From Natronomonas gomsonensis (GTDB lineage: Archaea; Halobacteriota; Halobacteria; Halobacteriales; Haloarculaceae): 64,000 nt of DNA. The stretch spans positions 868,001 to 932,000 of the forward strand of contig NZ_CP101323.1 in NCBI RefSeq assembly GCF_024300825.1, in the 5' to 3' direction. Both the position numbers and the translations under genes were made by a program. The notes beneath the pieces are model-generated. The model made no database searches. It was not told where the DNA came from and saw only the letters and a program-made list of their open reading frames with translations. Of this stretch, positions 1-64,000 are shown piece by piece (position 1 is the first letter of the stretch; each line of letters opens with the position of its first letter).

Positions 1-236
1 CGGGCGCCGGCGTCCATCCAGCCGTGACCGTAGGAGAAGGAGGCCAAGGCGTTGACCAAATCGTCTTCTTCCCGGAAGTGCCGGCCGTCCTCCAGATACG
101 ACCGAGCCATCTCCTCGAACTCCTCGCCGGCCTCGTGTAGGGGCGTCCCCTCTTGGGCGGCGATGTCGGCGGCGTCCAGCGCCGCCGCCAGCAGTTCCTC
201 GTAACGGTTCGTCTTCTCTTCGAGGTCTGCAGCCAT
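1..236 (-). CDS. DUF357 family protein (partial, C-terminus off the window)
   Basis: The ATG at 236 opens a frame that runs off the left edge, giving 78 residues. The visible part is helical and acidic, starting MAADLEEKTNRYEELL and ending in a segment with FSYGHGWMDAG. This pattern is typical of the archaeal DUF357 family, small helical proteins of unknown function; I recognise it from memory. The gene lies 66 bases from the end of the acyl-CoA ligase on the same strand, so it may be read on the same transcript. Family assignment is fairly secure, function is not known. Confidence 0.75.
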   Translation of the reverse strand, partial: MAADLEEKTNRYEELLAAALDAADIAAQEGTPLHEAGEEFEEMARSYLEDGRHFREEDDLVNALASFSYGHGWMDAGA

Positions 237-302
237 ACGGTGGCCGTCGCGGCGAAAGAACAAAAACGGCGAGGTCGAGGGCCGAACGTCGGTACTCGCC
301 AG

Positions 303-1976
303 TTACAACTCCTCGCTTGAGCCGAGGGGGCCGCCGAGACGTTCTTCGACCTCCTCTTCGAGTTTGAACCGCTGGACCTTCTGGGTGGCCGACCGCGGCA
401 GTTCGTCGACGAAGAATATCCGTCGTGGGTGGGCGTACGTCGCGACGTGGTCGAGGCTGAATTCGCGGAGTTCCTCCTCGCTGCGGTCGGCGCCCTCCTC
501 AAGGACGACGAATGCGACCGGCGCTTCGCCTTTGATTTCGTGGGGAGCGCCGACGACGGCGGCCTCAGCTACGTCGGGGTGTTCGTAGAGAGCGTCCTCG
601 ACTTCCGCCGGGTAGATGTTCTCCCCGCCGGCGATTATCATGTCGTCGGCGCGGTCGACCATCCAGAAGTAGCCGTCCTGGTCGACGCGGGCGATGTCCT
701 CGGTGTAGAAGAAGCCCTCGTCGTCGAAGACGGCGGCGGTCTTCTCGGGGCGGTTGTAGTAGCCCTCGAAGACGGTCGCCGACCGAATCGCGATTTCGCC
801 GGTGACCTGCTCCTCATCGGAGAAGTCGATGGCGTCGTCGGGGTTCGGTTCGAGGTCGTCCGTCGAGATGCGTGTCTCGCGGGTGTCGGGGTCGACCAAC
901 TTGATTTCGATGTTCCGCAGCGCCGGGCCGATACAGCCGGCGGATTTCCGGACGCCGCGAGAGGGTTCGACACAGCCGGCCGGGCCTGTCTCGGTCATCC
1001 CCCAGCCTTCGGTCATCGGGACGCCCCACGCCTCCTCGATGGTGCGTCGGGTGTCGTCGGCCAGCGGTGCGGCCGCACAGATGACATCGGTCAGCGACTC
1101 CATGTCGTAGGCGTCGGGGTCCTGTCGGTACACCTGCCACATCATGTTGTACAGCGCGGGGACGCCGGCGAAGTTGGTGACGTCGTTGTCCGAGATGGTC
1201 TGCAGAATCATGTTCGGGTCCGGCCGCGGAATCATGTGCATCTCCGCGCCGTTGTAGAGGTAGGTTCCCTGAATGGCGTTGAGCGCGTAGATGTGGAACA
1301 GCGGCAACACGAGGACGATGCTGTCGTCGGGGTCGATTGGGAGTCCGCCCTTCGCGTAGGATTCGATGGTCGAAAGGAGGTTCTCGTGGGTCAGAAGCAC
1401 CCCTTTCGGCTTGCCGGTCGTGCCGGAAGTGTAGGGTTGGCAGGCCACGTCGTCGAAATCACGGTCAACGGTGTCGAACTCGTCGTCGGCCTCGGCGACG
1501 GCCTGGGAGTAGTTGACGACGCCGTCGTCGCTCACACCGGAGACGTAGACGTTCGAGACGCCAGCGTTACCGGCGAGTTCCGTCGGACCGGTGATACGCC
1601 CGTCTTCGGTGTCCATTCCGCCGGCCAACAGCGGGGAACCAATCATATGGTCTACGTCCGCGTCCTGGAGGACGAACTCCAGGGTGTTCGGGTCCATCCG
1701 GAGGTTCAGCGGAACCGGAATCGCCCCCGCTTTGATGGAACCGAAGTACGACTCGGGGAACTGGTCGGTGTTGGGGATGTAGAGGCCGACGCGGTCGCCC
1801 GGTTCGACGCCGTTGTCGACGAGCACGTTCGCGACGCTGTTGGCCGAGGCCTCCAGTTCGTTGAAGGTGGTCTCCTGACCCATGAACGTGACAGCGGTCT
1901 TCTCGCCGTAACGGTCGGCGGCCATCGAAGGGAGGTCGCCCATATTCCGCAATGGTGCACCGTTATAGTGTTCCAT
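303..1976 (-). CDS. Acyl-CoA synthetase / AMP-dependent long-chain fatty acid-CoA ligase
   Basis: 557 residues, normal length for the ANL adenylating superfamily. It should activate a carboxylic acid with ATP to an acyl-adenylate and transfer it to CoA. The P-loop-like motif YTSGTTGKPKG is at residues 182-192, a GWGMTETGPAG motif lies near residue 325, the hinge region reads DRADDMIIAGGENIYPAEVED, and the C-terminal catalytic lysine sits in the SATQKVQRFKL segment. Substrate chain length cannot be told. A TATA-like TTTAATA on the minus strand about 30 bases upstream supports this ATG with a very short leader. Fatty-acid or aromatic acid activation fits the other acyl-CoA genes in the window. 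Confidence 0.9.
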   Translation of the reverse strand: MEHYNGAPLRNMGDLPSMAADRYGEKTAVTFMGQETTFNELEASANSVANVLVDNGVEPGDRVGLYIPNTDQFPESYFGSIKAGAIPVPLNLRMDPNTLEFVLQDADVDHMIGSPLLAGGMDTEDGRITGPTELAGNAGVSNVYVSGVSDDGVVNYSQAVAEADDEFDTVDRDFDDVACQPYTSGTTGKPKGVLLTHENLLSTIESYAKGGLPIDPDDSIVLVLPLFHIYALNAIQGTYLYNGAEMHMIPRPDPNMILQTISDNDVTNFAGVPALYNMMWQVYRQDPDAYDMESLTDVICAAAPLADDTRRTIEEAWGVPMTEGWGMTETGPAGCVEPSRGVRKSAGCIGPALRNIEIKLVDPDTRETRISTDDLEPNPDDAIDFSDEEQVTGEIAIRSATVFEGYYNRPEKTAAVFDDEGFFYTEDIARVDQDGYFWMVDRADDMIIAGGENIYPAEVEDALYEHPDVAEAAVVGAPHEIKGEAPVAFVVLEEGADRSEEELREFSLDHVATYAHPRRIFFVDELPRSATQKVQRFKLEEEVEERLGGPLGSSEEL

Positions 1977-2004
1977 GGTAGCGTCCGCAACTCCGAAGCA
2001 CGCC

Positions 2005-2011
2005 TATTAAA
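2005..2011 (-). promoter_or_regulatory. TATA box of the acyl-CoA ligase gene
   Basis: TTTAATA on the minus strand, centred about 32 bases upstream of the ATG at 1976. With the usual archaeal spacing of 26-27 bases the transcript would start about five bases before the start codon. Confidence 0.5.
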
Positions 2012-2094
2012 GATACTCCCGGCTAAAATCGGTGGAATCCCGTACCTATCGGGCGTCTTCGGAGTGCCGTGTTCGGACCGCCGTGACGGGCGGG

Positions 2095-2577
2095 TTACAG
2101 CGTTCCCGCGACGTAGCCGACGGCCGCGGTCGCGGCGACGCCCAACACGAGCAGTCCGTAATTGGCTATCGGGTTCGACGCCCGCGCGATACTGACCGAG
2201 AAATCGGTGCCCGACAGCGGCCACAGGAGCGGAACGCCGGCGGGCGTGAGCGCGTCCGCAAGCAGGTGAGAGCCGACGCCGACGATGGCGACGACTGCCC
2301 CGAGTCCGGCCGCCAACACGGGGTCGACGCCGACCCGCTGTCCCACGAGGAACCCCGAACCGCCGAGGGTCGCCGTGACGGCACTCAGGAACAGCAGCGT
2401 GTGGGTGATGCCGCGGTGTTCCAGAAACGGCACGCGGAGGTCGTAGTCGGGGAGCCGCGAGAGTCCGACCGAGCCGATACAGCCGGCGATGGCGACACCG
2501 GGGTCGACCGACAGCAACAGGAACCCGACGGGCGCGTAGACAAGCAGTGCAGCGCCGTAGTGCCCCGTTTTGTACAT
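2095..2577 (-). CDS. Membrane-bound metal-dependent hydrolase (YdjM/DUF457 family)
   Basis: 160 residues from the ATG at 2577. The frame stays open upstream, but the family begins at MYKTGHYGAALL. Four hydrophobic membrane segments are visible. Candidate metal ligands typical of the family are the early His of TGHYG, the DYDLRVPFLEHRGITHTLLF stretch with Asp and three His, and GVGSHLLADALTPAG. These small membrane proteins are annotated as LexA-binding or metal-dependent hydrolases, but their real substrate is not established. It is transcribed towards the ligase gene. Confidence 0.8.
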   Translation of the reverse strand: MYKTGHYGAALLVYAPVGFLLLSVDPGVAIAGCIGSVGLSRLPDYDLRVPFLEHRGITHTLLFLSAVTATLGGSGFLVGQRVGVDPVLAAGLGAVVAIVGVGSHLLADALTPAGVPLLWPLSGTDFSVSIARASNPIANYGLLVLGVAATAAVGYVAGTL

Positions 2578-2636
2578 ACCCCCCGTTCGGCGCCGGGAGG
2601 GAAGAACCTGTATATCGGCCGCCCCACGAGAGGGGT

Positions 2637-2765
2637 ATGGCACTCGATGTTTTCGGTCCGTTTCTGATTCCCGCCGGCCTGTTTTTTCTCGGCGTCGTCT
2701 TCTACGGCGTCGTCGTGCTGTTGGGACGGCTCCGCGACGATGACGACTACCGCACCGACGAGTAA
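2637..2765 (+). CDS. Small single-span membrane protein (hypothetical)
   Basis: 42 residues, divergent from the DUF457 gene. It starts MALDVFGPFL, has one strongly hydrophobic span (FLIPAGLFFLGVVFYGVVVLL) and a short acidic tail RDDDDYRTDE. Acidic cytoplasmic tails on tiny membrane proteins are common in haloarchaea. No function can be assigned. The short length lowers confidence, but codon use and the clear span favour a real gene. Confidence 0.6.
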   Translation: MALDVFGPFLIPAGLFFLGVVFYGVVVLLGRLRDDDDYRTDE

Positions 2766-2816
2766 ACCCATCGACATCGGGGGATCAGTTTTACCGACGG
2801 GAGACGAGTGACAACT

Positions 2817-3383
2817 ATGGGCGACGATGCGATGGGCCGGTTTCCGGTCCCCGACCACAAGGAGTTACCGGAAGACATCCGCGAGCGAATCGAAGAAGAG
2901 ACCGAACAGGCCGGTTTCACGCCGAACGTCTTCGAGGGCTTCGCCTACAAGCCGAGTCACTTCCGGGCGTTCTTCGCATATCACGACGCGCTGACCGAGG
3001 ACACGCCGCTGGAACGCGAAGAGATAGAGATGCTCATCGTCACCGTCTCGGGCGTCAACGACTGTCTGTACTGCGTCGTCGGCCACGGGGCCCTGCTTCG
3101 CATCTTTGCCAGCGCGCCGAAACTCGCCGACCAACTGGCGACGAACCACCGCACCGCCGACCTCTCGGAACAGCACCGCGAGATGCTCGACTTCGCGGTG
3201 AAACTGACCGAGGAACCAGGACGCGTCGACGACGACGACATCGAAGCGCTCCGGGACGTCGGGTTCTCCCAAGAGGAGATTTGGGACATCGGCAGCGTCG
3301 TCTCGGTGTTCAACCTCTCGAACCGGATGGCGACGTTCGCCGACATGCGCCCCAACGACGAATTCTACGGGATGGGTCGCTGA
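2817..3383 (+). CDS. Peroxidase-related protein, carboxymuconolactone decarboxylase/AhpD fold
   Basis: 188 residues from the ATG at 2817; a GTG three codons earlier at 2808 is an alternative. The AhpD core motif is present: DCLYCVVGHG contains the redox-type Cys-x-x-Cys and a downstream His. Family members are small helical proteins of the alkylhydroperoxidase-like group, thought to reduce peroxides through the Cys pair. The whole protein resembles the uncharacterised peroxidase-related enzyme subfamily, in which the physiological substrate is unknown. It stands alone between short intergenic gaps. Confidence 0.82.
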   Translation: MGDDAMGRFPVPDHKELPEDIRERIEEETEQAGFTPNVFEGFAYKPSHFRAFFAYHDALTEDTPLEREEIEMLIVTVSGVNDCLYCVVGHGALLRIFASAPKLADQLATNHRTADLSEQHREMLDFAVKLTEEPGRVDDDDIEALRDVGFSQEEIWDIGSVVSVFNLSNRMATFADMRPNDEFYGMGR

Positions 3384-3433
3384 CGGCACCGAAGCGCGGG
3401 GTTCATACTCCCGGCCCCGTTACGCCGAGGTAG

Positions 3434-4285
3434 ATGCGCGTCGAGACGCTGGGAGACGGCGACCCCGAAGTTGCTATCGTCGGTGGAATACACGGCGACG
3501 AGCCGTGCGGCCCGAACGCCGTCGATGACCTCCTCGAAGCCGACCTCGAAATCCAGCGACCGGTGAAACTCATCGTCGCAAACGAAGAGGCGCTCGAAGA
3601 GGGCGTCCGCTACCTCGAAGAGGACCTCAACCGCGCCTTCCCCGGCGACCCCGACGCCGACACCCACGAAGGGCGACTGGCACACGAACTACTACGGGAG
3701 ATTCGCGGCTGTGACATCCTTTCGCTGCACTCGACGCAATCGTACGCCGCCCCCTTCGCACTCGTCGACGAGATGGACGGCTACGCCCGGTCGGTGTGTC
3801 CGTACCTCTCCGTCGAGGCCGTCGTCGAAACCGCCGGCTACAGCACCGGCCGGCTCATCGCCTACCCGAACGTCGTCGAGTTAGAGTGTGGCATCCAGCG
3901 GTCGGCGGCCGCCACCGAGAACGCCAAACAACTCGCCCGGGAGTTCCTCGTCGCGACGGGCGTCCTCTCGGGAGAGACCGGAAACGGCCGACACCACCCG
4001 CTTCCGGTGTTCAGACTGGAACGGCAGATTCCGAAACCCGCCGGCGAACGCTACGAGGTGTTCGTCGAGAACTTCGAGCGCGTCGCGGAGGACGAGGCAA
4101 TCGCCGCCGTCGACGGCGAGGAGCTGTTCTCCGAGACGCCGTTTTACCCCATTCTCCTGTCGGCCTACGGCTACGAGAACGAGTTCGGCTACGCCGGCGA
4201 CCTAGTGGGTCGACTCGACGGCGACGAACCCGCGGTTCCGGCCCGAGAGAGCGCCTCGGCCCGCGCCGACGGCCGGAACCGGTAG
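3434..4285 (+). CDS. Succinylglutamate desuccinylase/aspartoacylase family zinc deacylase
   Basis: 283 residues. The M14-like zinc site is visible: His20 and Glu23 in GGIHGDEPCG and His99 in LSLHSTQS, with the substrate-carboxylate arginine in DLNRAFPG near residue 67. The family removes acyl groups from amino acids such as N-succinylglutamate or N-acetylaspartate; the substrate here is unknown. The C-terminal part lacks the lipoyl-like domain seen in the second member of this family at 42.2 kb. It ends exactly where the convergent SDR gene ends, with no spacer. Confidence 0.82.
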   Translation: MRVETLGDGDPEVAIVGGIHGDEPCGPNAVDDLLEADLEIQRPVKLIVANEEALEEGVRYLEEDLNRAFPGDPDADTHEGRLAHELLREIRGCDILSLHSTQSYAAPFALVDEMDGYARSVCPYLSVEAVVETAGYSTGRLIAYPNVVELECGIQRSAAATENAKQLAREFLVATGVLSGETGNGRHHPLPVFRLERQIPKPAGERYEVFVENFERVAEDEAIAAVDGEELFSETPFYPILLSAYGYENEFGYAGDLVGRLDGDEPAVPARESASARADGRNR

Positions 4286-5056
4286 CTAGTACCACGTCCC
4301 GCCGGCGTCGACGGCGATTTCCTGTGCGGTCACCTTCCGAGCGTTCGGCCCCGCGAGGTAGGCCACCTGTTCGGCCACGTCTGATTTCGGAATGTAGAAC
4401 TCCGGCAGTGCGAAGTCGTCGGGGCCGATGCTCGCCGGTTCGGCGTTCTCGACGGAGGCGAGTTCGGCCTGTTTTGCGACGACTTCCTCGATGCGGTCGC
4501 CCTCGACTGGTCCCGGGAGGACGCTGTTTACCGTCACGTCGTCGCGGCCGAGTTCGTAGGCGAGCGTCCGTGTCAGTCCGATGAGGCCCATCTTCGAGGC
4601 GGCGTACGGCGAGCGGTTCGGGTACGGCCGCTTTCCGCCGATAGAGGCGATGTTGACGACGCTTCCCTGCTTGCTGTCGCGGAGATGCGGTGCGGCGTGT
4701 TTCACACAACTCAGCGCGCCGGCGACGTTGACCGCCTGTACATCGAGGAACTCCTCGGTGTCGACGCGGTCGAAGGGTTCGACCGGGCCGGCGACGCCGG
4801 CATTGTTGACCACGCAATCGAGGCCGCCGAACCGCTCGACGGTCGCCTCGATTGCGGCTTCGACGCTGTCTTCCTCGGTTACGTCGCACTCCACAGCCAG
4901 CGCCTGTTCCTCGCCGATGGTCTCGGCGGTTTCGTAGATGCCGTCGCTCCGTGCGGCGACGGCGACGTTCGCGCCGCAGTCGGCGAACGTTTCGGCGATT
5001 TCGCGTCCAATTCCCCCGCTTGCACCCGTGACAAAGGCAGTGACGTTCGATAGCAC
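4286..5056 (-). CDS. SDR family oxidoreductase
   Basis: Classical short-chain dehydrogenase of 256 residues from the GTG at 5056; a TTG at 5083 would add nine residues that do not look family-like. The NAD(P)-binding motif TGASGGIG is at residues 10-17, NNAG at 84-87, and the catalytic Ser138/Tyr151/Lys155 set lies in the NIASIGG and YAASK segments. The C-terminus ends GGTWY, as in 3-oxoacyl-ACP-reductase-like members. Substrate is unknown. It follows the UPF0179 gene by about 37 bases on the same strand. Confidence 0.87.
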   Translation of the reverse strand: MLSNVTAFVTGASGGIGREIAETFADCGANVAVAARSDGIYETAETIGEEQALAVECDVTEEDSVEAAIEATVERFGGLDCVVNNAGVAGPVEPFDRVDTEEFLDVQAVNVAGALSCVKHAAPHLRDSKQGSVVNIASIGGKRPYPNRSPYAASKMGLIGLTRTLAYELGRDDVTVNSVLPGPVEGDRIEEVVAKQAELASVENAEPASIGPDDFALPEFYIPKSDVAEQVAYLAGPNARKVTAQEIAVDAGGTWY

Positions 5057-5093
5057 ACGGCGGCACGCGGCGCCGTCGAACAAAAACGTTCGG

Positions 5094-5540
5094 CTACTCC
5101 TCGTCGGCGGCGAACTCCACGAGGGTCAACTCGCGGTCGAGCATGCAGTAGTCGTGGGGCGGGTCCCCGACGACTTCGGTAATCTGGTACTCCTCGTCGA
5201 ACTCCGCGCCGGCGGGTTCACAGAACTCGTGGCTCGGACATTCGGTGTATGGGCAGGGGCCGGCGAGTTCGGCCTTGCTGCCGGCGTAGGCGGCGTTCGT
5301 GGGGACGTTCGCCAACACAGGCGCCGGTTCGACCTCGACGGCGGTGACGCCGGTGTCGTGGACGGCACACTCAAGCGTCCCCGAATCCCGGACGCCGGTC
5401 ACGCGGTAGCGGCGCCCCTCGGTGAGGTTGAGACACTGCTCGCGGTAGGGACAGCCCTCACAGGCTGTGGATTCGCCGCCGTAGACGAACTCGGTGCCCA
5501 CCTCCGCGAGCCGTTCGCCGATGAGCGTGACCTTCGACAT
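5094..5540 (-). CDS. UPF0179 family protein
   Basis: 148 residues starting MSKVTLIGERLAEVG, the typical start of the archaeal UPF0179 family. It carries two cysteine clusters: CEGCPYREQC with a following Cys, and CPYTECPSHEFC. These look like metal-binding or Fe-S sites. The family is conserved in euryarchaea without a known function. It lies between a conserved haloarchaeal protein and an SDR gene on the same strand. Confidence 0.88.
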   Translation of the reverse strand: MSKVTLIGERLAEVGTEFVYGGESTACEGCPYREQCLNLTEGRRYRVTGVRDSGTLECAVHDTGVTAVEVEPAPVLANVPTNAAYAGSKAELAGPCPYTECPSHEFCEPAGAEFDEEYQITEVVGDPPHDYCMLDRELTLVEFAADEE

Positions 5541-5581
5541 GTGTCGTCCTTTCCCCGGTGACGTGTTAAGGCCGTCGGCGG

Positions 5582-5974
5582 CTACGTATCGCGTCCGGTC
5601 AACTCGTCGAGTTTCTCGAAGTACCGCTCCCGCGGCACCTGATACAGTCCCCGGTAGTCGATGTCGCCGTCGGCGAACCGATGGGTCAGTTCGACGGCGC
5701 CGTCCAGCGCCGCCGAGCGGGTGTCGTAGGCGTCGGGGTCGCGGTTCACCTCGGGTTCCAGATACAGCGTCACCATCCACGGCGCGTTCGGCGGGAGGTT
5801 GCGGTTGCCCTCCGGCCGGCGGTTCCGTCGACCGCGCGTAACGTAGACCGTCGGCAGACACGCTGCGGGGAACTCGCTGCCATTGAACACGTCGGGGCGG
5901 TAGGCGAGGATGACCCGAGCGTCCTCGGCGTTCCACACCTGCCAGCCGTCGCCGAGCGCCGCCTCCTCGAGCAT
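5582..5974 (-). CDS. Conserved haloarchaeal protein (DUF5820-like)
   Basis: 130 residues from the ATG at 5974. The frame is open further upstream, but MLEEAALGDGWQVWN is the expected start, and a palindromic TATA-like sequence (GGTTTATAAACC, about 6009-6020) lies at the right distance. The protein is soluble with no membrane segment, and the central part has the motif PPNAPWMVTLYLEP. I match it from memory to DUF5820, a haloarchaea-only family of unknown function. Likely first gene of a unit with the UPF0179 and SDR genes. Confidence 0.7.
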   Translation of the reverse strand: MLEEAALGDGWQVWNAEDARVILAYRPDVFNGSEFPAACLPTVYVTRGRRNRRPEGNRNLPPNAPWMVTLYLEPEVNRDPDAYDTRSAALDGAVELTHRFADGDIDYRGLYQVPRERYFEKLDELTGRDT

Positions 5975-6150
5975 ACCGTCACTTCGAACTCGGCCCCTAT
6001 CAGCCCCTCGGTTTATAAACCGCGTCAGTCGCTCGTCTGACGAAGGGTGAATCGAATCCAAGGATTCCGGTGTCTGTTGCTGGTTTTACGGCGCCGGTTC
6101 GACCGTGTCGTGTGTCAACTCCAGACAAGATTTATGTGTTAGCAGCACTC

Positions 6151-6159
6151 ATATATAAG
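6151..6159 (+). promoter_or_regulatory. TATA box of the prkA-prkA-yeaH-spoVR operon
   Basis: ATATATAAG, the only strong TATA match in the 356-base gap 5975-6330. It predicts a transcript start near 6181. That leaves about 150 bases of leader before the first kinase gene, long for a haloarchaeon, and places the start four bases before a small open frame at 6185. Confidence 0.5.
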
Positions 6160-6184
6160 ATAGTATCGGTGGCGCCGTCGCCAC

Positions 6185-6334
6185 ATGCCGCTCCGACCGT
6201 GTCGTTGTGCTCCGAGGCCGCCGACCGGAATCGGGTCGTGGTATGTGGTGACGTACCGAGCCATCGAGACGACGGCCAGACGGCCAGCCCGGCCCCGCCG
6301 GGTGGGATGCGTGAGCGTCCCCGTGATAGAATGA
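6185..6334 (+). CDS. Possible leader ORF upstream of prkA
   Basis: A 49-codon frame begins with ATG four bases after the predicted transcript start and ends with TGA that overlaps the kinase ATG in an ATGA arrangement. The peptide is basic and rich in Arg and Pro (starts MPLRPCRCAPRPP), unlike the acidic proteins of this genome, so it is probably not a stable protein. It could act as a leader whose translation couples to prkA, or it could be chance in G+C-rich DNA. Evidence is positional only. Confidence 0.25.
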   Translation: MPLRPCRCAPRPPTGIGSWYVVTYRAIETTARRPARPRRVGCVSVPVIE

Positions 6335-8406
6335 GCGATATGGAAACACTCGAGGAACTCAGCAAGGAGTACAGAAGCTCGATTCCATCGGACCTCCGCG
6401 AGACGCGGTCGTTCGACTGGTATCTCGAAGAACTGTACGACAGCCCGAAAATCGCCCGCAACGCCCACCAGCGGGTCGCGGACATGTTCGACTACTACGG
6501 CACGTCGTACGACGAGGACGCCGGCGTCGTCGAGTACGAACTCGCCTCCGAGGACCCGCTCGGTAACGGCGAGAACACCTTCTACGGCCGCGTCATTCAC
6601 GAGGCCATCCACGAGTTCGTCAACAAGGTGAAATCGGGGGCCCGCGGACTCGGGCCGGAGAAACGCATCAAACTGCTGCTCGGCCCCGTCGGCTCCGGGA
6701 AGTCCGACTTCGACCGACAGGTCCGACAGTACTACGAGGACTACACCACCCGCGAGGAGGGGCGGCTGTACACCTTCCGGTGGACCGGGCTCTGTGACGT
6801 ACTCAGAGACCAAGACCCCGCAGACGACGTGGTTCGCTCGCCGATGAATCAGGACCCGGTCGTGTTGCTCCCGCTGGAACAGCGCGAGGGCGTCATCGAG
6901 GACGTAAACGACAGACTCGACGCACCCTACACCATCCGCAACGAGCAGGCGCTGGACCCGGCGAGCGAGTTCTACATGGACAAACTGCTGGAGTACTACG
7001 ACGACGACCTCCAGTCGGTGTTGGAGAACCACATCGAAATCGTCCGTCTCATCGCCGACGAGAACAAACGGCAGGCCATCGAGACGTTCGAACCGAAAGA
7101 CAAGAAGAACCAGGACGAAACCGAGTTGACCGGGGACGTCAACTACTCGAAAATCGCCGTCTACGGCGAGTCCGACCCCCGTGCCTTCGACTACTCGGGG
7201 GCGTTCTGTAACGCCAACCGCGGCATCTTCTCCGGGGAGGAGTTGCTCAAACTCCAGCGGGAGTTCCTCTATGATTTCCTGCACGCCACACAGGAACAGA
7301 CCATCAAGCCGAAGAACAACCCCCGAATCGACATCGACCAGGTCATCGTCGGTCGGACGAACATGCCCGAGTACCGCGACAAGAAGGGCGACGAGAAGAT
7401 GGAGGCGTTCAACGACCGGACGAAGCGAATCGACTTCCCCTACGTCCTCCAGTACGAGGAGGAGGCGAAAATCTACCGCAAGATGCTGAAGAACGCCGAC
7501 GTGCCCGATATGCACGTCGAGCCACACACCTTGGAGATGGCGGGGTTGTTCGGCGTCCTCACCCGCATCGAGGAACCCGACGGCGGCACCGTCTCGGTCG
7601 TCCAGAAGGCGAAAGCCTACAACGGCGAAATCGACGAAGCCGAGGACATCGACGTGAAGAAACTGCGGGACGAGGCCGAAAACGTCGCCGACATCGGCGA
7701 GGGGATGGACGGCGTCTCGCCGCGGTTCATCGGCGACGAAATCGCCGAGGCGCTGATGGACTCGATGCACAGAAATCGGATGTTCCTCTCGCCGTTGACG
7801 ACGTTCAACCACTTAGAGGAGAACCTCGAAAACCACGGCTCCATCCCTGCGGAGAACTTCGAGACCTACTACCGCTATCTCGAAGTGGTGCGCGAGGAGT
7901 ACAAAGAACGCGCCATCGAGGACGTCCGACACGCCCTGGCCTACGACTTAGACGAAATCCAGCGGCAGGGCGAGAAGTACATGGACCACGTGATGGCCTA
8001 CATCGACGACGACACCGTCGAAGACGAAATCACGGGCCGTGAGCAGGAACCAGACGAGAAGTTCCTGCGGGACGTCGAGGAGAAACTCAACGTCCCCGAG
8101 GACCGCAAGGACGACTTCCGACAGGAAGTCTCCAACTGGGTCTCCCGGCGCGCCCGTGAGGGTGACACGTTCAATCCGCAGGACAACGACCGCCTCCGCC
8201 GTGCGCTGGAGCGAAAACTCTGGGAGGACAAGAAACACAACATCAACTTCTCGGCGCTGGTCTCCAGCGGCGACTTAGACGACGAGGAGCGCAACGCCTG
8301 GGTCGACGCCCTCGAAGAACAGGGGTACAGCACCGAGGGCGCAAAGGAAGTCCTCGAGTTCGCCGGCGCGGAGGTGGCCAAAGCCGAGATGGAAGGCGAG
8401 GAATGA
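6331..8406 (+). CDS. prkA: PrkA family serine protein kinase (first copy)
   Basis: About 691 residues from the ATG at 6331; ATGs at 6307 and 6340 are alternatives. The N-terminal half is the PrkA AAA-type domain with Walker A GPVGSGKS near residue 118. The C-terminal half is the helical PrkA kinase-like region. Bacterial PrkA/YeaG proteins phosphorylate proteins in starvation and stress responses, though part of the family may act mainly as ATPase or protease. It overlaps the next kinase gene by four bases, opening a four-gene operon with a YeaH-type and a SpoVR protein, the same association seen in many bacteria. Confidence 0.9.
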   Translation: MSDMETLEELSKEYRSSIPSDLRETRSFDWYLEELYDSPKIARNAHQRVADMFDYYGTSYDEDAGVVEYELASEDPLGNGENTFYGRVIHEAIHEFVNKVKSGARGLGPEKRIKLLLGPVGSGKSDFDRQVRQYYEDYTTREEGRLYTFRWTGLCDVLRDQDPADDVVRSPMNQDPVVLLPLEQREGVIEDVNDRLDAPYTIRNEQALDPASEFYMDKLLEYYDDDLQSVLENHIEIVRLIADENKRQAIETFEPKDKKNQDETELTGDVNYSKIAVYGESDPRAFDYSGAFCNANRGIFSGEELLKLQREFLYDFLHATQEQTIKPKNNPRIDIDQVIVGRTNMPEYRDKKGDEKMEAFNDRTKRIDFPYVLQYEEEAKIYRKMLKNADVPDMHVEPHTLEMAGLFGVLTRIEEPDGGTVSVVQKAKAYNGEIDEAEDIDVKKLRDEAENVADIGEGMDGVSPRFIGDEIAEALMDSMHRNRMFLSPLTTFNHLEENLENHGSIPAENFETYYRYLEVVREEYKERAIEDVRHALAYDLDEIQRQGEKYMDHVMAYIDDDTVEDEITGREQEPDEKFLRDVEEKLNVPEDRKDDFRQEVSNWVSRRAREGDTFNPQDNDRLRRALERKLWEDKKHNINFSALVSSGDLDDEERNAWVDALEEQGYSTEGAKEVLEFAGAEVAKAEMEGEE

Positions 8407-10679
8407 CCGGACGGGAGTACATCGACCGCGCCGACGACGCCCTCCGGGAGACGTACGAACCGCCGATGTCGCTTTCGGAGTACGTCGAGACGGTCTTCGA
8501 GAATCCACGAACGGCGGCCCACGCCTCGAAGTACCTGCTCGAAGCCATCGAGGCCGCCGGTACCCGAACCGTCGTCGAGGAGGGCGAACGCAAAGAGCGG
8601 TATCGCTTCTTCGACGACCCGCACAACGACGGCGAACACGCCATCCTCGGCAACACCGAGGTGTTGAACGCCTTCGTCGACGACCTCCGGTCCATCGCGG
8701 CCCGTCGAGGCAAAGACGAGAAGATACTGTGGCTCGACGGCCCGACGGCGACCGGCAAGTCCGAACTCAAACGCTGTCTCGTCAACGGACTCCGGGAGTA
8801 CTCCAAGACCGAAGCCGGCCGGCGCTACACCGTCGAGTGGAACGTCTCCGGGGCCGACAGTTCCCCGGGGATGACCTACGGCGACACGCCCGCGCCCGAC
8901 GAGGACGACTGGTACCCCTCGCCCGTGCAGGCCCACCCGCTGTCGGTGTTTCCCGAGTCTGTGCGGGAGGAACTGCTCGCCGACCTCAACGACGCCTTGG
9001 ACGACCACATCCCCGTCCACCTCGACGCCCGCTTGGACCCCTTCAGTCGGGAGGCCTACGACCACCTCGAAGAGCAGTACCGCCGACAGGACACCGAGGA
9101 CCTGTTCTCGGCGGTGGCTGACGAGAATCACCTCCGGGTGAAGAACTTCGTCGTCGACGTGGGACAGGGAATTGGCGTCCTCCACAGCGAGGACGACGGC
9201 ACCCCGAAGGAGCGCCTCGTCGGCTCGTGGATGGCCGGCATGCTCCAGCGACTCGACTCACGCGGCCGGAAGAACCCGCAGGCGTTCAGTTACGACGGCG
9301 TCCTCTCACAGGGCAACGGCCTGCTGACCATCGTCGAGGACGCCGCCCAACACGCCGACCTGTTGCAGAAACTGCTGAACGTCCCCGACGAAGGGACCGT
9401 GAAACTCGACAAGGGAATCGGGATGGACATCGACACCCAGATGATTATCATCTCGAATCCCGACCTCGAAGCGCAGTTGAACCAACACGCCGAACGTGAG
9501 GGACAGGACCCACTGAAGGCGCTGAAGCGCCGCCTCGACAAACACGAGTTCAGCTACCTGACGAACCTCTCGCTGGAGGCCGAACTCCTCCAGCGTGAGT
9601 TGACGAACGAGACCGACATCTGGGAAGCCGACAGCTACGAGCGACTGGAAGAGCGGATTCGCCAGCCCGTCACGATTTCGGTGCGGAACAGCGCCGGCGA
9701 GGTGCGGGAGCGCGAACTCGCACCGCACGCCATCGAGGCCGCGGCGCTGTATGCGGTCGTCTCGCGACTCGACGCCGAGTCGCTGCCGCCCGGCCTCGAT
9801 TTGGTCGACAAGGCGCTCGTCTACGACCGCGGCTACCTCCAGGACGGCGACGAGCGCCGCTACAAAGAGGAGTTGGACTTCGGCACGCCCGACGACGGCG
9901 ACGGCGGTATTCCGGTGACGTACACCCGCGACATCGTCGCGGATTTGCTGTACGAGGACACCGAGCGCTTCCACGCCGAGTTGCCGGTCGAGGACGTCAT
10001 CATGCCGCGTGACCTGTTGAACGCGATGGCGGGGCGCTTCGAGGATGCCCCCGTCTTTTCGAGCAGCGAGCGCACGGAGTACGAGAACCGCCTCGTCCCG
10101 GTCAAGAACCACGTCTTCGGCCGGCAGGAACAGGACGTCATCGACGCCATCATGCGCGAAAAGCGCGTCGACGAGGCGACCGTCGAGGAGTACATCGAAC
10201 ACGTCTACGCGTGGGTCGAAGACGAACAGATAGAGAACGACCGCGGAGAACTCGAAGAACCCGACCCGCTGAAGATGAAGGTGTTCGAAATCGAGCACCT
10301 CGGCCGGTTCGACGAGGCGGATTACGACGGCGCCGAACCGACCGAGGGCGTCGAGCGGTTCCGCGCCGAGAAGATAATCACGGCGTTGAACCGCCACGCG
10401 TGGCGGAACCGCGACGACGAGTTCCGCGTCTCCGACGTGGACCCCCGAGAGATTCCCGTCATCGAGACGGTGCTGGGGAGCCACGACTGGGATGACGTGC
10501 GACGCACCCACGAGGACCTCGACCCCAGCCAGTGGGACGACCCGCCGTCGGGCACCGACACGGAGACGGTCAAGGAGGAGACGATTCGGAACCTCCAGGA
10601 GATGTTCGGCTACTCGCCGGCCTCCGCGGAGTTGACCAGCAGACACGTCATGGGACAGGTGAGTTACCGATGGGACTGA
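8403..10679 (+). CDS. PrkA family serine protein kinase (second copy)
   Basis: 758 residues, ATG overlapping the previous stop (ATGA). It is a divergent paralogue of the first kinase with its own Walker A, GPTATGKS near residue 113, and the motif [23 protein letters not shown], which corresponds to the Walker B/sensor region of PrkA. Two PrkA copies in tandem suggest a heteromeric kinase. Its end overlaps the YeaH gene by ten bases, so the four proteins are probably made in fixed ratio. Confidence 0.88.
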
Positions 10680-11998
10680 GGGACGACCTCGACCGCTTCC
10701 GTGAGGTCGGCGAGGCCAAGCGACAGGACCTCTCGGAGTTCATCCAGTACGGCGATTTGGGACAGTCCCGCCCCGACGAGGTGAAGATACCAATCAAAAT
10801 CGTCGACCTCCCGGAGTTCGTCTACGACCCTCGCGAGCAGGGTGGCGTCGGCAAGGGCCAGGGCGGGACGCCCGACGTGGGCGACCCCGTCGGACAGCCC
10901 GAACCGCAACCCGGAGACGGCGACGACGATGGCGACGGTGACGAACCAGGCGAGGAGGGCGGTGAACACGAATACTACGAGATGGACCCCGAGGAGTTCG
11001 CCCAGGAACTCGACGAGGAACTCGGCTTGGACCTCGAACCGAAGGGCAAGAAGGTCATCGAGGAGAAGGAGGGCGACTTCACGGACATGACCCGAACCGG
11101 ACCCGCCTCGACGCTGGACTTCGAGCGACTGTTCAAAGAGGGTTTGAAGCGGAAACTCGCGATGGACTTCGACGGCGAGTACGTCACTGAGGCCCTCCGC
11201 GTCGACGGTTGGGGGCCGGCGAAGGTCTTCGAGTGGGCCAGAGCCAACCACATCCCCGTCTCGCGGCCGTGGATAGCCGACGCCTACGAGTCGATTCCGG
11301 CCGACGAGCGGGACCGCTGGTCGTCCATCGAGGAGATGGAGCAAAACGTCGACGAGGAGTCGACTGCCGCCCGCATCCGACGGGAGGGGGTCAAAGAAAT
11401 CCCGTTCCGACGCGAGGACGAACGCTACCGCTACCCGGAAATCATCGAGGAACGGGAGAAGAACGTCGTCGTCGTGAACATCCGCGACGTGTCGGGGTCG
11501 ATGCGCCAATCGAAGCGCGAACTCGTCGAACGGACGTTCACGCCGCTGGACTGGTATCTGACGGGCAAGTACGACAACGCCGAGTTCGTCTACATCGCCC
11601 ACGACGCCGACGCCTGGGAGGTCGAACGCGAGGAGTTCTTCGGCATCCGGTCGGGCGGCGGGACCCGCATCTCCAGTGCCTACGAACTCGCGGCGGCGGT
11701 TCTCGAAGAGCGCTACCCCTGGAGCGAGTGGAACCGCTACGTCTTCGCCGCGGGCGACTCGGAGAACTCCTCGAACGACACCGAACAGAACGTGATTCCG
11801 CTGATGGAGGAGATTCCGGCGAACCTCCACGCCTACGTCGAGACCCAACCCTCGGGCAACGCCATCAACGCGACCCATGCCCAAGAGGTCGAGAGCCACT
11901 TCGAGGACTCGGACAACGTCGCCGTCGCCTACGTCCAGAGTCCCGACGACGTGGTCGACGCCATCTACACCATCCTCAGCACGGAGGCAAACGAATGA
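10670..11998 (+). CDS. YeaH/YhbH family protein (DUF444)
   Basis: 442 residues from the ATG at 10670, which overlaps the second kinase gene; longer in-frame starts would lie inside that gene. The middle has an acidic, Gly-rich linker (residues about 65-105). The C-terminal half is a von Willebrand A-type domain with the metal-site motif DVSGSM near residue 274 and a following [10 protein letters not shown] segment. Bacterial YeaH is encoded beside PrkA and SpoVR and works with them in starvation signalling, but its molecular job is unresolved. Confidence 0.9.
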
Positions 11999-13980
11999 GC
12001 ACCGACGACCGACTCGAAAAGCAGCGTATCGCCGATGACCTCGAAGAGCCGGCCCGAGAGGCCAACCGCCTCGCGCGGAAACTCGGCTTGGACCCCTTCG
12101 ACGTGAACTACTGGGTCGTCGACTACGACGAGATGAACGAACTCATCGCCTACGGCGGCTTCCAGTCGCGATACCCACACTGGCGGTGGGGGATGGGTTA
12201 CGACCGCCAGCGGAAACAGCGGCAGTTCCTCGGCGGGAAGGCCTTCGAAATCGTCAACAACGACGACCCCTCGAACGCCTTCCTGCAGGAGTCCAACGAG
12301 ATGGCAGACCAGAAGGCCGTCATCACCCACGTTGAGGCCCACGCGGACTTCTTCAAGAACAACGAGTGGTTCCGGCTGTTCGGCACCTCGCCCGACGCCG
12401 CGGCGATGCTTGAACGGCACGGCGAAACCGTCGCCGAGTACATGGAGGACCCCGACATCTCCCGGGAGGCCGTCGAGGAGTGGATAGACCACGTCCTCTG
12501 TCTGGAGGACAACATCGACCAGCATCGGGCGTTCACGACGGCCGAGGGGTGGACCGAAGACGGCGAGATGCCCGAGGACCTCGCGGAGAACCTCGAGGAA
12601 CTCGACCTCTCCGAGGAGGTCCGCAAACAGGTGTTCTCCGAGGAGTGGCTCGACGCGATGGCCGACGACGGCGACGGCCCGACGTTCCCCGCCGAACCCG
12701 AAAAGGACATCCTCGCGTTCCTGCGTGCCCACGGGAAGGCCTACGACGACGACGCCGAGAAGGCCACCGACTACGAGGAGTGGCAACGGGAGATACTCGA
12801 GTTGCTGCGGAAGGAATCGTACTACTTCGCCCCCCAGAAGATGACGAAGGTCATGAACGAAGGATGGGCCTCCTACTGGGAGTCGAAGATGATGGCCGGC
12901 GAGCGCTTCGCCGCCGCCGACGAGTTCGTCTCCTACGCCGACCACATGGCACAGGTGTTGGGCTCGCCGGGACTGAATCCCTACAAACTCGGCTTGGAGC
13001 TGTGGCAGTACATCGAGAACCGACGGAACCGACGAGAGGTCGTCGAACACCTGCTCCGCGTCGAGGGCGTGACCTGGCGGAACTTCGCCGACACCGTCGA
13101 CCTCGATGCGATTCTGGAGTCACTGGAACCGGACGAACTCGTCGCCGACCCGGTCGCACACCTCGATTCCCTCGACCCCGAGGACCCACGCATCGACGCC
13201 GGCGCGCTCGAAGCGGCGCGAGCGGGTGACATCGACGCCGAGACGTACCCCTGGAAACTGCTCTCCTACGAGGGATTGGCCGAGCGTCACTACTCGCTCG
13301 TCCGACCGCAGAGTCGCGGGTTCCTCAAGCGGATTTCTCAGGAGGAACTGGAACGCACCTCGCGATACCTCTTCGACACCGATCGGTACGCCACGGTCGA
13401 GGAAGCCGTCGAAGCGGTCGACCGCGCCGCCGGCTGGGACCGGATGCGCGAGGTCCGGGAGAGTCACAACGACGTGACCTTCCTCGACGAGTTCCTCACC
13501 GACGAGTTCGTCGACGACAACGACTACTTCACCTACGAGTACACCCACACGACGCGGGATTTCCGTGTGACCTCGACCGACGCCGAGGACGTAAAAAAGA
13601 AGCTCATGCTGCAGTTCACGAACTTCGGGAAGCCGACCATCGCGGTCCACGACGGCAACTACCGGAACCGCAACGAACTGCTCCTCGCCCACCACTACAA
13701 CGGCGTCGGGCTGGAGTTGACCGAGGCCAAACAGACGCTCGAACGCGTCTTCGAGTTGTGGGGCCGGCCCGTCGCGCTGAAGACCATCGTGAAGGAAATC
13801 GACGAACACGACATTGAGGTCGCTCGCCGTCGGGACCGCGAACCCGAACCGACCGAACAGGGGAAACTCATCCGCTTCGACGGCGACTCCTTCGAGGAGG
13901 AGGAACTGGACGACGAGGAGATAGCCGACATCAGGGCGACCGAAGTGGACTACAACACCAAACCCGACGAGTGGCTCTGA
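11995..13980 (+). CDS. SpoVR family protein
   Basis: 661 residues starting [16 protein letters not shown], with a four-base overlap with the YeaH stop. Family hallmarks are the N-terminal [30 protein letters not shown]-type region and [16 protein letters not shown] in the middle. SpoVR (YcgB in enteric bacteria) is a conserved soluble protein needed for spore cortex formation in Bacillus and linked to PrkA elsewhere. A haloarchaeon has no spores, so a general stress role is more likely. The last 31 bases overlap the convergent histidine kinase frame. Confidence 0.93.
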
Positions 13981-15200
13981 GCGACGCCCGGTCGTCTACA
14001 GTCAGGGTTGCTCGGCATCGGTGAGGGTAAACGCCGTCGGGACGCCTTCCCCCGACCCCGATTCTCGGGTGATACGCGTGGGAGTTCCACGGTGAAGACG
14101 CTCCCATTGGAGTCACTCGCCGTGAGTTCGATGCGCCCCCGGTAGTTCTCGACGAGTTTTCCGACGAGATACAGTCCGATGCCGTGGTCCGGTTGACCCG
14201 TCTCGGGGCGGGTGAAAAGCGTTTCAGCCGCAGTATCGGGAATACCCGACCCGTTGTCGGCAATCTCGATTCGGACCGTCTCCGAAGTCGTCGTCACGGT
14301 GACCGTGACGACCGGTATCTCGCTGTCGTTGTGTTCGACGGCGTTCGACAGCAGATTCCCGAACACACGACGGAGAAGGCGGTCTGCCGGAACGAAGACG
14401 TCGTCCGGAATCGAGGCGTCTATTTCAGCAGTGTCGTACGTCCGGTCGGCCTTTTTTACTTCCTCTCGAAGTATCTCCGAGAGGTTCACCGGGTCGAAAG
14501 TCGCGGTGCCGTGGGTCGCATCGAGCAAGACCCGAACGTCCTGTATGACTTGGGACATATCCTGGCTCTGTTCCTGTATCGTCTCGCCGTACTCGTGTGA
14601 ACGGCTCTCGGATGGGTGTTCTTCCTGAAGCAGTGACGCGTAGCCACTGATGACGTTAACTGAGTTCAACACTTCGTGTCGGAGCAGACTGTTGAGGTAT
14701 TCGAGAAGGTCACGCTGGGCTTCGAGGTGTTCTGCCTGCAGTTCTGCCCGTTCGGCCTCTATCGCGCTGTCGACTGCTCGTGCTTCGCTGATACCGATTG
14801 CGACGCCGATGCCGAGTCCGATTGCCACCGCCCACCGGAGCCAACCGACGAGCAACCACGTGGCGTCGACAGTGAAGACAACAATCATCGCGCCGTTGAT
14901 AACAAGGGACGCCACGAGACCGGCGACGCCCCATATCCCGACGCGACGGTATCTTCGCGGGGATATCGAACTTTTCGTGAGCCAGTAACCGGCATACCCG
15001 ACGCCGATGACGAATGGAAGCGAGGTGGCCACCCCAACGAGGTACTCACCGGTGAAGATTATCGGGTCCACGCCAGTGAGGGACTCGATGTATCGGAACC
15101 GACCGAGCGCCTCCAAGATGACGACAAACAGGAGGGCCCCGCTGGCCGCAACGAGTGCCTGTGGCACCCGGCTCTCGGACAGCGAAGACTCCTCATCCAT
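13950..15200 (-). CDS. Membrane sensor histidine kinase
   Basis: 416 residues. Residues 1-145 hold four hydrophobic segments. The phospho-acceptor box reads LNSLLRHEVLNSVNVISGY, with His in the haloarchaeal HisKA-like context, followed by an HATPase domain with N box NLLSNAVEHND, G1 DNGSGI and G2 GIGLYLVGKLV. No extracellular or PAS sensor is visible, so the membrane part probably senses. A typical kinase would end at VFTVELPR. This frame continues about 38 residues in a Pro/Arg/Ser-rich tail that overlaps the spoVR end, which may be read-out sequence. No response regulator gene is adjacent. Confidence 0.88.
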   Translation of the reverse strand: MDEESSLSESRVPQALVAASGALLFVVILEALGRFRYIESLTGVDPIIFTGEYLVGVATSLPFVIGVGYAGYWLTKSSISPRRYRRVGIWGVAGLVASLVINGAMIVVFTVDATWLLVGWLRWAVAIGLGIGVAIGISEARAVDSAIEAERAELQAEHLEAQRDLLEYLNSLLRHEVLNSVNVISGYASLLQEEHPSESRSHEYGETIQEQSQDMSQVIQDVRVLLDATHGTATFDPVNLSEILREEVKKADRTYDTAEIDASIPDDVFVPADRLLRRVFGNLLSNAVEHNDSEIPVVTVTVTTTSETVRIEIADNGSGIPDTAAETLFTRPETGQPDHGIGLYLVGKLVENYRGRIELTASDSNGSVFTVELPRVSPENRGRGKASRRRLPSPMPSNPDCRRPGVAQSHSSGLVL

Positions 15201-15313
15201 TGGGTCCGTTTTTCACGACGGGTGTGGTAAAGTGTATCGGCCGTGACGTGAACTGAACCGATTCGGGGTTACACAGGAGGTAACTTCTTAGGAGCGCGTT
15301 CGTTACTCGAACT

Positions 15314-15862
15314 GTGTCAGAGAGCGCTGGGTCCGCCTCGGCCAACGGGGCGCTGGAAGAGGGGGAAATCCACGACGTTCTGCGGAACGGTCGTCGTCGG
15401 CTCGCCATCCGGTCACTCCGGGAGGGCGAGGGGGAGATGGACGTCCGTGAACTCTCCGAGGAGGTCGCGGCTCGCGAGACGGGTGAGGACCCGCCGCCGC
15501 GGGACAAACGCCAATCCGTCTACGTCTCGTTGCACCAGACCCATCTCCCGAAACTCGACGACCTCGGCATCGTCGACTACGACAACGACAGCAAGCGCGT
15601 GGCGCTACGGGACCGCGTCCGCGAAATCGAGGTGTACATGGAGGTCGTCCCGCAGTACGGCCTATCGTGGGGAGAGTTCTACTTCGGCCTCGGATTGCTC
15701 GGCCTGCTGACCACGATTGCGGTTCTCGTCGGCGTCCCGGCCATCTCGGAGGTCGGGATGACCGTGGTTTCCGGCGTCTTCTTCGTCGGATTGATGGCCG
15801 CTTCGGCGTATCACGTGTACAGCCAGCAGGACCGCATCATCTTTCAGCGACTCCGAGGATGA
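15314..15862 (+). CDS. Membrane-anchored winged-helix regulator (DUF7344 domain)
   Basis: 182 residues with a GTG start. The N-terminal 110 residues match the haloarchaeal DUF7344 helix-turn-helix pattern: a short first helix with RNGRRRLAIRSLRE, then the RQSVYVSLHQTHLPKLDDLGIVDYD signature. Two hydrophobic spans follow, so the protein is probably an inner-membrane DNA-binding regulator. It is divergent from the histidine kinase, separated by about 110 bases, and may share its signalling role, but that is inference. It overlaps the next gene by four bases. Confidence 0.82.
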   Translation: MSESAGSASANGALEEGEIHDVLRNGRRRLAIRSLREGEGEMDVRELSEEVAARETGEDPPPRDKRQSVYVSLHQTHLPKLDDLGIVDYDNDSKRVALRDRVREIEVYMEVVPQYGLSWGEFYFGLGLLGLLTTIAVLVGVPAISEVGMTVVSGVFFVGLMAASAYHVYSQQDRIIFQRLRG

Positions 15863-16239
15863 CGACGCTCACCGTCGACACCGGCCGCCGCCTCGAAGTC
15901 CTCGACATCACGGACCGCGTCGAGGCCGCCGTTCCGGACGACGCTGACGGAACCGCGACGGTGTTCGTCCGGCATACGACCGCCGGTATCGCCGTCAACG
16001 AGGCCGAATCGAGGCTGCTGGGTGATTTCGAGGCGTTCCTCGCCGACGCCGTCGACGACGACGCCTGGGACCACGACCGACTGGACGGCAACGCCGATGC
16101 CCACCTCCGGGCGCTTTTGATTGGCGCCTCCGAGACCCTTCCCGTCAGCGACGGTACGCTGGACCTCGGGACATGGCAGTCGGTGTTGTTCGTCGAGTGC
16201 GACGGCCCGCGCTCGCGGACGGTCGACGTCCGAGTGTGA
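15859..16239 (+). CDS. YjbQ family protein (UPF0047)
   Basis: 126 residues from the ATG at 15859 in an ATGA overlap with the regulator. Family features are the FVRHTTAGIAVNEAE segment, the DAHLRALLIGAS segment and the C-terminal LGTWQSVLFVECDGPRSR. The family forms small trimeric proteins with a conserved metal/His site; some members show weak thiamine-phosphate synthase activity, but the real role is not established. Translational coupling with a membrane regulator is curious but gives no clear function. Confidence 0.87.
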   Translation: MTTLTVDTGRRLEVLDITDRVEAAVPDDADGTATVFVRHTTAGIAVNEAESRLLGDFEAFLADAVDDDAWDHDRLDGNADAHLRALLIGASETLPVSDGTLDLGTWQSVLFVECDGPRSRTVDVRV

Positions 16240-16281
16240 GCGGGTTTCCGGCTTCCGCCGACTTTTGCGCCGAGGGGACCA

Positions 16282-17718
16282 ATGGTGGGTATGGACACCG
16301 CCGTCGTTTGGTTCCGCGACGACCTCCGTGTGACCGACAACCCGACGCTTTCCGACGCCGTCTCGACCGCCGACCAGGTGGTGCCCGTCTACACGTTCGA
16401 CCCCCAATGGCGCGGCCAGACGCGATACGGGCCACCGAAGATGGCACCCCATCGCGGTCGCTTTCGTCAGGAAGCGGTCGCCGATTTGCGGGCCTCGCTT
16501 CGTGACCGCGGCGGCGAGTTAGTTGTCCGAAAGGGGTCGGCGGAGACGGTCGTCCCCGAGTTCGCCGAGGCGGTGGGGGCGGCGGCCGTCTACGCACAGA
16601 CGAAGCCGGCGACCGAGGAGCGAGCAGTCGAGGAAGCCGTCGGAAAAGCCCTCGCAGAGCGAGACATCGACCTCGAACGACGGTGGACCCACACCTTGCA
16701 CCATCCCGACTCGTTGCCGACGCCACCGGAGAACATCGACGACACGTTCACGCCATGGCGGCAGTCAATCGAGGAGACCATCGAACCGGACCCCCCGCGG
16801 GCGGCCCCCGATTCGGTTTCCGTCCCCGAGAGCGTCGACCCGGGTGCCCTACCGGGACTGGACGACCTCGGAATCGAACACCCGACCGACGACGGCCGAG
16901 CAGTGTTGCGGTTCGAGGGCGGCGAGACGGCCGGGAAACGGCGCGTCGAATCGTACCTCTGGGAGGGCGACCACCTCCGGGAGTACAAGGAGACCCGAAA
17001 CGGCCTGCTGGGGGCGAACTACTCCTCGAAGTTCTCGCCGTGGCTTGCGGCAGGGTGTCTCTCGCCGCGGTGGATTCACCGCGAAGTCCAACGCTACGAG
17101 GACGAACGCGTCGAAAACGAGGACACCTACTGGCTCGTCTTCGAGTTGCTGTGGCGAGACTTCTTTCAGTTCCAGTTCCGGAAACACGGCGCCCGGTTCT
17201 TCACTCCGGGTGGGATTCGCGGCGTCGACACCGACTGGCGCCACGACCGCTCAGCCTTTCGACAGTGGGCCGACGGCCGGACGGGTGTCCCCTTCGTCGA
17301 CGCGAACATGCGGGAGTTGAACCGGACCGGCTACATGTCGAACCGTGGCCGACAGAACGTCGCGTCGTTTCTCGTCGACGCCCTCGGCATCGACTGGCGG
17401 TGGGGGGCAGCGTACTTCGAGTCACGACTGGTCGACTACGACGTGGCCTCCAACTGGGGAAACTGGGCGTATCAAGCCGGCGTCGGGAACGACTCGCGGG
17501 ACGACCACTTCGACGTGCTCTCACAGGGAGAGTACTACGATGCCGACGCCACCTACATCGGGACGTGGCTTCCGGAGTTGGCGTCGCTCCCGTCGGAGTA
17601 CGCACATCGTCCGTGGCGGCTCTCTCCGGAAGAACAGGCCGACTTCGGCGTCGAGTTGGGCATCGATTATCCCCAACCCATGCTCGATATAGAGGCCCGA
17701 TATCGGGAGTTAGAATGA
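16282..17718 (+). CDS. Cryptochrome-DASH / deoxyribodipyrimidine photolyase family
   Basis: 478 residues; ATGs at 16282 and 16291 are both possible. N-terminal photolyase alpha/beta domain starts with VVWFRDDLRVTDNPTL. The FAD-binding helical domain contains the DASH-like block ETRNGLLGANYSSKFSPWLAAGCLSPR and GNWAYQAGVGNDSRDDHFDVLSQ. DASH proteins repair cyclobutane dimers in single-stranded or looped DNA using blue light. Salt-loving surface archaea usually have both this type and a class I photolyase. An HTH-10 regulator follows about 110 bases downstream. Confidence 0.9.
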   Translation: MVGMDTAVVWFRDDLRVTDNPTLSDAVSTADQVVPVYTFDPQWRGQTRYGPPKMAPHRGRFRQEAVADLRASLRDRGGELVVRKGSAETVVPEFAEAVGAAAVYAQTKPATEERAVEEAVGKALAERDIDLERRWTHTLHHPDSLPTPPENIDDTFTPWRQSIEETIEPDPPRAAPDSVSVPESVDPGALPGLDDLGIEHPTDDGRAVLRFEGGETAGKRRVESYLWEGDHLREYKETRNGLLGANYSSKFSPWLAAGCLSPRWIHREVQRYEDERVENEDTYWLVFELLWRDFFQFQFRKHGARFFTPGGIRGVDTDWRHDRSAFRQWADGRTGVPFVDANMRELNRTGYMSNRGRQNVASFLVDALGIDWRWGAAYFESRLVDYDVASNWGNWAYQAGVGNDSRDDHFDVLSQGEYYDADATYIGTWLPELASLPSEYAHRPWRLSPEEQADFGVELGIDYPQPMLDIEARYRELE

Positions 17719-17790
17719 GAGGCGAGCCGTCCGTGGCGGGGGGTTTCGGTACACTCGAAACGTGGACCAGCCGAAAGGTCTAAACCCGCA

Positions 17791-17804
17791 AAACCGGTTT
17801 AATA
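17791..17804 (+). promoter_or_regulatory. Palindrome AAACCGGTTT fused to a TATA box
   Basis: A perfect 10-base palindrome (17791-17800) overlaps TTTAATA (17798-17804), the likely TATA box of the HTH-10 gene whose ATG at 17831 lies about 30 bases downstream. A protein bound here would compete with TBP/TFB. A purely chance palindrome of ten bases is possible. Confidence 0.4.
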
Positions 17805-17830
17805 GGCTGACAGGCCCCCGCCAGTCGACT

Positions 17831-18484
17831 ATGCGATACTTCGATTTCACGTTGACCCCGGAGGACGGCGCGATTCATCCCGTAGACCGGGCTATCGCGG
17901 AGACAGGGGCCATCTCGCGCATCTCGCTCATGCACATCGACGCCCTCGGCGACGGGACGGGCGTGTTGCTTTACCGTCTCAAGGGCAATCCCGAGGTGTT
18001 GGTTCCCGATATCGGCGACCATCCGGACGTGATTTCCTACGACCTCCTTGAGGCCGACGACGAGGAGTTCCACCTGTATCTCCACATCGAACCCGGGAAC
18101 CCCGCCGGGGCGTTGATGATGCTCGCGGAAAAGTACGCGCTGATGATTGACACCCCAATCGACTTCACTCGGCGCGGGGCTCTCCGATTGACCGTCATCG
18201 GCGCCCACGACATGGTGAAAGGGGCGATCGAGGAGCTCCCGGACGACATCTCGGTCAACATCGAGCAGGTCGGCTCCTACACGCCGGACCGACAGGACAC
18301 CCTCTCGGAACTCACCGAGCGACAACTGGAGGTGTTCCGAAAGGCCGTCGAGTTGGGGTACTACGAGATTCCGCGCAAGGCGACCCACGAGGACATCGCC
18401 GACCGACTGGAGTGTGCGCCCTCGACGGTCGACGAACACCTCCGGAAGGCCGAGTCGCGGGTGCTGCGGACGCTGGTGGGGTAG
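17831..18484 (+). CDS. HTH-10 (bacterio-opsin activator-like) transcriptional regulator
   Basis: 217 residues from the ATG at 17831; longer frames exist, but the TATA box at 17798-17804 predicts a leaderless start here. Residues 1-150 form an uncharacterised N-terminal ligand or interaction domain. The C-terminal HTH-10 domain is clear: LTERQLEVFRKAVELGYYEIPR, then the recognition region ADRLECAPSTVDEHLRKAES. Bat-like proteins activate light or oxygen controlled genes in haloarchaea. The adjacent photolyase makes a light-linked role possible but unproven. Confidence 0.88.
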   Translation: MRYFDFTLTPEDGAIHPVDRAIAETGAISRISLMHIDALGDGTGVLLYRLKGNPEVLVPDIGDHPDVISYDLLEADDEEFHLYLHIEPGNPAGALMMLAEKYALMIDTPIDFTRRGALRLTVIGAHDMVKGAIEELPDDISVNIEQVGSYTPDRQDTLSELTERQLEVFRKAVELGYYEIPRKATHEDIADRLECAPSTVDEHLRKAESRVLRTLVG

Positions 18485-18532
18485 TGTATTTTAACTGAAC
18501 GTGACAAGCGACCTAGAGTAGTCGATTAGCAT

Positions 18533-18559
18533 CCGCGAGCGAACGAAGTGAGCGAGCGG
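18533..18559. repeat. Purine-rich GAGCGAACGAAGTGAGCGAG-type intergenic repeat
   Basis: A 27-base stretch made of repeated GAGCGA-like units lies between convergent genes. I recognise this kind of sequence as recurring in intergenic regions of many G+C-rich prokaryote genomes, including haloarchaea. Only one copy is visible in this window, so calling it a dispersed repeat rests on memory. Confidence 0.4.
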
Positions 18560-18563
18560 TTCA

Positions 18564-18584
18564 CTGCGCGCCGCAGGCGCGCAG
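18564..18584. repeat. Perfect 9-base inverted repeat with GCA loop
   Basis: CTGCGCGCC and GGCGCGCAG flank a three-base loop in the spacer between the HTH-10 gene and the convergent carboxylase gene. It could fold into a strong RNA hairpin on either strand. No T-run follows it directly. Confidence 0.5.
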
Positions 18585-18632
18585 GACCGAGGGCCGACTG
18601 GAAGGAGGCCCGACGTGTCTTTTTCATCGACG

Positions 18633-18668
18633 TTTTTGCCGGCGGGCCTGCGGCCCGCCGTGGAAAAA
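18633..18668. terminator. Bidirectional terminator between HTH-10 gene and acyl-CoA carboxylase gene
   Basis: A perfect 9-base inverted repeat (18640-18648 and 18652-18660, loop TGC) is flanked by five T before it and five A after it. Transcripts from either side would therefore meet a G+C-rich hairpin and a T-tract. A further T-run sits at 18619-18624 for the plus strand. The position between two convergent stops fits termination. Confidence 0.6.
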
Positions 18669-18674
18669 GGTCGC

Positions 18675-20372
18675 CTAGAAGAAAACCGTCCCGTGGTGCC
18701 GCGGCCGGTCGTCCCGCTGTTTCGTTTTGTAGGTGTCGAGGCGCACTTCGAGTTGTTCCCGAAGGTCGCCGGCGGGAATCAGTTCGTCGACCTGCATCTT
18801 GCCGGCCTGCTTTTTGATGTCGATGTACTTGTCGAACTCCTGTTTGGCGGATTCGATGAAGGCGTCCTTGGCGTCCCCGTCCATGTCCTCGATTTGGCCG
18901 CCGAACAGTGCGTGGACGGCGGCGTCGGGCCCCATTACCGAGATTTCGGCGGAGGGCAGCGCCAGCGTCGCGTCGGGGCCGAACGAGGGGCCGGCCATCG
19001 CGTAGATGCCGGCGCCGTAGGCCTTGCGAGTGATGACACAGAACTTCGGCACCTGGGCGTTGGAGGTGGCGTAGATGAACTTCCGGCCGCGCCGGAGGAC
19101 GCCCTCCTTTTCGACCTGTGAGCCGATCATGAATCCGGGCGTATCACAGAGGTACACGAGCGGGATGTTGTATGCGTCACACGTCCAGACGAACCCGGCA
19201 CCCTTGTCGGCGGAATCCGGGAAGATGGCGCCGGAGATGTGGTCGGGTTGGTTGGCGACGATGCCGACGACTTGACCGTCGATGCGTCCGAGTCCGGTGA
19301 CGAGTTCGGGCGCGAAATCCGGCTTCATCTCGACGAACGAATCCCGGTCGACAACGCGGTCGATGACCTCCATCACGTCGTAGGCCTTGTTTGGCTCTTC
19401 GGGGATGATGTCGTCGAGGCTGTAGGGGTTCTTCTTCGGCGGTTTCGGCGTCTCTTCGGGCGGCGACTCCGAGTAGTTCTGCGGGAGGAATCGGAGGATA
19501 TCCCGAGCCCTCTCGGCGGCGGTCTCCTCGTCGGGCACGACGAGATCGGCGCTGCCGGAGTGTTCGGCATGGACTTGTGGGCCGCCCAACTGCTGCATGT
19601 CGGTTTTCTCGCCGGTCATCGCCTCGACGATGCGCGGCGAGGCGATGGCCATGCCGGCGATGTCCTCGACCATGATGAGGTAATCACAGAAGACCGGCGT
19701 GTAGGCGGAACCGGCCACGTCGGGGCCGTAGAGGACGCCGATTTGTGGGATTTCGCCGGACATCCGACACTGGTTGTAGAACATCTTGCCGCCGCGATAG
19801 CGGTCCATGTGAGTGTCGCCGGGCTCTCGCTCTTCGGCGTTGAGGCGTGCGCCCGTGGAGTCGACGAGTCGCAGCATCGGGATACCGAGGTCCAGCGCGC
19901 GCTCCTGAATCCGGATGACCTTCTCGACGCCCATCTGTCCCAGCGAACCGGCTTTGACGGTGTAGTCGTTGGCGGTGAAGGCCACCTTTCGGCCGTCGAT
20001 GGTACCGATGCCGGTGATGAGGCCGTCTGCCGGGAGTTCGTCGTCATCGCCGAAGCGGGCGAAGGAACCGTCCTCGTACTCGATTTCGTCGAAAATCATG
20101 TCGAGGCGGTCACGGACGAACACCTTGCCGAGGTCATCGATTTTGTCGAAGCCGCGTTCGGGGCCGCCGGACAGGATGTTCTCGATGTCCTCCCGGATGG
20201 CCTCCTCGCGCTCTGTGACGACGGCGCCCTCCTCGCTCCAGTTTTCGCCGGCTTCGGCGAGGGTTCCGTCGTCGCCGACCAACTCGACGCCGCGTCCCAG
20301 ATGTTCGGAGACTGCCGTTGCGATTGCCTGTGCGATTTCTTCGTCGGTGTCGTTGTCGATTTTGATTTCCAT
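18675..20372 (-). CDS. pccB: Acyl-CoA carboxylase carboxyltransferase (beta) subunit
   Basis: 565 residues. The carboxyltransferase fold has the N-subdomain RLVDSTGARLNAEER and MVEDIAGMAIASPRIV-type crotonase-like elements and the C-subdomain LCDTPGFMIGSQVEKEGVLRRG. It would transfer carboxyl from biotin to an acyl-CoA such as propionyl-CoA, feeding methylmalonyl-CoA to succinyl-CoA. Residues 1-35 form an extra helix (DTDEEIAQAIATAVSEHLG) that resembles the small epsilon/PccX subunit of haloarchaeal and actinobacterial carboxylases. No biotin carboxylase gene is nearby. Substrate is not certain. Confidence 0.88.
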   Translation of the reverse strand: MEIKIDNDTDEEIAQAIATAVSEHLGRGVELVGDDGTLAEAGENWSEEGAVVTEREEAIREDIENILSGGPERGFDKIDDLGKVFVRDRLDMIFDEIEYEDGSFARFGDDDELPADGLITGIGTIDGRKVAFTANDYTVKAGSLGQMGVEKVIRIQERALDLGIPMLRLVDSTGARLNAEEREPGDTHMDRYRGGKMFYNQCRMSGEIPQIGVLYGPDVAGSAYTPVFCDYLIMVEDIAGMAIASPRIVEAMTGEKTDMQQLGGPQVHAEHSGSADLVVPDEETAAERARDILRFLPQNYSESPPEETPKPPKKNPYSLDDIIPEEPNKAYDVMEVIDRVVDRDSFVEMKPDFAPELVTGLGRIDGQVVGIVANQPDHISGAIFPDSADKGAGFVWTCDAYNIPLVYLCDTPGFMIGSQVEKEGVLRRGRKFIYATSNAQVPKFCVITRKAYGAGIYAMAGPSFGPDATLALPSAEISVMGPDAAVHALFGGQIEDMDGDAKDAFIESAKQEFDKYIDIKKQAGKMQVDELIPAGDLREQLEVRLDTYKTKQRDDRPRHHGTVFF

Positions 20373-20381
20373 GGTGCCCTC

Positions 20382-20409
20382 GGAAACTCACCGAATGTTC
20401 AGAGTTTCC
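20382..20409 (-). promoter_or_regulatory. Inverted repeat at the carboxylase gene start site
   Basis: GGAAACTC and GAGTTTCC, perfect 8-base arms 12 bases apart, lie 10-37 bases upstream of the carboxylase ATG. A TATA-like GGTATATCAC on the minus strand (20427-20436) predicts a transcript start near 20405, within the upstream arm. The site is placed like an operator; an RNA hairpin is less likely because the start would cut one arm. Confidence 0.5.
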
Positions 20410-20524
20410 AGTGTGTGCGTATGCCGTGATATACCAACGCGAGGTAAAAACATTGTGGGTACACGAGTCAATCAGCCGGTAGGTTCCCGCCGGCCGATGG
20501 ATGGTCCTCTCAAAGGCGGCAGAA

Positions 20525-20538
20525 ACCATAAGTATGGT
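20525..20538 (+). promoter_or_regulatory. Palindrome centred on the acyl-CoA dehydrogenase TATA box
   Basis: ACCATA-AG-TATGGT, perfect 6-base arms. The ATAAGTAT at its centre is the expected TATA box, about 25 bases before the ATG at 20556, which implies a leaderless transcript. A dimeric regulator bound here would block TBP. Confidence 0.45.
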
Positions 20539-20555
20539 AACTGGGTACGGGCACC

Positions 20556-21722
20556 ATGGCACTCGGAGAATCCGAACTCCACGACCTGATTCGAGAGTCG
20601 GTCCGCGGCATCGCAGACGACTTCGGCCGGGAGTACTGGCAACAGCACATCGACGACAAGGAGTTCCCCGAGGAGTACTGGCAGGCGCTGGCAGACGACG
20701 GCTGGCTCGGAGTCACCATCCCCGAAGAGTACGGCGGCGAGGGACTCGGGATGTTGGAGATGTCCATCATCATCGAGGAGTTGTCCCGGGGCGGCGGACA
20801 GGGCGGAATCATCTTCGTTCTCACGCCCGTCTTCGGCGGCATCGGTATCCAGCGGCACGGGAACGAACAGCAGAAGGAGGAGTACCTCCCGAAAATCGCC
20901 GACGGGGACATGAAGTTCTGCATGGCGCTGACCGAACCCGAAGCGGGGACGAACACGCTCAACATCTCGACGCACGCAGAGAAGACCGACGGCGAGTTCA
21001 GCGTCAACGGACAGAAGACGTTCATCAGCGGCGTCGAGAACGCCGACACGATGTTGCTGGTCGCCCGAACCTCCGAGTTCGACAAATCCAATCCGACTCA
21101 CGGTGTGACGCTGTTTCTCGTCGACGACCCCGCCGAACGCGATGGCATCTCTCTGTCGGAACTCGACACAACCGTCCCGTGGTTCGAACGGCAGTATCAG
21201 GTGCAGTTCGACGACCTCCGTGTGACCGAAGACGACATCCTCGGCACGGAAGACGGTGGCCTCTATCTGCTGTGGGACACCCTCAACACCGAACGTCTCG
21301 GCGGCGCGGCGTCGGCACTCGGCGGCGGCCTCCGAGCGGTCGACCTCGCCGTCGAGTACACACAGGACCGGGAGGTGTTCGGCCAACCTATTGGCGCCCA
21401 CCAGGGCATCCAACACCCCATCGCCGAATCCTACGCGAAACTGATGGCGGCCCGCGAAATCCTCTACAAGGGCGCCAAGAAGTGGGACGACGACGAGGAC
21501 TGCGGACTCGAGGCCAACGTCGCCAAACTGCTCACCTCCCGGGCCGGCACGGAGGCCGCCGACCGCGCCATCCAGGCCCACGGCGGCAACGGCTTCACCC
21601 GGGAGTACGAAGTCTACGACATCTGGCAGAACCTCCGCCTCACCCAGACCGCACCGGTCTCCAACGAGATGGTGTTGAACTTCATCGGCGAACACCAACT
21701 CGGGATGCCGCGCAGTTACTGA
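20556..21722 (+). CDS. Acyl-CoA dehydrogenase family protein
   Basis: 388 residues with the usual three-part fold. FAD/substrate region MALTEPEAGTNTLNISTHA, C-terminal domain with EYTQDREVFGQPIGAHQGIQHPIAESYAK and IQAHGGNGFTREYEVYDIWQNLRLTQTAPVSNEMVLN. It differs from the two other dehydrogenases in the window because the YEGTT block near the C-terminus, which normally carries the catalytic glutamate, is replaced by QTAPVSNEM. The catalytic base must be elsewhere or the reaction is different. It is divergent from the carboxylase gene. Confidence 0.88.
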   Translation: MALGESELHDLIRESVRGIADDFGREYWQQHIDDKEFPEEYWQALADDGWLGVTIPEEYGGEGLGMLEMSIIIEELSRGGGQGGIIFVLTPVFGGIGIQRHGNEQQKEEYLPKIADGDMKFCMALTEPEAGTNTLNISTHAEKTDGEFSVNGQKTFISGVENADTMLLVARTSEFDKSNPTHGVTLFLVDDPAERDGISLSELDTTVPWFERQYQVQFDDLRVTEDDILGTEDGGLYLLWDTLNTERLGGAASALGGGLRAVDLAVEYTQDREVFGQPIGAHQGIQHPIAESYAKLMAAREILYKGAKKWDDDEDCGLEANVAKLLTSRAGTEAADRAIQAHGGNGFTREYEVYDIWQNLRLTQTAPVSNEMVLNFIGEHQLGMPRSY

Positions 21723-21793
21723 CCGCCTCGGCCGCGTTCCGCTGTGCCGGGCGGACCGCATCTTTATGCAACCGCCGACTGAAGTTTCGAAGT

Positions 21794-22003
21794 ATGCGAA
21801 AACAAATCAAACGGGTGCTGGGCCGTGCCCGGTACGCAGCCATCGGCGGTGCAATCGGTGCGGGTATCGGCGGGTTAATCAGCCGGAACGCGGCGAGTAC
21901 CGGCGGTGCCATCGGCGGACTCATGGGTGCCACGCTGGGCGAGACGAGCGTCTCCGCCCGCTCGGCAATCGACGAGGTCAAACGCCGCGGCGACGACGAC
22001 TGA
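21794..22003 (+). CDS. Small glycine-zipper protein (hypothetical)
   Basis: 69 residues from the ATG at 21794, with a TATA-like CTTTATG about 28 bases upstream. A basic start (MRKQIKRVLGRARY) is followed by glycine-zipper repeats GGAIGAGIGGLI and GGAIGGLMGATLG, which suggest a helical hairpin associated with the membrane. A polar tail ends RRGDDD. Function unknown. Confidence 0.65.
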   Translation: MRKQIKRVLGRARYAAIGGAIGAGIGGLISRNAASTGGAIGGLMGATLGETSVSARSAIDEVKRRGDDD

Positions 22004-22013
22004 TTGCTCGGAA

Positions 22014-22307
22014 CTATCGCAGGAAGTCGAACCGGACCTCGTCGGCAGGCACCCGCGGGTCGATTTCCTCGCCGTTTTCGAACTTCACGAAACTGAGATA
22101 GTAGGGTTCGCCACACCCTTCACCGTCGGTTTCCTCCGCACCGCAGACGATGACAACCCCTTCTCCGTCTTCGAAGTCCTCGTAGGCGTCCTCGTAGGTC
22201 CATCCCTCCAGCGGCTCGGCGGTGACGCATTTGTCCTCGAGGTAGGCGTCGCGTTCGAGTTCGGCGACAGCCCCACACCGCGGGCAGTAATACGAGACGT
22301 CGACCAT
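22014..22307 (-). CDS. Zinc-ribbon protein, conserved haloarchaeal (unknown function)
   Basis: 97 acidic residues. An N-terminal Cys-x-x-Cys in YYCPRCGAVAEL, a lone Cys at KCVTAEP, and a second cluster in VCGAEETDGEGCGEPYY suggest one zinc site. No enzyme motif is visible. It is convergent with the glycine-zipper gene and divergent from the eIF2B-like gene. Such small zinc proteins are numerous in haloarchaea and mostly unstudied. Confidence 0.72.
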   Translation of the reverse strand: MVDVSYYCPRCGAVAELERDAYLEDKCVTAEPLEGWTYEDAYEDFEDGEGVVIVCGAEETDGEGCGEPYYLSFVKFENGEEIDPRVPADEVRFDFLR

Positions 22308-22387
22308 ACCGCTTGTAGGGGCCGAACCGCCATAGGGCCGTCGGACATCCCCGAAGGCCTATGGGCTCGCCGCACGACGGTACCGGC

Positions 22388-23242
22388 ATGATAGACGAGA
22401 CTGCAAACGAGATTCGGGAGATGCAAACCCACTCCTCGTCGACCGTCGCAATCAAGGCCGCCGAGGCGTTGCGGGAGCTCCTCGACCGCGAGTACGCGAC
22501 CGTCGAGGAGTACGTCCGTTCGCTGGACCGCAACAGCAGCGCCCTCCGGCGCGCCCAACCCTCCCACGCGTCGCTGCACAGCACCCAACGCGAAATCGTC
22601 GCCCGCGTCGAGGACGGCGACCCCGACACCGTCGAGGAAGCGAAGGACCTCACCGAGTCGGCCATCGAGGCCATCGTCGACGACGTCGAAACGGCGAAAC
22701 ACGAGGCCGCCCAACACGCCGTCGAACTGCTACCAGACGGCGCGACGGTGTTGACTCACGACTACTCCTCGACGGTGCTCGAGGCCATCGAACTCGCGGC
22801 CCAGAAGGGACACCACATCGAGGTGTACGTCACCGAAGCACGCCCCCGGTTTCTCGGTCGGAAGACCGCTCGGACGCTGGCGGAGGTCGACCGCGTCGAC
22901 GTAACGCTCATCGTCGACAGCGCCGCCGGCCACTTCCTCGACGAGTGCGACCGCGTCGTCCTCGGAATGGACTGTATAGTCGACGACACGCTGTACAACC
23001 GCGTCGGGACGTTCCCCATCGCCGCGTCTGCGGCGGAGTTGGCCGTTCCCGTCTCGGTGTTCGGCGCGAGCGCGAAGCTCATCGACGAGGGGTTCGCCTT
23101 CGAGAACGACTTCCGCTCTCCGAGCGAGGTAATGCGAGAACCGGCGGAGGGCTTCGCCATCGAGAACCCGGCGTACGACGCGACGCCGACGCACCTCCTA
23201 GAGAACGTCGTGACGGACGACGGAATTCACAAACCCGAGTAG
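22388..23242 (+). CDS. eIF2B-alpha-like / ribose-1,5-bisphosphate isomerase superfamily protein
   Basis: 284 residues from the ATG at 22388. An N-terminal helical region is followed by the Rossmann-like IF2B domain with VLTHDYSSTV, RPRFLGRKTA, VDSAAGHF and GMDCIVDDTLYNRVGT. True ribose-1,5-bisphosphate isomerases of the archaeal AMP pathway carry a catalytic Cys in a THCHS context; here the position reads THDYS, closer to eukaryotic eIF2B-alpha (THxYS). The second catalytic Asp position is kept. It is therefore probably not the AMP-pathway isomerase; the true role is unknown. Confidence 0.78.
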   Translation: MIDETANEIREMQTHSSSTVAIKAAEALRELLDREYATVEEYVRSLDRNSSALRRAQPSHASLHSTQREIVARVEDGDPDTVEEAKDLTESAIEAIVDDVETAKHEAAQHAVELLPDGATVLTHDYSSTVLEAIELAAQKGHHIEVYVTEARPRFLGRKTARTLAEVDRVDVTLIVDSAAGHFLDECDRVVLGMDCIVDDTLYNRVGTFPIAASAAELAVPVSVFGASAKLIDEGFAFENDFRSPSEVMREPAEGFAIENPAYDATPTHLLENVVTDDGIHKPE

Positions 23243-23482
23243 CGGCCGGACTACATCGAGGGAGTGCCACGACGGACGTGCCGCCGAGGGCTCGAACTGC
23301 GGCTGGCTCAAAACCACGTCGCCACACTCCGGACATTCGGTGACGGTACGCTCGCCGTCGACGTCGTGGCGGTGTCGGACCGACCACTCGCCGTCGATTG
23401 GCGCCTCGTGGCCGCACGCGGGACAGAACAGGACCGTCTTCCTGTCTGCCGGAGCGTCGGCGCATCGTCCTGTGGTGGTCAT
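23198..23482 (-). CDS. Zinc-ribbon protein (conserved haloarchaeal hypothetical)
   Basis: 94 residues with two Cys pairs, FCPACGHEAP and ECPECGDVV, typical of a single zinc ribbon. The N-terminus MTTTGRCADAPADRK has one more Cys. The final 45 bases overlap the convergent eIF2B-like gene on the other strand, so the last residues are less certain. No function can be assigned. Confidence 0.65.
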   Translation of the reverse strand: MTTTGRCADAPADRKTVLFCPACGHEAPIDGEWSVRHRHDVDGERTVTECPECGDVVLSQPQFEPSAARPSWHSLDVVRPLLGFVNSVVRHDVL

Positions 23483-23583
23483 CGCACCGGTCTAGGCGGT
23501 CGGGAGATAAACCCTTTGTGCCTCAAATGCCCCCATTCACCAATAGATGGGTTCAAAAGAAATAGAGTGGTGGAGAGCGGTGT

Positions 23584-25851
23584 TTACTGGAACGTCCGGC
23601 TGATTTCGGGTTCGTCGGGTTCGCTGCCGTGGGTGAACTGTTCTTCGAGTTCCTCGTAGCGCTCACGGACGTCCTCGTCGACGCTGGCGCCGACCTCGTC
23701 GAGAGCCTCCTCGAAGTGTTCGCGGGTCACCCGGACGTTTTCGACGCTGGTAGCGGCCTCCTCGCGGGAGACGCTGTTGATGAACTCCCGGGTCGCAGCC
23801 ATCGAAGCTTCACGACAGACGGCCTCGATGTCGGCGCCGACGTAGCCGTCGGTGTCGGCGGCCAACTCATCGAGGTCCACGTCGTCGGCCAGCGGCTTGT
23901 TGCGGGTGTGGACCTCGAAGATGGCCTTCCGTGCATCCTCGTCGGGGACCGGAACGTGGACGTGACGGTCCAGTCGACCGGGGCGCAACAGCGCCGAGTC
24001 GATGAGGTCCGGCCGGTTCGTCGTCGCGATGACGACCACGTCTTCGAGCTGTTCGAGGCCGTCCAACTCCGTCAGCAGTTGGGAGACGACCCGCTCGCCG
24101 ACGCCGGAGTCGCCCATGCGGGCACCGCGTTCACCGGCGATGGAGTCGATTTCGTCGAAGAAGACGACGGTCGGCGCGTTCGACCGCGCCTTCTCGAACA
24201 CTTCCCGGACGCCCTTCTCGGACTCGCCGACGTACTTGTTGAGCAGTTCCGGACCCTTGATGGAGATGAAGTTCGACTGGGCCTCGTTGGCGATGGCCTT
24301 CGCCATCAGGGTCTTACCCGTTCCGGGCGGGCCGTACAGCAGGACGCCCTTTGCGGCCTGCATGTCCATCTGCTCGAACACCTCGGGGTACTCAAGCGGC
24401 CACTGGATGGTCTCACGGAGGCGTTCTTTGGTGTCCTCGAGTCCGCCAACGGACTCCCAAGTGGTGTCGGGAACCTCGACGAACACCTCCCGCATCGCAC
24501 TCGGCGTCACGTCCTTCAGGGCGTCCTTGAAGTCGCCCTCGGTGACCTGCATCGCCTCGAGTATCTCGGCGTCGATTTCGTCGGCTTCGAGGTCGAGTTC
24601 GGGACGGATACGCCGTAGGGCGTTCATCGCGGCCTCCTTCGTCAGGCTCTCGATGTCGGCGCCGACGAATCCGTGGGTGCTGTCGGCGTAGCGGTCGAGG
24701 TCGATACCGTCGACGAGGGGCATCCCGCGGGTGTGGACCTGCAGGATTTCCTTGCGACCCTCCTTGTCCGGGACCCCGATTTCGATTTCGCGGTCGAAGC
24801 GGCCGCCCCGACGAAGCGCGGGGTCGAGGGCGTCGACGCGGTTGGTCGCACCGATGACGATTACATCGCCGCGCTCGTCGAGACCGTCCATCAGGCTGAG
24901 CAGTTGGGCGACGACGCGGCGCTCGACGTCGCCGCTGGTCTCGCCGCGCTTCGGCGCGATGGAGTCGAGTTCGTCGATAAAGACGATGGCGGGGGCGTTC
25001 TCGGAGGCCTCCTCGAACACCTCACGGAGTTGCTCCTCGCTTTCCCCGTAGTACTTCGACATGATTTCGGGGCCGGAGATGTTCGTGAAGTGGGCGTCTA
25101 TCTCGTTGGCGACGGCCTTCGCCATCAGGGTCTTGCCCGTCCCTGGCGGACCGTGCAGCAACACGCCTTTCGGCGGTTCGATGCCGAGCTGTTGGAACAA
25201 CTCGGGGTGCCGCATCGGGAGCTCTATCATCTCCCGGACCTGCTCGAGTTCGTTATCGAGACCGCCGATGTCCTCGTATCGCACCGAGGGAGTCCCGTCG
25301 CCCCCTGCGGCCGTGCTATCGCCGGTGTCGGCGATTTGTTCAGCGGGCTTTTCGCTCACCTGGATGTCCGTCGAATCGGTGACGACGACCGTCCCGTCGG
25401 GGTCGGTGTCGGCGATTTTCAGCGGAATGCGCTGTCCGCTCTGTGAGGACAGCGGCCCGAGGCCGAGCGAGAAGGGAACGTTTTGTCCCTTCGTGACGGC
25501 CTGTCCGCTGAGTTTGTCGCGGATGTGCGGACCGATGTTCCCGCGGATGCGGAGGTTCTGCGGTAGCGCGACCGTCACCTGCTTTGCCGGGTTGACGTCG
25601 GCGGCCTCGACCGTCACGCGGTCGTCGATGCCGACGTTGGCCTCCTGTCGGAGGCGACCGTCGATGCGGATGACGCCCTGACCTTCATCCTCGGGGTAGC
25701 CGGGCCACACCCGGGCGACGGCGCGGCCGTCACCCTCGATGAGGATGTAGTCGCCGTTCTCGAGGCCGAGTTCGGCCATCGCCGCGCGGTCTATCGCCGC
25801 CAGTCCGCGACCGGCGTCTTTCTGTTTGAGGGGTTTGACCGTCAGTTTCAT
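23584..25851 (-). CDS. cdc48: Cdc48/VAT family AAA+ ATPase
   Basis: 755 residues. The N-terminal double-psi barrel and beta-clam domain covers residues 1-185, then two AAA modules, the first with Walker A GPPGTGKT at 234-241 and Walker [10 protein letters not shown], the second with its own GPPGTGKT and VVFFDEIDS. It unfolds substrate proteins for degradation, partly by the proteasome. The C-terminus ends SRTFQ and lacks the hydrophobic-Tyr-X tail used to dock to the 20S proteasome, so it may rely on other factors. It follows an Hsp20-like gene by three bases and is surely co-transcribed with it. Confidence 0.95.
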
Positions 25852-25854
25852 CGG

Positions 25855-26091
25855 TTATCGCTCCACCTCGATAGTAACGATTCCGTTGTTCATAATAGCA
25901 CGGGAGGCCCCCTCGGGGACCTCGTACTCGTACTGCTCATCGTCGACGACCACGATGGCCGTCCCGTCGACGACATCAACACCCCCTTCGACGGGGCCAA
26001 AGTCCGCGACGAGGACCGCGCCGTCGTCGTACTCGTAGTGACGAACGATGCCGTCCGCGTCGCCGCGAATCGACTGCGTGTATTCAGTCAT
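25855..26091 (-). CDS. Hsp20-like small protein, DUF7127-type, in operon with cdc48
   Basis: 78 acidic residues, mostly predicted beta strand: YEYDDGAVLVADFGPVEGGVD, then VPEGASRAIMNNGIVTIEVER. The ending resembles the last strand of the alpha-crystallin fold (GIVTIEVER compared with GVLEVHLP in Hsp20). I recall similar proteins as DUF7127. It is the first gene of the cdc48 unit, with a TATA box that predicts a nearly leaderless start. A role as substrate adaptor or chaperone for Cdc48 is inference from context. Confidence 0.72.
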   Translation of the reverse strand: MTEYTQSIRGDADGIVRHYEYDDGAVLVADFGPVEGGVDVVDGTAIVVVDDEQYEYEVPEGASRAIMNNGIVTIEVER

Positions 26092-26124
26092 ACTAACTCA
26101 GAGTTAGTTAGCATAGTATTTAAA
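26092..26124 (-). promoter_or_regulatory. TATA box and perfect palindromic operator of the Hsp20-like/cdc48 unit
   Basis: Reading on the minus strand, TTTAAATA (26117-26124) lies about 30 bases before the ATG at 26091, so transcription should start near 26094. The bases 26092-26108 form ACTAACTC-A-GAGTTAGT, a perfect 8-base inverted repeat with a one-base centre that covers the predicted start and touches the ATG. This is the position of a repressor operator. Confidence 0.6.
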
Positions 26125-26268
26125 TCTTTCTCTAAAAATGGCAGTACGGGGTCGTGTAGCGAAGCAACAGTGGAATTGCGGTTCACACTTATCGAAGCGA
26201 GGTCTGAACCGAGAAACTGACGACGAGCGGTCGTCGCGTTTATCGGGTAACGCCGTGAGGACGGACGT

Positions 26269-27030
26269 ATGGAAACCGTCACTCACGACGGGCGGACGAC
26301 AGCCTACCGCGAGACCGGCTTCGGCGACGGGCCGACGGTCTGTTACGTACACGGCGCCGGCGGCGACCACGGCGTCTGGGTCGAACAGTACGGCGACCGC
26401 GAGGGACCGCCGGCCGTCGCCGTCGACCTCTCGGGTCACGGCGACAGCGACGACGTGACGACCGAACCCGGGATGGAGACGATAGCGGCCTACGCCGACG
26501 ATGTGGCGGCCGTCTGTGAGGCAACCGACGCGTCGGTCATCTGCGGTAACTCGATGGGCGGCGCCGTCGCGCTGTGGGTCGCCCTCGAAGGTGACCTAGA
26601 CCTCGACGCGCTCGTTCTCTCGGACACCGGCGCGAAACTCGGCGTCGACCCCGGCTTTCTCGAATCGCTCGCCCGGAACTTCGAGGCCGCAGTTGCGTCG
26701 CTACACGTCCCCGACACCCTGTTTCACGACCCTGACGACGAACTCATCGAGGTCTCGAAGGCCGGGCTCCTCGAATCAGGACAGGCGGTCACCGTCCGGG
26801 ACTTCGAGAGCTGTGACACCTTCGACGTTCGCGACCGCCTCGACGAAATCGACGTGCCAACGCTGGCGCTGTGTGGCGAACACGACCCGCTGACTCCACC
26901 GTCGTTCCACGAGTACCTCGAAGCCGAGCTTTCGAGCTGCGAGTACGTCGAGATAGCCGACGCCGCGCACATGCCGATGCTGGAGAAACCCGAGGTGTTC
27001 AACGAGTCGGTCCGGTCGTTCCTACTCTAA
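26269..27030 (+). CDS. Alpha/beta hydrolase
   Basis: 253 residues, normal size. Catalytic triad: nucleophile Ser95 in GNSMGGA, Asp206 in CGEHDPLTP and His234 in DAAHMPMLEKP. The oxyanion region is the VHGAGGDHGVW block at residues 27-37. The lid is small. Esterase, lactonase or other activity cannot be told from sequence. A TTTATC element about 30 bases upstream suits a leaderless start. It overlaps the convergent GINS gene by nine bases. Confidence 0.87.
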   Translation: METVTHDGRTTAYRETGFGDGPTVCYVHGAGGDHGVWVEQYGDREGPPAVAVDLSGHGDSDDVTTEPGMETIAAYADDVAAVCEATDASVICGNSMGGAVALWVALEGDLDLDALVLSDTGAKLGVDPGFLESLARNFEAAVASLHVPDTLFHDPDDELIEVSKAGLLESGQAVTVRDFESCDTFDVRDRLDEIDVPTLALCGEHDPLTPPSFHEYLEAELSSCEYVEIADAAHMPMLEKPEVFNESVRSFLL

Positions 27031-28008
27031 CGGCTCTGCGGCACCGTTTTCGACGAGCGCCTCGGCGGTCCCCTCTGGGAGCGTGACCACGTCCTCCGAA
27101 CCGAGGTCGTAATCGCGGTTGTCCGTCCCGACCATCTCGCCAACGTCGGCCGTAATCCGGACCGTCGTCCGCGGGATACCGGGGATGTCGCTGTGACCGG
27201 CGTCTGTCGAAGATTGTGAGTCATCCGTCTCTGCAGCGTCCTTCGGTGGTCGGTCGCCCTCGGACTCGGATGGGTGGGACTCCGAGGAGGTCTCCGGCGG
27301 TTTGGGGTCGGGTTGGACCTCGGTCGGTCCCGAGGGCTCCGAGACCAGCGGGTCCTCAGAGGGTGATTCGGGGTCGGTCGCCGGTTCGCTTTCGGCGCCA
27401 GCCGCCGGCGGCGTCTCGGCGGCTTCCGCCGGGGCGTCACTCGGACCGCTCCCCATCAAATCCGCCGCGCTGACACCGTCGGTGTCGGGGGCGGTTGAGG
27501 TGTCCTGAGGCGGTTTCTCACCTCTGTCGGGAGAAGAGGCCGTTTCCGTGTCGGTCTGAGCGGGGTTCGTCGGCGCCATCTCGGAGGCCCCCTCGTCTAT
27601 CGAACACGACACCGAGGGTGCGTCGCCGTCCAGCACCGACAGGACAGCCTCGCGGTTGTTCTCGATGCGGGCGACGAGGTCGTCGAACAGCGCCTCCTCC
27701 TCGTCGGTGAGGCCGTCGTCGTCGACCGGCATGCCGGCGGCGGCGATGGAGGCCTTCTTGACGACCTTGCCGACACGGCGCTCGTAGATGGCCTCGACGG
27801 TCCCCTCTGCGGTTTCGATGTCGTCGGAGAGCCGCCGGACCTCCGGCGAGGAGAACGGGTCGTCCACCTGTTCGACCTTCCGCGCGCGCTCCTCGGTGAG
27901 TTCGTGGATGTACTCACCGACCTCCCGATAAAACGACGAGCGCAGGTGCTGGAGGTCGCTGGATTGCCGCTCGCGGGCCTGCACTGATTGAAGTTCGTCG
28001 AGATTCAT
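27022..28008 (-). CDS. GINS complex protein (Gins51-type)
   Basis: 328 residues, longer than most archaeal GINS because of a linker. The helical A domain is at residues 1-125 (NLDELQSVQARERQSSDLQHL). A Pro/Glu/Asp/Ser-rich disordered linker covers about 130-270, and the small beta B domain is at 275-328 (RTTVRITADVGEMVGTDNRDYDLGSEDVVTLP). GINS joins MCM and the RecJ-like Cdc45 in the replicative helicase. Its ATG overlaps the stop of the primase small-subunit gene by four bases, the conserved archaeal priS-gins arrangement. Confidence 0.93.
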   Translation of the reverse strand: MNLDELQSVQARERQSSDLQHLRSSFYREVGEYIHELTEERARKVEQVDDPFSSPEVRRLSDDIETAEGTVEAIYERRVGKVVKKASIAAAGMPVDDDGLTDEEEALFDDLVARIENNREAVLSVLDGDAPSVSCSIDEGASEMAPTNPAQTDTETASSPDRGEKPPQDTSTAPDTDGVSAADLMGSGPSDAPAEAAETPPAAGAESEPATDPESPSEDPLVSEPSGPTEVQPDPKPPETSSESHPSESEGDRPPKDAAETDDSQSSTDAGHSDIPGIPRTTVRITADVGEMVGTDNRDYDLGSEDVVTLPEGTAEALVENGAAEPLE

Positions 28009-29189
28009 TCTGCGGCTTTGGTGGCGTGGCCACGAGTCATCGCGAACACGCCGACGTACTCTGGCATCGAATGCACTCCCTCGGAGAGCCTAAAGCTTTC
28101 CCCCCCGAGTCGCACCGTCGTCTCCTCGCGGACGTACACCGAGATGTCGTTTCCGACGAAGGTCTCCGGGACGGCGTCGACGAGCGGGTCGAAGGAATCG
28201 AGTTCGTCCCGCGGGATGTGTTGGACTTCGAGGCCGCTCCCACCGTGGAGGCTGCCAGGCAGTCGGATGAGTCGGTTGATGTCCGTCGTCACCGGTTCGT
28301 CAATTGGTGCGGTCTGTTCTTCGAGCACTCGGGTCAACAGCGTCTCGGCAATCGTCTTGAGCGCGTTGTGAACGTCGATGTTCCCCGCCTCGATGGCGTC
28401 GCGCTGTTTCCGAATCGCTCCGAGCATCGTGGTGGCTTTCCCCTCCCCGATGCGGTCGAAGGCCGTGAGCCGCTCCATCGCCTCGTCGTCGCTCAGACCG
28501 TCGAGTTCCTCGACGAACGCGTTCAGTTCGGTCTGGAGCCGCCGGCCCCACCCGCCGTCGTTCTGAAGCGTCCGTTTGTCCGCCGGTGTCTTCCGGCCGG
28601 AACTGCCGGAGACCTTCTCCGTCTCGATGAGCGCCTCGATGTCGACGCCCTCCCCAAGGACGTAATCGACGATTTCCCGGCGGGCACTGCGACTCAACTC
28701 CAAGACGCCGGAATCGCGGACGTGGACGTGATAGCCGCGGCCGCCGGAGAAGACGACTGTCAGGTCATCGAAGTCGAAGTCGTGCTCCAGCAAATCGAGC
28801 AGTCTGAGCAGCGCCTCCTTGCATTCGGCGAGCATCTCGGCGTAACTGTCGGCCTCGGGGTCGACGCCCGGAAGGTGGTCGGCGTCGAGGTCGAAGACGA
28901 GGTCCGACCCGCGCCATCCCTTCTTCCCCATGCTGGATGCGCCGGGGTCGTCGTAGCGGCCCGCCGAGAAGTAGACGTGACGCGGGCGCTCGCCCGCAAG
29001 GAAGTCGCCCAAATCGCCGCCGCCGACCAAATCCAGGTGTGAGTGATGTCGAACCATCGTGGTCCCGCCCGAACTCCACGTGATGTACCCCCACTCCCGT
29101 TCGTTGGCCGCCGGGGGCGGGGAGATGTCGCTCCGACGGTAGTGGTCGCCGAAGCGACCCTGCAGGTACTCACGAGTGCGACCGTCCAT
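28005..29189 (-). CDS. priS: DNA primase small (catalytic) subunit PriS
   Basis: 394 residues from the ATG at 29189. The archaeo-eukaryotic primase catalytic acids lie in VFDLDADH, Asp100 and Asp102, and the substrate-binding SGGRGYHVHV motif follows. An RLPGSLHGGSGLEV block near the C-terminus is typical. It makes RNA/DNA primers with PriL, which is not in this window. A longer in-frame start exists, but the preceding 17 codons are not family-like. It is coupled to the GINS gene downstream. Confidence 0.95.
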   Translation of the reverse strand: MDGRTREYLQGRFGDHYRRSDISPPPAANEREWGYITWSSGGTTMVRHHSHLDLVGGGDLGDFLAGERPRHVYFSAGRYDDPGASSMGKKGWRGSDLVFDLDADHLPGVDPEADSYAEMLAECKEALLRLLDLLEHDFDFDDLTVVFSGGRGYHVHVRDSGVLELSRSARREIVDYVLGEGVDIEALIETEKVSGSSGRKTPADKRTLQNDGGWGRRLQTELNAFVEELDGLSDDEAMERLTAFDRIGEGKATTMLGAIRKQRDAIEAGNIDVHNALKTIAETLLTRVLEEQTAPIDEPVTTDINRLIRLPGSLHGGSGLEVQHIPRDELDSFDPLVDAVPETFVGNDISVYVREETTVRLGGESFRLSEGVHSMPEYVGVFAMTRGHATKAAE

Positions 29190-29229
29190 GGACTCGGCTT
29201 CGAGAGAGGTGCGAAAAAGCGTTGCCCTC

Positions 29230-29724
29230 TCAACCGCCACGGACGAACTTGGATATCTTCGAGGCGAGGCCGCCCTCTCCGAGTCGCAGGTAGTAGGCGT
29301 CGCCGTGGTCCTCGTAGTAGTTGTCGACCCGGCGTTGAATCTCGAAGCCGAGTCGTTCGTAGAAGTCCAACGCGGCGTCGTTGGACGCGCGGGCGTGACA
29401 CGTCACGGAGTTGTGGTCCTCTGCGACCGCGGCGACGAGGCGGCGGCCGAAACCCTTGCGTCGGTACTCGGGGTCGACGGCGAGAAAGAGGATGTACCCG
29501 TCGCGCCGGGTGGCGGCGAACCCGAGCAGTTCCTCGCTGTCGTAGCCGGGGTCGACGAGCGCGTACACCCGCGAGCGCTTGTAGGCATCGGTGAAAAAGC
29601 CCCGCCGCTGTTTGAGGACGCCCTCCGTTCGACGGATGCGCTCTTTCAGTTCCCACGCCTCCTCGACGAACGCGTCGTCACCCGTCCCGAACACCCGAAT
29701 ATCGACGGTGACACTCACTAACAT
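29230..29724 (-). CDS. GNAT family N-acetyltransferase
   Basis: 164 residues from the ATG at 29724; a GTG two codons later gives MSVTVDIRVFG and is also plausible. The acetyl-CoA site reads FLAVDPEYRRKGFGRRLVAAVAED, and the C-terminal part ASNDAALDFYERLGFEIQRRV is the usual GNAT ending. Substrate is unknown. It lies 40 bases upstream of priS on the same strand, so the transcript may carry all three genes. Confidence 0.87.
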   Translation of the reverse strand: MLVSVTVDIRVFGTGDDAFVEEAWELKERIRRTEGVLKQRRGFFTDAYKRSRVYALVDPGYDSEELLGFAATRRDGYILFLAVDPEYRRKGFGRRLVAAVAEDHNSVTCHARASNDAALDFYERLGFEIQRRVDNYYEDHGDAYYLRLGEGGLASKISKFVRGG

Positions 29725-29795
29725 GACATAGGAACGGGTTGAATATAACTCCACCGCCACCGTTCGACCCTTCCGGGTTCGAGCGGAGGCGCTCC

Positions 29796-30629
29796 ATGCC
29801 ACAAGGCTTTCAACGTGTCAACGAGTTCGATTTCCCAATGCCTTCCGCGCCGGCCGACATCGAGGCCGCCGAAGAGCTCATTTCCGAGCGTCCGGACGCA
29901 AAAGACGTCCTTCGGCAGTCGTTCATCAAGGGACTGGCCATCCTCCTGCCGCTTCTCGTCACGCTGTTCGTGCTCTCGTTCATGTTGGGATTCGTCTTCC
30001 AACAGCTCAACCCGGTGGTCACCGCCGTCATTCAGGTGACGCCGTTTCAGAGCGAAATCGTCGTCGCGGCATCGACCGTCGTCTTCTTTCTGTTGCTCGT
30101 CGTCGGCGTTGGCTCCGTCGCGGAGTACGGTACCGAAAACGACCGACTCAGCGCCCAGTTCAACGAGTTCATGGCCTCGATTCCCGGACTCGGCTCGGTC
30201 TACACCAGTTTCAGCGAGATGAGCGAACTCCTCCTCGATTCCGACACCGACAGTTTCCAGGACGTGAAACTGGTAGAGTATCCCGGCAAGGATTCCTACG
30301 TCGTCGCGTTCAAAACGGCCGAAACCCCCGAAGTCATCGCGGAGGACACCGGCAACGAGGAGATGATTACACTGTTCATGCCGATGGCGCCGAACCCTGT
30401 CATGGGCGGGTTCGTCATCCACGTCTCCACCGACCGCGTCGTCGACGTTGACCTCACCGTCGAGCAGGGCATCCGCTCTATCGTCACCAGCGGCGTCGCC
30501 TTCGGCGAGGACGGCGACGCCCCGAGCGGCCTCAGCGAACAGCAGTTACGCAAACTCAACGCCGCCGACATCGAAGGTGACTCACCGCTTGTCGACGACG
30601 GCGACACCGACTCCGGAGACGACCGATGA
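29796..30629 (+). CDS. DUF502 family membrane protein
   Basis: 277 residues from the ATG at 29796; another ATG lies 14 codons later. Two long hydrophobic spans are visible, IKGLAILLPLLVTLFVLSFMLG and IVVAASTVVFFLLLVVGVGSV. They are followed by the DUF502 signature IPGLGSVYTSFSEMSELLLDSDTDSFQDVKLVEYPGK-type block and MPMAPNPVMGGFVIHV. The family is widespread and its function unknown. The gene overlaps archease by four bases, so the two are translated together. Confidence 0.88.
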   Translation: MPQGFQRVNEFDFPMPSAPADIEAAEELISERPDAKDVLRQSFIKGLAILLPLLVTLFVLSFMLGFVFQQLNPVVTAVIQVTPFQSEIVVAASTVVFFLLLVVGVGSVAEYGTENDRLSAQFNEFMASIPGLGSVYTSFSEMSELLLDSDTDSFQDVKLVEYPGKDSYVVAFKTAETPEVIAEDTGNEEMITLFMPMAPNPVMGGFVIHVSTDRVVDVDLTVEQGIRSIVTSGVAFGEDGDAPSGLSEQQLRKLNAADIEGDSPLVDDGDTDSGDDR

Positions 30630-31036
30630 GCTACGAACTCCGCGAACACACCGCCGACGTGGCCGTCGAAGCCACCGGCGCGGACATCGACGAGGTGTTC
30701 GTCGGCGCTGCAGACGGGCTTTCCGCCGCCCACTGTGAGTCCATACCGGACGGCGTTGGCGAACGCTTCCCGGTGGTCGCCCACGCCGAGTCGAAGGACG
30801 CCCTCCTCTTCGAGTACCTCGACGAACTCATCTACCAGCGCGACGTTCGCTCGGTGCTCCCGGCCGACCACGAGGCCCAGGTCCACTGGAACGGGGAGTG
30901 GGTACTGGAGGGCTCCGCCCGCGGCGTCCCCTTCGGCGCAATCGATGCCCGAGAAATCAAGGCCGTCACCTACTCCGAGATGAAACTCGAGGAAACCGAA
31001 GACGGTTGGCGGGCCTACGTCGTCTTCGACGTGTGA
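30626..31036 (+). CDS. Archease
   Basis: 136 residues, ATGA overlap with DUF502. It has the archease start YELREHTADVAVEA with metal-binding Asp11 and the penultimate Asp135 at the C-terminus (VVFDV), which complete the calcium/metal site. Archease activates the RNA ligase RtcB by promoting its guanylation and changes NTP use. RtcB joins tRNA halves after intron removal. It sits 98 bases from an intron-containing tRNA gene on the same strand. Confidence 0.95.
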   Translation: MSYELREHTADVAVEATGADIDEVFVGAADGLSAAHCESIPDGVGERFPVVAHAESKDALLFEYLDELIYQRDVRSVLPADHEAQVHWNGEWVLEGSARGVPFGAIDAREIKAVTYSEMKLEETEDGWRAYVVFDV

Positions 31037-31100
31037 CGCTGAGGGAACCGACAGAACGCACCGTGGTGACTACTCACAGAACCCACCGCAAAGAGCAGGA

Positions 31101-31106
31101 TTTATA
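31101..31106 (+). promoter_or_regulatory. TATA box of tRNA-Glu
   Basis: TTTATA placed 34 bases before the first base of the mature tRNA; predicted transcript start about 31130, just before the tRNA. Confidence 0.55.
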
Positions 31107-31134
31107 CAACGGCGTCTCCCAGAGTCGGGTACGC

Positions 31135-31244
31135 GCTCGCTTGGTGTAGCCCGGCCAATCATATCGGCCTTTCGGCCTCGGGAAGGGTGTTCCCCTTCCG
31201 AGGGAGGACAGCCGATGACAGGGGTTCAAATCCCCTAGCGAGCA
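31135..31244 (+). tRNA. tRNA-Glu (anticodon UUC) with a 35-base intron
   Basis: Acceptor arms GCTCGCT (31135-31141) and AGCGAGC (31237-31243) pair fully, discriminator A at 31244. The D arm (31144-31162) is GTGTAGCCCGGCCAATCAT, as in other haloarchaeal Glu tRNAs. The anticodon stem is TCGGC/GCCGA (31164-31168 with 31211-31215). The loop reads CTTTCG, the intron, then A, so the anticodon is TTC (31171-31173). The T arm AGGGG-TTCAAAT-CCCCT is at 31220-31236. The CCA end is not encoded. Mature length is 75 bases. Confidence 0.93.
31175..31209 (+). other. tRNA-Glu intron with canonical bulge-helix-bulge
   Basis: The intron lies between tRNA positions 37 and 38. Bulge one is C31173-G31174-G31175. 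The four-pair central helix joins 31169-31172 with 31204-31207, and bulge two is A31208-C31209-A31210. An inner helix starts at C31176-G31203 and continues through a strong hairpin. Both bulges are three bases and the helix is four pairs, exactly the substrate of archaeal tRNA splicing endonuclease. Confidence 0.9.
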
Positions 31245-31258
31245 TCCTGCGGTCGGTT

Positions 31259-31924
31259 CTACCGTCCACCGAACAACCGTACCAGCGGGTGTCGACTCCC
31301 GTAGGTCGTCACCGACCACTCGCGGTTTTCCAGTTCTTTTCGGATGGCCTCTCGGTGTGAGTCCCCACAGAGAACCGCCACGCGGTCGTAGGCCTGCCGG
31401 TCTGCGACAGCCGTGATTCGCTCGGCCATGTGGGAGGCTCGGCCACCACCGGCGACCGCGACGAGAACCACCGAAAACGTGGCGTAGAGGTACGGGACCG
31501 AAAGAGCGAAGACGACGAGGACGACGCGGTTGACGCCTAGGAGAATCGAGACGGCGAGCGCGGCGACGAGCCAACTTCCGAGGAGGTACTTCCCCCAGCG
31601 GGGGACCATCTCGTAGACGGTCGCAGTGTCGGCATCGATGCGGTCGTGGTAGTCGACGCCCGCCGCCTCGACGGCCGCTCGTAACGACGTTCGTCCGGCG
31701 ACACGGGCCCGCGCTCGCGCGACGACCCCTTGTAGCCACATTAGCGTCACGTACCCCATGAGGAAGGCGGCATAGCCGACGGTCAACTTCCGAACGACGA
31801 GCGTCGGTGAGCGCCCCTCGACCAACACCGCGTCGTACTCCTCGAGGCCGCGCTCCAAGAGAGCCTGCTTGTCGCTTTCGGCGGCGTGGACTTCCCCTTG
31901 AACGGTCGCTTCCCGCTGTGACAC
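31259..31924 (-). CDS. Membrane protein with a TraB/TIKI-like N-terminal pattern
   Basis: 221 residues. The N-terminus VQGEVHAAESDKQALLERGLEEYDAVLVEGR resembles the GxxH...E-x-R layout of the TraB/TIKI hydrolase superfamily, but it is weak. Membrane segments follow at about residues 48-70 and 112-160. The C-terminus has RVAVLCGDSHREAIRKEL, which could complete the TraB-like core. I cannot assign a function; a membrane-bound peptidase-like role is a guess. The gene is convergent with the tRNA. Confidence 0.6.
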   Translation of the reverse strand: MSQREATVQGEVHAAESDKQALLERGLEEYDAVLVEGRSPTLVVRKLTVGYAAFLMGYVTLMWLQGVVARARARVAGRTSLRAAVEAAGVDYHDRIDADTATVYEMVPRWGKYLLGSWLVAALAVSILLGVNRVVLVVFALSVPYLYATFSVVLVAVAGGGRASHMAERITAVADRQAYDRVAVLCGDSHREAIRKELENREWSVTTYGSRHPLVRLFGGR

Positions 31925-31964
31925 GGCCGTCCCTACGGACTCCGACGGCTAAAAACTCGCGGCG

Positions 31965-32564
31965 CTACGCGGCGATGACGGTCTCACCGGCGCGGACCCG
32001 CTGTCCTTTCGAGACGCGAATGTCCTCGATGTCGTACGCCGACGACAGCAACACGTCTGCTCGCGACCCGAACGAGATGTGACCGACCTTCTGGCCGCGT
32101 TCGAGGCGCTCGCCGTCCTCGACGTAAGGATGGATGCGCCGGGCGACGGCACCGGCGATGAGCGACAGTTCGTACTCCGCACAGACGATGTCGACGCGCT
32201 CGTTGCGGTCGGACTCTTTGGTGAACGCCGGCAGGTGTTTGCCGGGAGTGTGCGTGACCGACTCGACGGTCCCGGGTGCGGGCGCGCGATTGACGTGGAC
32301 GTCGGTGACGTTCATGAACACGGCGACGCGGACGCGATCGCCTTCCTCACGGACGACGGAGACGCGTCCGTCGGCGGGCGCGACGATACCCGACGGCGGC
32401 GGCGACCGCTCGGGGTCTCGGTGGAACCACAGTGCGCCGAGACCGGCGAGCAGACAGACGACACCGACGGGAAAGGCGAGTATCAAAAGCGGGACGGCGA
32501 GCGCGAGTGGAACGGCAGCGTAGCGCCACCCGCCGGGCGCGGTGTCGGGAAGCGAGGGAAACAC
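31965..32564 (-). CDS. Archaetidylserine/phosphatidylserine decarboxylase
   Basis: 199 residues from a GTG at 32564; a GTG at 32639 would add 25 residues that do not look conserved. One hydrophobic hairpin (residues 17-45) anchors it. PSD motifs are PADGRVSVVREE, NVTDVHVNRAPAPG and HISFGSRADVLL. Cleavage at the Gly-Ser of FGSR generates the pyruvoyl group. This short archaeal form makes archaetidylethanolamine and is linked to archaeosortase-dependent surface-protein anchoring. It is divergent from hsp20. Confidence 0.85.
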   Translation of the reverse strand: MFPSLPDTAPGGWRYAAVPLALAVPLLILAFPVGVVCLLAGLGALWFHRDPERSPPPSGIVAPADGRVSVVREEGDRVRVAVFMNVTDVHVNRAPAPGTVESVTHTPGKHLPAFTKESDRNERVDIVCAEYELSLIAGAVARRIHPYVEDGERLERGQKVGHISFGSRADVLLSSAYDIEDIRVSKGQRVRAGETVIAA

Positions 32565-32623
32565 AGGTGAAACGAGCGCGTGAGGGGCCTTGGCCGTTTT
32601 GCAACTCGCTTTCGGAGTCGTGC

Positions 32624-32647
32624 TATCACGTATTATCACGTATTTAT
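32624..32647 (+). promoter_or_regulatory. Tandem 10-base direct repeat plus TATA box of hsp20
   Basis: TATCACGTAT occurs twice without a gap (32624-32633 and 32634-32643). The second copy runs into TATTTAT (32641-32647), the likely TATA box of hsp20. A 10-base period puts both copies on one face of the helix, as expected for cooperative binding of an activator or repressor at the BRE. The same sites lie upstream of the divergent decarboxylase gene. Confidence 0.55.
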
Positions 32648-32693
32648 CCCCTCAGCGCGCCATAATACAGGTCGAACAGAGGTGAAATTCAAC

Positions 32694-33086
32694 ATGCGAG
32701 TGACACCGTTCGACGAAATGGACCGCCTGCTGGGAGGAATGCGACGCTCGATGATGGGCGAAGGCGGTTACGACTTCGGCCGGGACATCAACGTGCGCCT
32801 GGACACCGATTCCGAGGGGTACGTCCTCCACGCGGACCTGCCGGGGTTCGAGAAGGAAGAAATCGACCTCCGATACGACGACGAGCGACTCACAATCCGC
32901 GCCGTCCACGAGATGAGCGACGACTACGAAACGAGTAGCCGCCGCGTCCACGAGACGGTCCGCATCCCCGGTGACCTCACCGTCGATGGCATTGAGGCCC
33001 GCTACCACAACGGCGTCCTCGAAGTTCACCTGCCCACCGAATCCGACACCGAATCCGAAGGCGGCCACCGAATCGACATCGACTGA
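32694..33086 (+). CDS. hsp20: Hsp20/alpha-crystallin family chaperone
   Basis: 130 residues from the ATG at 32694, which has a clear ribosome site GAGGTGA eight bases upstream, unusual here because most genes look leaderless. The alpha-crystallin domain covers residues about 30-120 (VRLDTDSEGYVLHADLPGFEKEEIDL) with the conserved RRVHETVRIPGDL and YHNGVLEVHLP strands. It holds unfolding proteins in soluble form. The C-terminal I-x-I/V motif is not clear, as in some short haloarchaeal members. Confidence 0.93.
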   Translation: MRVTPFDEMDRLLGGMRRSMMGEGGYDFGRDINVRLDTDSEGYVLHADLPGFEKEEIDLRYDDERLTIRAVHEMSDDYETSSRRVHETVRIPGDLTVDGIEARYHNGVLEVHLPTESDTESEGGHRIDID

Positions 33087-33090
33087 CCCC

Positions 33091-33140
33091 TCTGGCATCC
33101 GATACGATACGCCAGAACTGCGATTCCGTTTCTTTCCGTT
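33091..33140 (+). terminator. Hairpin and T-rich tract after hsp20
   Basis: TCTGGC (33091-33096) pairs with GCCAGA (33111-33116) across a 14-base loop, followed by a pyrimidine-rich stretch with several TTT runs up to about 33140. It begins four bases after the hsp20 stop. Confidence 0.45.
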
Positions 33141-33259
33141 TCATCACCGCATTCGGCGACATATCCGCTCGACGAGGGCGTGAATTTGTTCGCTAGTAGA
33201 CACTCGAGGCGAAGCGCCCCCATTAATATGGATGGCTCATTACCCAACAATCACCTAAG

Positions 33260-35215
33260 ATGTCTAGCAACACTCCCGTTTGGATGCAGGCGGAGGCGGA
33301 GTACGAAGACGAGGTGATAGGTGACACCACCCTCCCTCGGATGTTCGAGGAGGCCGCGGCGCGTCACGCCAGTCGCGACGCACAGTGGTACAAAGGCGGC
33401 GTCTACGACCGTTCGCTGACGCCGGACGTGGTTCCGGCCGCCCCGACCGGCCAGTACGCGGCGCTCACCTACGCAGAGATGCAGAACACCGTCCACAACC
33501 TCACCGCCGGGTTCCGCGAACTCGGCGTCGAGGGCGGTACCCGCGTCGGCATCTTCGCCAACACCCGCATGGAGTGGGCCCAATCCGACTTCGCGCTGTT
33601 GGCTGCCGGTGGCGTCGTCACCACGGTGTACACCGAATCCGCGCCCCCACAGGTGCAGTATCTCCTCGACGACCCCGGCGCCGAGGGCGTCGTCGTCGAG
33701 AACGCCGAGTTGCTCGAACGCGTCCTCGAAGTCGAAGACGACCTCAATCTCTCCTTTATCGCTGTCATCGACGAGTTCGACGGCTACGACGACCGCGACG
33801 ACATCCTCTCTCTGGCGGAGGTGTACGAACTCGGCGCCGAACACTTCGACGGCGACGCCTACGAGGAGTGGCTGGGCGAACGTGACCTCGATGACCTCGC
33901 CAGCCTCATCTACACCTCGGGGACGACCGGCAAACCGAAGGGCGTCCAGTTGACCCACGGCAACTTCCGAGCGAACGTCAACGGCATCCGAAAGCGAGTC
34001 GGACCGCGGCCCGACAAGGACCCCGACATCCCAGTCTTCGACGAGAACGACCGGATGCTTTCGTTCCTGCCGCTCGCACACGTCTTCGAACGCGTCGCCG
34101 GACACTTCCTGCAGTTCGGCTCCGGCTCGACCGTCGCCTACGCCGAATCCACCGACACCGTCGCCGACGACATCAAGTTGGTCGGGCCGACGGGCGCCTC
34201 CTCGGTCCCCCGCGTCTACGAGCGCATCTACGACAACATCCGCGAAGAGGCTCCGGATGCCGTCTTCGGCCGCGCCGTCTCCGTCGCCCGCGAGTGGGCA
34301 ACGACCGAAAATCCCGGCGTCGTCCTGCGGATGAAACACGCCCTCTTCGACAAACTGGTCTACTCAAACGTCCGCGAACAGATGGGCGGCAACATCGAGG
34401 CGTTCATCAGCGGCGGTGGCAGCCTCTCGAAGCGACTCTCACAGCTGTTCCAGGGGATGGGCCTGCCCATCTACGAGGGGTACGGCCTGACCGAGACCTC
34501 GCCGGTCGTCTCCGTGAATCCGCCGGAAGATTCCCGTGCCGGTACGCTTGGCCCGCCGCTTTCCAACGTCGACGTGCGACTCGACGAATCCGTCGTCGGC
34601 GACGACCGGCGTGCGGAAGTCGACGGCGACATCGGCGAACTCCACGTGAAAGGGCCGAACGTCACGCAGGGCTACTGGAACCGCCCCGGGTCGACCGAGG
34701 AGGCGTTCACCGAGGATGGCTGGTTCCGAACCGGCGACATCATCGAACAGAGCGACGATGGCTACCTCATCTACCACGACCGACTCAAGCAACTCATCGT
34801 GTTGGACACGGGCAAGAACATCGCGCCTCAACCCATCGAAGACGAGTTCGCCACCTCCGACCGCATCGACCAGGCGATGGTCATCGGTGACAACCAGAAG
34901 TTCATCGCGGCGCTGTTCGTGCCGAACTTCGAGGCCGTCCGCCGCTGGGCGGAAAACGAGGGTATCGACCTCCCCGACGACGAGACGGCCATCTGTGCCG
35001 ACGACCGCGTCCACGAGTTCATCGAAAAGGAGGTCGAAGCCGTCAACAAAAAGCTCTCGAAATCGGAGAAAATCAAGGAGTTCCGGCTGGTTTCCGTCGA
35101 GTGGACCGCCGACAACGATCTGCTGACGCCGTCGATGAAAATCAAGCGCCGGAACGTCCTCGACGAGTTCGATGAGCAAGTCCGGGACATCTACGGCGAA
35201 TACTACGACGAGTAG
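33260..35215 (+). CDS. Long-chain fatty acid-CoA ligase (AMP-forming)
   Basis: 651 residues, the longer FadD15/ACSL-like type. Motifs: IYTSGTTGKPKGVQLTHGNF near residue 215, YEGYGLTETSPVVSVNPPED near 410, the hinge DRLKQLIVLDTGKNIAPQPIED and a C-terminal lysine region TPSMKIKRRNVLDEF. It activates long-chain fatty or isoprenoid acids at the membrane. TATTAATATGG-like sequence about 30 bases before the ATG serves as TATA box. It is not an orthologue of the 557-residue ligase at the window start; the two share only the superfamily. Confidence 0.9.
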   Translation: MSSNTPVWMQAEAEYEDEVIGDTTLPRMFEEAAARHASRDAQWYKGGVYDRSLTPDVVPAAPTGQYAALTYAEMQNTVHNLTAGFRELGVEGGTRVGIFANTRMEWAQSDFALLAAGGVVTTVYTESAPPQVQYLLDDPGAEGVVVENAELLERVLEVEDDLNLSFIAVIDEFDGYDDRDDILSLAEVYELGAEHFDGDAYEEWLGERDLDDLASLIYTSGTTGKPKGVQLTHGNFRANVNGIRKRVGPRPDKDPDIPVFDENDRMLSFLPLAHVFERVAGHFLQFGSGSTVAYAESTDTVADDIKLVGPTGASSVPRVYERIYDNIREEAPDAVFGRAVSVAREWATTENPGVVLRMKHALFDKLVYSNVREQMGGNIEAFISGGGSLSKRLSQLFQGMGLPIYEGYGLTETSPVVSVNPPEDSRAGTLGPPLSNVDVRLDESVVGDDRRAEVDGDIGELHVKGPNVTQGYWNRPGSTEEAFTEDGWFRTGDIIEQSDDGYLIYHDRLKQLIVLDTGKNIAPQPIEDEFATSDRIDQAMVIGDNQKFIAALFVPNFEAVRRWAENEGIDLPDDETAICADDRVHEFIEKEVEAVNKKLSKSEKIKEFRLVSVEWTADNDLLTPSMKIKRRNVLDEFDEQVRDIYGEYYDE

Positions 35216-35241
35216 AACAGCACCACTCCTCTGACCGACAG

Positions 35242-35250
35242 TTTTTATAT
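35242..35250 (+). promoter_or_regulatory. TATA box of the cysteine leader ORF and cysE
   Basis: TTTTTATAT lies about 30 bases before the leader ATG at 35276. The predicted transcript start is near 35272, so the leader ORF would be translated from an almost leaderless mRNA. Confidence 0.6.
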
Positions 35251-35275
35251 CGTCGTCGCGGGATACGTAGACAGG

Positions 35276-35353
35276 ATGGCACACAACCACGCCGATTCGC
35301 GTTCCCGCGCCGCTGTCCCGCTTGCAACGTCGGCGTGTCGGTGTTGCTGTTGA
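35276..35353 (+). CDS. Poly-cysteine leader peptide upstream of cysE
   Basis: 25 codons starting MAHNHADSRS and ending SACRCCC followed by TGA. Four of the last five residues are Cys, with codons TGT, TGT, TGC and TGT. Cysteine is rare in haloarchaeal proteins, so this cluster just before the serine acetyltransferase gene is striking. The frame starts about four bases after the predicted transcript start. The stop is ten bases before a strong hairpin. By analogy with actinobacterial cysteine leader peptides, slow decoding at low Cys-tRNA would change folding or coupling and raise cysE expression. This role is inferred. Confidence 0.7.
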   Translation: MAHNHADSRSRAAVPLATSACRCCC

Positions 35354-35363
35354 GCCTCTTTTC

Positions 35364-35388
35364 CGGCCGTCGCTCCCAGTGACGGCCG
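35364..35388 (+). promoter_or_regulatory. Strong hairpin between the leader ORF and cysE
   Basis: Eight perfect pairs (35364-35371 with 35381-35388) extend by three more, one of them G-T, to an 11-pair stem with a CCC loop. It begins ten bases after the leader stop, so a ribosome stalled on the Cys codons or terminating there would reach it. No T-run follows; the next 40 bases are pyrimidine-rich. Confidence 0.6.
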
Positions 35389-35432
35389 CTTCGCTCTCGC
35401 CCCGCCTGCTTCCCACCCGACACGACTCAGAT

Positions 35433-35987
35433 ATGGTACTCGACCGACTCAGAGAGGACGTTCGCACCGCACTCGCAAAGGACCCCGCCGCCACCAGCGC
35501 CATCTCCGTCGCGCTGTTGTATCCCGGCCTACACGCCGTCTGGGGCTACCGAATCGCCCACTGGCTGTGGGGCCGCGACAACACCTTCGCCGCACGTGCG
35601 CTCTCGCAGTTCGTCCGACTGCTCACCGGCGTCGAAATCCACCCCGCTGCCGACATCGGTCGGCGGCTGTTCATCGACCACGGAGCGGCCGTCGTCGTCG
35701 GTGAAACTGCCGACATCGGCGACGACGTGTTGATGTATCACGGCGTCACATTGGGCGGCGACTCGATGCGCCGCGAGAAGCGCCACCCGACGCTGGAAGA
35801 CGGCGTCACCCTCGGCGCCAACGCTACGCTGCTCGGTGCTATCACCGTCGGCGAGAACGCCTCCGTCGGCGCCGGTAGCGTCGTCGTCGACGACGTGCCT
35901 CCCGAAACCACCGTCGCGGGGTCGCCCGCGAAACCGGTCTCCGGAACCGGGTCCGACCGGGTCACCGAGGACTGTTCGCCCGAGTGA
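35433..35987 (+). CDS. cysE: Serine O-acetyltransferase
   Basis: 184 residues from the ATG at 35433; no ribosome site is visible just upstream. The N-terminal helical region LREDVRTALAKDPAATS and YPGLHAVWGYRIAHWLW is typical of the short CysE form. It is followed by the left-handed beta-helix with VEIHPAADIGRRLFIDHG, TADIGDDVLMYHGVTLGG and the hexapeptide repeats. It acetylates serine to O-acetylserine, the acceptor for sulfide in cysteine synthesis. No cysK is adjacent. Feedback inhibition by Cys is usual in the family. Confidence 0.95.
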   Translation: MVLDRLREDVRTALAKDPAATSAISVALLYPGLHAVWGYRIAHWLWGRDNTFAARALSQFVRLLTGVEIHPAADIGRRLFIDHGAAVVVGETADIGDDVLMYHGVTLGGDSMRREKRHPTLEDGVTLGANATLLGAITVGENASVGAGSVVVDDVPPETTVAGSPAKPVSGTGSDRVTEDCSPE

Positions 35988-36017
35988 GTTTTATTCTCGC
36001 CGTGCCGAGGACCGCCC

Positions 36018-36626
36018 GTGCAGTCGCCACACGAGTACCTCCGCGACGACGCCTACGTCGGACCGCTCATCGAGGAACACGGCGTCCTCGAACTCGACAC
36101 CGCCGACGACATGTTTGAGCGATTGGTCGTCTCCATCCTCCGCCAGCAGGTGTCGATGGCCTCGGCCGCAGCGACCCGAAATCGACTGTTCGAGTCGGTC
36201 AAGGTGACACCCGAGGGAATCCTCGCCGCCGACCCCGAGACGCTTCGGGACGCCGGTCTCTCCCGACAGAAGACCCGCTACGTCCGCAACGTCGCCGAGG
36301 CGTTCCGCGAGGAGTACAGTAAAGCCCACTTCGAAGCACTCGACGACGACGAGGTCGTTTCCGAACTCACGTCCATCACGGGCGTCGGCGAGTGGACCGC
36401 GAACATGCAGTTGCTGTTCTCGCTCGGCCGGCCCGACGTGTTCCCAGTCGGCGACCTCGGCGTTCGGAAGGGAATGCGGACGCTCTACGGCGACGAGGAG
36501 ATGACTCGCGAAGGGATGGTCGCGGAAGCCGAGCGCTGGGCGCCGTATCGGAGCTACGCGACACTGTATCTGTGGCGTATCGAAGAGGACATCGCGGAGT
36601 CGGTGGCGGAGGTAATCGGGAAGTAA
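36018..36626 (+). CDS. DNA-3-methyladenine glycosylase II (AlkA-like, HhH-GPD)
   Basis: 202 residues with a GTG start 30 bases after cysE. The HhH motif SITGVGEWTANM is at residues 119-130 and the catalytic Asp146 in VFPVGDLGVRKG. ILRQQVSMASA is the typical N-terminal element. It removes alkylated bases such as 3-methyladenine. It lacks the C-terminal Fe-S cluster of endonuclease III, which separates it from Nth/MutY. It may be read through from cysE. Confidence 0.9.
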   Translation: MQSPHEYLRDDAYVGPLIEEHGVLELDTADDMFERLVVSILRQQVSMASAAATRNRLFESVKVTPEGILAADPETLRDAGLSRQKTRYVRNVAEAFREEYSKAHFEALDDDEVVSELTSITGVGEWTANMQLLFSLGRPDVFPVGDLGVRKGMRTLYGDEEMTREGMVAEAERWAPYRSYATLYLWRIEEDIAESVAEVIGK

Positions 36627-36629
36627 CGG

Positions 36630-38261
36630 TTACTCCTCGTACCGCTTGGTGACGCTTGCGTAACCGAAAAGCGGGACGAGGGCAACGAAGAACGCTGCCA
36701 CGCGCCAGTCGAACGGAACCATCGGAAACCAGAACAACGAGAGCGGAACCAGTGGAACGAACAGCAAGAGTGCATTCGAAACACGGGACAGCGAAACGCC
36801 GAACTCGACGGCGTTCTTGAAGTAGTATCCGAAGATGGAGATGGCTGGGATGAAAACGACGAGTCCGCTACTGGACACGCCAATCGCGGACCCGACGACG
36901 TAGACGCCCGCACAACTCACCGAGAGTGCGGCCATCGTCACGACGCCGTCCCGAGTCGGGTACCGCCGTGGGGTTTCGAGCGACCGTCGAACTCCGACTC
37001 CCAGCGTCGCGAGCAAAACCGGGCCGGCGACCGCCAGCAGCGTCTCACCGACCCACTGGTCGATGCCGAACGCGTACCAACGGTCGTACACCATCGAGAG
37101 GACGAACAGAAGCGTCGCCGGAACCAACACGAACGGTGGCCGGCCGACCGGTGGGAGGTTTCGGTCGGTCAGCGACACCGCCTCGGCGTATCGGAGCGCC
37201 GCCGGCATCCGCCGTAGTTGTCGATACCAGTACCACGAGTAATAGCCGGTAAGAAGCGGAAGCGAGACGAAGAAGACGGTCGTCGCGACGGCGTCGGCGA
37301 GGAACCGTGGAAGCACGGTAGGCGAGACGCCACCCGACAGCGCGTTCACGCCGACTGCGACGACGACCGTCCACTCGTGGACGGCGTTGTTCGCGAACTG
37401 CCCGTATCCGCCGTAGCCGACGACGAGCGGGAGCGAACCAAAGATGAGACCGAACAGACAGGTGGTGTATCCCGCGATGCCGCGGCCGTGTCTGATGCTC
37501 GCCGAGAGGCTATCGTAGGCACGCGTCTCGACCGACCGGCCGTTACGGAGGCGACGGCGGAGCGATGTCGGCAAAACGGAGTCGAACCGCGCCGAGACGA
37601 TGCCGACCACCAAGAGGAGTTCGAGCGCCGGAAAGAAGGTTCCCAGAACACCTCCGAGTATGCCCGCCAGATACGCCGGCGCACCGACTATCAAGACTCC
37701 CGCGAGGAGTTCGACGCGTTCGTGGGCCTCGTCGAGCCACGGTGGAAGGGCGTCATCGTCGGGTGATTCAGCGGATTCGGCGACGAGGGTTCGAGCGAAG
37801 AGGTCCGACACCGACGCGATTCCGACATCCCGACGGTCCCAGTCCCAGAAGACGACCACCGACAGGACGGCAGCGGCGACGACGCCGAGCGCCGGCGGCC
37901 AGTTCAACGGCGGCATCACATTCGAAAGCGCGTAATAAATCGGTATCGCGGTAATCGCGCCTATCGTACCGACCGACAGGCGAAACACGACCGTCTCCCG
38001 GGCGGAACCCATCGAATCCGGGTAGAGTTCCGGAACGAGCGTCGTGAACACTGCAAAGAAAAATGCGGCGTTCAGCAGAAACGCCAGCACCGGCCCGAAC
38101 GACCCCGTGTTCACCACCGCAGAGAAGACGACAGGAACCAGTTCCTCGACGGCGGCGACGCCCGTCTCCGGGAGCACGCTCCGAACCCCCGCCAGCGTGA
38201 GGGCGCTGCCCGCACTGACGCGTCTTGCGATTGTGCCGCTCCAGCGAAACCGACCCCCCAT
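36630..38261 (-). CDS. Large polytopic membrane protein (unknown function)
   Basis: 543 residues from the ATG at 38261; ATGs at 38273 and 38282 are in frame, but a TATTAATC element centred near 38289 predicts a transcript start near 38262, favouring this one. About ten to twelve hydrophobic segments span the length, with a soluble loop near residues 155-185 (SPDDDALPPWLDEAHERVE). No transporter signature, zinc motif or ABC element is recognised. It is convergent with the glycosylase gene, leaving three bases. Confidence 0.75.
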   Translation of the reverse strand: MGGRFRWSGTIARRVSAGSALTLAGVRSVLPETGVAAVEELVPVVFSAVVNTGSFGPVLAFLLNAAFFFAVFTTLVPELYPDSMGSARETVVFRLSVGTIGAITAIPIYYALSNVMPPLNWPPALGVVAAAVLSVVVFWDWDRRDVGIASVSDLFARTLVAESAESPDDDALPPWLDEAHERVELLAGVLIVGAPAYLAGILGGVLGTFFPALELLLVVGIVSARFDSVLPTSLRRRLRNGRSVETRAYDSLSASIRHGRGIAGYTTCLFGLIFGSLPLVVGYGGYGQFANNAVHEWTVVVAVGVNALSGGVSPTVLPRFLADAVATTVFFVSLPLLTGYYSWYWYRQLRRMPAALRYAEAVSLTDRNLPPVGRPPFVLVPATLLFVLSMVYDRWYAFGIDQWVGETLLAVAGPVLLATLGVGVRRSLETPRRYPTRDGVVTMAALSVSCAGVYVVGSAIGVSSSGLVVFIPAISIFGYYFKNAVEFGVSLSRVSNALLLFVPLVPLSLFWFPMVPFDWRVAAFFVALVPLFGYASVTKRYEE

Positions 38262-38366
38262 CAGGCGGGGCATCGACCCCATCTAGATTAATACCTTCGC
38301 TTGACGCCAGACGGGCCGTGTCGCTGTGAACCAAACGGCTTTGTCGCGTCCGGTTCCCTCGGAGGT

Positions 38367-38570
38367 ATGGTCGACGGGAGCCTCGTCATCGCGGTGTTGG
38401 CACTGTTCACTGGAATTCTCGCGGGGGCAACGTTCGCCCTCGTCGGTGTCCCGATTCCCGCGCCACCGAACGTCGCGGGCATCCTCGGCATCGTCGGCAT
38501 CTATCTGGGCTTCAAATTCGTCGAGTACGTCGGCTGGGGCTACGACCTGCTGGGAGCGTTGGGGCTGTAG
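38367..38570 (+). CDS. XapX domain membrane protein
   Basis: 67 residues from the ATG at 38367. Two transmembrane helices; the second part VGVPIPAPPNVAGILGIVGIYLGFKFVEYVG is the XapX signature. XapX proteins are small bacterial and archaeal membrane proteins first named from a xanthosine-utilisation locus; their function is unknown. A GGAGGT directly touches the ATG, too close to act as a normal ribosome site. Confidence 0.82.
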   Translation: MVDGSLVIAVLALFTGILAGATFALVGVPIPAPPNVAGILGIVGIYLGFKFVEYVGWGYDLLGALGL

Positions 38571-38598
38571 CGTCGAAGGAAGTGACGAAAAACCGAAC

Positions 38599-40434
38599 TC
38601 AGTACGAGCGGACCTTCGGCTCGTACTCCTTGTTCTCGCCTTCGAGGATGACCGGCTTGTAGTAGAGGTCCGGCGAGCCGCCGTTCCAGGAAATCATCGT
38701 GTGCTTCAGCCACTCGTCGTCCTTTCGCTCCTGGTGTTCCTGCCGCCAGTGGGCGCCGCGGAACTCCTCGCGGGCGAGCGCACCGAGGGTGATGGTCTCG
38801 GCGATGTCGATGAGGTTGCGCGTCTCGATGGTGTGGATGAGGTCGGTGTTGAACGTCCGCGAGGGGTCGGCGACGGCGACGTCCTGATACCGCTCGCGGC
38901 ACTCTCGAATGACCTCCAGTGCCTTCTTGAGGCCATCCTCGTTGCGGAAGACGTTGACGTTCTCGGTCATCGCCTTCTGAAGGTCCTCGCGGATTTCTGC
39001 GTGGTTGGTGCCGTCGCGTTCCAGCAGTTCCTCGATGCGTTGGCGTTCGCGCTCGACGGCGTTCTCGACGACGGCCTTCGGGTCGGCGATGGCGCCACCG
39101 TCGGCGGCGACGTCGTCGTCGACACCGATTTCGCCCGGCGTGACCGGCGTTTCCAGCGACGTTTCGTCCTCGCTCTTCGCGGAGGGGCCGGTCGGCACCT
39201 GTGCGACCTCCATGTCCTTGCCGGCGGCGTGGTGGCCGGCGCGGGCACCCAGAACGATGAGTTCCGGGAGGGCGTTGCCGCCGAGACGGTTCGAACCGTG
39301 GACCGACGCACACGCACACTCGCCGGCGGCATAGAGGCCGTCGATGCACGTCTGGCCGTTCTCGTTGGTCTCGATGCCGCCCATGTGGTAGTGCTGGCCG
39401 GGCTTGACCGGCATGGGCTCCTCGACGGGGTTGACGCCCTCGAAGTCCTCCGCAAGGTGGATGATGTTCTCGAGGCGGTCGTAGATGCGCTCGTCGCCGA
39501 GATGTCGCATGTCGAGGTGGACGTACTCGTCGTTGATGCCGCGGCCGTTGTTGACTTCGGTCAACTCGGCGCGGGCGACCACGTCGCGGGAGGCGAGTTC
39601 GCCGGCGTTGCTCGCGTAGCCGTACTCGAACATGAACCGCTCGCCCTCGTCGTTGTAGAGGATACCACCTTCGCCACGGACCCCCTCGGAGATGAGGACG
39701 CCCGTCGACGGTAGCGTCGTCGGGTGGAACTGGACGAACTCCATGTCCTCAACGGGGACGCCGGCGCGGTAGGCCATCGCCGGACCGTCGCCGGTGTTGG
39801 CGACGGCGTTCGTCGTGTGGTCGAACACCTGCCCGTCGCCACCGGTGGCGAGAACGACGCCCTGAGTGGCTCGGAAGCCGGTGACCTCGCCGGATTTGAT
39901 GTCGTAGGCGACGACGCCGTGGCACTCGCGGTCCTCGGGGTCGTCGTGGTCGGTGACGGCGAGTTCGGAGACGTAAAACTCGTCGTACACCTGGATGCCT
40001 CGTTTGACCACCTGCTCGTACATCGTGTGCAGGAGGTGGTGGCCGGTTTCGGCACCGGCGTAGGTCGTCCGCGGGAACGACAACCCGCCGAACGGTCGCT
40101 GGGAGACGCGGCCGTCGTCCTCTCGGGAGAACGGCATTCCCCAGTGTTCGAGTTGGATGACCTCCTCGGGGGCGTCCTGTGCCAGCGTCTCGATGGCTGG
40201 GGCGTCGCCGAGGTAGTCCGACCCCTTCATCGTGTCGTAGGCGTGCAGTTCCCAGTCGTCGCCGTCGCGCAAGGCGGCGTTGATGCCACCCTCCGCGGCG
40301 CCCGTGTGGGAGCGAACCGGATGGAGTTTCGTGACCATGGCCACGTCGGCGCCCTCCTCGTGGGCCGCGATGGCCGCACGGAGTCCGGCGCCGCCGGCCC
40401 CGACCACGATAACGTCGTGTTCGTGTAATGTCAT
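38599..40434 (-). CDS. sdhA: Succinate dehydrogenase flavoprotein subunit
   Basis: 611 residues. FAD dinucleotide fold VVGAGGAGLRAAIAA is at the start, and the covalent-flavin His43 sits in RSHTGAAEGGINAAL. Catalytic segments QFHPTTLPSTGVLISEGVRGEGG and the HYHMGGIETNENGQT block follow. It oxidises succinate to fumarate on the inner side of the membrane and passes electrons to SdhB. It is the last gene of sdhCDBA, 37 bases after sdhB. Confidence 0.97.
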   Translation of the reverse strand: MTLHEHDVIVVGAGGAGLRAAIAAHEEGADVAMVTKLHPVRSHTGAAEGGINAALRDGDDWELHAYDTMKGSDYLGDAPAIETLAQDAPEEVIQLEHWGMPFSREDDGRVSQRPFGGLSFPRTTYAGAETGHHLLHTMYEQVVKRGIQVYDEFYVSELAVTDHDDPEDRECHGVVAYDIKSGEVTGFRATQGVVLATGGDGQVFDHTTNAVANTGDGPAMAYRAGVPVEDMEFVQFHPTTLPSTGVLISEGVRGEGGILYNDEGERFMFEYGYASNAGELASRDVVARAELTEVNNGRGINDEYVHLDMRHLGDERIYDRLENIIHLAEDFEGVNPVEEPMPVKPGQHYHMGGIETNENGQTCIDGLYAAGECACASVHGSNRLGGNALPELIVLGARAGHHAAGKDMEVAQVPTGPSAKSEDETSLETPVTPGEIGVDDDVAADGGAIADPKAVVENAVERERQRIEELLERDGTNHAEIREDLQKAMTENVNVFRNEDGLKKALEVIRECRERYQDVAVADPSRTFNTDLIHTIETRNLIDIAETITLGALAREEFRGAHWRQEHQERKDDEWLKHTMISWNGGSPDLYYKPVILEGENKEYEPKVRSY

Positions 40435-40471
40435 AGTGTGTAGTTAGGATTCGGTGGACTTCAGCCTGCGG

Positions 40472-41335
40472 TTACCAGAACTTCAGGTTGCTCTTGACGG
40501 CTTCCCGTTTCAGTTCCTGGATGTGTTCGGTCAGCGGGATGTCCTTCGGACACACCTCGGTACAGGAGAACTGCGTCTGACACCGCCAGACACCGTGTTC
40601 CTGCTCGATGATGTTGAGTCGGTGTTCCTTCATCGCCTCGCCCTCGCGTTTGTCCATCGCAAAGCGGTATGCCTTGTTGATGGCCGCGGGACCGAGGTAC
40701 TCGTTGTCCCCGGCGGCGATGTTACAGGAGGACATACACGCGCTACACCAGATACAGCGCGTGGACATCTTCACCTTCTCGCGGTTCTCGCGGGTCTGTT
40801 TCTGTTCTTCGCCAGACGGCAGTTCGTCGGTCTGGAAGTACGGCTCGACGGACTCCATCTGGTCGTAGAAGTGCTCCATGTCGACGACGAGGTCCTTGAC
40901 GACCTCGGCGTGTGGGAGCGGTTCGATGCGGACGGGCCACTCCAACTCGGACATCTGGGTCTTACAGCCGAGGCGCTGTCGTCCGTTGACGAACAGCGCG
41001 TCGGAGCCACAGATGGCCTGCCGACAGGAGTGACGGAACGTAAGACTGGAGTCGAAGTGGTCCCGTGCGAAGATGAGCGCGTCCAGCACCGTCATCCCCT
41101 TCTTGAACGGCACGCGGAACGTGTCGAATCGCGGGTCCTTCTTGCCCTCGACTTCGGGGTCGTACCGGAACACCTTCAGCTTCACCGTCTCCTCGGCGTC
41201 CTTCAGGTTCGCCTCGGCACGCTCGCGCATGTCGGCGCGGTCGTGTTTCTCGGTGAGTCGCCGCTCCTGGTGAGTGGATTCCTCTTTTTCCTGCGGTTCG
41301 GTCTCGGTTTCTTGTTCGGTTACTTGCGTGCTCAT
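40472..41335 (-). CDS. sdhB: Succinate dehydrogenase iron-sulfur subunit
   Basis: 287 residues. The first 45 residues are a highly charged, Glu/Gln-rich extension not found in bacterial SdhB. The plant-type [2Fe-2S] cysteines lie in RHSCRQAICGSDALFVNG and GCKTQM, the second cluster in CIWCSACMSSCNIA, and the third in FSCTEVCPKDIP. It relays electrons from SdhA to the quinone site. It starts one base before the sdhD stop. Confidence 0.97.
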   Translation of the reverse strand: MSTQVTEQETETEPQEKEESTHQERRLTEKHDRADMRERAEANLKDAEETVKLKVFRYDPEVEGKKDPRFDTFRVPFKKGMTVLDALIFARDHFDSSLTFRHSCRQAICGSDALFVNGRQRLGCKTQMSELEWPVRIEPLPHAEVVKDLVVDMEHFYDQMESVEPYFQTDELPSGEEQKQTRENREKVKMSTRCIWCSACMSSCNIAAGDNEYLGPAAINKAYRFAMDKREGEAMKEHRLNIIEQEHGVWRCQTQFSCTEVCPKDIPLTEHIQELKREAVKSNLKFW

Positions 41336-41336
41336 A

Positions 41337-41702
41337 TCAGATGAGGTTCGTCATGGCGATTGCGACGCGGATGCCCTGCACGACGAGCATGACACCTGCG
41401 ACGGCGAGCAGCCACTTGACGGCCGTCTTCGGGGTCCCCTCGAGGCCCTGATTGACGAGGGCGTTGTACACGCCGTTGACGCCGTGGAACGCCCCGGCGG
41501 CGAGGAACGACACCATCGTGATGAAGTAGCCGACCTGACTCATCCGGGCCGTCGTTCCGGCGATGGTCACTTCCGCTGCGTGGTTGACGAAGTGCAGCAG
41601 CATGAAGTGATACGCCAGTACGACGACGAGGAACGCCGCGGTAAGCCGCTGGAGCAGCCACCGCGTTCCCTTCGGTTCGAACGAGGAGTAGTAGTCAGCC
41701 AT
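41337..41702 (-). CDS. sdhD: Succinate dehydrogenase membrane anchor subunit (SdhD)
   Basis: 121 residues with three transmembrane helices. His-rich LAYHFMLLHFVNH and GAFHGVNGVYNAL hold the likely haem and quinone-site residues. It anchors SdhAB to the membrane with SdhC. It is separated from sdhC by one base and from sdhB by one base. The two anchor genes are probably from an ancient duplication but are strongly diverged. Confidence 0.9.
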   Translation of the reverse strand: MADYYSSFEPKGTRWLLQRLTAAFLVVVLAYHFMLLHFVNHAAEVTIAGTTARMSQVGYFITMVSFLAAGAFHGVNGVYNALVNQGLEGTPKTAVKWLLAVAGVMLVVQGIRVAIAMTNLI

Positions 41703-41703
41703 C

Positions 41704-42096
41704 TCAGAATGCCCCCACGAGGAACGTCGGAATGCTCGCGACCGTGATGGCCGCGGAAACTATCAGTGCGGCGTAGAACGCCTTGTCCTGCGATTCCAGG
41801 CCGACACCCAAATCGACAAACAGCAGGCGGACGCCGTTGAGGATGTGGAACACGGCGACCGCGAGCAGGCCGACCTCGAGGATTCGGACCACCAGCAGAC
41901 TCTCCAGCCCCTGGAGCGTCGTGGTGTAGGTGGCTCCATCCACCGTGGCGGTGCTCAACACGGCGATGTGCGTAAACAGGTAGCCGATGAGCACCCAGCC
42001 AGTGAACTTGTGGAAAATCCAAGCCCACATGCCGGCGGAGAACTCCTGCCACCGCCCGAAGTCCTCTATCAGACCTCGGTCGTACGATTGACTCAT
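41704..42096 (-). CDS. sdhC: Succinate dehydrogenase cytochrome b556 subunit (SdhC)
   Basis: 130 residues with three transmembrane helices. [24 protein letters not shown] and [16 protein letters not shown] are the SdhC signatures with haem-ligand His. It is first in the operon. A TATA-like CTACTATACC on the minus strand predicts a start at the ATG, so the mRNA is leaderless. An inverted repeat flanks this TATA box. Confidence 0.93.
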
Positions 42097-42116
42097 GCAC
42101 GGTAGGGTCGGGTCCG

Positions 42117-42156
42117 CGGTGGTATAGTAGTTACCTTCTGCGAACGTCTACCACCG
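42117..42156 (-). promoter_or_regulatory. Inverted repeat flanking the sdh TATA box
   Basis: CGGTGGTA (42117-42124) and TACCACCG (42149-42156) are perfect 8-base arms 24 bases apart. The TATA element of sdhC (42121-42130, minus strand) lies at one arm. A looping or dimeric regulator of the sdh operon could bind. Confidence 0.4.
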
Positions 42157-42184
42157 TACTGAACCGGCAACTCGTCGACACCAT

Positions 42185-43195
42185 TCAGGCTCGGTCGGCA
42201 AGCTTTCGTCCGCGAATCGCCCGAAGGGTCACCCCGTCGAGTTTGACCAGGTGACACAGGGGATTGCCGGGGTACACCAACGGGTTCTCCAGAACGCCGA
42301 CGAGCAGGCCGGTAAACGGCGCCTCGATGACCGCTGAGTCGGTCTTGAACGGGTTCGTGATGGTACAGACTCGGTCGCCTTCCTCGACGAGCGACCCTCG
42401 GTCGTGGTGCATCTCGACGAGTCCGCCAGCGTCGGCCCGGAGCCACGTCTTCTCGTCGGAGCCGTCGATGACCGTCCGCCATCCGGGCCACTTCACCGTC
42501 TCGGTGTTCCGCATTCCGAACTCTGCCATCACCGACAGAACACCCTCCAGCGCCTCGTCGATGAGCGGGCGCTGGAATCGGTGGGCCTCGCCCAACTCGA
42601 CGGTGATGGTTGGCGTTCCCGCGTCAGCGGCCTCCCGACGGAGCGTTCCTTCCGGGCCTTGCGTCGAGATGATGACGTTCGAGGCGAAGGCGTTTGCGAG
42701 GCGTGCGACGGCGTCGTTGTCCATATCCGCGCGGGCATGGAGCATGTTCGTCCGCCCACGCGTCGAGGTGTGGAAGTCCAACCCGAAATCGCAGGGTTCG
42801 ATGAAGTTCCGGAAGATGCGTGCGGCGATGCGTTTCGCGCTCGTCGAGGCGTCGTCGCCCGGGAACGACCGGTTGAGGTCGCGGTCGTAAATCGGGAGAT
42901 ACCGCTGTTGGGCGATAAACGCCGGGACGTTGAGGACGGGCAGACAGACGAGGGTGCCGTGGAGGTCGGAATGGTCCCACTCGTGGGCGACCTCCCGGAC
43001 GATTTCGATGCCGTTGAGTTCGTCGCCGTGGGCGGCCGCCGAGAGGAACAGGGTCGGCCCTTCGGCTTCGCCGTTGACGATGGTGACGGGGACGCGGACC
43101 GGGTCGCCGAGGTACGTTTCGCTGACGGTGTAGCGGACGTTGGCCGTCTCACCGGGCGCGACCGACCCACCGTCGTACGTGAACGGGTCCGACAT
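42185..43195 (-). CDS. Succinylglutamate desuccinylase/aspartoacylase family deacylase (RimK partner)
   Basis: 336 residues from the ATG at 43195. Zinc site: AAAHGDELNGIE supplies His and Glu, and the GLDFHTSTRGRTNM His is the third ligand; DLNRSFPG carries the carboxylate-binding Arg. The C-terminal third (LRADAGGLVEMHHDRGSLVEEGD through NPLVYPGNPL) looks like a lipoyl/biotinyl-like beta barrel. It is divergent from a RimK-type amino-acid ligase. This pairing is known from gene-neighbourhood studies of ATP-grasp amidoligases, where the peptidase may trim what the ligase adds. Confidence 0.87.
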   Translation of the reverse strand: MSDPFTYDGGSVAPGETANVRYTVSETYLGDPVRVPVTIVNGEAEGPTLFLSAAAHGDELNGIEIVREVAHEWDHSDLHGTLVCLPVLNVPAFIAQQRYLPIYDRDLNRSFPGDDASTSAKRIAARIFRNFIEPCDFGLDFHTSTRGRTNMLHARADMDNDAVARLANAFASNVIISTQGPEGTLRREAADAGTPTITVELGEAHRFQRPLIDEALEGVLSVMAEFGMRNTETVKWPGWRTVIDGSDEKTWLRADAGGLVEMHHDRGSLVEEGDRVCTITNPFKTDSAVIEAPFTGLLVGVLENPLVYPGNPLCHLVKLDGVTLRAIRGRKLADRA

Positions 43196-43286
43196 ACGGG
43201 TCACAGGACGTAGGGATACAAAAAGGAACACACATCGTTGCCTCATCGACCGTCAGTATTTTGCCGAGACCTACCGGAGTGTGAGT

Positions 43287-44633
43287 ATGTCTTCTGACCT
43301 CACTGTTGGCGTTCTCAGCCTTCACAGTTCGAAGGAGTCGAAAGCGATTCTCAATGCGGTCGAACAGCTCGGATACGACACCGAGTGGCTCCGCGAGCAG
43401 AACACCGCCGTCGAAATCGAAAACGGCGAAGTGACGCTGGAGCCGGAGGTGGACATCGTCGTCAATCGGCTCCTGCTGTCGAAGGAAGAACAGCCCGCGG
43501 AGGCGCTCGGACTGGCGACGATGCTCGACCGGATGCGGCCGATGTTGAACACGCCGACATCGACGATGACGGCAATCCACAAGTTCGCGACGGGGACGGC
43601 GTTGGCCGAAGCCGGTATCCAGGTTCCCGACGCGCTGTTGGCGCTGTCGGGTGACACACTCAACGACCGCCGCGAAAAGTTCGGCGACGAAGTCGTCTAC
43701 AAAACCGCCATCGGCACCCACGGCGGCGGGACGTGGAAACTCGACACCGACGACCCCGTCAACCCGATGGTGGGGTCCCGGCAGGCATTCCTGCAGGAAC
43801 TCATCGAACACGACGAGAAACGACACCACGACCTCCGCATCTACACCGTCGGCGGTCGCGTCGTTGGGGCGATGAACCGCTACGCCCCGGAGGGTGAGTG
43901 GCGGACGAACGTGGCGTTGGGCGGGGCCGTCGAGGACGCGACCGACGACCTTCCCGAGGAAGTCGTCACCATCGCCGAACGAGCCACGGACGTGGTGGGA
44001 CTCGACTACGCCGGCGTCGACATCGTACAGGGCGAGGACGGCTACTACGTCCTCGAGGTCAATCCCACTGCCGGGTTCAAGGGACTGTTCGAGGCGACCG
44101 GTCGTTCGCCGGCCCCTCACATCGCCCGCCTCGCAATCGAGCGCGCCGGCGGCGAGGTCGACGAAGAGCGGGTGTACGAACTATCGGCGAACCTCGACGA
44201 CTCCCGACCGGCGTGTATGCCGCGAAAGAAATCCCCCGAACCGGCGAAGACGGTCGTCATCGGCTACATCGAGGAGGTCGTTGCGATGGGAACCAGCGGT
44301 TCGAAGACGGTGCTCGCCAAATCCGACACCGGGGCGACGCGAACGAGCATCGACGCGCGTCTGGCCGCCGATATCGGGACCGGACCAATCAAAGACATCG
44401 TGAAAATCAAATCGGGCAGCGTCAAGAGCGGCCGCTCGCGTCCGGTCGTCGACCTCGTGGTCGGTATCGGCGGGACTCAACACACCGTCACGGCGAGCAT
44501 CGAGGACCGCAGTCACATGGATTACCCGCTGTTGCTCGGTCGGGACATCCTCCAGCACTACCAAGTCGACGTGATGCGTCGTGCGGACGACGATGAACCG
44601 GAATCGCTCGACGAGGACCTCCTAGAGGAGTAA
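43287..44633 (+). CDS. RimK-like ATP-grasp ligase fused to a retropepsin-like (RimB/DUF785) domain
   Basis: 448 residues from the ATG at 43287. Residues about 1-290 form the ATP-grasp ligase: VNRLLLS, VVYKTAIGTHGGGTWKL for ATP binding, and DIVQGEDGYYVLEVNPTAGFKGL for the metal site. Residues about 315-430 form an aspartic-protease-like domain with the active-site type motif SDTGATRTSID and a later YPLLLGRDIL. RimK proteins add glutamate or related residues to proteins or small molecules. The fusion with a protease-like domain plus a divergent deacylase suggests a modify-and-trim cycle on an unknown target. Confidence 0.88.
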   Translation: MSSDLTVGVLSLHSSKESKAILNAVEQLGYDTEWLREQNTAVEIENGEVTLEPEVDIVVNRLLLSKEEQPAEALGLATMLDRMRPMLNTPTSTMTAIHKFATGTALAEAGIQVPDALLALSGDTLNDRREKFGDEVVYKTAIGTHGGGTWKLDTDDPVNPMVGSRQAFLQELIEHDEKRHHDLRIYTVGGRVVGAMNRYAPEGEWRTNVALGGAVEDATDDLPEEVVTIAERATDVVGLDYAGVDIVQGEDGYYVLEVNPTAGFKGLFEATGRSPAPHIARLAIERAGGEVDEERVYELSANLDDSRPACMPRKKSPEPAKTVVIGYIEEVVAMGTSGSKTVLAKSDTGATRTSIDARLAADIGTGPIKDIVKIKSGSVKSGRSRPVVDLVVGIGGTQHTVTASIEDRSHMDYPLLLGRDILQHYQVDVMRRADDDEPESLDEDLLEE

Positions 44634-44683
44634 GCCGCGCGGCAACCGTCCGGTTTTTCCCCGTCGCCGTCGACCCACTCGCC

Positions 44684-45865
44684 ATGCAAACCGTCATTCT
44701 CGCTGCGGGCGAGGGGACCAGAATGCGTCCGCTGACCGAGACGGTACCGAAACCGATGTTACCGGTGGCTGACCGGCCGCTGTGTGCCCACACCGCCGAC
44801 GCGGCGGTTCAGGCGGGTGCCGAAGAACTGGTTTTCGTCGTTGGCTACGAAGCCGACGCCGTCCGGGAGTACTTCGGCGACGAATACCGCGGCGTCGACG
44901 TTTCCTTCGCCGTCCAAGAGAAACAGCGCGGAACCGCCGACGCAGTCCGGGCGGCGCGGGAACACCTCGACGGCGCCTTTGCGGTGCTGAACGGCGACAA
45001 TCTCTACGACCCCGCGAGCGTGGCGGCGCTGTTCGAGGTCGCCCCCGCCGTCGCCGCCATCGAGGTCGAGGACCCACGCAACTACGGCGTCCTCTCTGTC
45101 GACGGCGACCGAGTGACCGACATCGTGGAAAAGCCCGAAGAGCCGCGGACGAACCTCGCCAACGCCGGCGCCTACGCGTTTCCAGAGGCGGCACTCTCAC
45201 ACCTCGACGTACCTCAGAGCGACCGCGGCGAGTACGAGATAACCGACGTTGTGGCACGAGTCATCGACGACGCCGATGTGACGGCGGTGACGCTGTCGCG
45301 GTGGCTCGATGTGGGCCGACCCTGGGAGTTGCTCGAAGCAAACGAGTGGAAACTCGGCGAACTCGACCGACGCGTCGAGGGCGACGTACGCGGCGATGCC
45401 GAACTCCGCGGAGAGGTGGTCGTCGAGGCGGGGGCGACGATAGAGCCTGGTGTCGTCATCGAGGGGCCCGCACTCGTCCGGTCGGGGGCCGAGGTGGGGC
45501 CGAACGCCTACATACGCGGGGCGACGCTGGTCGGTGAGGGGTGTCACGTCGGCCACGGCGTCGAGTTGAAGAACTCGGTCGTGATGGCCGACTCGAACGT
45601 GCCGCATCTCTCCTACGTCGGCGACAGTCTGCTCGCGCCGGGCGTGAACTTCGGCGCCGGAACGCAGGTCGCCAACCTCAGACACGACGGTGAGGACGTG
45701 AAACAGACCGTGAAGGGTGACCGCGTCTCGACCGGTCGCCGGAAGTACGGCGTCGTCGCCGGCCCGAACGTGAAGACGGCCATCAACACCAGCCTCGCAC
45801 CCGGCGTCGTGCTGTCGGCGAACGCCCGAACCGACCCCGGGGAGTCGGTCACTCGGGACCGGTGA
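44684..45865 (+). CDS. GlmU-like sugar-1-phosphate nucleotidyltransferase with left-handed beta-helix
   Basis: 393 residues. The N-terminal nucleotidyltransferase has LAAGEGTRMRPLTETVPKPMLPV at residues 5-27, NGDNLYD and VEDPRNYGV. The C-terminal beta-helix (from about residue 230) has repeated hexapeptides ending NTSLAPGVVLSANART, like archaeal bifunctional glucose-1-phosphate thymidylyl/GlcNAc-1-phosphate uridylyltransferases. It probably makes UDP-GlcNAc or a related NDP-sugar for surface glycans. Exact sugar unknown. Confidence 0.87.
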   Translation: MQTVILAAGEGTRMRPLTETVPKPMLPVADRPLCAHTADAAVQAGAEELVFVVGYEADAVREYFGDEYRGVDVSFAVQEKQRGTADAVRAAREHLDGAFAVLNGDNLYDPASVAALFEVAPAVAAIEVEDPRNYGVLSVDGDRVTDIVEKPEEPRTNLANAGAYAFPEAALSHLDVPQSDRGEYEITDVVARVIDDADVTAVTLSRWLDVGRPWELLEANEWKLGELDRRVEGDVRGDAELRGEVVVEAGATIEPGVVIEGPALVRSGAEVGPNAYIRGATLVGEGCHVGHGVELKNSVVMADSNVPHLSYVGDSLLAPGVNFGAGTQVANLRHDGEDVKQTVKGDRVSTGRRKYGVVAGPNVKTAINTSLAPGVVLSANARTDPGESVTRDR

Positions 45866-45888
45866 GGCGCCGAGACTGCCTCGGCGCC
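45866..45888 (+). terminator. Hairpin directly after the nucleotidyltransferase stop
   Basis: GGCGCCGAG and CTCGGCGCC form a perfect 9-pair stem with a 5-base loop, starting at the base after the TGA. A TTTT run appears about 25 bases later. It most likely ends transcription or protects the mRNA end. Confidence 0.5.
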
Positions 45889-45943
45889 CGAATCGTTGCC
45901 GGACTAATCGGGTTTTAAGTTCACTGCCGCGAACGTGCGGGGT

Positions 45944-46807
45944 ATGACGCTCGAAAAGCCCGACCTCTCGGGACAGACCGCCTTCATCACGGGAACGACC
46001 CGCGGAATCGGCAAGTCCATCGCGCTCGCATTGGCCGAACAGGGCTGTAACATCGTCTCGACGGGCAAGACAAGCGAAAACGACGACTACGGCGAGGAGA
46101 AGGACCTCGAAGGAACCATCGAACAGACCGCCCGGGAGTGCCGCGAGAAGGGCGTCGAGGCCCACCCCATTCAGTTGAACGTCCGCGAGGAGGAGGCCGT
46201 CGAGGCCGCCGCAGAGGAGGCCATCGAGGAGTTCGGCGAGGTCAACATCGTCATCAACAACGCCAGTGCAATCCAAATCGCGAACGTCGAGGACCTGCCG
46301 GCGAACCGCTTCGATTTGATGACCGATGTGAACGTCCGCGGGACGTATCTCACCTCGCGTGCCTTCCTCGACCACCTCAAGGAGGTCGACAACGCGTGGC
46401 TGTTGACGAACGCGCCGCCGGTCACGGTCGACCGCGCACCGGGAGAAGCACCGTATGCGTGGTCGAAGATGGGAATGTCGTTCCTCACGCTGTCGCTATC
46501 GACGGAGCTCAGCGGACACGACGTGGGCTGTAACTCCTTTTGGCCCGTCACCGCCATCGACACTCGGGCGACCCGATACTTCGGGATGGGCACCGAAGAC
46601 GACTGGCGGACGCCCGAAATCGTCTCCGACACCGTTCTGGAGATACTCAGCCGCGACCCCGCCTCGTATACGGGTAACGCCGTCTACGACGAGGACCTGC
46701 TCCGGGAGGTCGGCGTCGAGGACTTCTCGAAGTACAACCTCACCGAGGGTGACCCGTCCCCGATGTCGGCCCAGATGTTCGACCCGAGCTACGAGCGCCC
46801 GGAGTGA
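45944..46807 (+). CDS. SDR family oxidoreductase (HSDL2-like)
   Basis: 287 residues from the ATG at 45944; a GTG three codons earlier is possible. Cofactor motif TGTTRGIG at residues 16-23, INNAS near 105-109, and catalytic Tyr171/Lys175 in YAWSK. The Ser of the active site is replaced by a TNAPP segment, as in the HSDL2-like group, whose substrate is unknown. It follows the hairpin after the nucleotidyltransferase and has its own TTTTAAG element upstream. Confidence 0.83.
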   Translation: MTLEKPDLSGQTAFITGTTRGIGKSIALALAEQGCNIVSTGKTSENDDYGEEKDLEGTIEQTARECREKGVEAHPIQLNVREEEAVEAAAEEAIEEFGEVNIVINNASAIQIANVEDLPANRFDLMTDVNVRGTYLTSRAFLDHLKEVDNAWLLTNAPPVTVDRAPGEAPYAWSKMGMSFLTLSLSTELSGHDVGCNSFWPVTAIDTRATRYFGMGTEDDWRTPEIVSDTVLEILSRDPASYTGNAVYDEDLLREVGVEDFSKYNLTEGDPSPMSAQMFDPSYERPE

Positions 46808-46875
46808 CGAAAACCCGTGGCACCGCCTGCGTGAACATAATCGTTCATATGGGTGCCAACTAACGGTACGACAAG

Positions 46876-47058
46876 ATGGTCGACCCGACTTCGGACCTCG
46901 GTGAGGATGTCACCGAGGACGATGCGCCGAGATGTGAGGTGTGCGACGAGCCAATAGTGAGCGAACCAACCCACCGCGTCATCACGTGGGTCGAGGACGA
47001 CCGCGTCCACACCGCTCATTTCTGTGACGACGACTGTCGGGAAGCGTGGTCCTCCTGA
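46876..47058 (+). CDS. Small zinc-binding protein (conserved haloarchaeal)
   Basis: 60 residues. Metal ligands Cys20, Cys23, His48, Cys50 and Cys54 are arranged as CEVC...HFCDDDC, resembling a treble-clef or MYM-type zinc knuckle. The N-terminus is acidic and disordered. I recall similar small proteins as a haloarchaeal DUF family. An inverted repeat TGAAC-6-GTTCA lies about 30-45 bases upstream. Function unknown. Confidence 0.72.
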   Translation: MVDPTSDLGEDVTEDDAPRCEVCDEPIVSEPTHRVITWVEDDRVHTAHFCDDDCREAWSS

Positions 47059-47130
47059 GTCGAGGACGTGCTGACTGCTCCGTATTTCTGTAGGCCGTAG
47101 GCTTATGGCCATCCGCTCGGAGTACAAAAC

Positions 47131-47565
47131 ATGGCCGAGCAAGACACGAACGTCGAGGAGTTAATGACTTCACCCGTCGAGACGGTTTCGCCCGATGCGA
47201 TTATCGCCGAGGCGGCCCGCATCCTCGACGAGAAGGGAATCGGTTCGCTCATCGTCGGCGAGGGCCGACTCGAAGGCATCGTCACCGAGATGGACATCGT
47301 CGCCGCCGTCGGGCAGGAACGGGACCCGTCGACGCCCGTCTCGGAACTCATGTCCGACCCCGTCGTCACCGCCCGCCCAACGGAAACGCTGAAAATCGCC
47401 GCCGAACGGATGGGACACAACGGCGTCAAGAAGCTTCCTGTCGTCGAGAACGGCAAGGCCATCGGCATCATCACCACGACCGACCTCGCGCTGTACCTCC
47501 CGAACTACCAGGTGAAGATGGCCAAACAGGCCGAAACCGACCTGGTCGACGGCGAGTGGGAGTAG
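47131..47565 (+). CDS. CBS domain protein
   Basis: 144 residues with two CBS repeats, about residues 8-65 (MTSPVETVSPDAIIAEAARIL) and 74-130 (MSDPVVTARPTETLKIAAERM). CBS pairs bind adenine nucleotides and usually control enzymes or channels. This stand-alone form has no other domain, so its partner is unknown. It is preceded by a CTTATGG promoter-like element and followed by an acyl-CoA dehydrogenase. Confidence 0.9.
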   Translation: MAEQDTNVEELMTSPVETVSPDAIIAEAARILDEKGIGSLIVGEGRLEGIVTEMDIVAAVGQERDPSTPVSELMSDPVVTARPTETLKIAAERMGHNGVKKLPVVENGKAIGIITTTDLALYLPNYQVKMAKQAETDLVDGEWE

Positions 47566-47622
47566 CACTAACACTGTAAACCTAGTGCGGAGTTTTATCA
47601 TACATCGGTCACACAGTACGGT

Positions 47623-48768
47623 ATGGACTTCGAACTCTCCGAGGAGCAGCGACAGATTCGCGAGGAGGTCCGCCGCTTTGCCGACAACGAGATTCGACCC
47701 GTCGCAAAGGAGTACGATCGCGAGGAGAAGGCGCCGTTCGACCTCATCGAGAAAGGCGCCGAGATGGGACTGTGTGGCGCACAGATTCCCATCGAGTACG
47801 GCGGCGCCGGCTACGAGATGCTCGACGTGGCGCTCATCGTCGAAGAGTTGTACGCCGCAGACCCCGGCATCGGTGGCAGCATCCTCGGCACCGCCTTCGG
47901 AAGCGAGGCCATCATCGCCTTCGGCACCGAAGACCAGAAAGAGCGGTGGCTGCCGGACCTCGCCTCCGGTGACGCCATCTGTGGGTCGGCCATCTCCGAG
48001 CCTGACACGGGGTCTGACGTGTCGTCGGTGTCGACGCGGGCGGAGAAGGACGGCGACGAGTGGGTTATCAACGGCAACAAGATGTGGATTACCAACGGCT
48101 CCATCGGCGATTTCTTCGTCGTGCTGTGTAAAACGGACCCGGATGCCGACGGCCGCTACAACGGCTTCTCCCAGATTATCGTCGAATCCGACCGCGACGG
48201 CTTCGAAGCCGACAAAATCACGGGCAAGATGGGCATCCGCGCCTCCGACACCGCCGAACTCATCCTTGACGACGTTCGCGTCCCCGAGGAAAACCTCGTC
48301 GGGACCCGCGGCGCTGGCTTCCTCCAGCAGATGCAGTTCTTCGACGAGACGCGGACGCAGGTGGCCGCACAGGGCGTCGGCATCGCAAAGGGCGCCGCCG
48401 AACGAGCACTCGAATACGCCCAAGAGCGCGAACAGTTCGGCCGTCCCATCGGTGACTTCCAGGCCATCCAGCACAAACTCGCCGACATGCACACCGAGGC
48501 CGAAGCCGCACGACAGTTGACCTACAAGTCCGCGTGGTCCGTCGACCACAAGGACGAACAACTCACCACGCTGGCGTCGATGGCCAAGGAGTTCGCCTCC
48601 CGCACCGCCGTCAAGAACGCAAACGAGTGCGTCCAGATTCACGGTGGGTCGGGGTACGTCGACGACTTCGACGCCGAACGGTTCTACCGCGACGCCAAAA
48701 TCACCCAAATCTACGAGGGAACCACCGAAATCCAAAAGAACATCATCGCCCGCGAACTGCAGGAGTAA
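47623..48768 (+). CDS. Acyl-CoA dehydrogenase
   Basis: 381 residues, normal length. Substrate/FAD motifs SAISEPDTGSDVSSVSTRAE and WVINGNKMWITNG; the C-terminal IHGGSGYVDDFDAERFYRDAKITQIYEGTTEIQ carries the catalytic Glu in the YEGTT context. It desaturates an acyl-CoA at the alpha-beta bond and passes electrons to an electron-transfer flavoprotein. A GTTTTATCAT promoter lies about 30 bases upstream, so the mRNA is nearly leaderless. Confidence 0.93.
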   Translation: MDFELSEEQRQIREEVRRFADNEIRPVAKEYDREEKAPFDLIEKGAEMGLCGAQIPIEYGGAGYEMLDVALIVEELYAADPGIGGSILGTAFGSEAIIAFGTEDQKERWLPDLASGDAICGSAISEPDTGSDVSSVSTRAEKDGDEWVINGNKMWITNGSIGDFFVVLCKTDPDADGRYNGFSQIIVESDRDGFEADKITGKMGIRASDTAELILDDVRVPEENLVGTRGAGFLQQMQFFDETRTQVAAQGVGIAKGAAERALEYAQEREQFGRPIGDFQAIQHKLADMHTEAEAARQLTYKSAWSVDHKDEQLTTLASMAKEFASRTAVKNANECVQIHGGSGYVDDFDAERFYRDAKITQIYEGTTEIQKNIIARELQE

Positions 48769-48907
48769 TCCGGGACAGGAGATACGGTTTTATCTCGGGC
48801 GATGTCTGAACTCGCGGTCGGCACAGGCGCGTATCTCACAGAACGTATTAACTAAGTGGGTGAATTTCCCTTCGTTGAGGGATCGTGGACCTCCACGGCT
48901 GCTACGC

Positions 48908-49459
48908 TTACCTCTCGTGTCCGACGAATCTTACTTCAATCTCGTTTTCTTTGATGTGGACATTATGCTCTGGACCAATCCCTTTATCCTCACTCGGTTC
49001 CGCGTCCCACGCGCTCTGTGGTACGTCGAAGGTCTTCTGAAGGTTCACGTCATCTCCACGTACCTCAAGTTTGTTGATGTACGTTGCGGGGCTCGAAATA
49101 GCAACCGCCATATATCTGTCAATTGAAATCGTTCCCTCGCCCTCGAATACCAGCGTTCGTTCATTCCCCTCTCTATTGACTGTTAGCGATATCTCAACCG
49201 GATTCTCATAATCGTTATATATCTCCACCCCATGCAAATTGTCGGAAGTTTTTGACTTCTCACCGAAAACGACCTCGGTAAAGGGCTCTTGGCCGGGGTA
49301 CGAGCGAGCGAATTCGCTTGTACGTTTTTCAACTGACGTTTCACCCGTCGTCGTCAACGTAAACGCTGATTCCGGCTCTGTTCCTCCTATCGAAGCACAG
49401 CCAGCAAGTGGGACAGTTAGTGCAAGACCACCGAGTCGGAGTGCCTGACGGCGCCTCAT
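48908..49459 (-). CDS. Putative lipoprotein of unknown function (possible recent acquisition)
   Basis: 183 residues. Signal with twin Arg (MRRRQALRLGG) and lipobox LAGC with Cys21. The mature part is beta-rich (VEIYNDYENPVEISLTVNREGNE). No domain is recognised. The DNA is visibly richer in A+T than its neighbours, with runs such as TATATATC-like stretches rare elsewhere, which suggests transfer. The gaps on both sides (48769-48907 and 49460-49558) are also A+T-richer and hold no gene I can support. Confidence 0.72.
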   Translation of the reverse strand: MRRRQALRLGGLALTVPLAGCASIGGTEPESAFTLTTTGETSVEKRTSEFARSYPGQEPFTEVVFGEKSKTSDNLHGVEIYNDYENPVEISLTVNREGNERTLVFEGEGTISIDRYMAVAISSPATYINKLEVRGDDVNLQKTFDVPQSAWDAEPSEDKGIGPEHNVHIKENEIEVRFVGHER

Positions 49460-49558
49460 ACGTCACGATTTGTGCAGGATAGCAAAAACCCGTAGGAAAG
49501 TCAAAAAACTGTTTTAGTGATTAGCTTACCAGCGATTAGACCGGACGAAATCGATATC

Positions 49559-50365
49559 TCAGTACACGTCCTCGATTTCGTCCTCGTAGTGACTGTGTTC
49601 CTCGGCGGGGAACGACCCGCTTTCGACGGCCTCGGCGTACGAGGAAATCGCCGTCTGCATCTCGCCGCGTACGTCGCCGAAAGCCTTCGAGAACGGTGCC
49701 GTCCGCTCGGAAAGGCCGATGACTTCGTCGACGACCAGCACCTGCCCGTCACAGTGCGGACCGGCACCGATCCCGATGGTCGGAATCGAGATGGCGTCGG
49801 TGACTGCTTCCGCGAGGTTCGCTGGGACGTGTTCCAAGACCAGCGAGAACGCGCCCGCCGCCTCGTGTTCGCGGGCCAAATCGAGAATCCGTCGGGCCGA
49901 CTCCTCGTCCGTCCCCTGTCGGAACAGTCCCGTCTCGTTTTCGCGTTGCGGCGTCAATCCGAGATGTGCCTGTACCGGGATACCGAGGCGGGTGAGTCGG
50001 CGGGTCAAATCGACCGTGTGCGGACCGGATTCCAGTTTGACGGCGTCGGCGTCGGCCTCTTTGAGCATCCGGCCGCAGTTCTCGATGGCGTCGGCTTCGT
50101 CAGCGCCGTAGGAGAGAAACGGCATATCCGCGATAACGAGCGCATCGTCGGTCGCGCGGGCGACAGCCGCGGTGTGGCTGGCTATCTCGTCGACGGTGAC
50201 CGGCAACGTCGAGTCATAGCCCAGTTGGGTGTTGCCGACGGAGTCTCCGACGAGCGTCATGTCGATGCCCGCCTCGTCGACCAGTCGGGCGGTGGGGGCG
50301 TCGTAGGCCGTCAGCATCGTGATGGGTTCCTCGCCGGCCTTCGCGCGGATATCCTTCGCTCGCAT
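49559..50365 (-). CDS. panB: 3-methyl-2-oxobutanoate hydroxymethyltransferase
   Basis: 268 residues from the ATG at 50365. Family motifs: MLTAYDAPTARLVDEAGID, VGDSVGNTQLGYDSTLPVT with the metal-binding Asp, VKLESG and the GIGAGPHCDGQVLV block. It transfers a hydroxymethyl group from methylene carrier to 2-oxoisovalerate, the first step to pantoate and CoA. Archaea use it with a distinct pantoate kinase route. A GTTTAA element about 25 bases upstream suits a leaderless start. Confidence 0.95.
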   Translation of the reverse strand: MRAKDIRAKAGEEPITMLTAYDAPTARLVDEAGIDMTLVGDSVGNTQLGYDSTLPVTVDEIASHTAAVARATDDALVIADMPFLSYGADEADAIENCGRMLKEADADAVKLESGPHTVDLTRRLTRLGIPVQAHLGLTPQRENETGLFRQGTDEESARRILDLAREHEAAGAFSLVLEHVPANLAEAVTDAISIPTIGIGAGPHCDGQVLVVDEVIGLSERTAPFSKAFGDVRGEMQTAISSYAEAVESGSFPAEEHSHYEDEIEDVY

Positions 50366-50457
50366 ACCTCCGAATCCATCGCGGTGGCGGTTAAACGCTA
50401 CCATCGAACGAGGCCGGAACCGTAACGGCTTACCCGCCGAGACACCGATTCGGTTCT

Positions 50458-50694
50458 ATGCCGACCCAGGTGGAGACGACGGACCCCGAGGGCGTCGACT
50501 ACGGCTGGGTGATGCAGGTGACCTTCGTGCTCACCATCGTCGTTGGCGCGCCGGTCGTCGCTGCGCTGTCGGTGTTCGTCGGGTTGGACACGTGGACTCA
50601 GCGGGCGAATTTCGCGATTCGTGTCGGTGCCGTCGTGTGGCTCTGTATCGGGATTCCCGTCTTCCTCTACGCCCGAAGCCACTCGGAGACGTAA
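50458..50694 (+). CDS. Small two-span membrane protein (DUF5822-like)
   Basis: 78 residues. It starts MPTQVETTDPEGVDYGWVM and has two hydrophobic spans, VTFVLTIVVGAPVVAALSV and FAIRVGAVVWLCIGIPVFLYA. I recall the same pattern as DUF5822, found only in haloarchaea. Function unknown. It is divergent from panB and overlaps the convergent HAD gene by 28 bases. Confidence 0.75.
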   Translation: MPTQVETTDPEGVDYGWVMQVTFVLTIVVGAPVVAALSVFVGLDTWTQRANFAIRVGAVVWLCIGIPVFLYARSHSET

Positions 50695-51194
50695 CTGAAC
50701 GAACAGCCGGCCCGCTGTGCGGTTCGCTCGTCACGAACCGTATCGCCGACGAACAGCGTCGATTCGGGGGTGCCGTCGAGTCGACGAACCGTCTCCAACA
50801 GCGGTTCCGGGTCGGGTTTCTCGGTGCCGACCGTGTCGCGGCCGACGACAGCGCCGACGCCGTCGATTCCGTGTTCCTCGATAGCGATGTGGCAGGCGTC
50901 TTCGCAGTTGAGCGAGCAGACGCCGACCGGTTGCTCCGGGACGGCATCGGCCGCCGGTAGTCGCTCGGAAGCACGGGCACCGTCCCGTTCGTACCCTGCG
51001 ATGACCGCTTCGACTGCCGGCCTGTGCCCTGTCTCGTTTGCCGTTTCCAACATCCCCCAGAGGCTCTCGGGCGGGACCACGCCGCGCTCTCGGAGCGTCT
51101 CAGCCACGTCGCTGGCGACAGCCTCCCAGTCGACGGTGAGGCGGACCAGGGTTCCGTCGAGGTCGAAGACGACCGTCTCGTGGTCGGTGTTCAT
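50667..51194 (-). CDS. HAD family hydrolase (phosphoglycolate phosphatase-like)
   Basis: 175 residues, ATG overlapping the stop of the upstream dehydrogenase gene (ATGA). Motif I is FDLDGTLV with Asp11 and Asp13, motif III is the Lys of GTEKPDPEPLL and motif IV VGDTVRDERTAQRAG. The cap is short (residues about 20-80). Such enzymes hydrolyse small phosphates; the substrate is unknown. Translational coupling to an acyl-CoA dehydrogenase does not point to a clear pathway. Confidence 0.87.
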   Translation of the reverse strand: MNTDHETVVFDLDGTLVRLTVDWEAVASDVAETLRERGVVPPESLWGMLETANETGHRPAVEAVIAGYERDGARASERLPAADAVPEQPVGVCSLNCEDACHIAIEEHGIDGVGAVVGRDTVGTEKPDPEPLLETVRRLDGTPESTLFVGDTVRDERTAQRAGCSFSYVSEWLRA

Positions 51195-52318
51195 TCCAGC
51201 AGTTCGCGGGCGATGACCTTCTTCTGAACCTGGGTCGTCCCCTCGTAGATGGTCGTAATCTTCGCATCGCGGTACAGTCGCTCGACTGGGAAGTCCGTGG
51301 TGTAGCCGTAGCCGCCGTGAATCTGGATGGCCTCGTTGGTCACGTCCATCGCGTTCTCGCTTGCAACGTACTTCGCGGTGCTGGCGGCCATCGACGGCGG
51401 TTCATCGTCGTCGAGTTTCCGGGCCGCCTCGTAGGTCAACAGCCGACCTGCCTGCGTCTTCGCGTGCATGTCGGCGAGTTTGTGCCGAATCGATTGGATG
51501 TCGGCGATGGGGCCGTCGAACTGTTCGCGCTCGTGGGCGTAGTCGATGGCGAGGTCCAGTGCGGATTGGGCGAGGCCGACCGACTGGGCGGCGATGCCGA
51601 CCCGGCCACCGGTGAGAATCGACAGCGCTGCAGATAGGCCACGACCCTCGGGCGTGAGGCGGTTCTCGACGGGAATGCGAACGTCCTCGAAGACGAGCGT
51701 CGTCGTGTCGCTGCCCCGCAGTCCGAGTTTCTCCTCTTTTTTGCCGACTTCGAGACCGTCGGCGTCCTTCGGGACGATGAACTGCGTGACCGTTCGGGGG
51801 TCCTCGGGGTCGGTCTTCGCGAAGAGCACGACAACGTCGCTCCGCACGCCGTTGGTTATCCACTGTTTCGTCCCGTTGATGACGTACTCGTCGCCCTCGC
51901 GTCGGGCCTCCGTCGACATCTCGGCGGGATTCGACCCGGCGTGTGGCTCCGAGAGCGCGAACGCGCCGACGGGTCGGCCCTCGACCATATCCGGGAGCCA
52001 CCGCTCCTTCTGGTCTTCGTCTCCGAACTCGGCGATACAGGAGGTCACGAGAGTCTGCACCGACAGCGCCGTCGCGACGGCCAGTTGGCCGTAGGCGACT
52101 TCCTCGTTGACGATGGCGTAGGTGAGGCCGTCGACATCGAGGCCACCGTACTCCTCGGGAATCGTCATCGCGGTGAGTTCCATCTCGGCGAGGCCGTCCC
52201 AGACCTCCTCGGGGAACGTCTCCGTTTCGTCGGCCTCACGAGCAGTCGGTCGTATCTCCTCGACTGCGAACTCGCGGACGGTGTCCCGGATGGCTTGCTG
52301 TTCGGGCGAGAGGTCCAT
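51191..52318 (-). CDS. Acyl-CoA dehydrogenase
   Basis: 375 residues from the ATG at 52318. The frame stays open upstream, but MDLSPEQQAIRDTVREF is the family start. FAFALSEPHAGSNPAEMSTEA and INGTKQWITNG bind FAD and substrate, and the C-terminal IHGGYGYTTDFPVERLYRDAKITTIYEGTTQVQ has the catalytic Glu region. It is closest to short/branched-chain dehydrogenases by eye, but chain length cannot be fixed. Its stop overlaps the HAD gene. Confidence 0.93.
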   Translation of the reverse strand: MDLSPEQQAIRDTVREFAVEEIRPTAREADETETFPEEVWDGLAEMELTAMTIPEEYGGLDVDGLTYAIVNEEVAYGQLAVATALSVQTLVTSCIAEFGDEDQKERWLPDMVEGRPVGAFALSEPHAGSNPAEMSTEARREGDEYVINGTKQWITNGVRSDVVVLFAKTDPEDPRTVTQFIVPKDADGLEVGKKEEKLGLRGSDTTTLVFEDVRIPVENRLTPEGRGLSAALSILTGGRVGIAAQSVGLAQSALDLAIDYAHEREQFDGPIADIQSIRHKLADMHAKTQAGRLLTYEAARKLDDDEPPSMAASTAKYVASENAMDVTNEAIQIHGGYGYTTDFPVERLYRDAKITTIYEGTTQVQKKVIARELLE

Positions 52319-52358
52319 GCCACCACGTAGGCCGCGAGGGGCAAAAGTAGTCCGCCCG

Positions 52359-53531
52359 TCAGGCGTCCCGAAGGGAATCGACGACCGTCGACCCGTCGGC
52401 GTCGAGGCCGCCGGCCTGTGCCACCTCCGAGGAGCCGCCACCGCCGCCGCCGAAGCGGTCGGTGAGTGACGCGACGATATCGCCCGCATCACACCCTTCG
52501 CCCGCCCCGACCGCGAGCTGTCCAGAGGGCGTCGCCAAGACGAGTACCTCGATGCCGTCCGGACGGTCTCGGACCCGCTCTGCGAGGGCGTTCGCGTCGG
52601 CGTCAACGACGCCCGCCGCCCACGTCCGACCGTCTCGCTCGAAGCACTCGGCGGCGATGTCGGCGACGCTGGCGTCGATGAGGCGCTCACGAAGCGCGTC
52701 GCGTTCGGCGGCAACCGTCTCGCGTTCCTCCTGGAGTCGGTCGACGGCCTCTGGAAGGTCGGTCGCCGCCGTCTCCAGCGTTTCTGCGGCATCGAGTGCA
52801 GCGGCTTTCTCCGCCGTCCGGCGGTCGATTCCCTCGGGACCGACAGCGAACTCCACCCGAGTCAGTCCCTCGCCGGGATTGGACCGCCCCAGCACGGTCA
52901 CGGGGCCGATTTCCCGAGTATTCGAGACGTGCGTCCCGCCGCAGGCGGCGGCGTCCCAACCGTCGATTTCGACGACTCGGACCGTCTCGCCGGTGAGACC
53001 CTCTTCGGTTTGGGTGTTGAACGCCACATCCTCGCGGTCGAGTGCCTCCGCTTGCGGCTGTCGGCTCCACGTCACGTCCCGGGAGTCCCAGACACAGCGG
53101 TTGACCAGCCGTTCGAGTTCGACGAGCGTCTCGTCGTCGATGTCGGTCGACGTGCTGAAGTCCACGCGCACTTTCTCCGGGGTGATGCCGAACCCGCCGT
53201 AGCCCAATTCGTCGAAGAGGCGGCGGCCGGCGCCGTACAGCACGTGACTCGCGGTGTGGGCGCGCATGCAGTACCGCCGAAACTCGGGGTCGATAGCACC
53301 GTGAACGATTTCTCCCGTCTCCAACGTCCCGTCGACGACGTGGACGATGTCGTCGCCGCGCTGCTGTACGTCGAGCACCGTCAGTCCGCCGAGCGTTCCA
53401 CGGTCGGCCGGCTGGCCGCCCCCCTCGGGGTAGAAGTACGTCTCTTCGAGAACGACCTCGCTCCCGCCGTCCCGAACGGTCGTCTCGAAGGCGAGCGTTT
53501 CCGGGTCCGCTGCTGCGGTCGCGGGTGCCAT
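52359..53531 (-). CDS. alaX: Alanyl-tRNA editing protein AlaX (long form with DHHA1 domain)
   Basis: 390 residues from the ATG at 53531. The editing-site zinc ligands are His92 and His96 in RAHTASH and Cys197/His201 in CGGTH. The C-terminal part, after a helical segment near 240-280, has a DHHA1-like domain with the Gly-rich FGGGGGGSSEVAQAGG stretch. It hydrolyses Ser or Gly wrongly attached to tRNA-Ala in trans. This is the AlaRS C-terminal half without the synthetase domain. Confidence 0.92.
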   Translation of the reverse strand: MAPATAAADPETLAFETTVRDGGSEVVLEETYFYPEGGGQPADRGTLGGLTVLDVQQRGDDIVHVVDGTLETGEIVHGAIDPEFRRYCMRAHTASHVLYGAGRRLFDELGYGGFGITPEKVRVDFSTSTDIDDETLVELERLVNRCVWDSRDVTWSRQPQAEALDREDVAFNTQTEEGLTGETVRVVEIDGWDAAACGGTHVSNTREIGPVTVLGRSNPGEGLTRVEFAVGPEGIDRRTAEKAAALDAAETLETAATDLPEAVDRLQEERETVAAERDALRERLIDASVADIAAECFERDGRTWAAGVVDADANALAERVRDRPDGIEVLVLATPSGQLAVGAGEGCDAGDIVASLTDRFGGGGGGSSEVAQAGGLDADGSTVVDSLRDA

Positions 53532-53578
53532 AGCTACCGACAGAACGCTCGAAGACAAAAAGCCGGTCGGAAGTCGAG

Positions 53579-54079
53579 TTACTCCTCTGCGAGTTCGATG
53601 CCGAGGCGTTCTTCGAGCGCTTCGATGACCGACCCGCCGACGTTGGCACGGGCGGCCCGCCCCTGTTCGACGGCGACGATGTCGTCTTCCTCTATTTCCA
53701 ACTCCGCGGCGAGTTCGTCGGTTTGCAGGCCGGCGTCCTGTCGGGCGTCTTCCAGCACGTCGCCATAGCCCCGGACGAGATACGGGAGGGGGTCGTCCTC
53801 GTAGTCGGTCCCCTCTTCCCAGTCGTGGTCGACCTTCTGTGCGTCGCTGAGTTTGGCGACGTTCTGTGCGGCCTTCTTTTTGCGGTTCGGTTCGTCCTCG
53901 CGGGACTGCCCGCTCGTCCCGCCACGGTTGGGCTCCTCTCCGTGTTGGGCGCACTCGCTGCAAACTTCGAGTCGCGCGCCGGCGACGGTCGCCGTCTGGA
54001 GGTCGCGGTCCTCGGCCCCGCAGAGTTCGCAGGCGCCGCTGGAGTCACCCCCGACTCCGCCGGTCGAGTATTTCGCCAT
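53579..54079 (-). CDS. Multiprotein bridging factor aMBF1
   Basis: 166 residues. The N-terminal zinc ribbon has Cys17/Cys20 (CELC) and Cys40/Cys43 (CSEC). A Lys/Glu-rich linker follows, and the C-terminal Cro/XRE helix-turn-helix is at about 95-160 (YGDVLEDARQDAGLQTDELAAELEIEEDDIVAVEQG). Archaeal MBF1 binds the small ribosomal subunit or transcription machinery; the precise role is debated. It is divergent from tRNA-Leu. Confidence 0.93.
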   Translation of the reverse strand: MAKYSTGGVGGDSSGACELCGAEDRDLQTATVAGARLEVCSECAQHGEEPNRGGTSGQSREDEPNRKKKAAQNVAKLSDAQKVDHDWEEGTDYEDDPLPYLVRGYGDVLEDARQDAGLQTDELAAELEIEEDDIVAVEQGRAARANVGGSVIEALEERLGIELAEE

Positions 54080-54203
54080 GCCCTATGTGCTGCTGGAACG
54101 TACTTGAACCCGACGCTCCGTGGCGTGGGCGACCGCGCGCAGTCCAAAGGAAAGCCCTTTTATCGTACCCCGGTTTACGAGGAATTGCAGCAAGACACGC
54201 CGT

Positions 54204-54288
54204 GCGTGGGTAGCCAAGCTAGGCCAACGGCGCAGCGTTGAGGGCGCTGTCCTGTAGAGGTCCGCCGGTTCAAATCCGGTCCCACGCA
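54204..54288 (+). tRNA. tRNA-Leu (anticodon GAG)
   Basis: Type II tRNA of 85 bases. Acceptor GCGTGGG (54204-54210) pairs with CCCACGC (54281-54287), discriminator A. Anticodon stem CAGCG/CGCTG with loop TTGAGGG gives GAG. The long variable arm TCCTGTAGAGGTC-type and the T arm CCGGTTCAAATCCGG follow. No intron and no encoded CCA. A TATA-like CTTTTATC (54157-54164) is placed for a start near 54187. Confidence 0.95.
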
Positions 54289-54293
54289 CTGCT

Positions 54294-54342
54294 GGTGGCC
54301 CACAGCCACCCTACACAGTGCGGGTGCTCGCAGACAGCACCC
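54294..54342 (+). repeat. Two consecutive inverted repeats after tRNA-Leu
   Basis: GGTGGC-5-GCCACC (54294-54310) and GGGTGCT-7-AGCACCC (54322-54342), both perfect, lie just after the tRNA end. They may act as processing or termination hairpins, but no strong T-run follows. Confidence 0.4.
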
Positions 54343-54396
54343 ACGCATCATCCTACCGACGCTACACCGGCCAGCAGCGGTGGTATCGAAGAATAG

Positions 54397-54531
54397 TTAG
54401 AGGCCGCGGCTGACGCCGATGTTCTTGAGGTAGCCGCCGCACGAACAGAGCCGCCCCTCCGGGTCCGTCTGGCGGTCACCGCAGTCGATACACTCGTACA
54501 GCGCATCCTCGTCCGGTTGTGCCCCTCGCAT
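54397..54531 (-). CDS. Small zinc-ribbon (rubrerythrin-like domain) protein
   Basis: 44 residues from the ATG at 54531. Cys14, Cys17, Cys29 and Cys31 form a rubredoxin-like site in YECIDCGDR and RLCSCGGYL; the last pair is C-x-C rather than C-x-x-C. I recall the same pattern as the haloarchaeal rubrerythrin-like small zinc proteins. The function is unknown. A TTAACAC element sits about 30 bases upstream. Confidence 0.7.
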   Translation of the reverse strand: MRGAQPDEDALYECIDCGDRQTDPEGRLCSCGGYLKNIGVSRGL

Positions 54532-54625
54532 GCCGGTGTTTCGTTAGGTCCGTTTTGTGTTAAGTGTTACCACACCTCGTAGAAAACCACCAACATCTAT
54601 CCGCAGGACCGACGTAATTCGACGC

Positions 54626-55189
54626 ATGCAAACCCAGACGTGGGCCCGGGAACACGTCCCCGCCCTGACGGCCCTGTTGACGGCGGTGTCGCTGGCGCTC
54701 GTGTTCGGGGCCGTCCTCCAGTTGTTACCCGTTGAGGCGCTCCCGCAGCCGAACGCGTTTCTCACGGCGATTCCACACGTCAACGCAGTGATTAGCCTTC
54801 TCGCAATCGGCACCATCGCCCTCGGCGTCCGTTCGATTCGACGGGGGAACGTCGAGCGACACCGACGACTCATGGTGAGTAGTTTCGGACTGTTCGCACT
54901 GTTTCTCGCGCTGTATCTCTACCGGGTCGCGCTCCTCGGCCCCAGCGAGTTCGCCGGGCCGGAGGTCGTCTACACCTACGTGTATCTGCCGATACTCTTC
55001 GTCCACATCGCGCTGGCTATCGTCTGTGTCCCGTTCGTCTTCTATGCGCTTCTCGTCGCCGGCACCCGCCCAGTCGCCGACATCTACGAAACCGCCCACC
55101 GCAAGGCCGGCCGAATCGCCGCGAGCCTGTGGCTGATTTCGTTCAGCATGGGTCTGATAATCTACGCACTACTGTATCACGTGTACTGA
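54626..55189 (+). CDS. DUF420 family membrane protein
   Basis: 187 residues from the ATG at 54626. Five to six hydrophobic segments. His-containing loops IPHVNAVISLLA, VERHRRLMVSSF and FVHIALAIVCVP, with IYETAHRKAGRIAASLWL near the end, match the DUF420 signature. The family is linked to haem-copper oxidase assembly or electron transfer in membranes by genomic context in other organisms. No oxidase genes are in this window. Confidence 0.87.
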   Translation: MQTQTWAREHVPALTALLTAVSLALVFGAVLQLLPVEALPQPNAFLTAIPHVNAVISLLAIGTIALGVRSIRRGNVERHRRLMVSSFGLFALFLALYLYRVALLGPSEFAGPEVVYTYVYLPILFVHIALAIVCVPFVFYALLVAGTRPVADIYETAHRKAGRIAASLWLISFSMGLIIYALLYHVY

Positions 55190-55198
55190 CGGGCGGCG

Positions 55199-56677
55199 TC
55201 AGTCGTCGTCGCTGGCGACACCGGCCTGTGCGCCGTCGATGGTTGGACGAACGACATCGCGGTCTGTCGACTCCCCGTCGATGTCGTAGGGGTATTCACC
55301 CGTCACACAGCCGAGACAGAGGTCCGCGCGGGATTCATCGAGCGCCTCGGCGATGGCGTCGATGGAGAGATACGACAGTGATGCTGCATCGATTTCCTCG
55401 CGGATGTCGTCGGTGTCCTTCCCCGCGGCGATGAGCTCCTCACGGGAGGCCATGTCGATTCCCATGTAACACGGGGCGACGATAGCCGGTGCGCCGATGC
55501 GCATGTGGACCGCCTCGGCGCCCACGTCGTTGAGCAACTCGACCAACTGCGTCGAGGTGGTCCCGCGGACGATGGAGTCGTCGATGACGGTGACGGTTTT
55601 CCCCTCGACCACGTCGCGGATGGGGTTGAGTTTGAGCCGGACCGCCCGTTCGCGGGCGTCCTGTGTCGGCATGATGAACGTCCGGCCGACGTAGCGGTTC
55701 TTCATCAGCCCCTCGGCGAACTCCACGTCGGCGTCGTCCTCTTGGGCAGCCTCGGCGTACCCGGAGGCGAAGGCCCGCCCGGAGTCCGGCACCGGGAGCA
55801 CCACGTCCGTCTCGACACCGCTTTCTTCCCAGAGTTTGCGGCCGAGTTCGCGCCGAACGTCGTAGACGAGGTTGCCGTCGATGCGGGAGTCCGGACGCGC
55901 GAAGTAGACGTGTTCGAAGAAGCAGTGTGCCGTGTTTTCCTGTTCGACGAGTTGATAGGAGTCGAAGCCGTCGCCGTCGGGACCCAACACGACGAGTTCG
56001 CCCGGTCGGACGTCCCGGACCAAATCGCCGTCGAGAACGTCGATGGCGGCCGATTCGGAGGTGATGATGTAGCCGTCGTCGAGTTTTCCGATACAGAGGG
56101 GTCGATTGCCCTGTGGGTCACGCAGGCCCAACACGGTGTCGTCGTGGGTAATCGTCAGCGCATACGAGCCGTGGATGCGGCTCATCGTCCGCTTGACGGC
56201 CCGAACAAGGTCCGCTTCGAGGAGGTTCCGCGCGAGGTCGTGGGCGATGACCTCCGTGTCGCCGTCGCTGGTAAAGGCGTGGCCGCTTTCGGCGAGTTCC
56301 GTCCGGACCTCGTCGGCGTTGACGAGGTTCCCGTTGTGGCTCAAGCCGAGCGACCCGGATTTGAACGACACCGAGAACGGCTGTGCGCAACTGGAGTCGA
56401 CGCTGCCGGCCGTCGGATAGCGGACGTGGCCGATACCCGTCGACCCGTTCAACGAATCGAGGTCGCCCTCCTCGAAGGCGTCACCGACCAGCCCCATCTC
56501 GACGTGGCTGTGCTGTTGGAAGCCGTCGTGGGTGACGATACCCGCCGATTCCTGGCCCCGGTGTTGGAGCGCGTACAGTGCGTAGTACAGCGGTCGCGCC
56601 GCGTCTCGCCCGTCCAGCGAGACGCCGACCACGCCGCATTTCTCCGTCGGCCCCTCCGTGTGCCGCCCGTCTGGCAT
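55199..56677 (-). CDS. purF: Amidophosphoribosyltransferase
   Basis: 492 residues from the ATG at 56677. Residues 1-13 are a propeptide; Cys14 in EKCGVVGV becomes the N-terminal nucleophile of the glutaminase domain. The phosphoribosyltransferase part has VTVIDDSIVRGTTSTQLV, the PRPP-binding loop. It catalyses the first committed step of purine synthesis from PRPP and glutamine. A GTTTTTACG element about 25 bases upstream predicts a leaderless start. A palindrome lies further upstream. Confidence 0.96.
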   Translation of the reverse strand: MPDGRHTEGPTEKCGVVGVSLDGRDAARPLYYALYALQHRGQESAGIVTHDGFQQHSHVEMGLVGDAFEEGDLDSLNGSTGIGHVRYPTAGSVDSSCAQPFSVSFKSGSLGLSHNGNLVNADEVRTELAESGHAFTSDGDTEVIAHDLARNLLEADLVRAVKRTMSRIHGSYALTITHDDTVLGLRDPQGNRPLCIGKLDDGYIITSESAAIDVLDGDLVRDVRPGELVVLGPDGDGFDSYQLVEQENTAHCFFEHVYFARPDSRIDGNLVYDVRRELGRKLWEESGVETDVVLPVPDSGRAFASGYAEAAQEDDADVEFAEGLMKNRYVGRTFIMPTQDARERAVRLKLNPIRDVVEGKTVTVIDDSIVRGTTSTQLVELLNDVGAEAVHMRIGAPAIVAPCYMGIDMASREELIAAGKDTDDIREEIDAASLSYLSIDAIAEALDESRADLCLGCVTGEYPYDIDGESTDRDVVRPTIDGAQAGVASDDD

Positions 56678-56737
56678 AGACGATTCTCTGACGGCCACGC
56701 GTAAAAACCCACTCCATCGTGCGTGATATACGGGTAA

Positions 56738-56749
56738 ACACGGACGTGT
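56738..56749 (-). promoter_or_regulatory. Palindrome ACACG-GA-CGTGT upstream of purF
   Basis: Perfect 5-base arms with a 2-base centre, about 60-70 bases before the purF ATG and upstream of its TATA-like element. Position suits an activator or repressor of purine synthesis; no known archaeal motif is matched. Confidence 0.3.
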
Positions 56750-56913
56750 GTATACATGTTCGTGAATAACAGTGCCACATCGTGGGTCCCTCGACACACC
56801 CCGAGTCGAGTGGCTAACGAAAGTTCGACGGACGGTACTGCCTCAGGAGGACGAGCGGGGAGACTGAAGCCGCGGCTGCCGGGGAAACGAAAGCGGAAAA
56901 CGTCGGTCGTTCG

Positions 56914-57087
56914 TTACTCGTTCTGCTTGGACTGCCACGCGTAATCGCGACGCTTGGCGGACTTTCCGAAGCCACAGGAGGCACAGACTTTCTTCTGTTT
57001 GTGGTAGGACTTCTCGCCGCAGCGTCGGCACTTCACGTGGGTCGTCTTGTTCTTCTTCCCCTGACTCGGGGTCCCGGCTCCAGTCAT
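56914..57087 (-). CDS. rpl37e: 50S ribosomal protein L37e
   Basis: 57 residues. Zinc ligands Cys20/Cys23 in [11 protein letters not shown] and Cys35/Cys38 in [18 protein letters not shown] are the L37e signature. The N-terminus [20 protein letters not shown] is standard. Its ATG overlaps the stop of the Lsm gene by four bases; the lsm-rpl37e pair is conserved in archaea. Confidence 0.95.
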
Positions 57088-57269
57088 GGTTGTATCGAGA
57101 CGAGGTTATCGCCGCGGATAATGGTTACGTTGTCGCCCTCCTCCAAGACGAGATTCATGTGCTGGTCGTAGCCGGCGAGGACACCGTCGTACACCTCGCC
57201 ACCTTTCAGCGTCACACTCACTTCCGAGCCAAGGGTCTCCTCGAGCACATCGAGCGGTCGGTCGGTCAT
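57084..57269 (-). CDS. Sm-like archaeal protein (Lsm)
   Basis: 61 residues from the ATG at 57269. Sm1 motif [32 protein letters not shown] and Sm2 [10 protein letters not shown] are both present. It is shorter than most archaeal Lsm (about 70-75) at the N-terminus, as in other haloarchaea. It forms rings that bind U-rich RNA. It is co-translated with L37e. Confidence 0.95.
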
Positions 57270-57341
57270 ACTGGACGGCGCACACCCCGACAGTATAAAC
57301 GCACCGGGTACGGTCACGCTATAGGCCGTACTCACTCACCT

Positions 57342-57800
57342 TCACTCGTCATCGTCCTCCTCGTCGGTGCTGTCGAGACGGTTCGTCGCGTACCGACCGA
57401 CGCTGCGAAGCCGACGCACCTGCGGCAGCCGTCTGACCGTCACCGCAAGCGAGGAGACCCCGAGCAATCCCATGAACAGCAGTCCGGCCGCCAAGAGTGG
57501 GTCGTCAGCCGTCCACCGGTCGATAGCGAAAAAGAAGAAACCGATGGAGAAGGCCGCCTCGATTTTCGCTTCGAGCAGCGATATCATCTCGTCGAACTGC
57601 TCGAGGCGGTCGTCGACAGCATCGAGGGCTGCCTCCGCATCCCGGACCGCCCGTTCGGCATCGTTCTCCACCTGTTCGACGTGTTCCAGTCGCTCGTCGA
57701 CGTCGGCGACCAGACGCTCGACGTCGGTCAGCGCGTCGACGAAACCCTCGTCTCGAAGCACCTGTAGTATCCGGAGCATGTTCCCCAAATCTGAGCTCAT
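57342..57800 (-). CDS. Coiled-coil membrane protein (hypothetical)
   Basis: 152 residues from the ATG at 57800. Residues about 20-85 form a long heptad-patterned coiled coil (VERLVADVDERLEHVEQVENDAERAV). Two hydrophobic segments follow, FSIGFFFFAIDRW and LLAAGLLFMGLLGVSSLAV. The C-terminus is basic then acidic (TDEEDDDE). No family is recognised. It may be a membrane-linked scaffold, but that is a guess. Confidence 0.65.
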   Translation of the reverse strand: MSSDLGNMLRILQVLRDEGFVDALTDVERLVADVDERLEHVEQVENDAERAVRDAEAALDAVDDRLEQFDEMISLLEAKIEAAFSIGFFFFAIDRWTADDPLLAAGLLFMGLLGVSSLAVTVRRLPQVRRLRSVGRYATNRLDSTDEEDDDE

Positions 57801-57859
57801 ACCCCGACCCAACGGCGCCCAACGTATCGTGGTTTGGGTCACGTCCACATCCCCCGTGA

Positions 57860-58924
57860 CTACACGTCGGCAGTGAACGGGGCGAAAGCCCCGACCCGGA
57901 CGGCGACGGCCGCGAGCAACTCGGCGGCGGCCTCGAGGTCCGCGAGGTCGACCACCTCGACGGGCGTGTGCATGTAGCGGTTCGGCAGGCCGACGTTCAG
58001 CGAGGGGATGCCCCCGCGCGTGGTGTAGAAGGCGTCCGCGTCGGTGCCGCTGAAACTGCCCGACGCCTGTAGTTGCACGTCGATGCCCTCGTCTTCAGCC
58101 ACCGTTCGGGTCGCCTCCACGAGTTTCGGGTGGTTAGCGCTACCACGAGCGACGACGGGGCCCGCCCCCAACTCGACGCCGGTCGAACGGTTGCCCGGTG
58201 ATTCCGGCTGGTCGGTAGCGTGGGTCACGTCCGTCGCCACGACGGCGTCTGGTTCGAGGTCGAATCCGACCATCTTCGCGCCCTTGAGGCCGAGTTCTTC
58301 TTGAACGGTCGAGACGGCGTACACCGTCGATTCGTGGTCCGTCTCGGCCACCCGACGGAACGCCTCGGCCGCAGTCCAGATGCCGACGCGGTTGTCCATC
58401 CCGCGGGCTGCGAGTCGGTCGCCCTCCAGTTCGGCGATGTTCGTGTCGAAGGTCACGGGGTCGCCAACCTCAACCAACTCCCGGGCAGCATCGCTGTCCT
58501 CGACGCCGATGTCGACGTACTGTTCGTTGATTTCGTCGTACTCGTCGCTCGCGGTGTCACGGAGGTGAATCGCCACCTGTCCGATGACGCCGTTGACGGT
58601 TCCGTCGGCGGTGTGAACTCGGACGTGTTGGCCACGAGTGACCGTCTTGTCCGACCCGCCGATACTGGAGAGTTTCAGGAACCCCCCGTCGGTGATGTCC
58701 CGGACCATCAGCCCGATTTCGTCGCCGTGGCCGGCAATCGCAATCGACGGCCCGTCGCCGGCGCCCTCGGAAACGGCGACCGCGTTCCCGTAGGCGTCGA
58801 CGTGTGTTTCGTCGGCGACGGGGTCGACGTAGTCGAGCCACCGTCGCTGTCCTGTCTCCTCGAATCCCGAGGGGGTCGCCGTCGACAGCAACGCCTCGAG
58901 AAACGCTCGCCGTTCGTCGTCCAT
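57860..58924 (-). CDS. M42 family metallopeptidase
   Basis: 354 residues from the ATG at 58924. Metal-binding and catalytic motifs: AIAGHGDEIGLMV, MDNRVG with bridging Asp, STVQEELGLKGA with the general-base Glu pair, ATDVTHATD and RYMHTPVEVV. M42 enzymes are dodecameric TET aminopeptidases that finish peptide breakdown after the proteasome. The first eight codons of the longer frame are not family-like. Confidence 0.92.
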   Translation of the reverse strand: MDDERRAFLEALLSTATPSGFEETGQRRWLDYVDPVADETHVDAYGNAVAVSEGAGDGPSIAIAGHGDEIGLMVRDITDGGFLKLSSIGGSDKTVTRGQHVRVHTADGTVNGVIGQVAIHLRDTASDEYDEINEQYVDIGVEDSDAARELVEVGDPVTFDTNIAELEGDRLAARGMDNRVGIWTAAEAFRRVAETDHESTVYAVSTVQEELGLKGAKMVGFDLEPDAVVATDVTHATDQPESPGNRSTGVELGAGPVVARGSANHPKLVEATRTVAEDEGIDVQLQASGSFSGTDADAFYTTRGGIPSLNVGLPNRYMHTPVEVVDLADLEAAAELLAAVAVRVGAFAPFTADV

Positions 58925-59006
58925 ACCCACGGACCGACGGGCAGACACAAGAACGTCTCGACCGGCCGTATCAACCTATAAGTCCCTCTCCGGCGAACCC
59001 TATGGT

Positions 59007-59276
59007 ATGGCCAAATTCACCTTTCTCGAAGTCCACTTCACGGACTCCGAGTTGAGCGCGACGAAGGGGTACGACAGCGGCGAAAAGGAGGTTTCCGCCG
59101 CCGACGAACCGCTCGAAGAGTCCTCCGGGTCGAAGAAAGGTGGCGCCATCGCCGCCATTGTCGGGCTCGTCTTCCTCGTCGCCGTCGCCTACGTGGTCAA
59201 GACGAAGGTTCTCGACGACGAGTCGACGTTCGAGTTCGAGGACGACGCTGACGAACTCGACGATATCGACGCCTGA
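59007..59276 (+). CDS. Single-span membrane protein (conserved haloarchaeal hypothetical)
   Basis: 89 residues. A soluble N-terminus MAKFTFLEVHFTDSELSATKGY leads to an acidic linker, one membrane span (AIAAIVGLVFLVAVAYVVKTK) and a highly acidic tail. The order and sequence resemble a small haloarchaeal family of unknown function. It is divergent from the M42 peptidase and convergent with the dioxygenase. Confidence 0.72.
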   Translation: MAKFTFLEVHFTDSELSATKGYDSGEKEVSAADEPLEESSGSKKGGAIAAIVGLVFLVAVAYVVKTKVLDDESTFEFEDDADELDDIDA

Positions 59277-59280
59277 GCCG

Positions 59281-60210
59281 TTACTCCGCCGACAGCGGCG
59301 GGAGACTGCGCTCGATGGTTTCTCGGTCCGCCTCGAGCCACGGTGGGAGTTTCAACTCCGACCCCAGCTCCGCGACCGGTTCGTCGGCGTCGAATCCGGG
59401 ACCGTCCGTCGCGAACTCGAACAGCACGCCACCGGGTTCCCGAAAGTAAATCGACCGGAAGTACCGTCGGTCCTTCTGTGGCGTCACGCGCAGTCCCCTC
59501 TCGGCGAGTTCCTCGCGCCACGCCATCTGGGCGTCGTCGTCGGGAACTCGAAACGCCACGTGGTGGACGGTACCCGCGCCCTGCATCCCCGCCGACGCCT
59601 CCGGGTCGTCGAGTACGTCGACGAACGACGCGCGGTCGCCCGCACCGACGAATCGGGTTCGATGGCCGGTCTCCTTGAGGCGTTCGTACCCCATCGTCTC
59701 CAGTACGTCGGCGGTCGCCTCGGCGTCGGCCGACAGCAGCGTGACGCCGTGGAACCCACGGATTGCGTGTTCGACCGGCACGTCGCTGCCGTCCCACGGG
59801 TCGATGTCGACGGCGCCGGTGACCAACTCCAGCGGTTGGCCGTCGTGGTCGTAGAACGGGAGGACGCGCTCCTCGAAGCGCTCCTCGACGGCGTCGTACT
59901 CGACCCCGTGGTCGTCGAGGCGGTCCGCCCAGTACTTGAGGCTCCCCTCGGGGACGACGAACGCCGTTGCGGAGGTCTGTCCGCGGCCGACCGACCCGCG
60001 GTGGCCAGCGCCGAACGGGAAGAACGTCAGAATCGTCCCGGGCGAGCCGACCTCGTCGCCGTAGTAGAGATGATACGTCGTCACGTCGTCGAAATTGACC
60101 GTTTTCTTCACCAGCCGGAGCCCGAGTACGTCGGTGTAAAAATCGACGTTCTCCTCGGGGTCGCTGGCGATGGCCGTCACGTGGTGAAGTCCGGATATCG
60201 GCTCGGGCAT
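59281..60210 (-). CDS. Ring-cleaving dioxygenase (VOC/glyoxalase superfamily)
   Basis: 309 residues with two VOC modules: SGLHHVTAIASDPEENVDFYTDVLGL at the start, GFHGVTLLSADAEATADVL in the middle, and VHHVAFRVPDD later. Metal ligands would be the His and Glu of each module. The family is annotated as ring-cleaving or MhqO-like dioxygenase, linked to quinone detoxification in Bacillus. The substrate here is unknown. Confidence 0.85.
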   Translation of the reverse strand: MPEPISGLHHVTAIASDPEENVDFYTDVLGLRLVKKTVNFDDVTTYHLYYGDEVGSPGTILTFFPFGAGHRGSVGRGQTSATAFVVPEGSLKYWADRLDDHGVEYDAVEERFEERVLPFYDHDGQPLELVTGAVDIDPWDGSDVPVEHAIRGFHGVTLLSADAEATADVLETMGYERLKETGHRTRFVGAGDRASFVDVLDDPEASAGMQGAGTVHHVAFRVPDDDAQMAWREELAERGLRVTPQKDRRYFRSIYFREPGGVLFEFATDGPGFDADEPVAELGSELKLPPWLEADRETIERSLPPLSAE

Positions 60211-60302
60211 ACTGTATCTATGTTACCGGGTTACGAGTTGTGAGGTTAAATCGGTTCGCGCACACCGACGCAATCAGGTGACGGCGGTGTTACTGGTGGG
60301 GC

Positions 60303-61145
60303 TCAGATATCGAGTATCTCCCGGGCGTCGTCGGGCGTCGCGACGGGGCGTTCGAGGGTTTCCGCGAGCGTTGCCGCCCGCTCGACCAGTTGGGCGTTCG
60401 TCGCGAGTTCACCCCGCCGGAAGTAGCGGTTGTCCTCCAAGCCGACGCGGACGTGGCCCCCGAAGACGATTCCCAAGGCGGCAAACGGGAGTTGATGTTG
60501 GCCGAAGCCGAGGGTGTTGAACTGTGTGCCCTCTGGGAGGTGATTGACGAGCGACCGGAAGGTGTCGGGCGTCGGCATCGCTGTCGTGCCGCCGCCGAAG
60601 ATGAGCGTCGTGTAAATCGGCTCCTCGATGAGGTCCGGACGCCGGTCGAGCAGTTCGTGGACCTCGTTGAGGTGGCCGCCGTTGAACACCTCCATCTCGG
60701 GTTTGATTCCACGCTCACGCATTTCCTCGGCCAGCGATTCGACGAGGCCGCGGGTGTTCTCGGAAGTGAGGTGCTGATAGCGGTTGAGCGGCCCCATGTC
60801 GAGAGAGGCCATGTCGGGGGCGGGGTCAGTCCGAAGCGGTTCGTGTCGGATGTCGTCGGGCGCACCCGTCCCGCCGGTGGAGTGCTGGACGACGAGGTCC
60901 GTCCGCTCCCGAACTGCCTCGGTGAGTTCCTGAAATCGCTCACGCGAAAACGAGCGTTCGCCGTTCTCTCGGCGAGCGTGGAGGTGGACGACCGAGGCGC
61001 CGGCGGCTTCACACGCCTCGGCGGCGTCGGCTATCTCTTCGGGCGTCTCCGGGAGATGGGGACTGGCCTCCTTGCCGTGAACGCCGCCTGTCAGCGCCGC
61101 AGTGATGACGACTGGGTCGCCGGCGAGGTAGTCGTCGTAACTCAT
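60303..61145 (-). CDS. 3-keto-5-aminohexanoate cleavage protein (BKACE, DUF849)
   Basis: 280 residues. Signature segments VITAALTGGVHGKEASPHLP, SVVHLHARRENGERS with zinc-binding His, MASLDMGPLN, IKPEMEVFNGGHLNEV and FGGHVRVGLEDN. BKACE enzymes condense a beta-keto acid with acetyl-CoA and release acetoacetate plus a new acyl-CoA; the substrate differs among subfamilies. It fits the acyl-CoA metabolism in the window. Its start overlaps the small Cys protein gene by four bases. Confidence 0.9.
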   Translation of the reverse strand: MSYDDYLAGDPVVITAALTGGVHGKEASPHLPETPEEIADAAEACEAAGASVVHLHARRENGERSFSRERFQELTEAVRERTDLVVQHSTGGTGAPDDIRHEPLRTDPAPDMASLDMGPLNRYQHLTSENTRGLVESLAEEMRERGIKPEMEVFNGGHLNEVHELLDRRPDLIEEPIYTTLIFGGGTTAMPTPDTFRSLVNHLPEGTQFNTLGFGQHQLPFAALGIVFGGHVRVGLEDNRYFRRGELATNAQLVERAATLAETLERPVATPDDAREILDI

Positions 61146-61321
61146 CGCTCGGCGTTTCGGTAGAACTCACAATCGGTCGTGTGGTCCAACTCGTAACGGT
61201 CGTTGCAGATGTCGGCACGCATCGGCTGTACGAACGCATCGACGGCGGTACAGTAGGCGCGTGCAGTCTCGAAGGTTCGCTCCTCGTTGGCCTCGCGATA
61301 CTCCAGATGCGGACAGGCCAT
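61142..61321 (-). CDS. Small cysteine-containing conserved protein upstream of BKACE
   Basis: 59 residues from the ATG at 61321. Cys3, Cys24, Cys39 and Cys51 are spread through MACPHLEYRE, YCTAVDAFVQP, ICNDRYELDH and DCEFYRN. They could bind one metal or an Fe-S cluster. I recognise the sequence as a conserved haloarchaeal type, but I do not know a name. ATGA overlap with the BKACE gene suggests a linked function. Confidence 0.7.
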   Translation of the reverse strand: MACPHLEYREANEERTFETARAYCTAVDAFVQPMRADICNDRYELDHTTDCEFYRNAER

Positions 61322-61381
61322 ACCCGACCGACGGCCGGGGTTCACATAGTCGTTCGCTGACACCGGGGTTACCGGTATCGG

Positions 61382-62638
61382 CTACAGACCGCTTCCGTTC
61401 GGGAGTTGGGCGGCGTCGAGGACATCGGACACGTCTACGGACCCGAGGCCGTCCAACTGGGACCCAACCGGTCCGAGGCGGTCGTCCATCAGCGTCTCGA
61501 GTTCGACAATCGGCGTCGTCATCAGGTACTCCCGCGGGAGGTCGTCGATTATGTCCAACTCTGCCGCCAACCGCTCCGGCATCGCCGCCTCCTGAACTGC
61601 CTCCGGAAGCACTTCCAGCGAAAGGTCGGTGTCGGCTGGGTCGACGGGCGTGGAATACCCCGGTTGGTTCGGCGGCCCGCCCGGACGGAACTTCTGGGGC
61701 GGCGCACCTGAGGTAGCCCCGTGGGGGCCGTCCGGCGTCGGGTAAATCCACGAGTGCATCATTGGCGCCGTGTAACAGGGCAACATCACGTCGCCCTCGG
61801 CGGCGTCCTGCTTGTGGACCTGCCGGTAGTACCACCACGCGAACCGGCCCGCAACGCCATCGTGGGGGTGATACGGGAAGCACTCCCCGCAGTCGTTTTC
61901 GTACCCCCAGGCGTCTCGGACCTCCATGAGTTCGTCCTCCTCGCTCCGCCAGTGTACCTCTCCCTCCTCGGCGGCGACGTACATCGGGCCGATTGGCTTC
62001 CACCACTCGTTGTCGAGGATAATCGAGTCGGGGCGAAGCGGGTTCGGCTCGTAGTGGTTGTCGCCGATGTACCCCGGATTCAGCCAGTGGGAGACGCCAC
62101 CGGTCGCACCGGGCGTGACGACGTCGAAGTAGGGAATGTATCCCCGAGCGATGAGCGTTCCCACGTCGTTGTACACCTGTGTGAGCGACTCGCGGGAGGC
62201 CTTGACGATGGCCTTCGTCGGTTCGGGCCACTCGGTGCACTCCGGCCACACCTCGTTGATTCGCTCGATGTCCGGGTCGTCGGTGTCTACGTCACAGTGT
62301 TCCAGCCCGGTTCCACCGGGACAGCCCCCCATCGCCGCGTTGACGTGATGCATCGTATGTCCCGATGGGAACTCGGTGTGGGGATGGTCCGGACAGAGGA
62401 GGTACTGATTCAGCGGGTCGCTGTGTTCTTCGTCGTCGTGGTCCCCACCGCCGTGGTGTCCGCCGACAGTCTCGTAGGCACACTCGTCGTGGTCGTCGCC
62501 GTGGCCGCCGTGGCCGCGTCCGTTTCCGTTGTCGTGTTCTCCGGCCGCCGTCCCGACGAGGGCGACGCCCGCGGCCGTCCCGCCGCTCAGACGCAACACC
62601 TGCCGCCTCGAAAGCCCGTCTTTGTGGTTCGGTGACAT
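61382..62638 (-). CDS. Tat-exported histidine-rich protein of unknown function
   Basis: 418 residues. Twin-Arg signal SRRQVLRLSGGTAAGVALVGTAAG, then a disordered Gly/Asp/His-rich stretch (about residues 33-75) with more than ten His. The globular part has PHTEFPSGHTMHHVNAAMGGC, GYIPYFDVVTPGATGGVSHWLNPG and FAWWYYRQVHKQDAAEGDVML. Many His, Cys and Glu suggest a secreted metal protein. No family is recognised. A Tat signal is normal for haloarchaeal secretion. Confidence 0.75.
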   Translation of the reverse strand: MSPNHKDGLSRRQVLRLSGGTAAGVALVGTAAGEHDNGNGRGHGGHGDDHDECAYETVGGHHGGGDHDDEEHSDPLNQYLLCPDHPHTEFPSGHTMHHVNAAMGGCPGGTGLEHCDVDTDDPDIERINEVWPECTEWPEPTKAIVKASRESLTQVYNDVGTLIARGYIPYFDVVTPGATGGVSHWLNPGYIGDNHYEPNPLRPDSIILDNEWWKPIGPMYVAAEEGEVHWRSEEDELMEVRDAWGYENDCGECFPYHPHDGVAGRFAWWYYRQVHKQDAAEGDVMLPCYTAPMMHSWIYPTPDGPHGATSGAPPQKFRPGGPPNQPGYSTPVDPADTDLSLEVLPEAVQEAAMPERLAAELDIIDDLPREYLMTTPIVELETLMDDRLGPVGSQLDGLGSVDVSDVLDAAQLPNGSGL

Positions 62639-62785
62639 ACGCCTCGTTTGTTACCAAGCGGGTGGATAACTCTTCAGTCGCATATCTGCAGTCGGGACGA
62701 CGGAAGTGTGATTCTCGGTATCGAACCACGTTCCCCGGGCATGTCCGCCAGAAGCCCCTTTCGGTGAGAAAAGCACCGTGCCACC

Positions 62786-63484
62786 ATGCGAGCCGTTACT
62801 CTCCGGGTATCCTCCGAACAGGGGTGGTTCGGGCCGTTCCATCGCGGCGTCGTCGAGTCACCGGACGTGTCGCTGCAGGCTCTGCACGAACTCCGGTTGC
62901 TCGACGACGGGTCGACGGTACTCCTCTACGAGTACGTCGGGAGCCGAGAGGCTGCCGAGCGACTGGCCGAGGAGTCCATTGACGGGGACGACGCGTGGCA
63001 GACCGGCCGCATCGACGGCAACGAGTGGATGTTCGCCCACGCCGAACCCAGCGGCCTCCTGCGGAGCCTTCTGGGTCTCCTCGGCACACGTCGAATCGCC
63101 GTCGACTGGCCCGTCACGTTCCGGAGCGACGAGACGGCAGAGGTGACGCTCATCGGCGACGACGAGGAACTGCGCCGGAGCCTCGGCGACGTTCCCGAGA
63201 CCGTCTCGTTCAGTGTCGAACGAACCGGGGAGTACCGCTCGGAATCCGAGCGGTTGCTCGCAAGGTTGACCGACCGAGAGCGACACACCCTCGGCGTGGC
63301 CGTCGAGTTGGGATACTACCGGAACCCCCGTGGAGCGAACTACACGGACATCGCAGCAGCACTGGACTGCTCGACGGGTACCGTCGGGACACACCTGCGG
63401 AACGCCGAATCGAAGGTGATGCAGGCGCTCGCTGGCCGAGGGGAGTGTCGAGACACCGATTCGGCTCTCCCGGCATCCCGCTGA
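62786..63484 (+). CDS. HTH-10 (bacterio-opsin activator-like) transcriptional regulator
   Basis: 232 residues. The N-terminal domain, residues 1-160, is of the Bat-like uncharacterised type (RAVTLRVSSEQGWFGPFHRG). The C-terminal HTH-10 is LTDRERHTLGVAVELGYYRNPRGANYTDIAAALDCSTGTVGTHLRNAESKV. It is only distantly like the regulator at 17.8 kb. It is divergent from the His-rich secreted protein, which may be its target, but there is no direct evidence. Confidence 0.87.
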   Translation: MRAVTLRVSSEQGWFGPFHRGVVESPDVSLQALHELRLLDDGSTVLLYEYVGSREAAERLAEESIDGDDAWQTGRIDGNEWMFAHAEPSGLLRSLLGLLGTRRIAVDWPVTFRSDETAEVTLIGDDEELRRSLGDVPETVSFSVERTGEYRSESERLLARLTDRERHTLGVAVELGYYRNPRGANYTDIAAALDCSTGTVGTHLRNAESKVMQALAGRGECRDTDSALPASR

Positions 63485-63522
63485 CCCGGAAACTCTTTGC
63501 CGTGTCGCCGGCTAGCAGTCCT

Positions 63523-64000
63523 GTGAGTCTCTTTCGCGCCGTCCGTGCCGTCGCCGACGCCGAGGGCGAGGGACCGGTGGACTGGAGCGCCGTCGGGAAC
63601 GCCGCCCGTGCAGCGACCGAACCGGGCGATTTGACCCTCTCAGAGGCCGAACATCAGGGGTACGCCGACGACGTGGCGGACGCCCGCGACGGCATCCGAG
63701 AGGCCGCCGGCGTCGACTTCGACCTCCCCTACAGCGTACAGGTCCAGAACCGCCACCACTGGATAGACGCCAACCTCGCCACGTTCGAGCGCCTGCTCGG
63801 CCCGCTCGAGGAACAGGCCTCGCTGGCGCCGTCGTTGGCACGCTCTGCGAACACGGGGTCGATGGCGCTGACGCTCGGGTTCCTCGCGAACAACGTCCTC
63901 GGACAGTACGACCCGCTGTTGCTCGGCGACGGCGACCACGAACTCTACTTCGTCCATCCGAACATCGAGTCGGTCGCGACGGTGCTGGACGTCGACCGCG
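63523..64000 (+). CDS. Zinc-dependent metalloprotease, DUF2342-like (partial)
   Basis: 159 residues from a GTG at 63523, cut by the right edge. The visible part, VDWSAVGNAARAATEPGDLTLS, VQNRHHWIDANLATFERLLGPLEEQ and LGFLANNVLGQYDPLLL, matches the N-terminal half of the F420-biosynthesis-associated/zinc-dependent metalloprotease family (from memory). The expected HExxH zinc site would lie beyond the edge. Function unclear even in the family. Confidence 0.82.
   Translation, partial: MSLFRAVRAVADAEGEGPVDWSAVGNAARAATEPGDLTLSEAEHQGYADDVADARDGIREAAGVDFDLPYSVQVQNRHHWIDANLATFERLLGPLEEQASLAPSLARSANTGSMALTLGFLANNVLGQYDPLLLGDGDHELYFVHPNIESVATVLDVDR

Follow-up and report, generated by a model that had tools for sequence, protein, structure and literature searches.

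Our sequence and comparative data indicated that cysE of Natronomonas gomsonensis is preceded by a short leader peptide gene ending in cysteine codons, and that this leader probably gauges how much charged Cys-tRNA is available and regulates cysE in cis (probability, roughly 0.77). The window, the whole stretch of 64,000 nucleotides analyzed here (NZ_CP101323.1, positions 868,001 to 932,000), had previously been interpreted from its letters alone as carrying a cysteine-responsive leader in front of cysE. All coordinates of this sequence-only reading proved right to the base, and its cysteine-responsive interpretation was supported by the comparative sequence data.

All features of the locus lie on the forward strand. 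A TATA box (TTTTTATAT; 35242-35250), located as first described, predicts a transcript start at about 35272, the position proposed earlier from that same spacing. The leader ORF of 25 codons, encoding MAHNHADSRSRAAVPLATSACRCCC and then a stop, occupies 35276-35353 (ATG, 35276-35278; TGA, 35351-35353) and, given the start predicted from TATA spacing, we infer it to be leaderless or nearly so. Its proposed regulatory element is the codon series TGT CGG TGT TGC TGT (Cys-Arg-Cys-Cys-Cys; 35336-35350), adjoining the TGA. A pyrimidine/U-rich tract (GCCTCTTTTC; 35354-35363) adjoins the leader stop on its other side, and an RNA hairpin of 11 pairs (CGGCCGTCGCT-CCC-AGTGACGGCCG; 35364-35388) begins ten bases past that stop, with perfect pairing, including one G-U, around a CCC loop. 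A C- and A-rich spacer (35389-35432) leads to the presumed regulated gene, cysE (35433-35987), which encodes a serine O-acetyltransferase of 184 aa (TIGR01172; 232.3 bits against a cut-off of 210.65) and whose ATG at 35433 is backed by an alignment of 12 orthologues (that of the window and 11 others). The distance from leader stop to cysE ATG is 79 nt, a stretch in which neither a Shine-Dalgarno-like motif nor a TATA-like element was seen. The ORF with its cysteine-rich end, the hairpin, and the cysE start lacking a ribosome site were thus all found as they had been described. A search of Rfam gave no match up to E = 1 within 35000-36200, and a riboswitch or other known RNA was rejected on this result.

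To follow the leader beyond the window, the cysE upstream regions of all 108 cysE-bearing genomes in its GTDB family (f1; members include Natronomonas, Haloarcula, Halosimplex, and Halorientalis) were analyzed, selecting ORFs blind to cysteine (ATG start, 15-70 codons, leaderless distance from a TATA-like element). Among the first 91 genomes of the family, 69 carried a TATA-ATG ORF at leaderless spacing, and 63 of the 67 distinct leaders (65/69 genomes) had at least two Cys in their last eight codons, a feature produced by only 1 of 2730 dinucleotide shuffles. Because a choice of ORFs blind to Cys recovered Cys-rich ends at this rate, the attenuator reading is supported. In total, a Cys-tailed leader preceded cysE in 75/108 family genomes, including L180, which the TATA pattern had missed, and 9 of the 17 remaining genomes (L354 by eye). 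The absence of a Cys-ending ORF in close relatives had been named as grounds for abandoning the idea; such an ORF was present in most of the family, with an altered layout elsewhere. Nearly all leaders in the family have 23-33 codons, and their stops lie 32-97 nt from cysE. Examples are MAHSHAAFTVRPARRPVSAAACCCCC and MVFYSISFRGRSVLELIEDLSVCCC in Natronomonas, MGDRVPRRATRPLRTAISCRSSRCCCRPQ in Haloarcula, MHHGRERSSGRTDSDQPNSVRRCCC in Halosimplex, and MCVRRSRATDSLEISLASCGCCRC in Halorientalis. Orthologues of the window leader were found in five further Natronomonas genomes, plus a degenerate one in genome G007. As a control, 30 cysK-family loci from these genomes showed no Cys uORF; many of these genes look leaderless themselves.

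About 30% of the family genomes, several Natronomonas among them, lacked the leader or carried only a degenerate form, so cysE can do without it, a point that weighs against the sensing reading. Decayed leaders with a single Cys (AAAAGCRR and AGRCR, each followed by a stop) were observed in G007 (L006) and genus g8 (L341-L343); these keep promoter, length, and stop position and represent natural loss-of-sensor cases suited to comparison. In genus g10 (L147, L157, L161, L163, L164, and L171), to which L054 of Halorhabdus amylolytica also belongs, a TTTAA promoter-like element lies about 100 nt or more before cysE at the six loci listed, and no ATG leader ORF was found between the two. Here the 5′ leader may be untranslated and of a different type.

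The conservation pattern recommended earlier as a check, a Cys-rich end kept through synonymous change, was borne out by the upstream alignments, in which the Cys tail is kept in frame and the third bases of Cys codons vary freely. In the leader frame, 33% of the last eight codons encoded Cys, compared with 0.7% and 2.1% when the two other frames were read, and the Cys codons comprised 145 TGT and 71 TGC. The relatedness of the genomes inflates all frame and codon counts given here. Among 19 group representatives, identity was 40% over the last five residues and 10% over the remaining positions, the latter being the level expected from composition. These data support the view that selection maintains the ORF together with cysE, including the reading frame, the location, and the Cys codons, and leaves the remainder of the peptide free to change. 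With conservation confined to the Cys tail, the ORF is best understood as a supply-sensing leader, not as a working peptide.

In the mechanism that we propose, a ribosome would start at the leaderless or nearly leaderless AUG and translate the leader as far as the Cys codons at its end. With ample cysteine, the ribosome would pass quickly and terminate, leaving the leader-cysE region in a low-CysE state; when Cys-tRNA is short, it would stall on the Cys codons, where it would cover both the pyrimidine tract and the base of the hairpin, and more CysE would be made. Translation of the leader, stalling, and the direction of the response are all inferred, and three ways in which a stall might be read out were weighed.

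The first, which we entertain tentatively, is a readout at the level of translation, in which either the Cys-codon stretch or the hairpin masks the start of cysE until a ribosome parked on the Cys codons frees it. Only 1/66 spacers had a Shine-Dalgarno-like motif in the 15 nt before the cysE ATG, and suitable pairing is available at several loci: in the window, the Cys codons could base-pair with CCGACAC, which lies immediately before the cysE AUG; in genus g9, 13 pairs, including a matching change, join the Cys codons and the cysE start (CTCAACGACA / CTCGACGACA); and a Haloarcula subgroup shows a long match between the same two regions. Across the family, however, this pairing (-16.7 kcal/mol) hardly exceeded that obtained with swapped genomes (-16.3 +/- 0.26 kcal/mol; 11/200 swaps as good) and was weaker than pairing with shuffled start regions; within Natronomonas, only 61.5% of cells pair. 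The idea that the Cys codons hide the start of cysE in general, although suggested by individual folds, was therefore rejected against swapped and shuffled partners. A supposed compensating change in L003 also proved to leave a mismatch.

The hairpin itself was well conserved over six Natronomonas genomes: pairing held in 93.9% of cells, and two of the pairs had changed on both sides. The window transcript as a whole folded no better than shuffles (z = 0.01), so the support for the hairpin rests on this conservation, by which it is judged real yet confined to the genus Natronomonas. Family-wide, the spacers folded no better than shuffles either (mean z, -0.03 over 66 spacers), and a spacer hairpin as the common device was rejected on this result. 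Part of Haloarcula has another short spacer hairpin. Separately, Halosimplex leaders (A4 columns 51-67) contain a 7-pair hairpin, GCCGAAC...GTTCGGC, directly before the Cys codons, with a compensating change in L185. No single signal-carrying RNA structure or pairing was conserved across the family.

The most widespread spacer feature in the family was instead the pyrimidine/U tract (TTCTC, TTTC, CTTTT, or similar), found within 25 nt past the leader stop in 43/66 leaders, as against 6/63 in the next 25 nt and 1/66 at the leader start. This enrichment points to a second readout, at the level of transcription, in which a stalled ribosome would shield the U-rich tract from FttA/aCPSF1, the termination nuclease of archaea, and RNA polymerase would continue into cysE under cysteine shortage. 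U-rich stretches of nascent RNA are bound and cleaved by FttA, and it has been hypothesized that FttA and the ribosome exclude each other (PMC11616081; see also PMC8716108). We nevertheless consider this readout doubtful, as 23/66 leaders lack the tract as defined, and by eye nothing comparable follows the Cys cluster in the related families described below.

A second layout was found in Natrialbaceae (sampled in Natrinema, Natrialba, Natronococcus, and Salinadaptatus; L239-L251, L056-L058, L062, and L085) and in family f7 (L228-L233 and L253), where a leaderless uORF of 46-65 codons precedes cysE. Its Cys cluster (RCCR, CCC, or CRC) lies at codons ~20-25, and at least two Cys occurred within five codons in 17/19 distinct uORFs; Cys accounted for 23% of codons 18-26 in the uORF frame and for 1.8% in the other frames. 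Read in a frame other than that of cysE, the uORF extends to or beyond the cysE ATG and ends nearby. Its stop starts -2 to +17 nt from that ATG in 20/20 listed cases and overlaps or touches the beginning of cysE at the majority of these loci. This stop appears to be preserved by unusual synonymous codons within cysE. Codon 2 of cysE is TTT or CTT in 7/7 f7 genomes, creating TGA or TAG for the uORF; a T-choice at this codon occurred in 7/7 f7 but 8/64 f1 genomes (p = 5e-6, relatedness uncorrected). Likewise, CGT precedes GAG/GAA in the R-E-D motif of cysE in 12/17 Natrialbaceae but in 0/25 f1 genomes. Sampled members of f4, f8, and f9 had no such uORF before cysE; in several of these genomes, the cysE transcript itself appears to be leaderless.

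With a uORF that extends into the start of cysE, Natrialbaceae and f7 probably use a readout that involves termination beside the cysE AUG. This brings in the third readout, termination-reinitiation, in which ribosomes finishing the leader would restart at cysE at a rate set by the Cys codons, so that CysE synthesis would depend on translation of the leader. Termination-reinitiation is proven in Haloferax volcanii (PMC6728339), and the gene pairs described there share with the Natrialbaceae/f7 layout an overlapping stop and start, and some loci of that layout have GGAG-like motifs ahead of cysE; the pairs differ in that the upstream partner here is a short Cys-bearing uORF, and the window's family lacks the overlap. 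Contact between stop and start was seen only in Natrialbaceae and f7, whereas the gap is 79 nt in the window and 32-97 nt in its family, which is far for reinitiation. Furthermore, a shortage of cysteine would lower CysE under this scheme, the wrong sense for a biosynthetic gene. The coupled re-initiation suggested in the sequence-only reading thus fits the second layout and fits the window less well, and as the general readout it is quite unlikely.

Two explanations would dispense with sensing altogether. That the product of the ORF is a working Cys-rich micropeptide (metal-binding or redox), placed before cysE by chance, is very improbable. Small Cys proteins are numerous in haloarchaea, and the in-frame conservation of Cys would be compatible with a working peptide as well. 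Against this, conservation between genera does not extend to any residue beyond the Cys tail, the number of Cys (2-5 per leader) and their spacing vary, and the gene downstream of these leaders is always cysE; ten leaders compared with NCBIfam and Pfam gave no match, although such short queries are low in power. A conserved RNA or DNA motif (UGUUGUUG), UGY-rich by nature and indifferent to translation, is scarcely plausible as the source of the Cys codons, given that the frame is kept with an ATG ~20-27 codons upstream despite varying distance, that synonymous third bases and Arg codons are tolerated and a stop ends the series, and that the frame is also kept in the second layout.

Within the host genome, pattern searches indicated that the cysE leader stands by itself. 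TGYTGYTGY followed by TRR (TGYTGYTGYTRR) occurred at 20 sites, which included no further Cys leader; among those of the 20 that end in a stop, the cysE leader was the only ATG ORF behind a TATA box. The pattern TATA-ATG-TGYTGY at the expected distances gave 33 matches, of which 30 were read; the sole CCC ending among those belonged to the cysE leader, and two other short in-frame ORFs did not have a Cys end. Applied to six further genomes, the same search recovered the cysE leader in the three with a suitable CCC run, along with a few other sites. A counterpart search with Trp codons in the host genome yielded 16 matches and no convincing leader; four identical copies of one stretch (L324, L330, L335, and L337), possibly a mobile element, were observed among the results.

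In bacteria, attenuators of the trp, his, and ilvB type consist of a leader peptide with end-product codons before the biosynthetic gene. The leaders described here share the end-product codons in a leader ahead of its biosynthetic gene, but their host is an archaeon with FttA-dependent termination, and a terminator hairpin with a U run was found neither in the window nor, as no hairpin is shared, across the family. Since the window hairpin is not followed by a U run (CTTCGCTCTCG follows it), an intrinsic terminator of the bacterial type was ruled out.

The closest likeness is to the leaderless poly-Cys sORFs of mycobacteria, which are reported to attenuate downstream genes in response to cysteine, with experimental support (Canestrari et al. 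2020, Mol Microbiol 114:93, doi 10.1111/mmi.14498, as cited in PMC9031893 and PMC13236596). In the mycobacterial translation attenuators, a ribosome on the Cys codons is proposed to open the downstream start. As far as the citing accounts describe the mycobacterial sORFs, both sets combine a short ORF, predicted to be leaderless in the archaeal set, with consecutive Cys codons as the regulatory part, proposed as such here, and a cysteine or sulfur gene downstream. In the window, the Cys run lies at the 3′ end of the short ORF (CRCCC, then the stop) and cysE follows directly, with a shared transcript predicted; the TATA-to-ATG spacing fits a leaderless ORF in 69/91 genomes with predicted starts; and pairing over the downstream start was seen in some genera but not family-wide. 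The sets differ, within the same accounts, in that ours is archaeal, precedes cysE, has no Shine-Dalgarno motif at the cysE start, carries a pyrimidine tract past the stop, and has a second layout overlapping the cysE start. Short ORFs in haloarchaeal 5′ leaders have been described before: H. volcanii has 16 uORFs of 15-31 codons in long 5′-UTRs (PMC4983044), which are unlinked to cysE and for which the section describing them mentions no amino-acid-specific codon runs. Two of these 16 precede aminoacyl-tRNA synthetase genes, namely, tryptophan-tRNA ligase HVO_A0127 and pheS HVO_2948 (PMC4983044, Table 2).

Judged from sequence, the archaeal leaders share the anatomy of the mycobacterial poly-Cys sORFs without a detectable sequence relation. 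Because they match no curated family and their N-termini are unrelated even between genera, an independent origin seems more likely than acquisition from Actinobacteria; of the two routes left open earlier, that the leader had arisen here or been acquired, the former is favored and no sign of the latter was found. A composite scenario, an attenuator born in the Archaea in which the stall blocks FttA/aCPSF1 at the U-rich tract and so ties transcription of cysE to the supply of Cys-tRNA, with a solution of the reinitiation type in related families, is rather unlikely as a whole.

Ribosome-mediated attenuation through amino-acid codons has been described in bacteria. We found no case of archaeal leader-peptide attenuation in the open literature searched, a set that leaves out most subscription papers. 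A conserved and well-delimited set of leaders in cultivable relatives, such as Haloarcula and Natrinema, makes nutrient sensing by archaeal ribosomes testable, and the same set bears on the question of FttA-dependent termination versus translation starts lacking a Shine-Dalgarno motif. The two layouts of apparently one sensor at haloarchaeal cysE provide a natural comparison of how such a device evolves.
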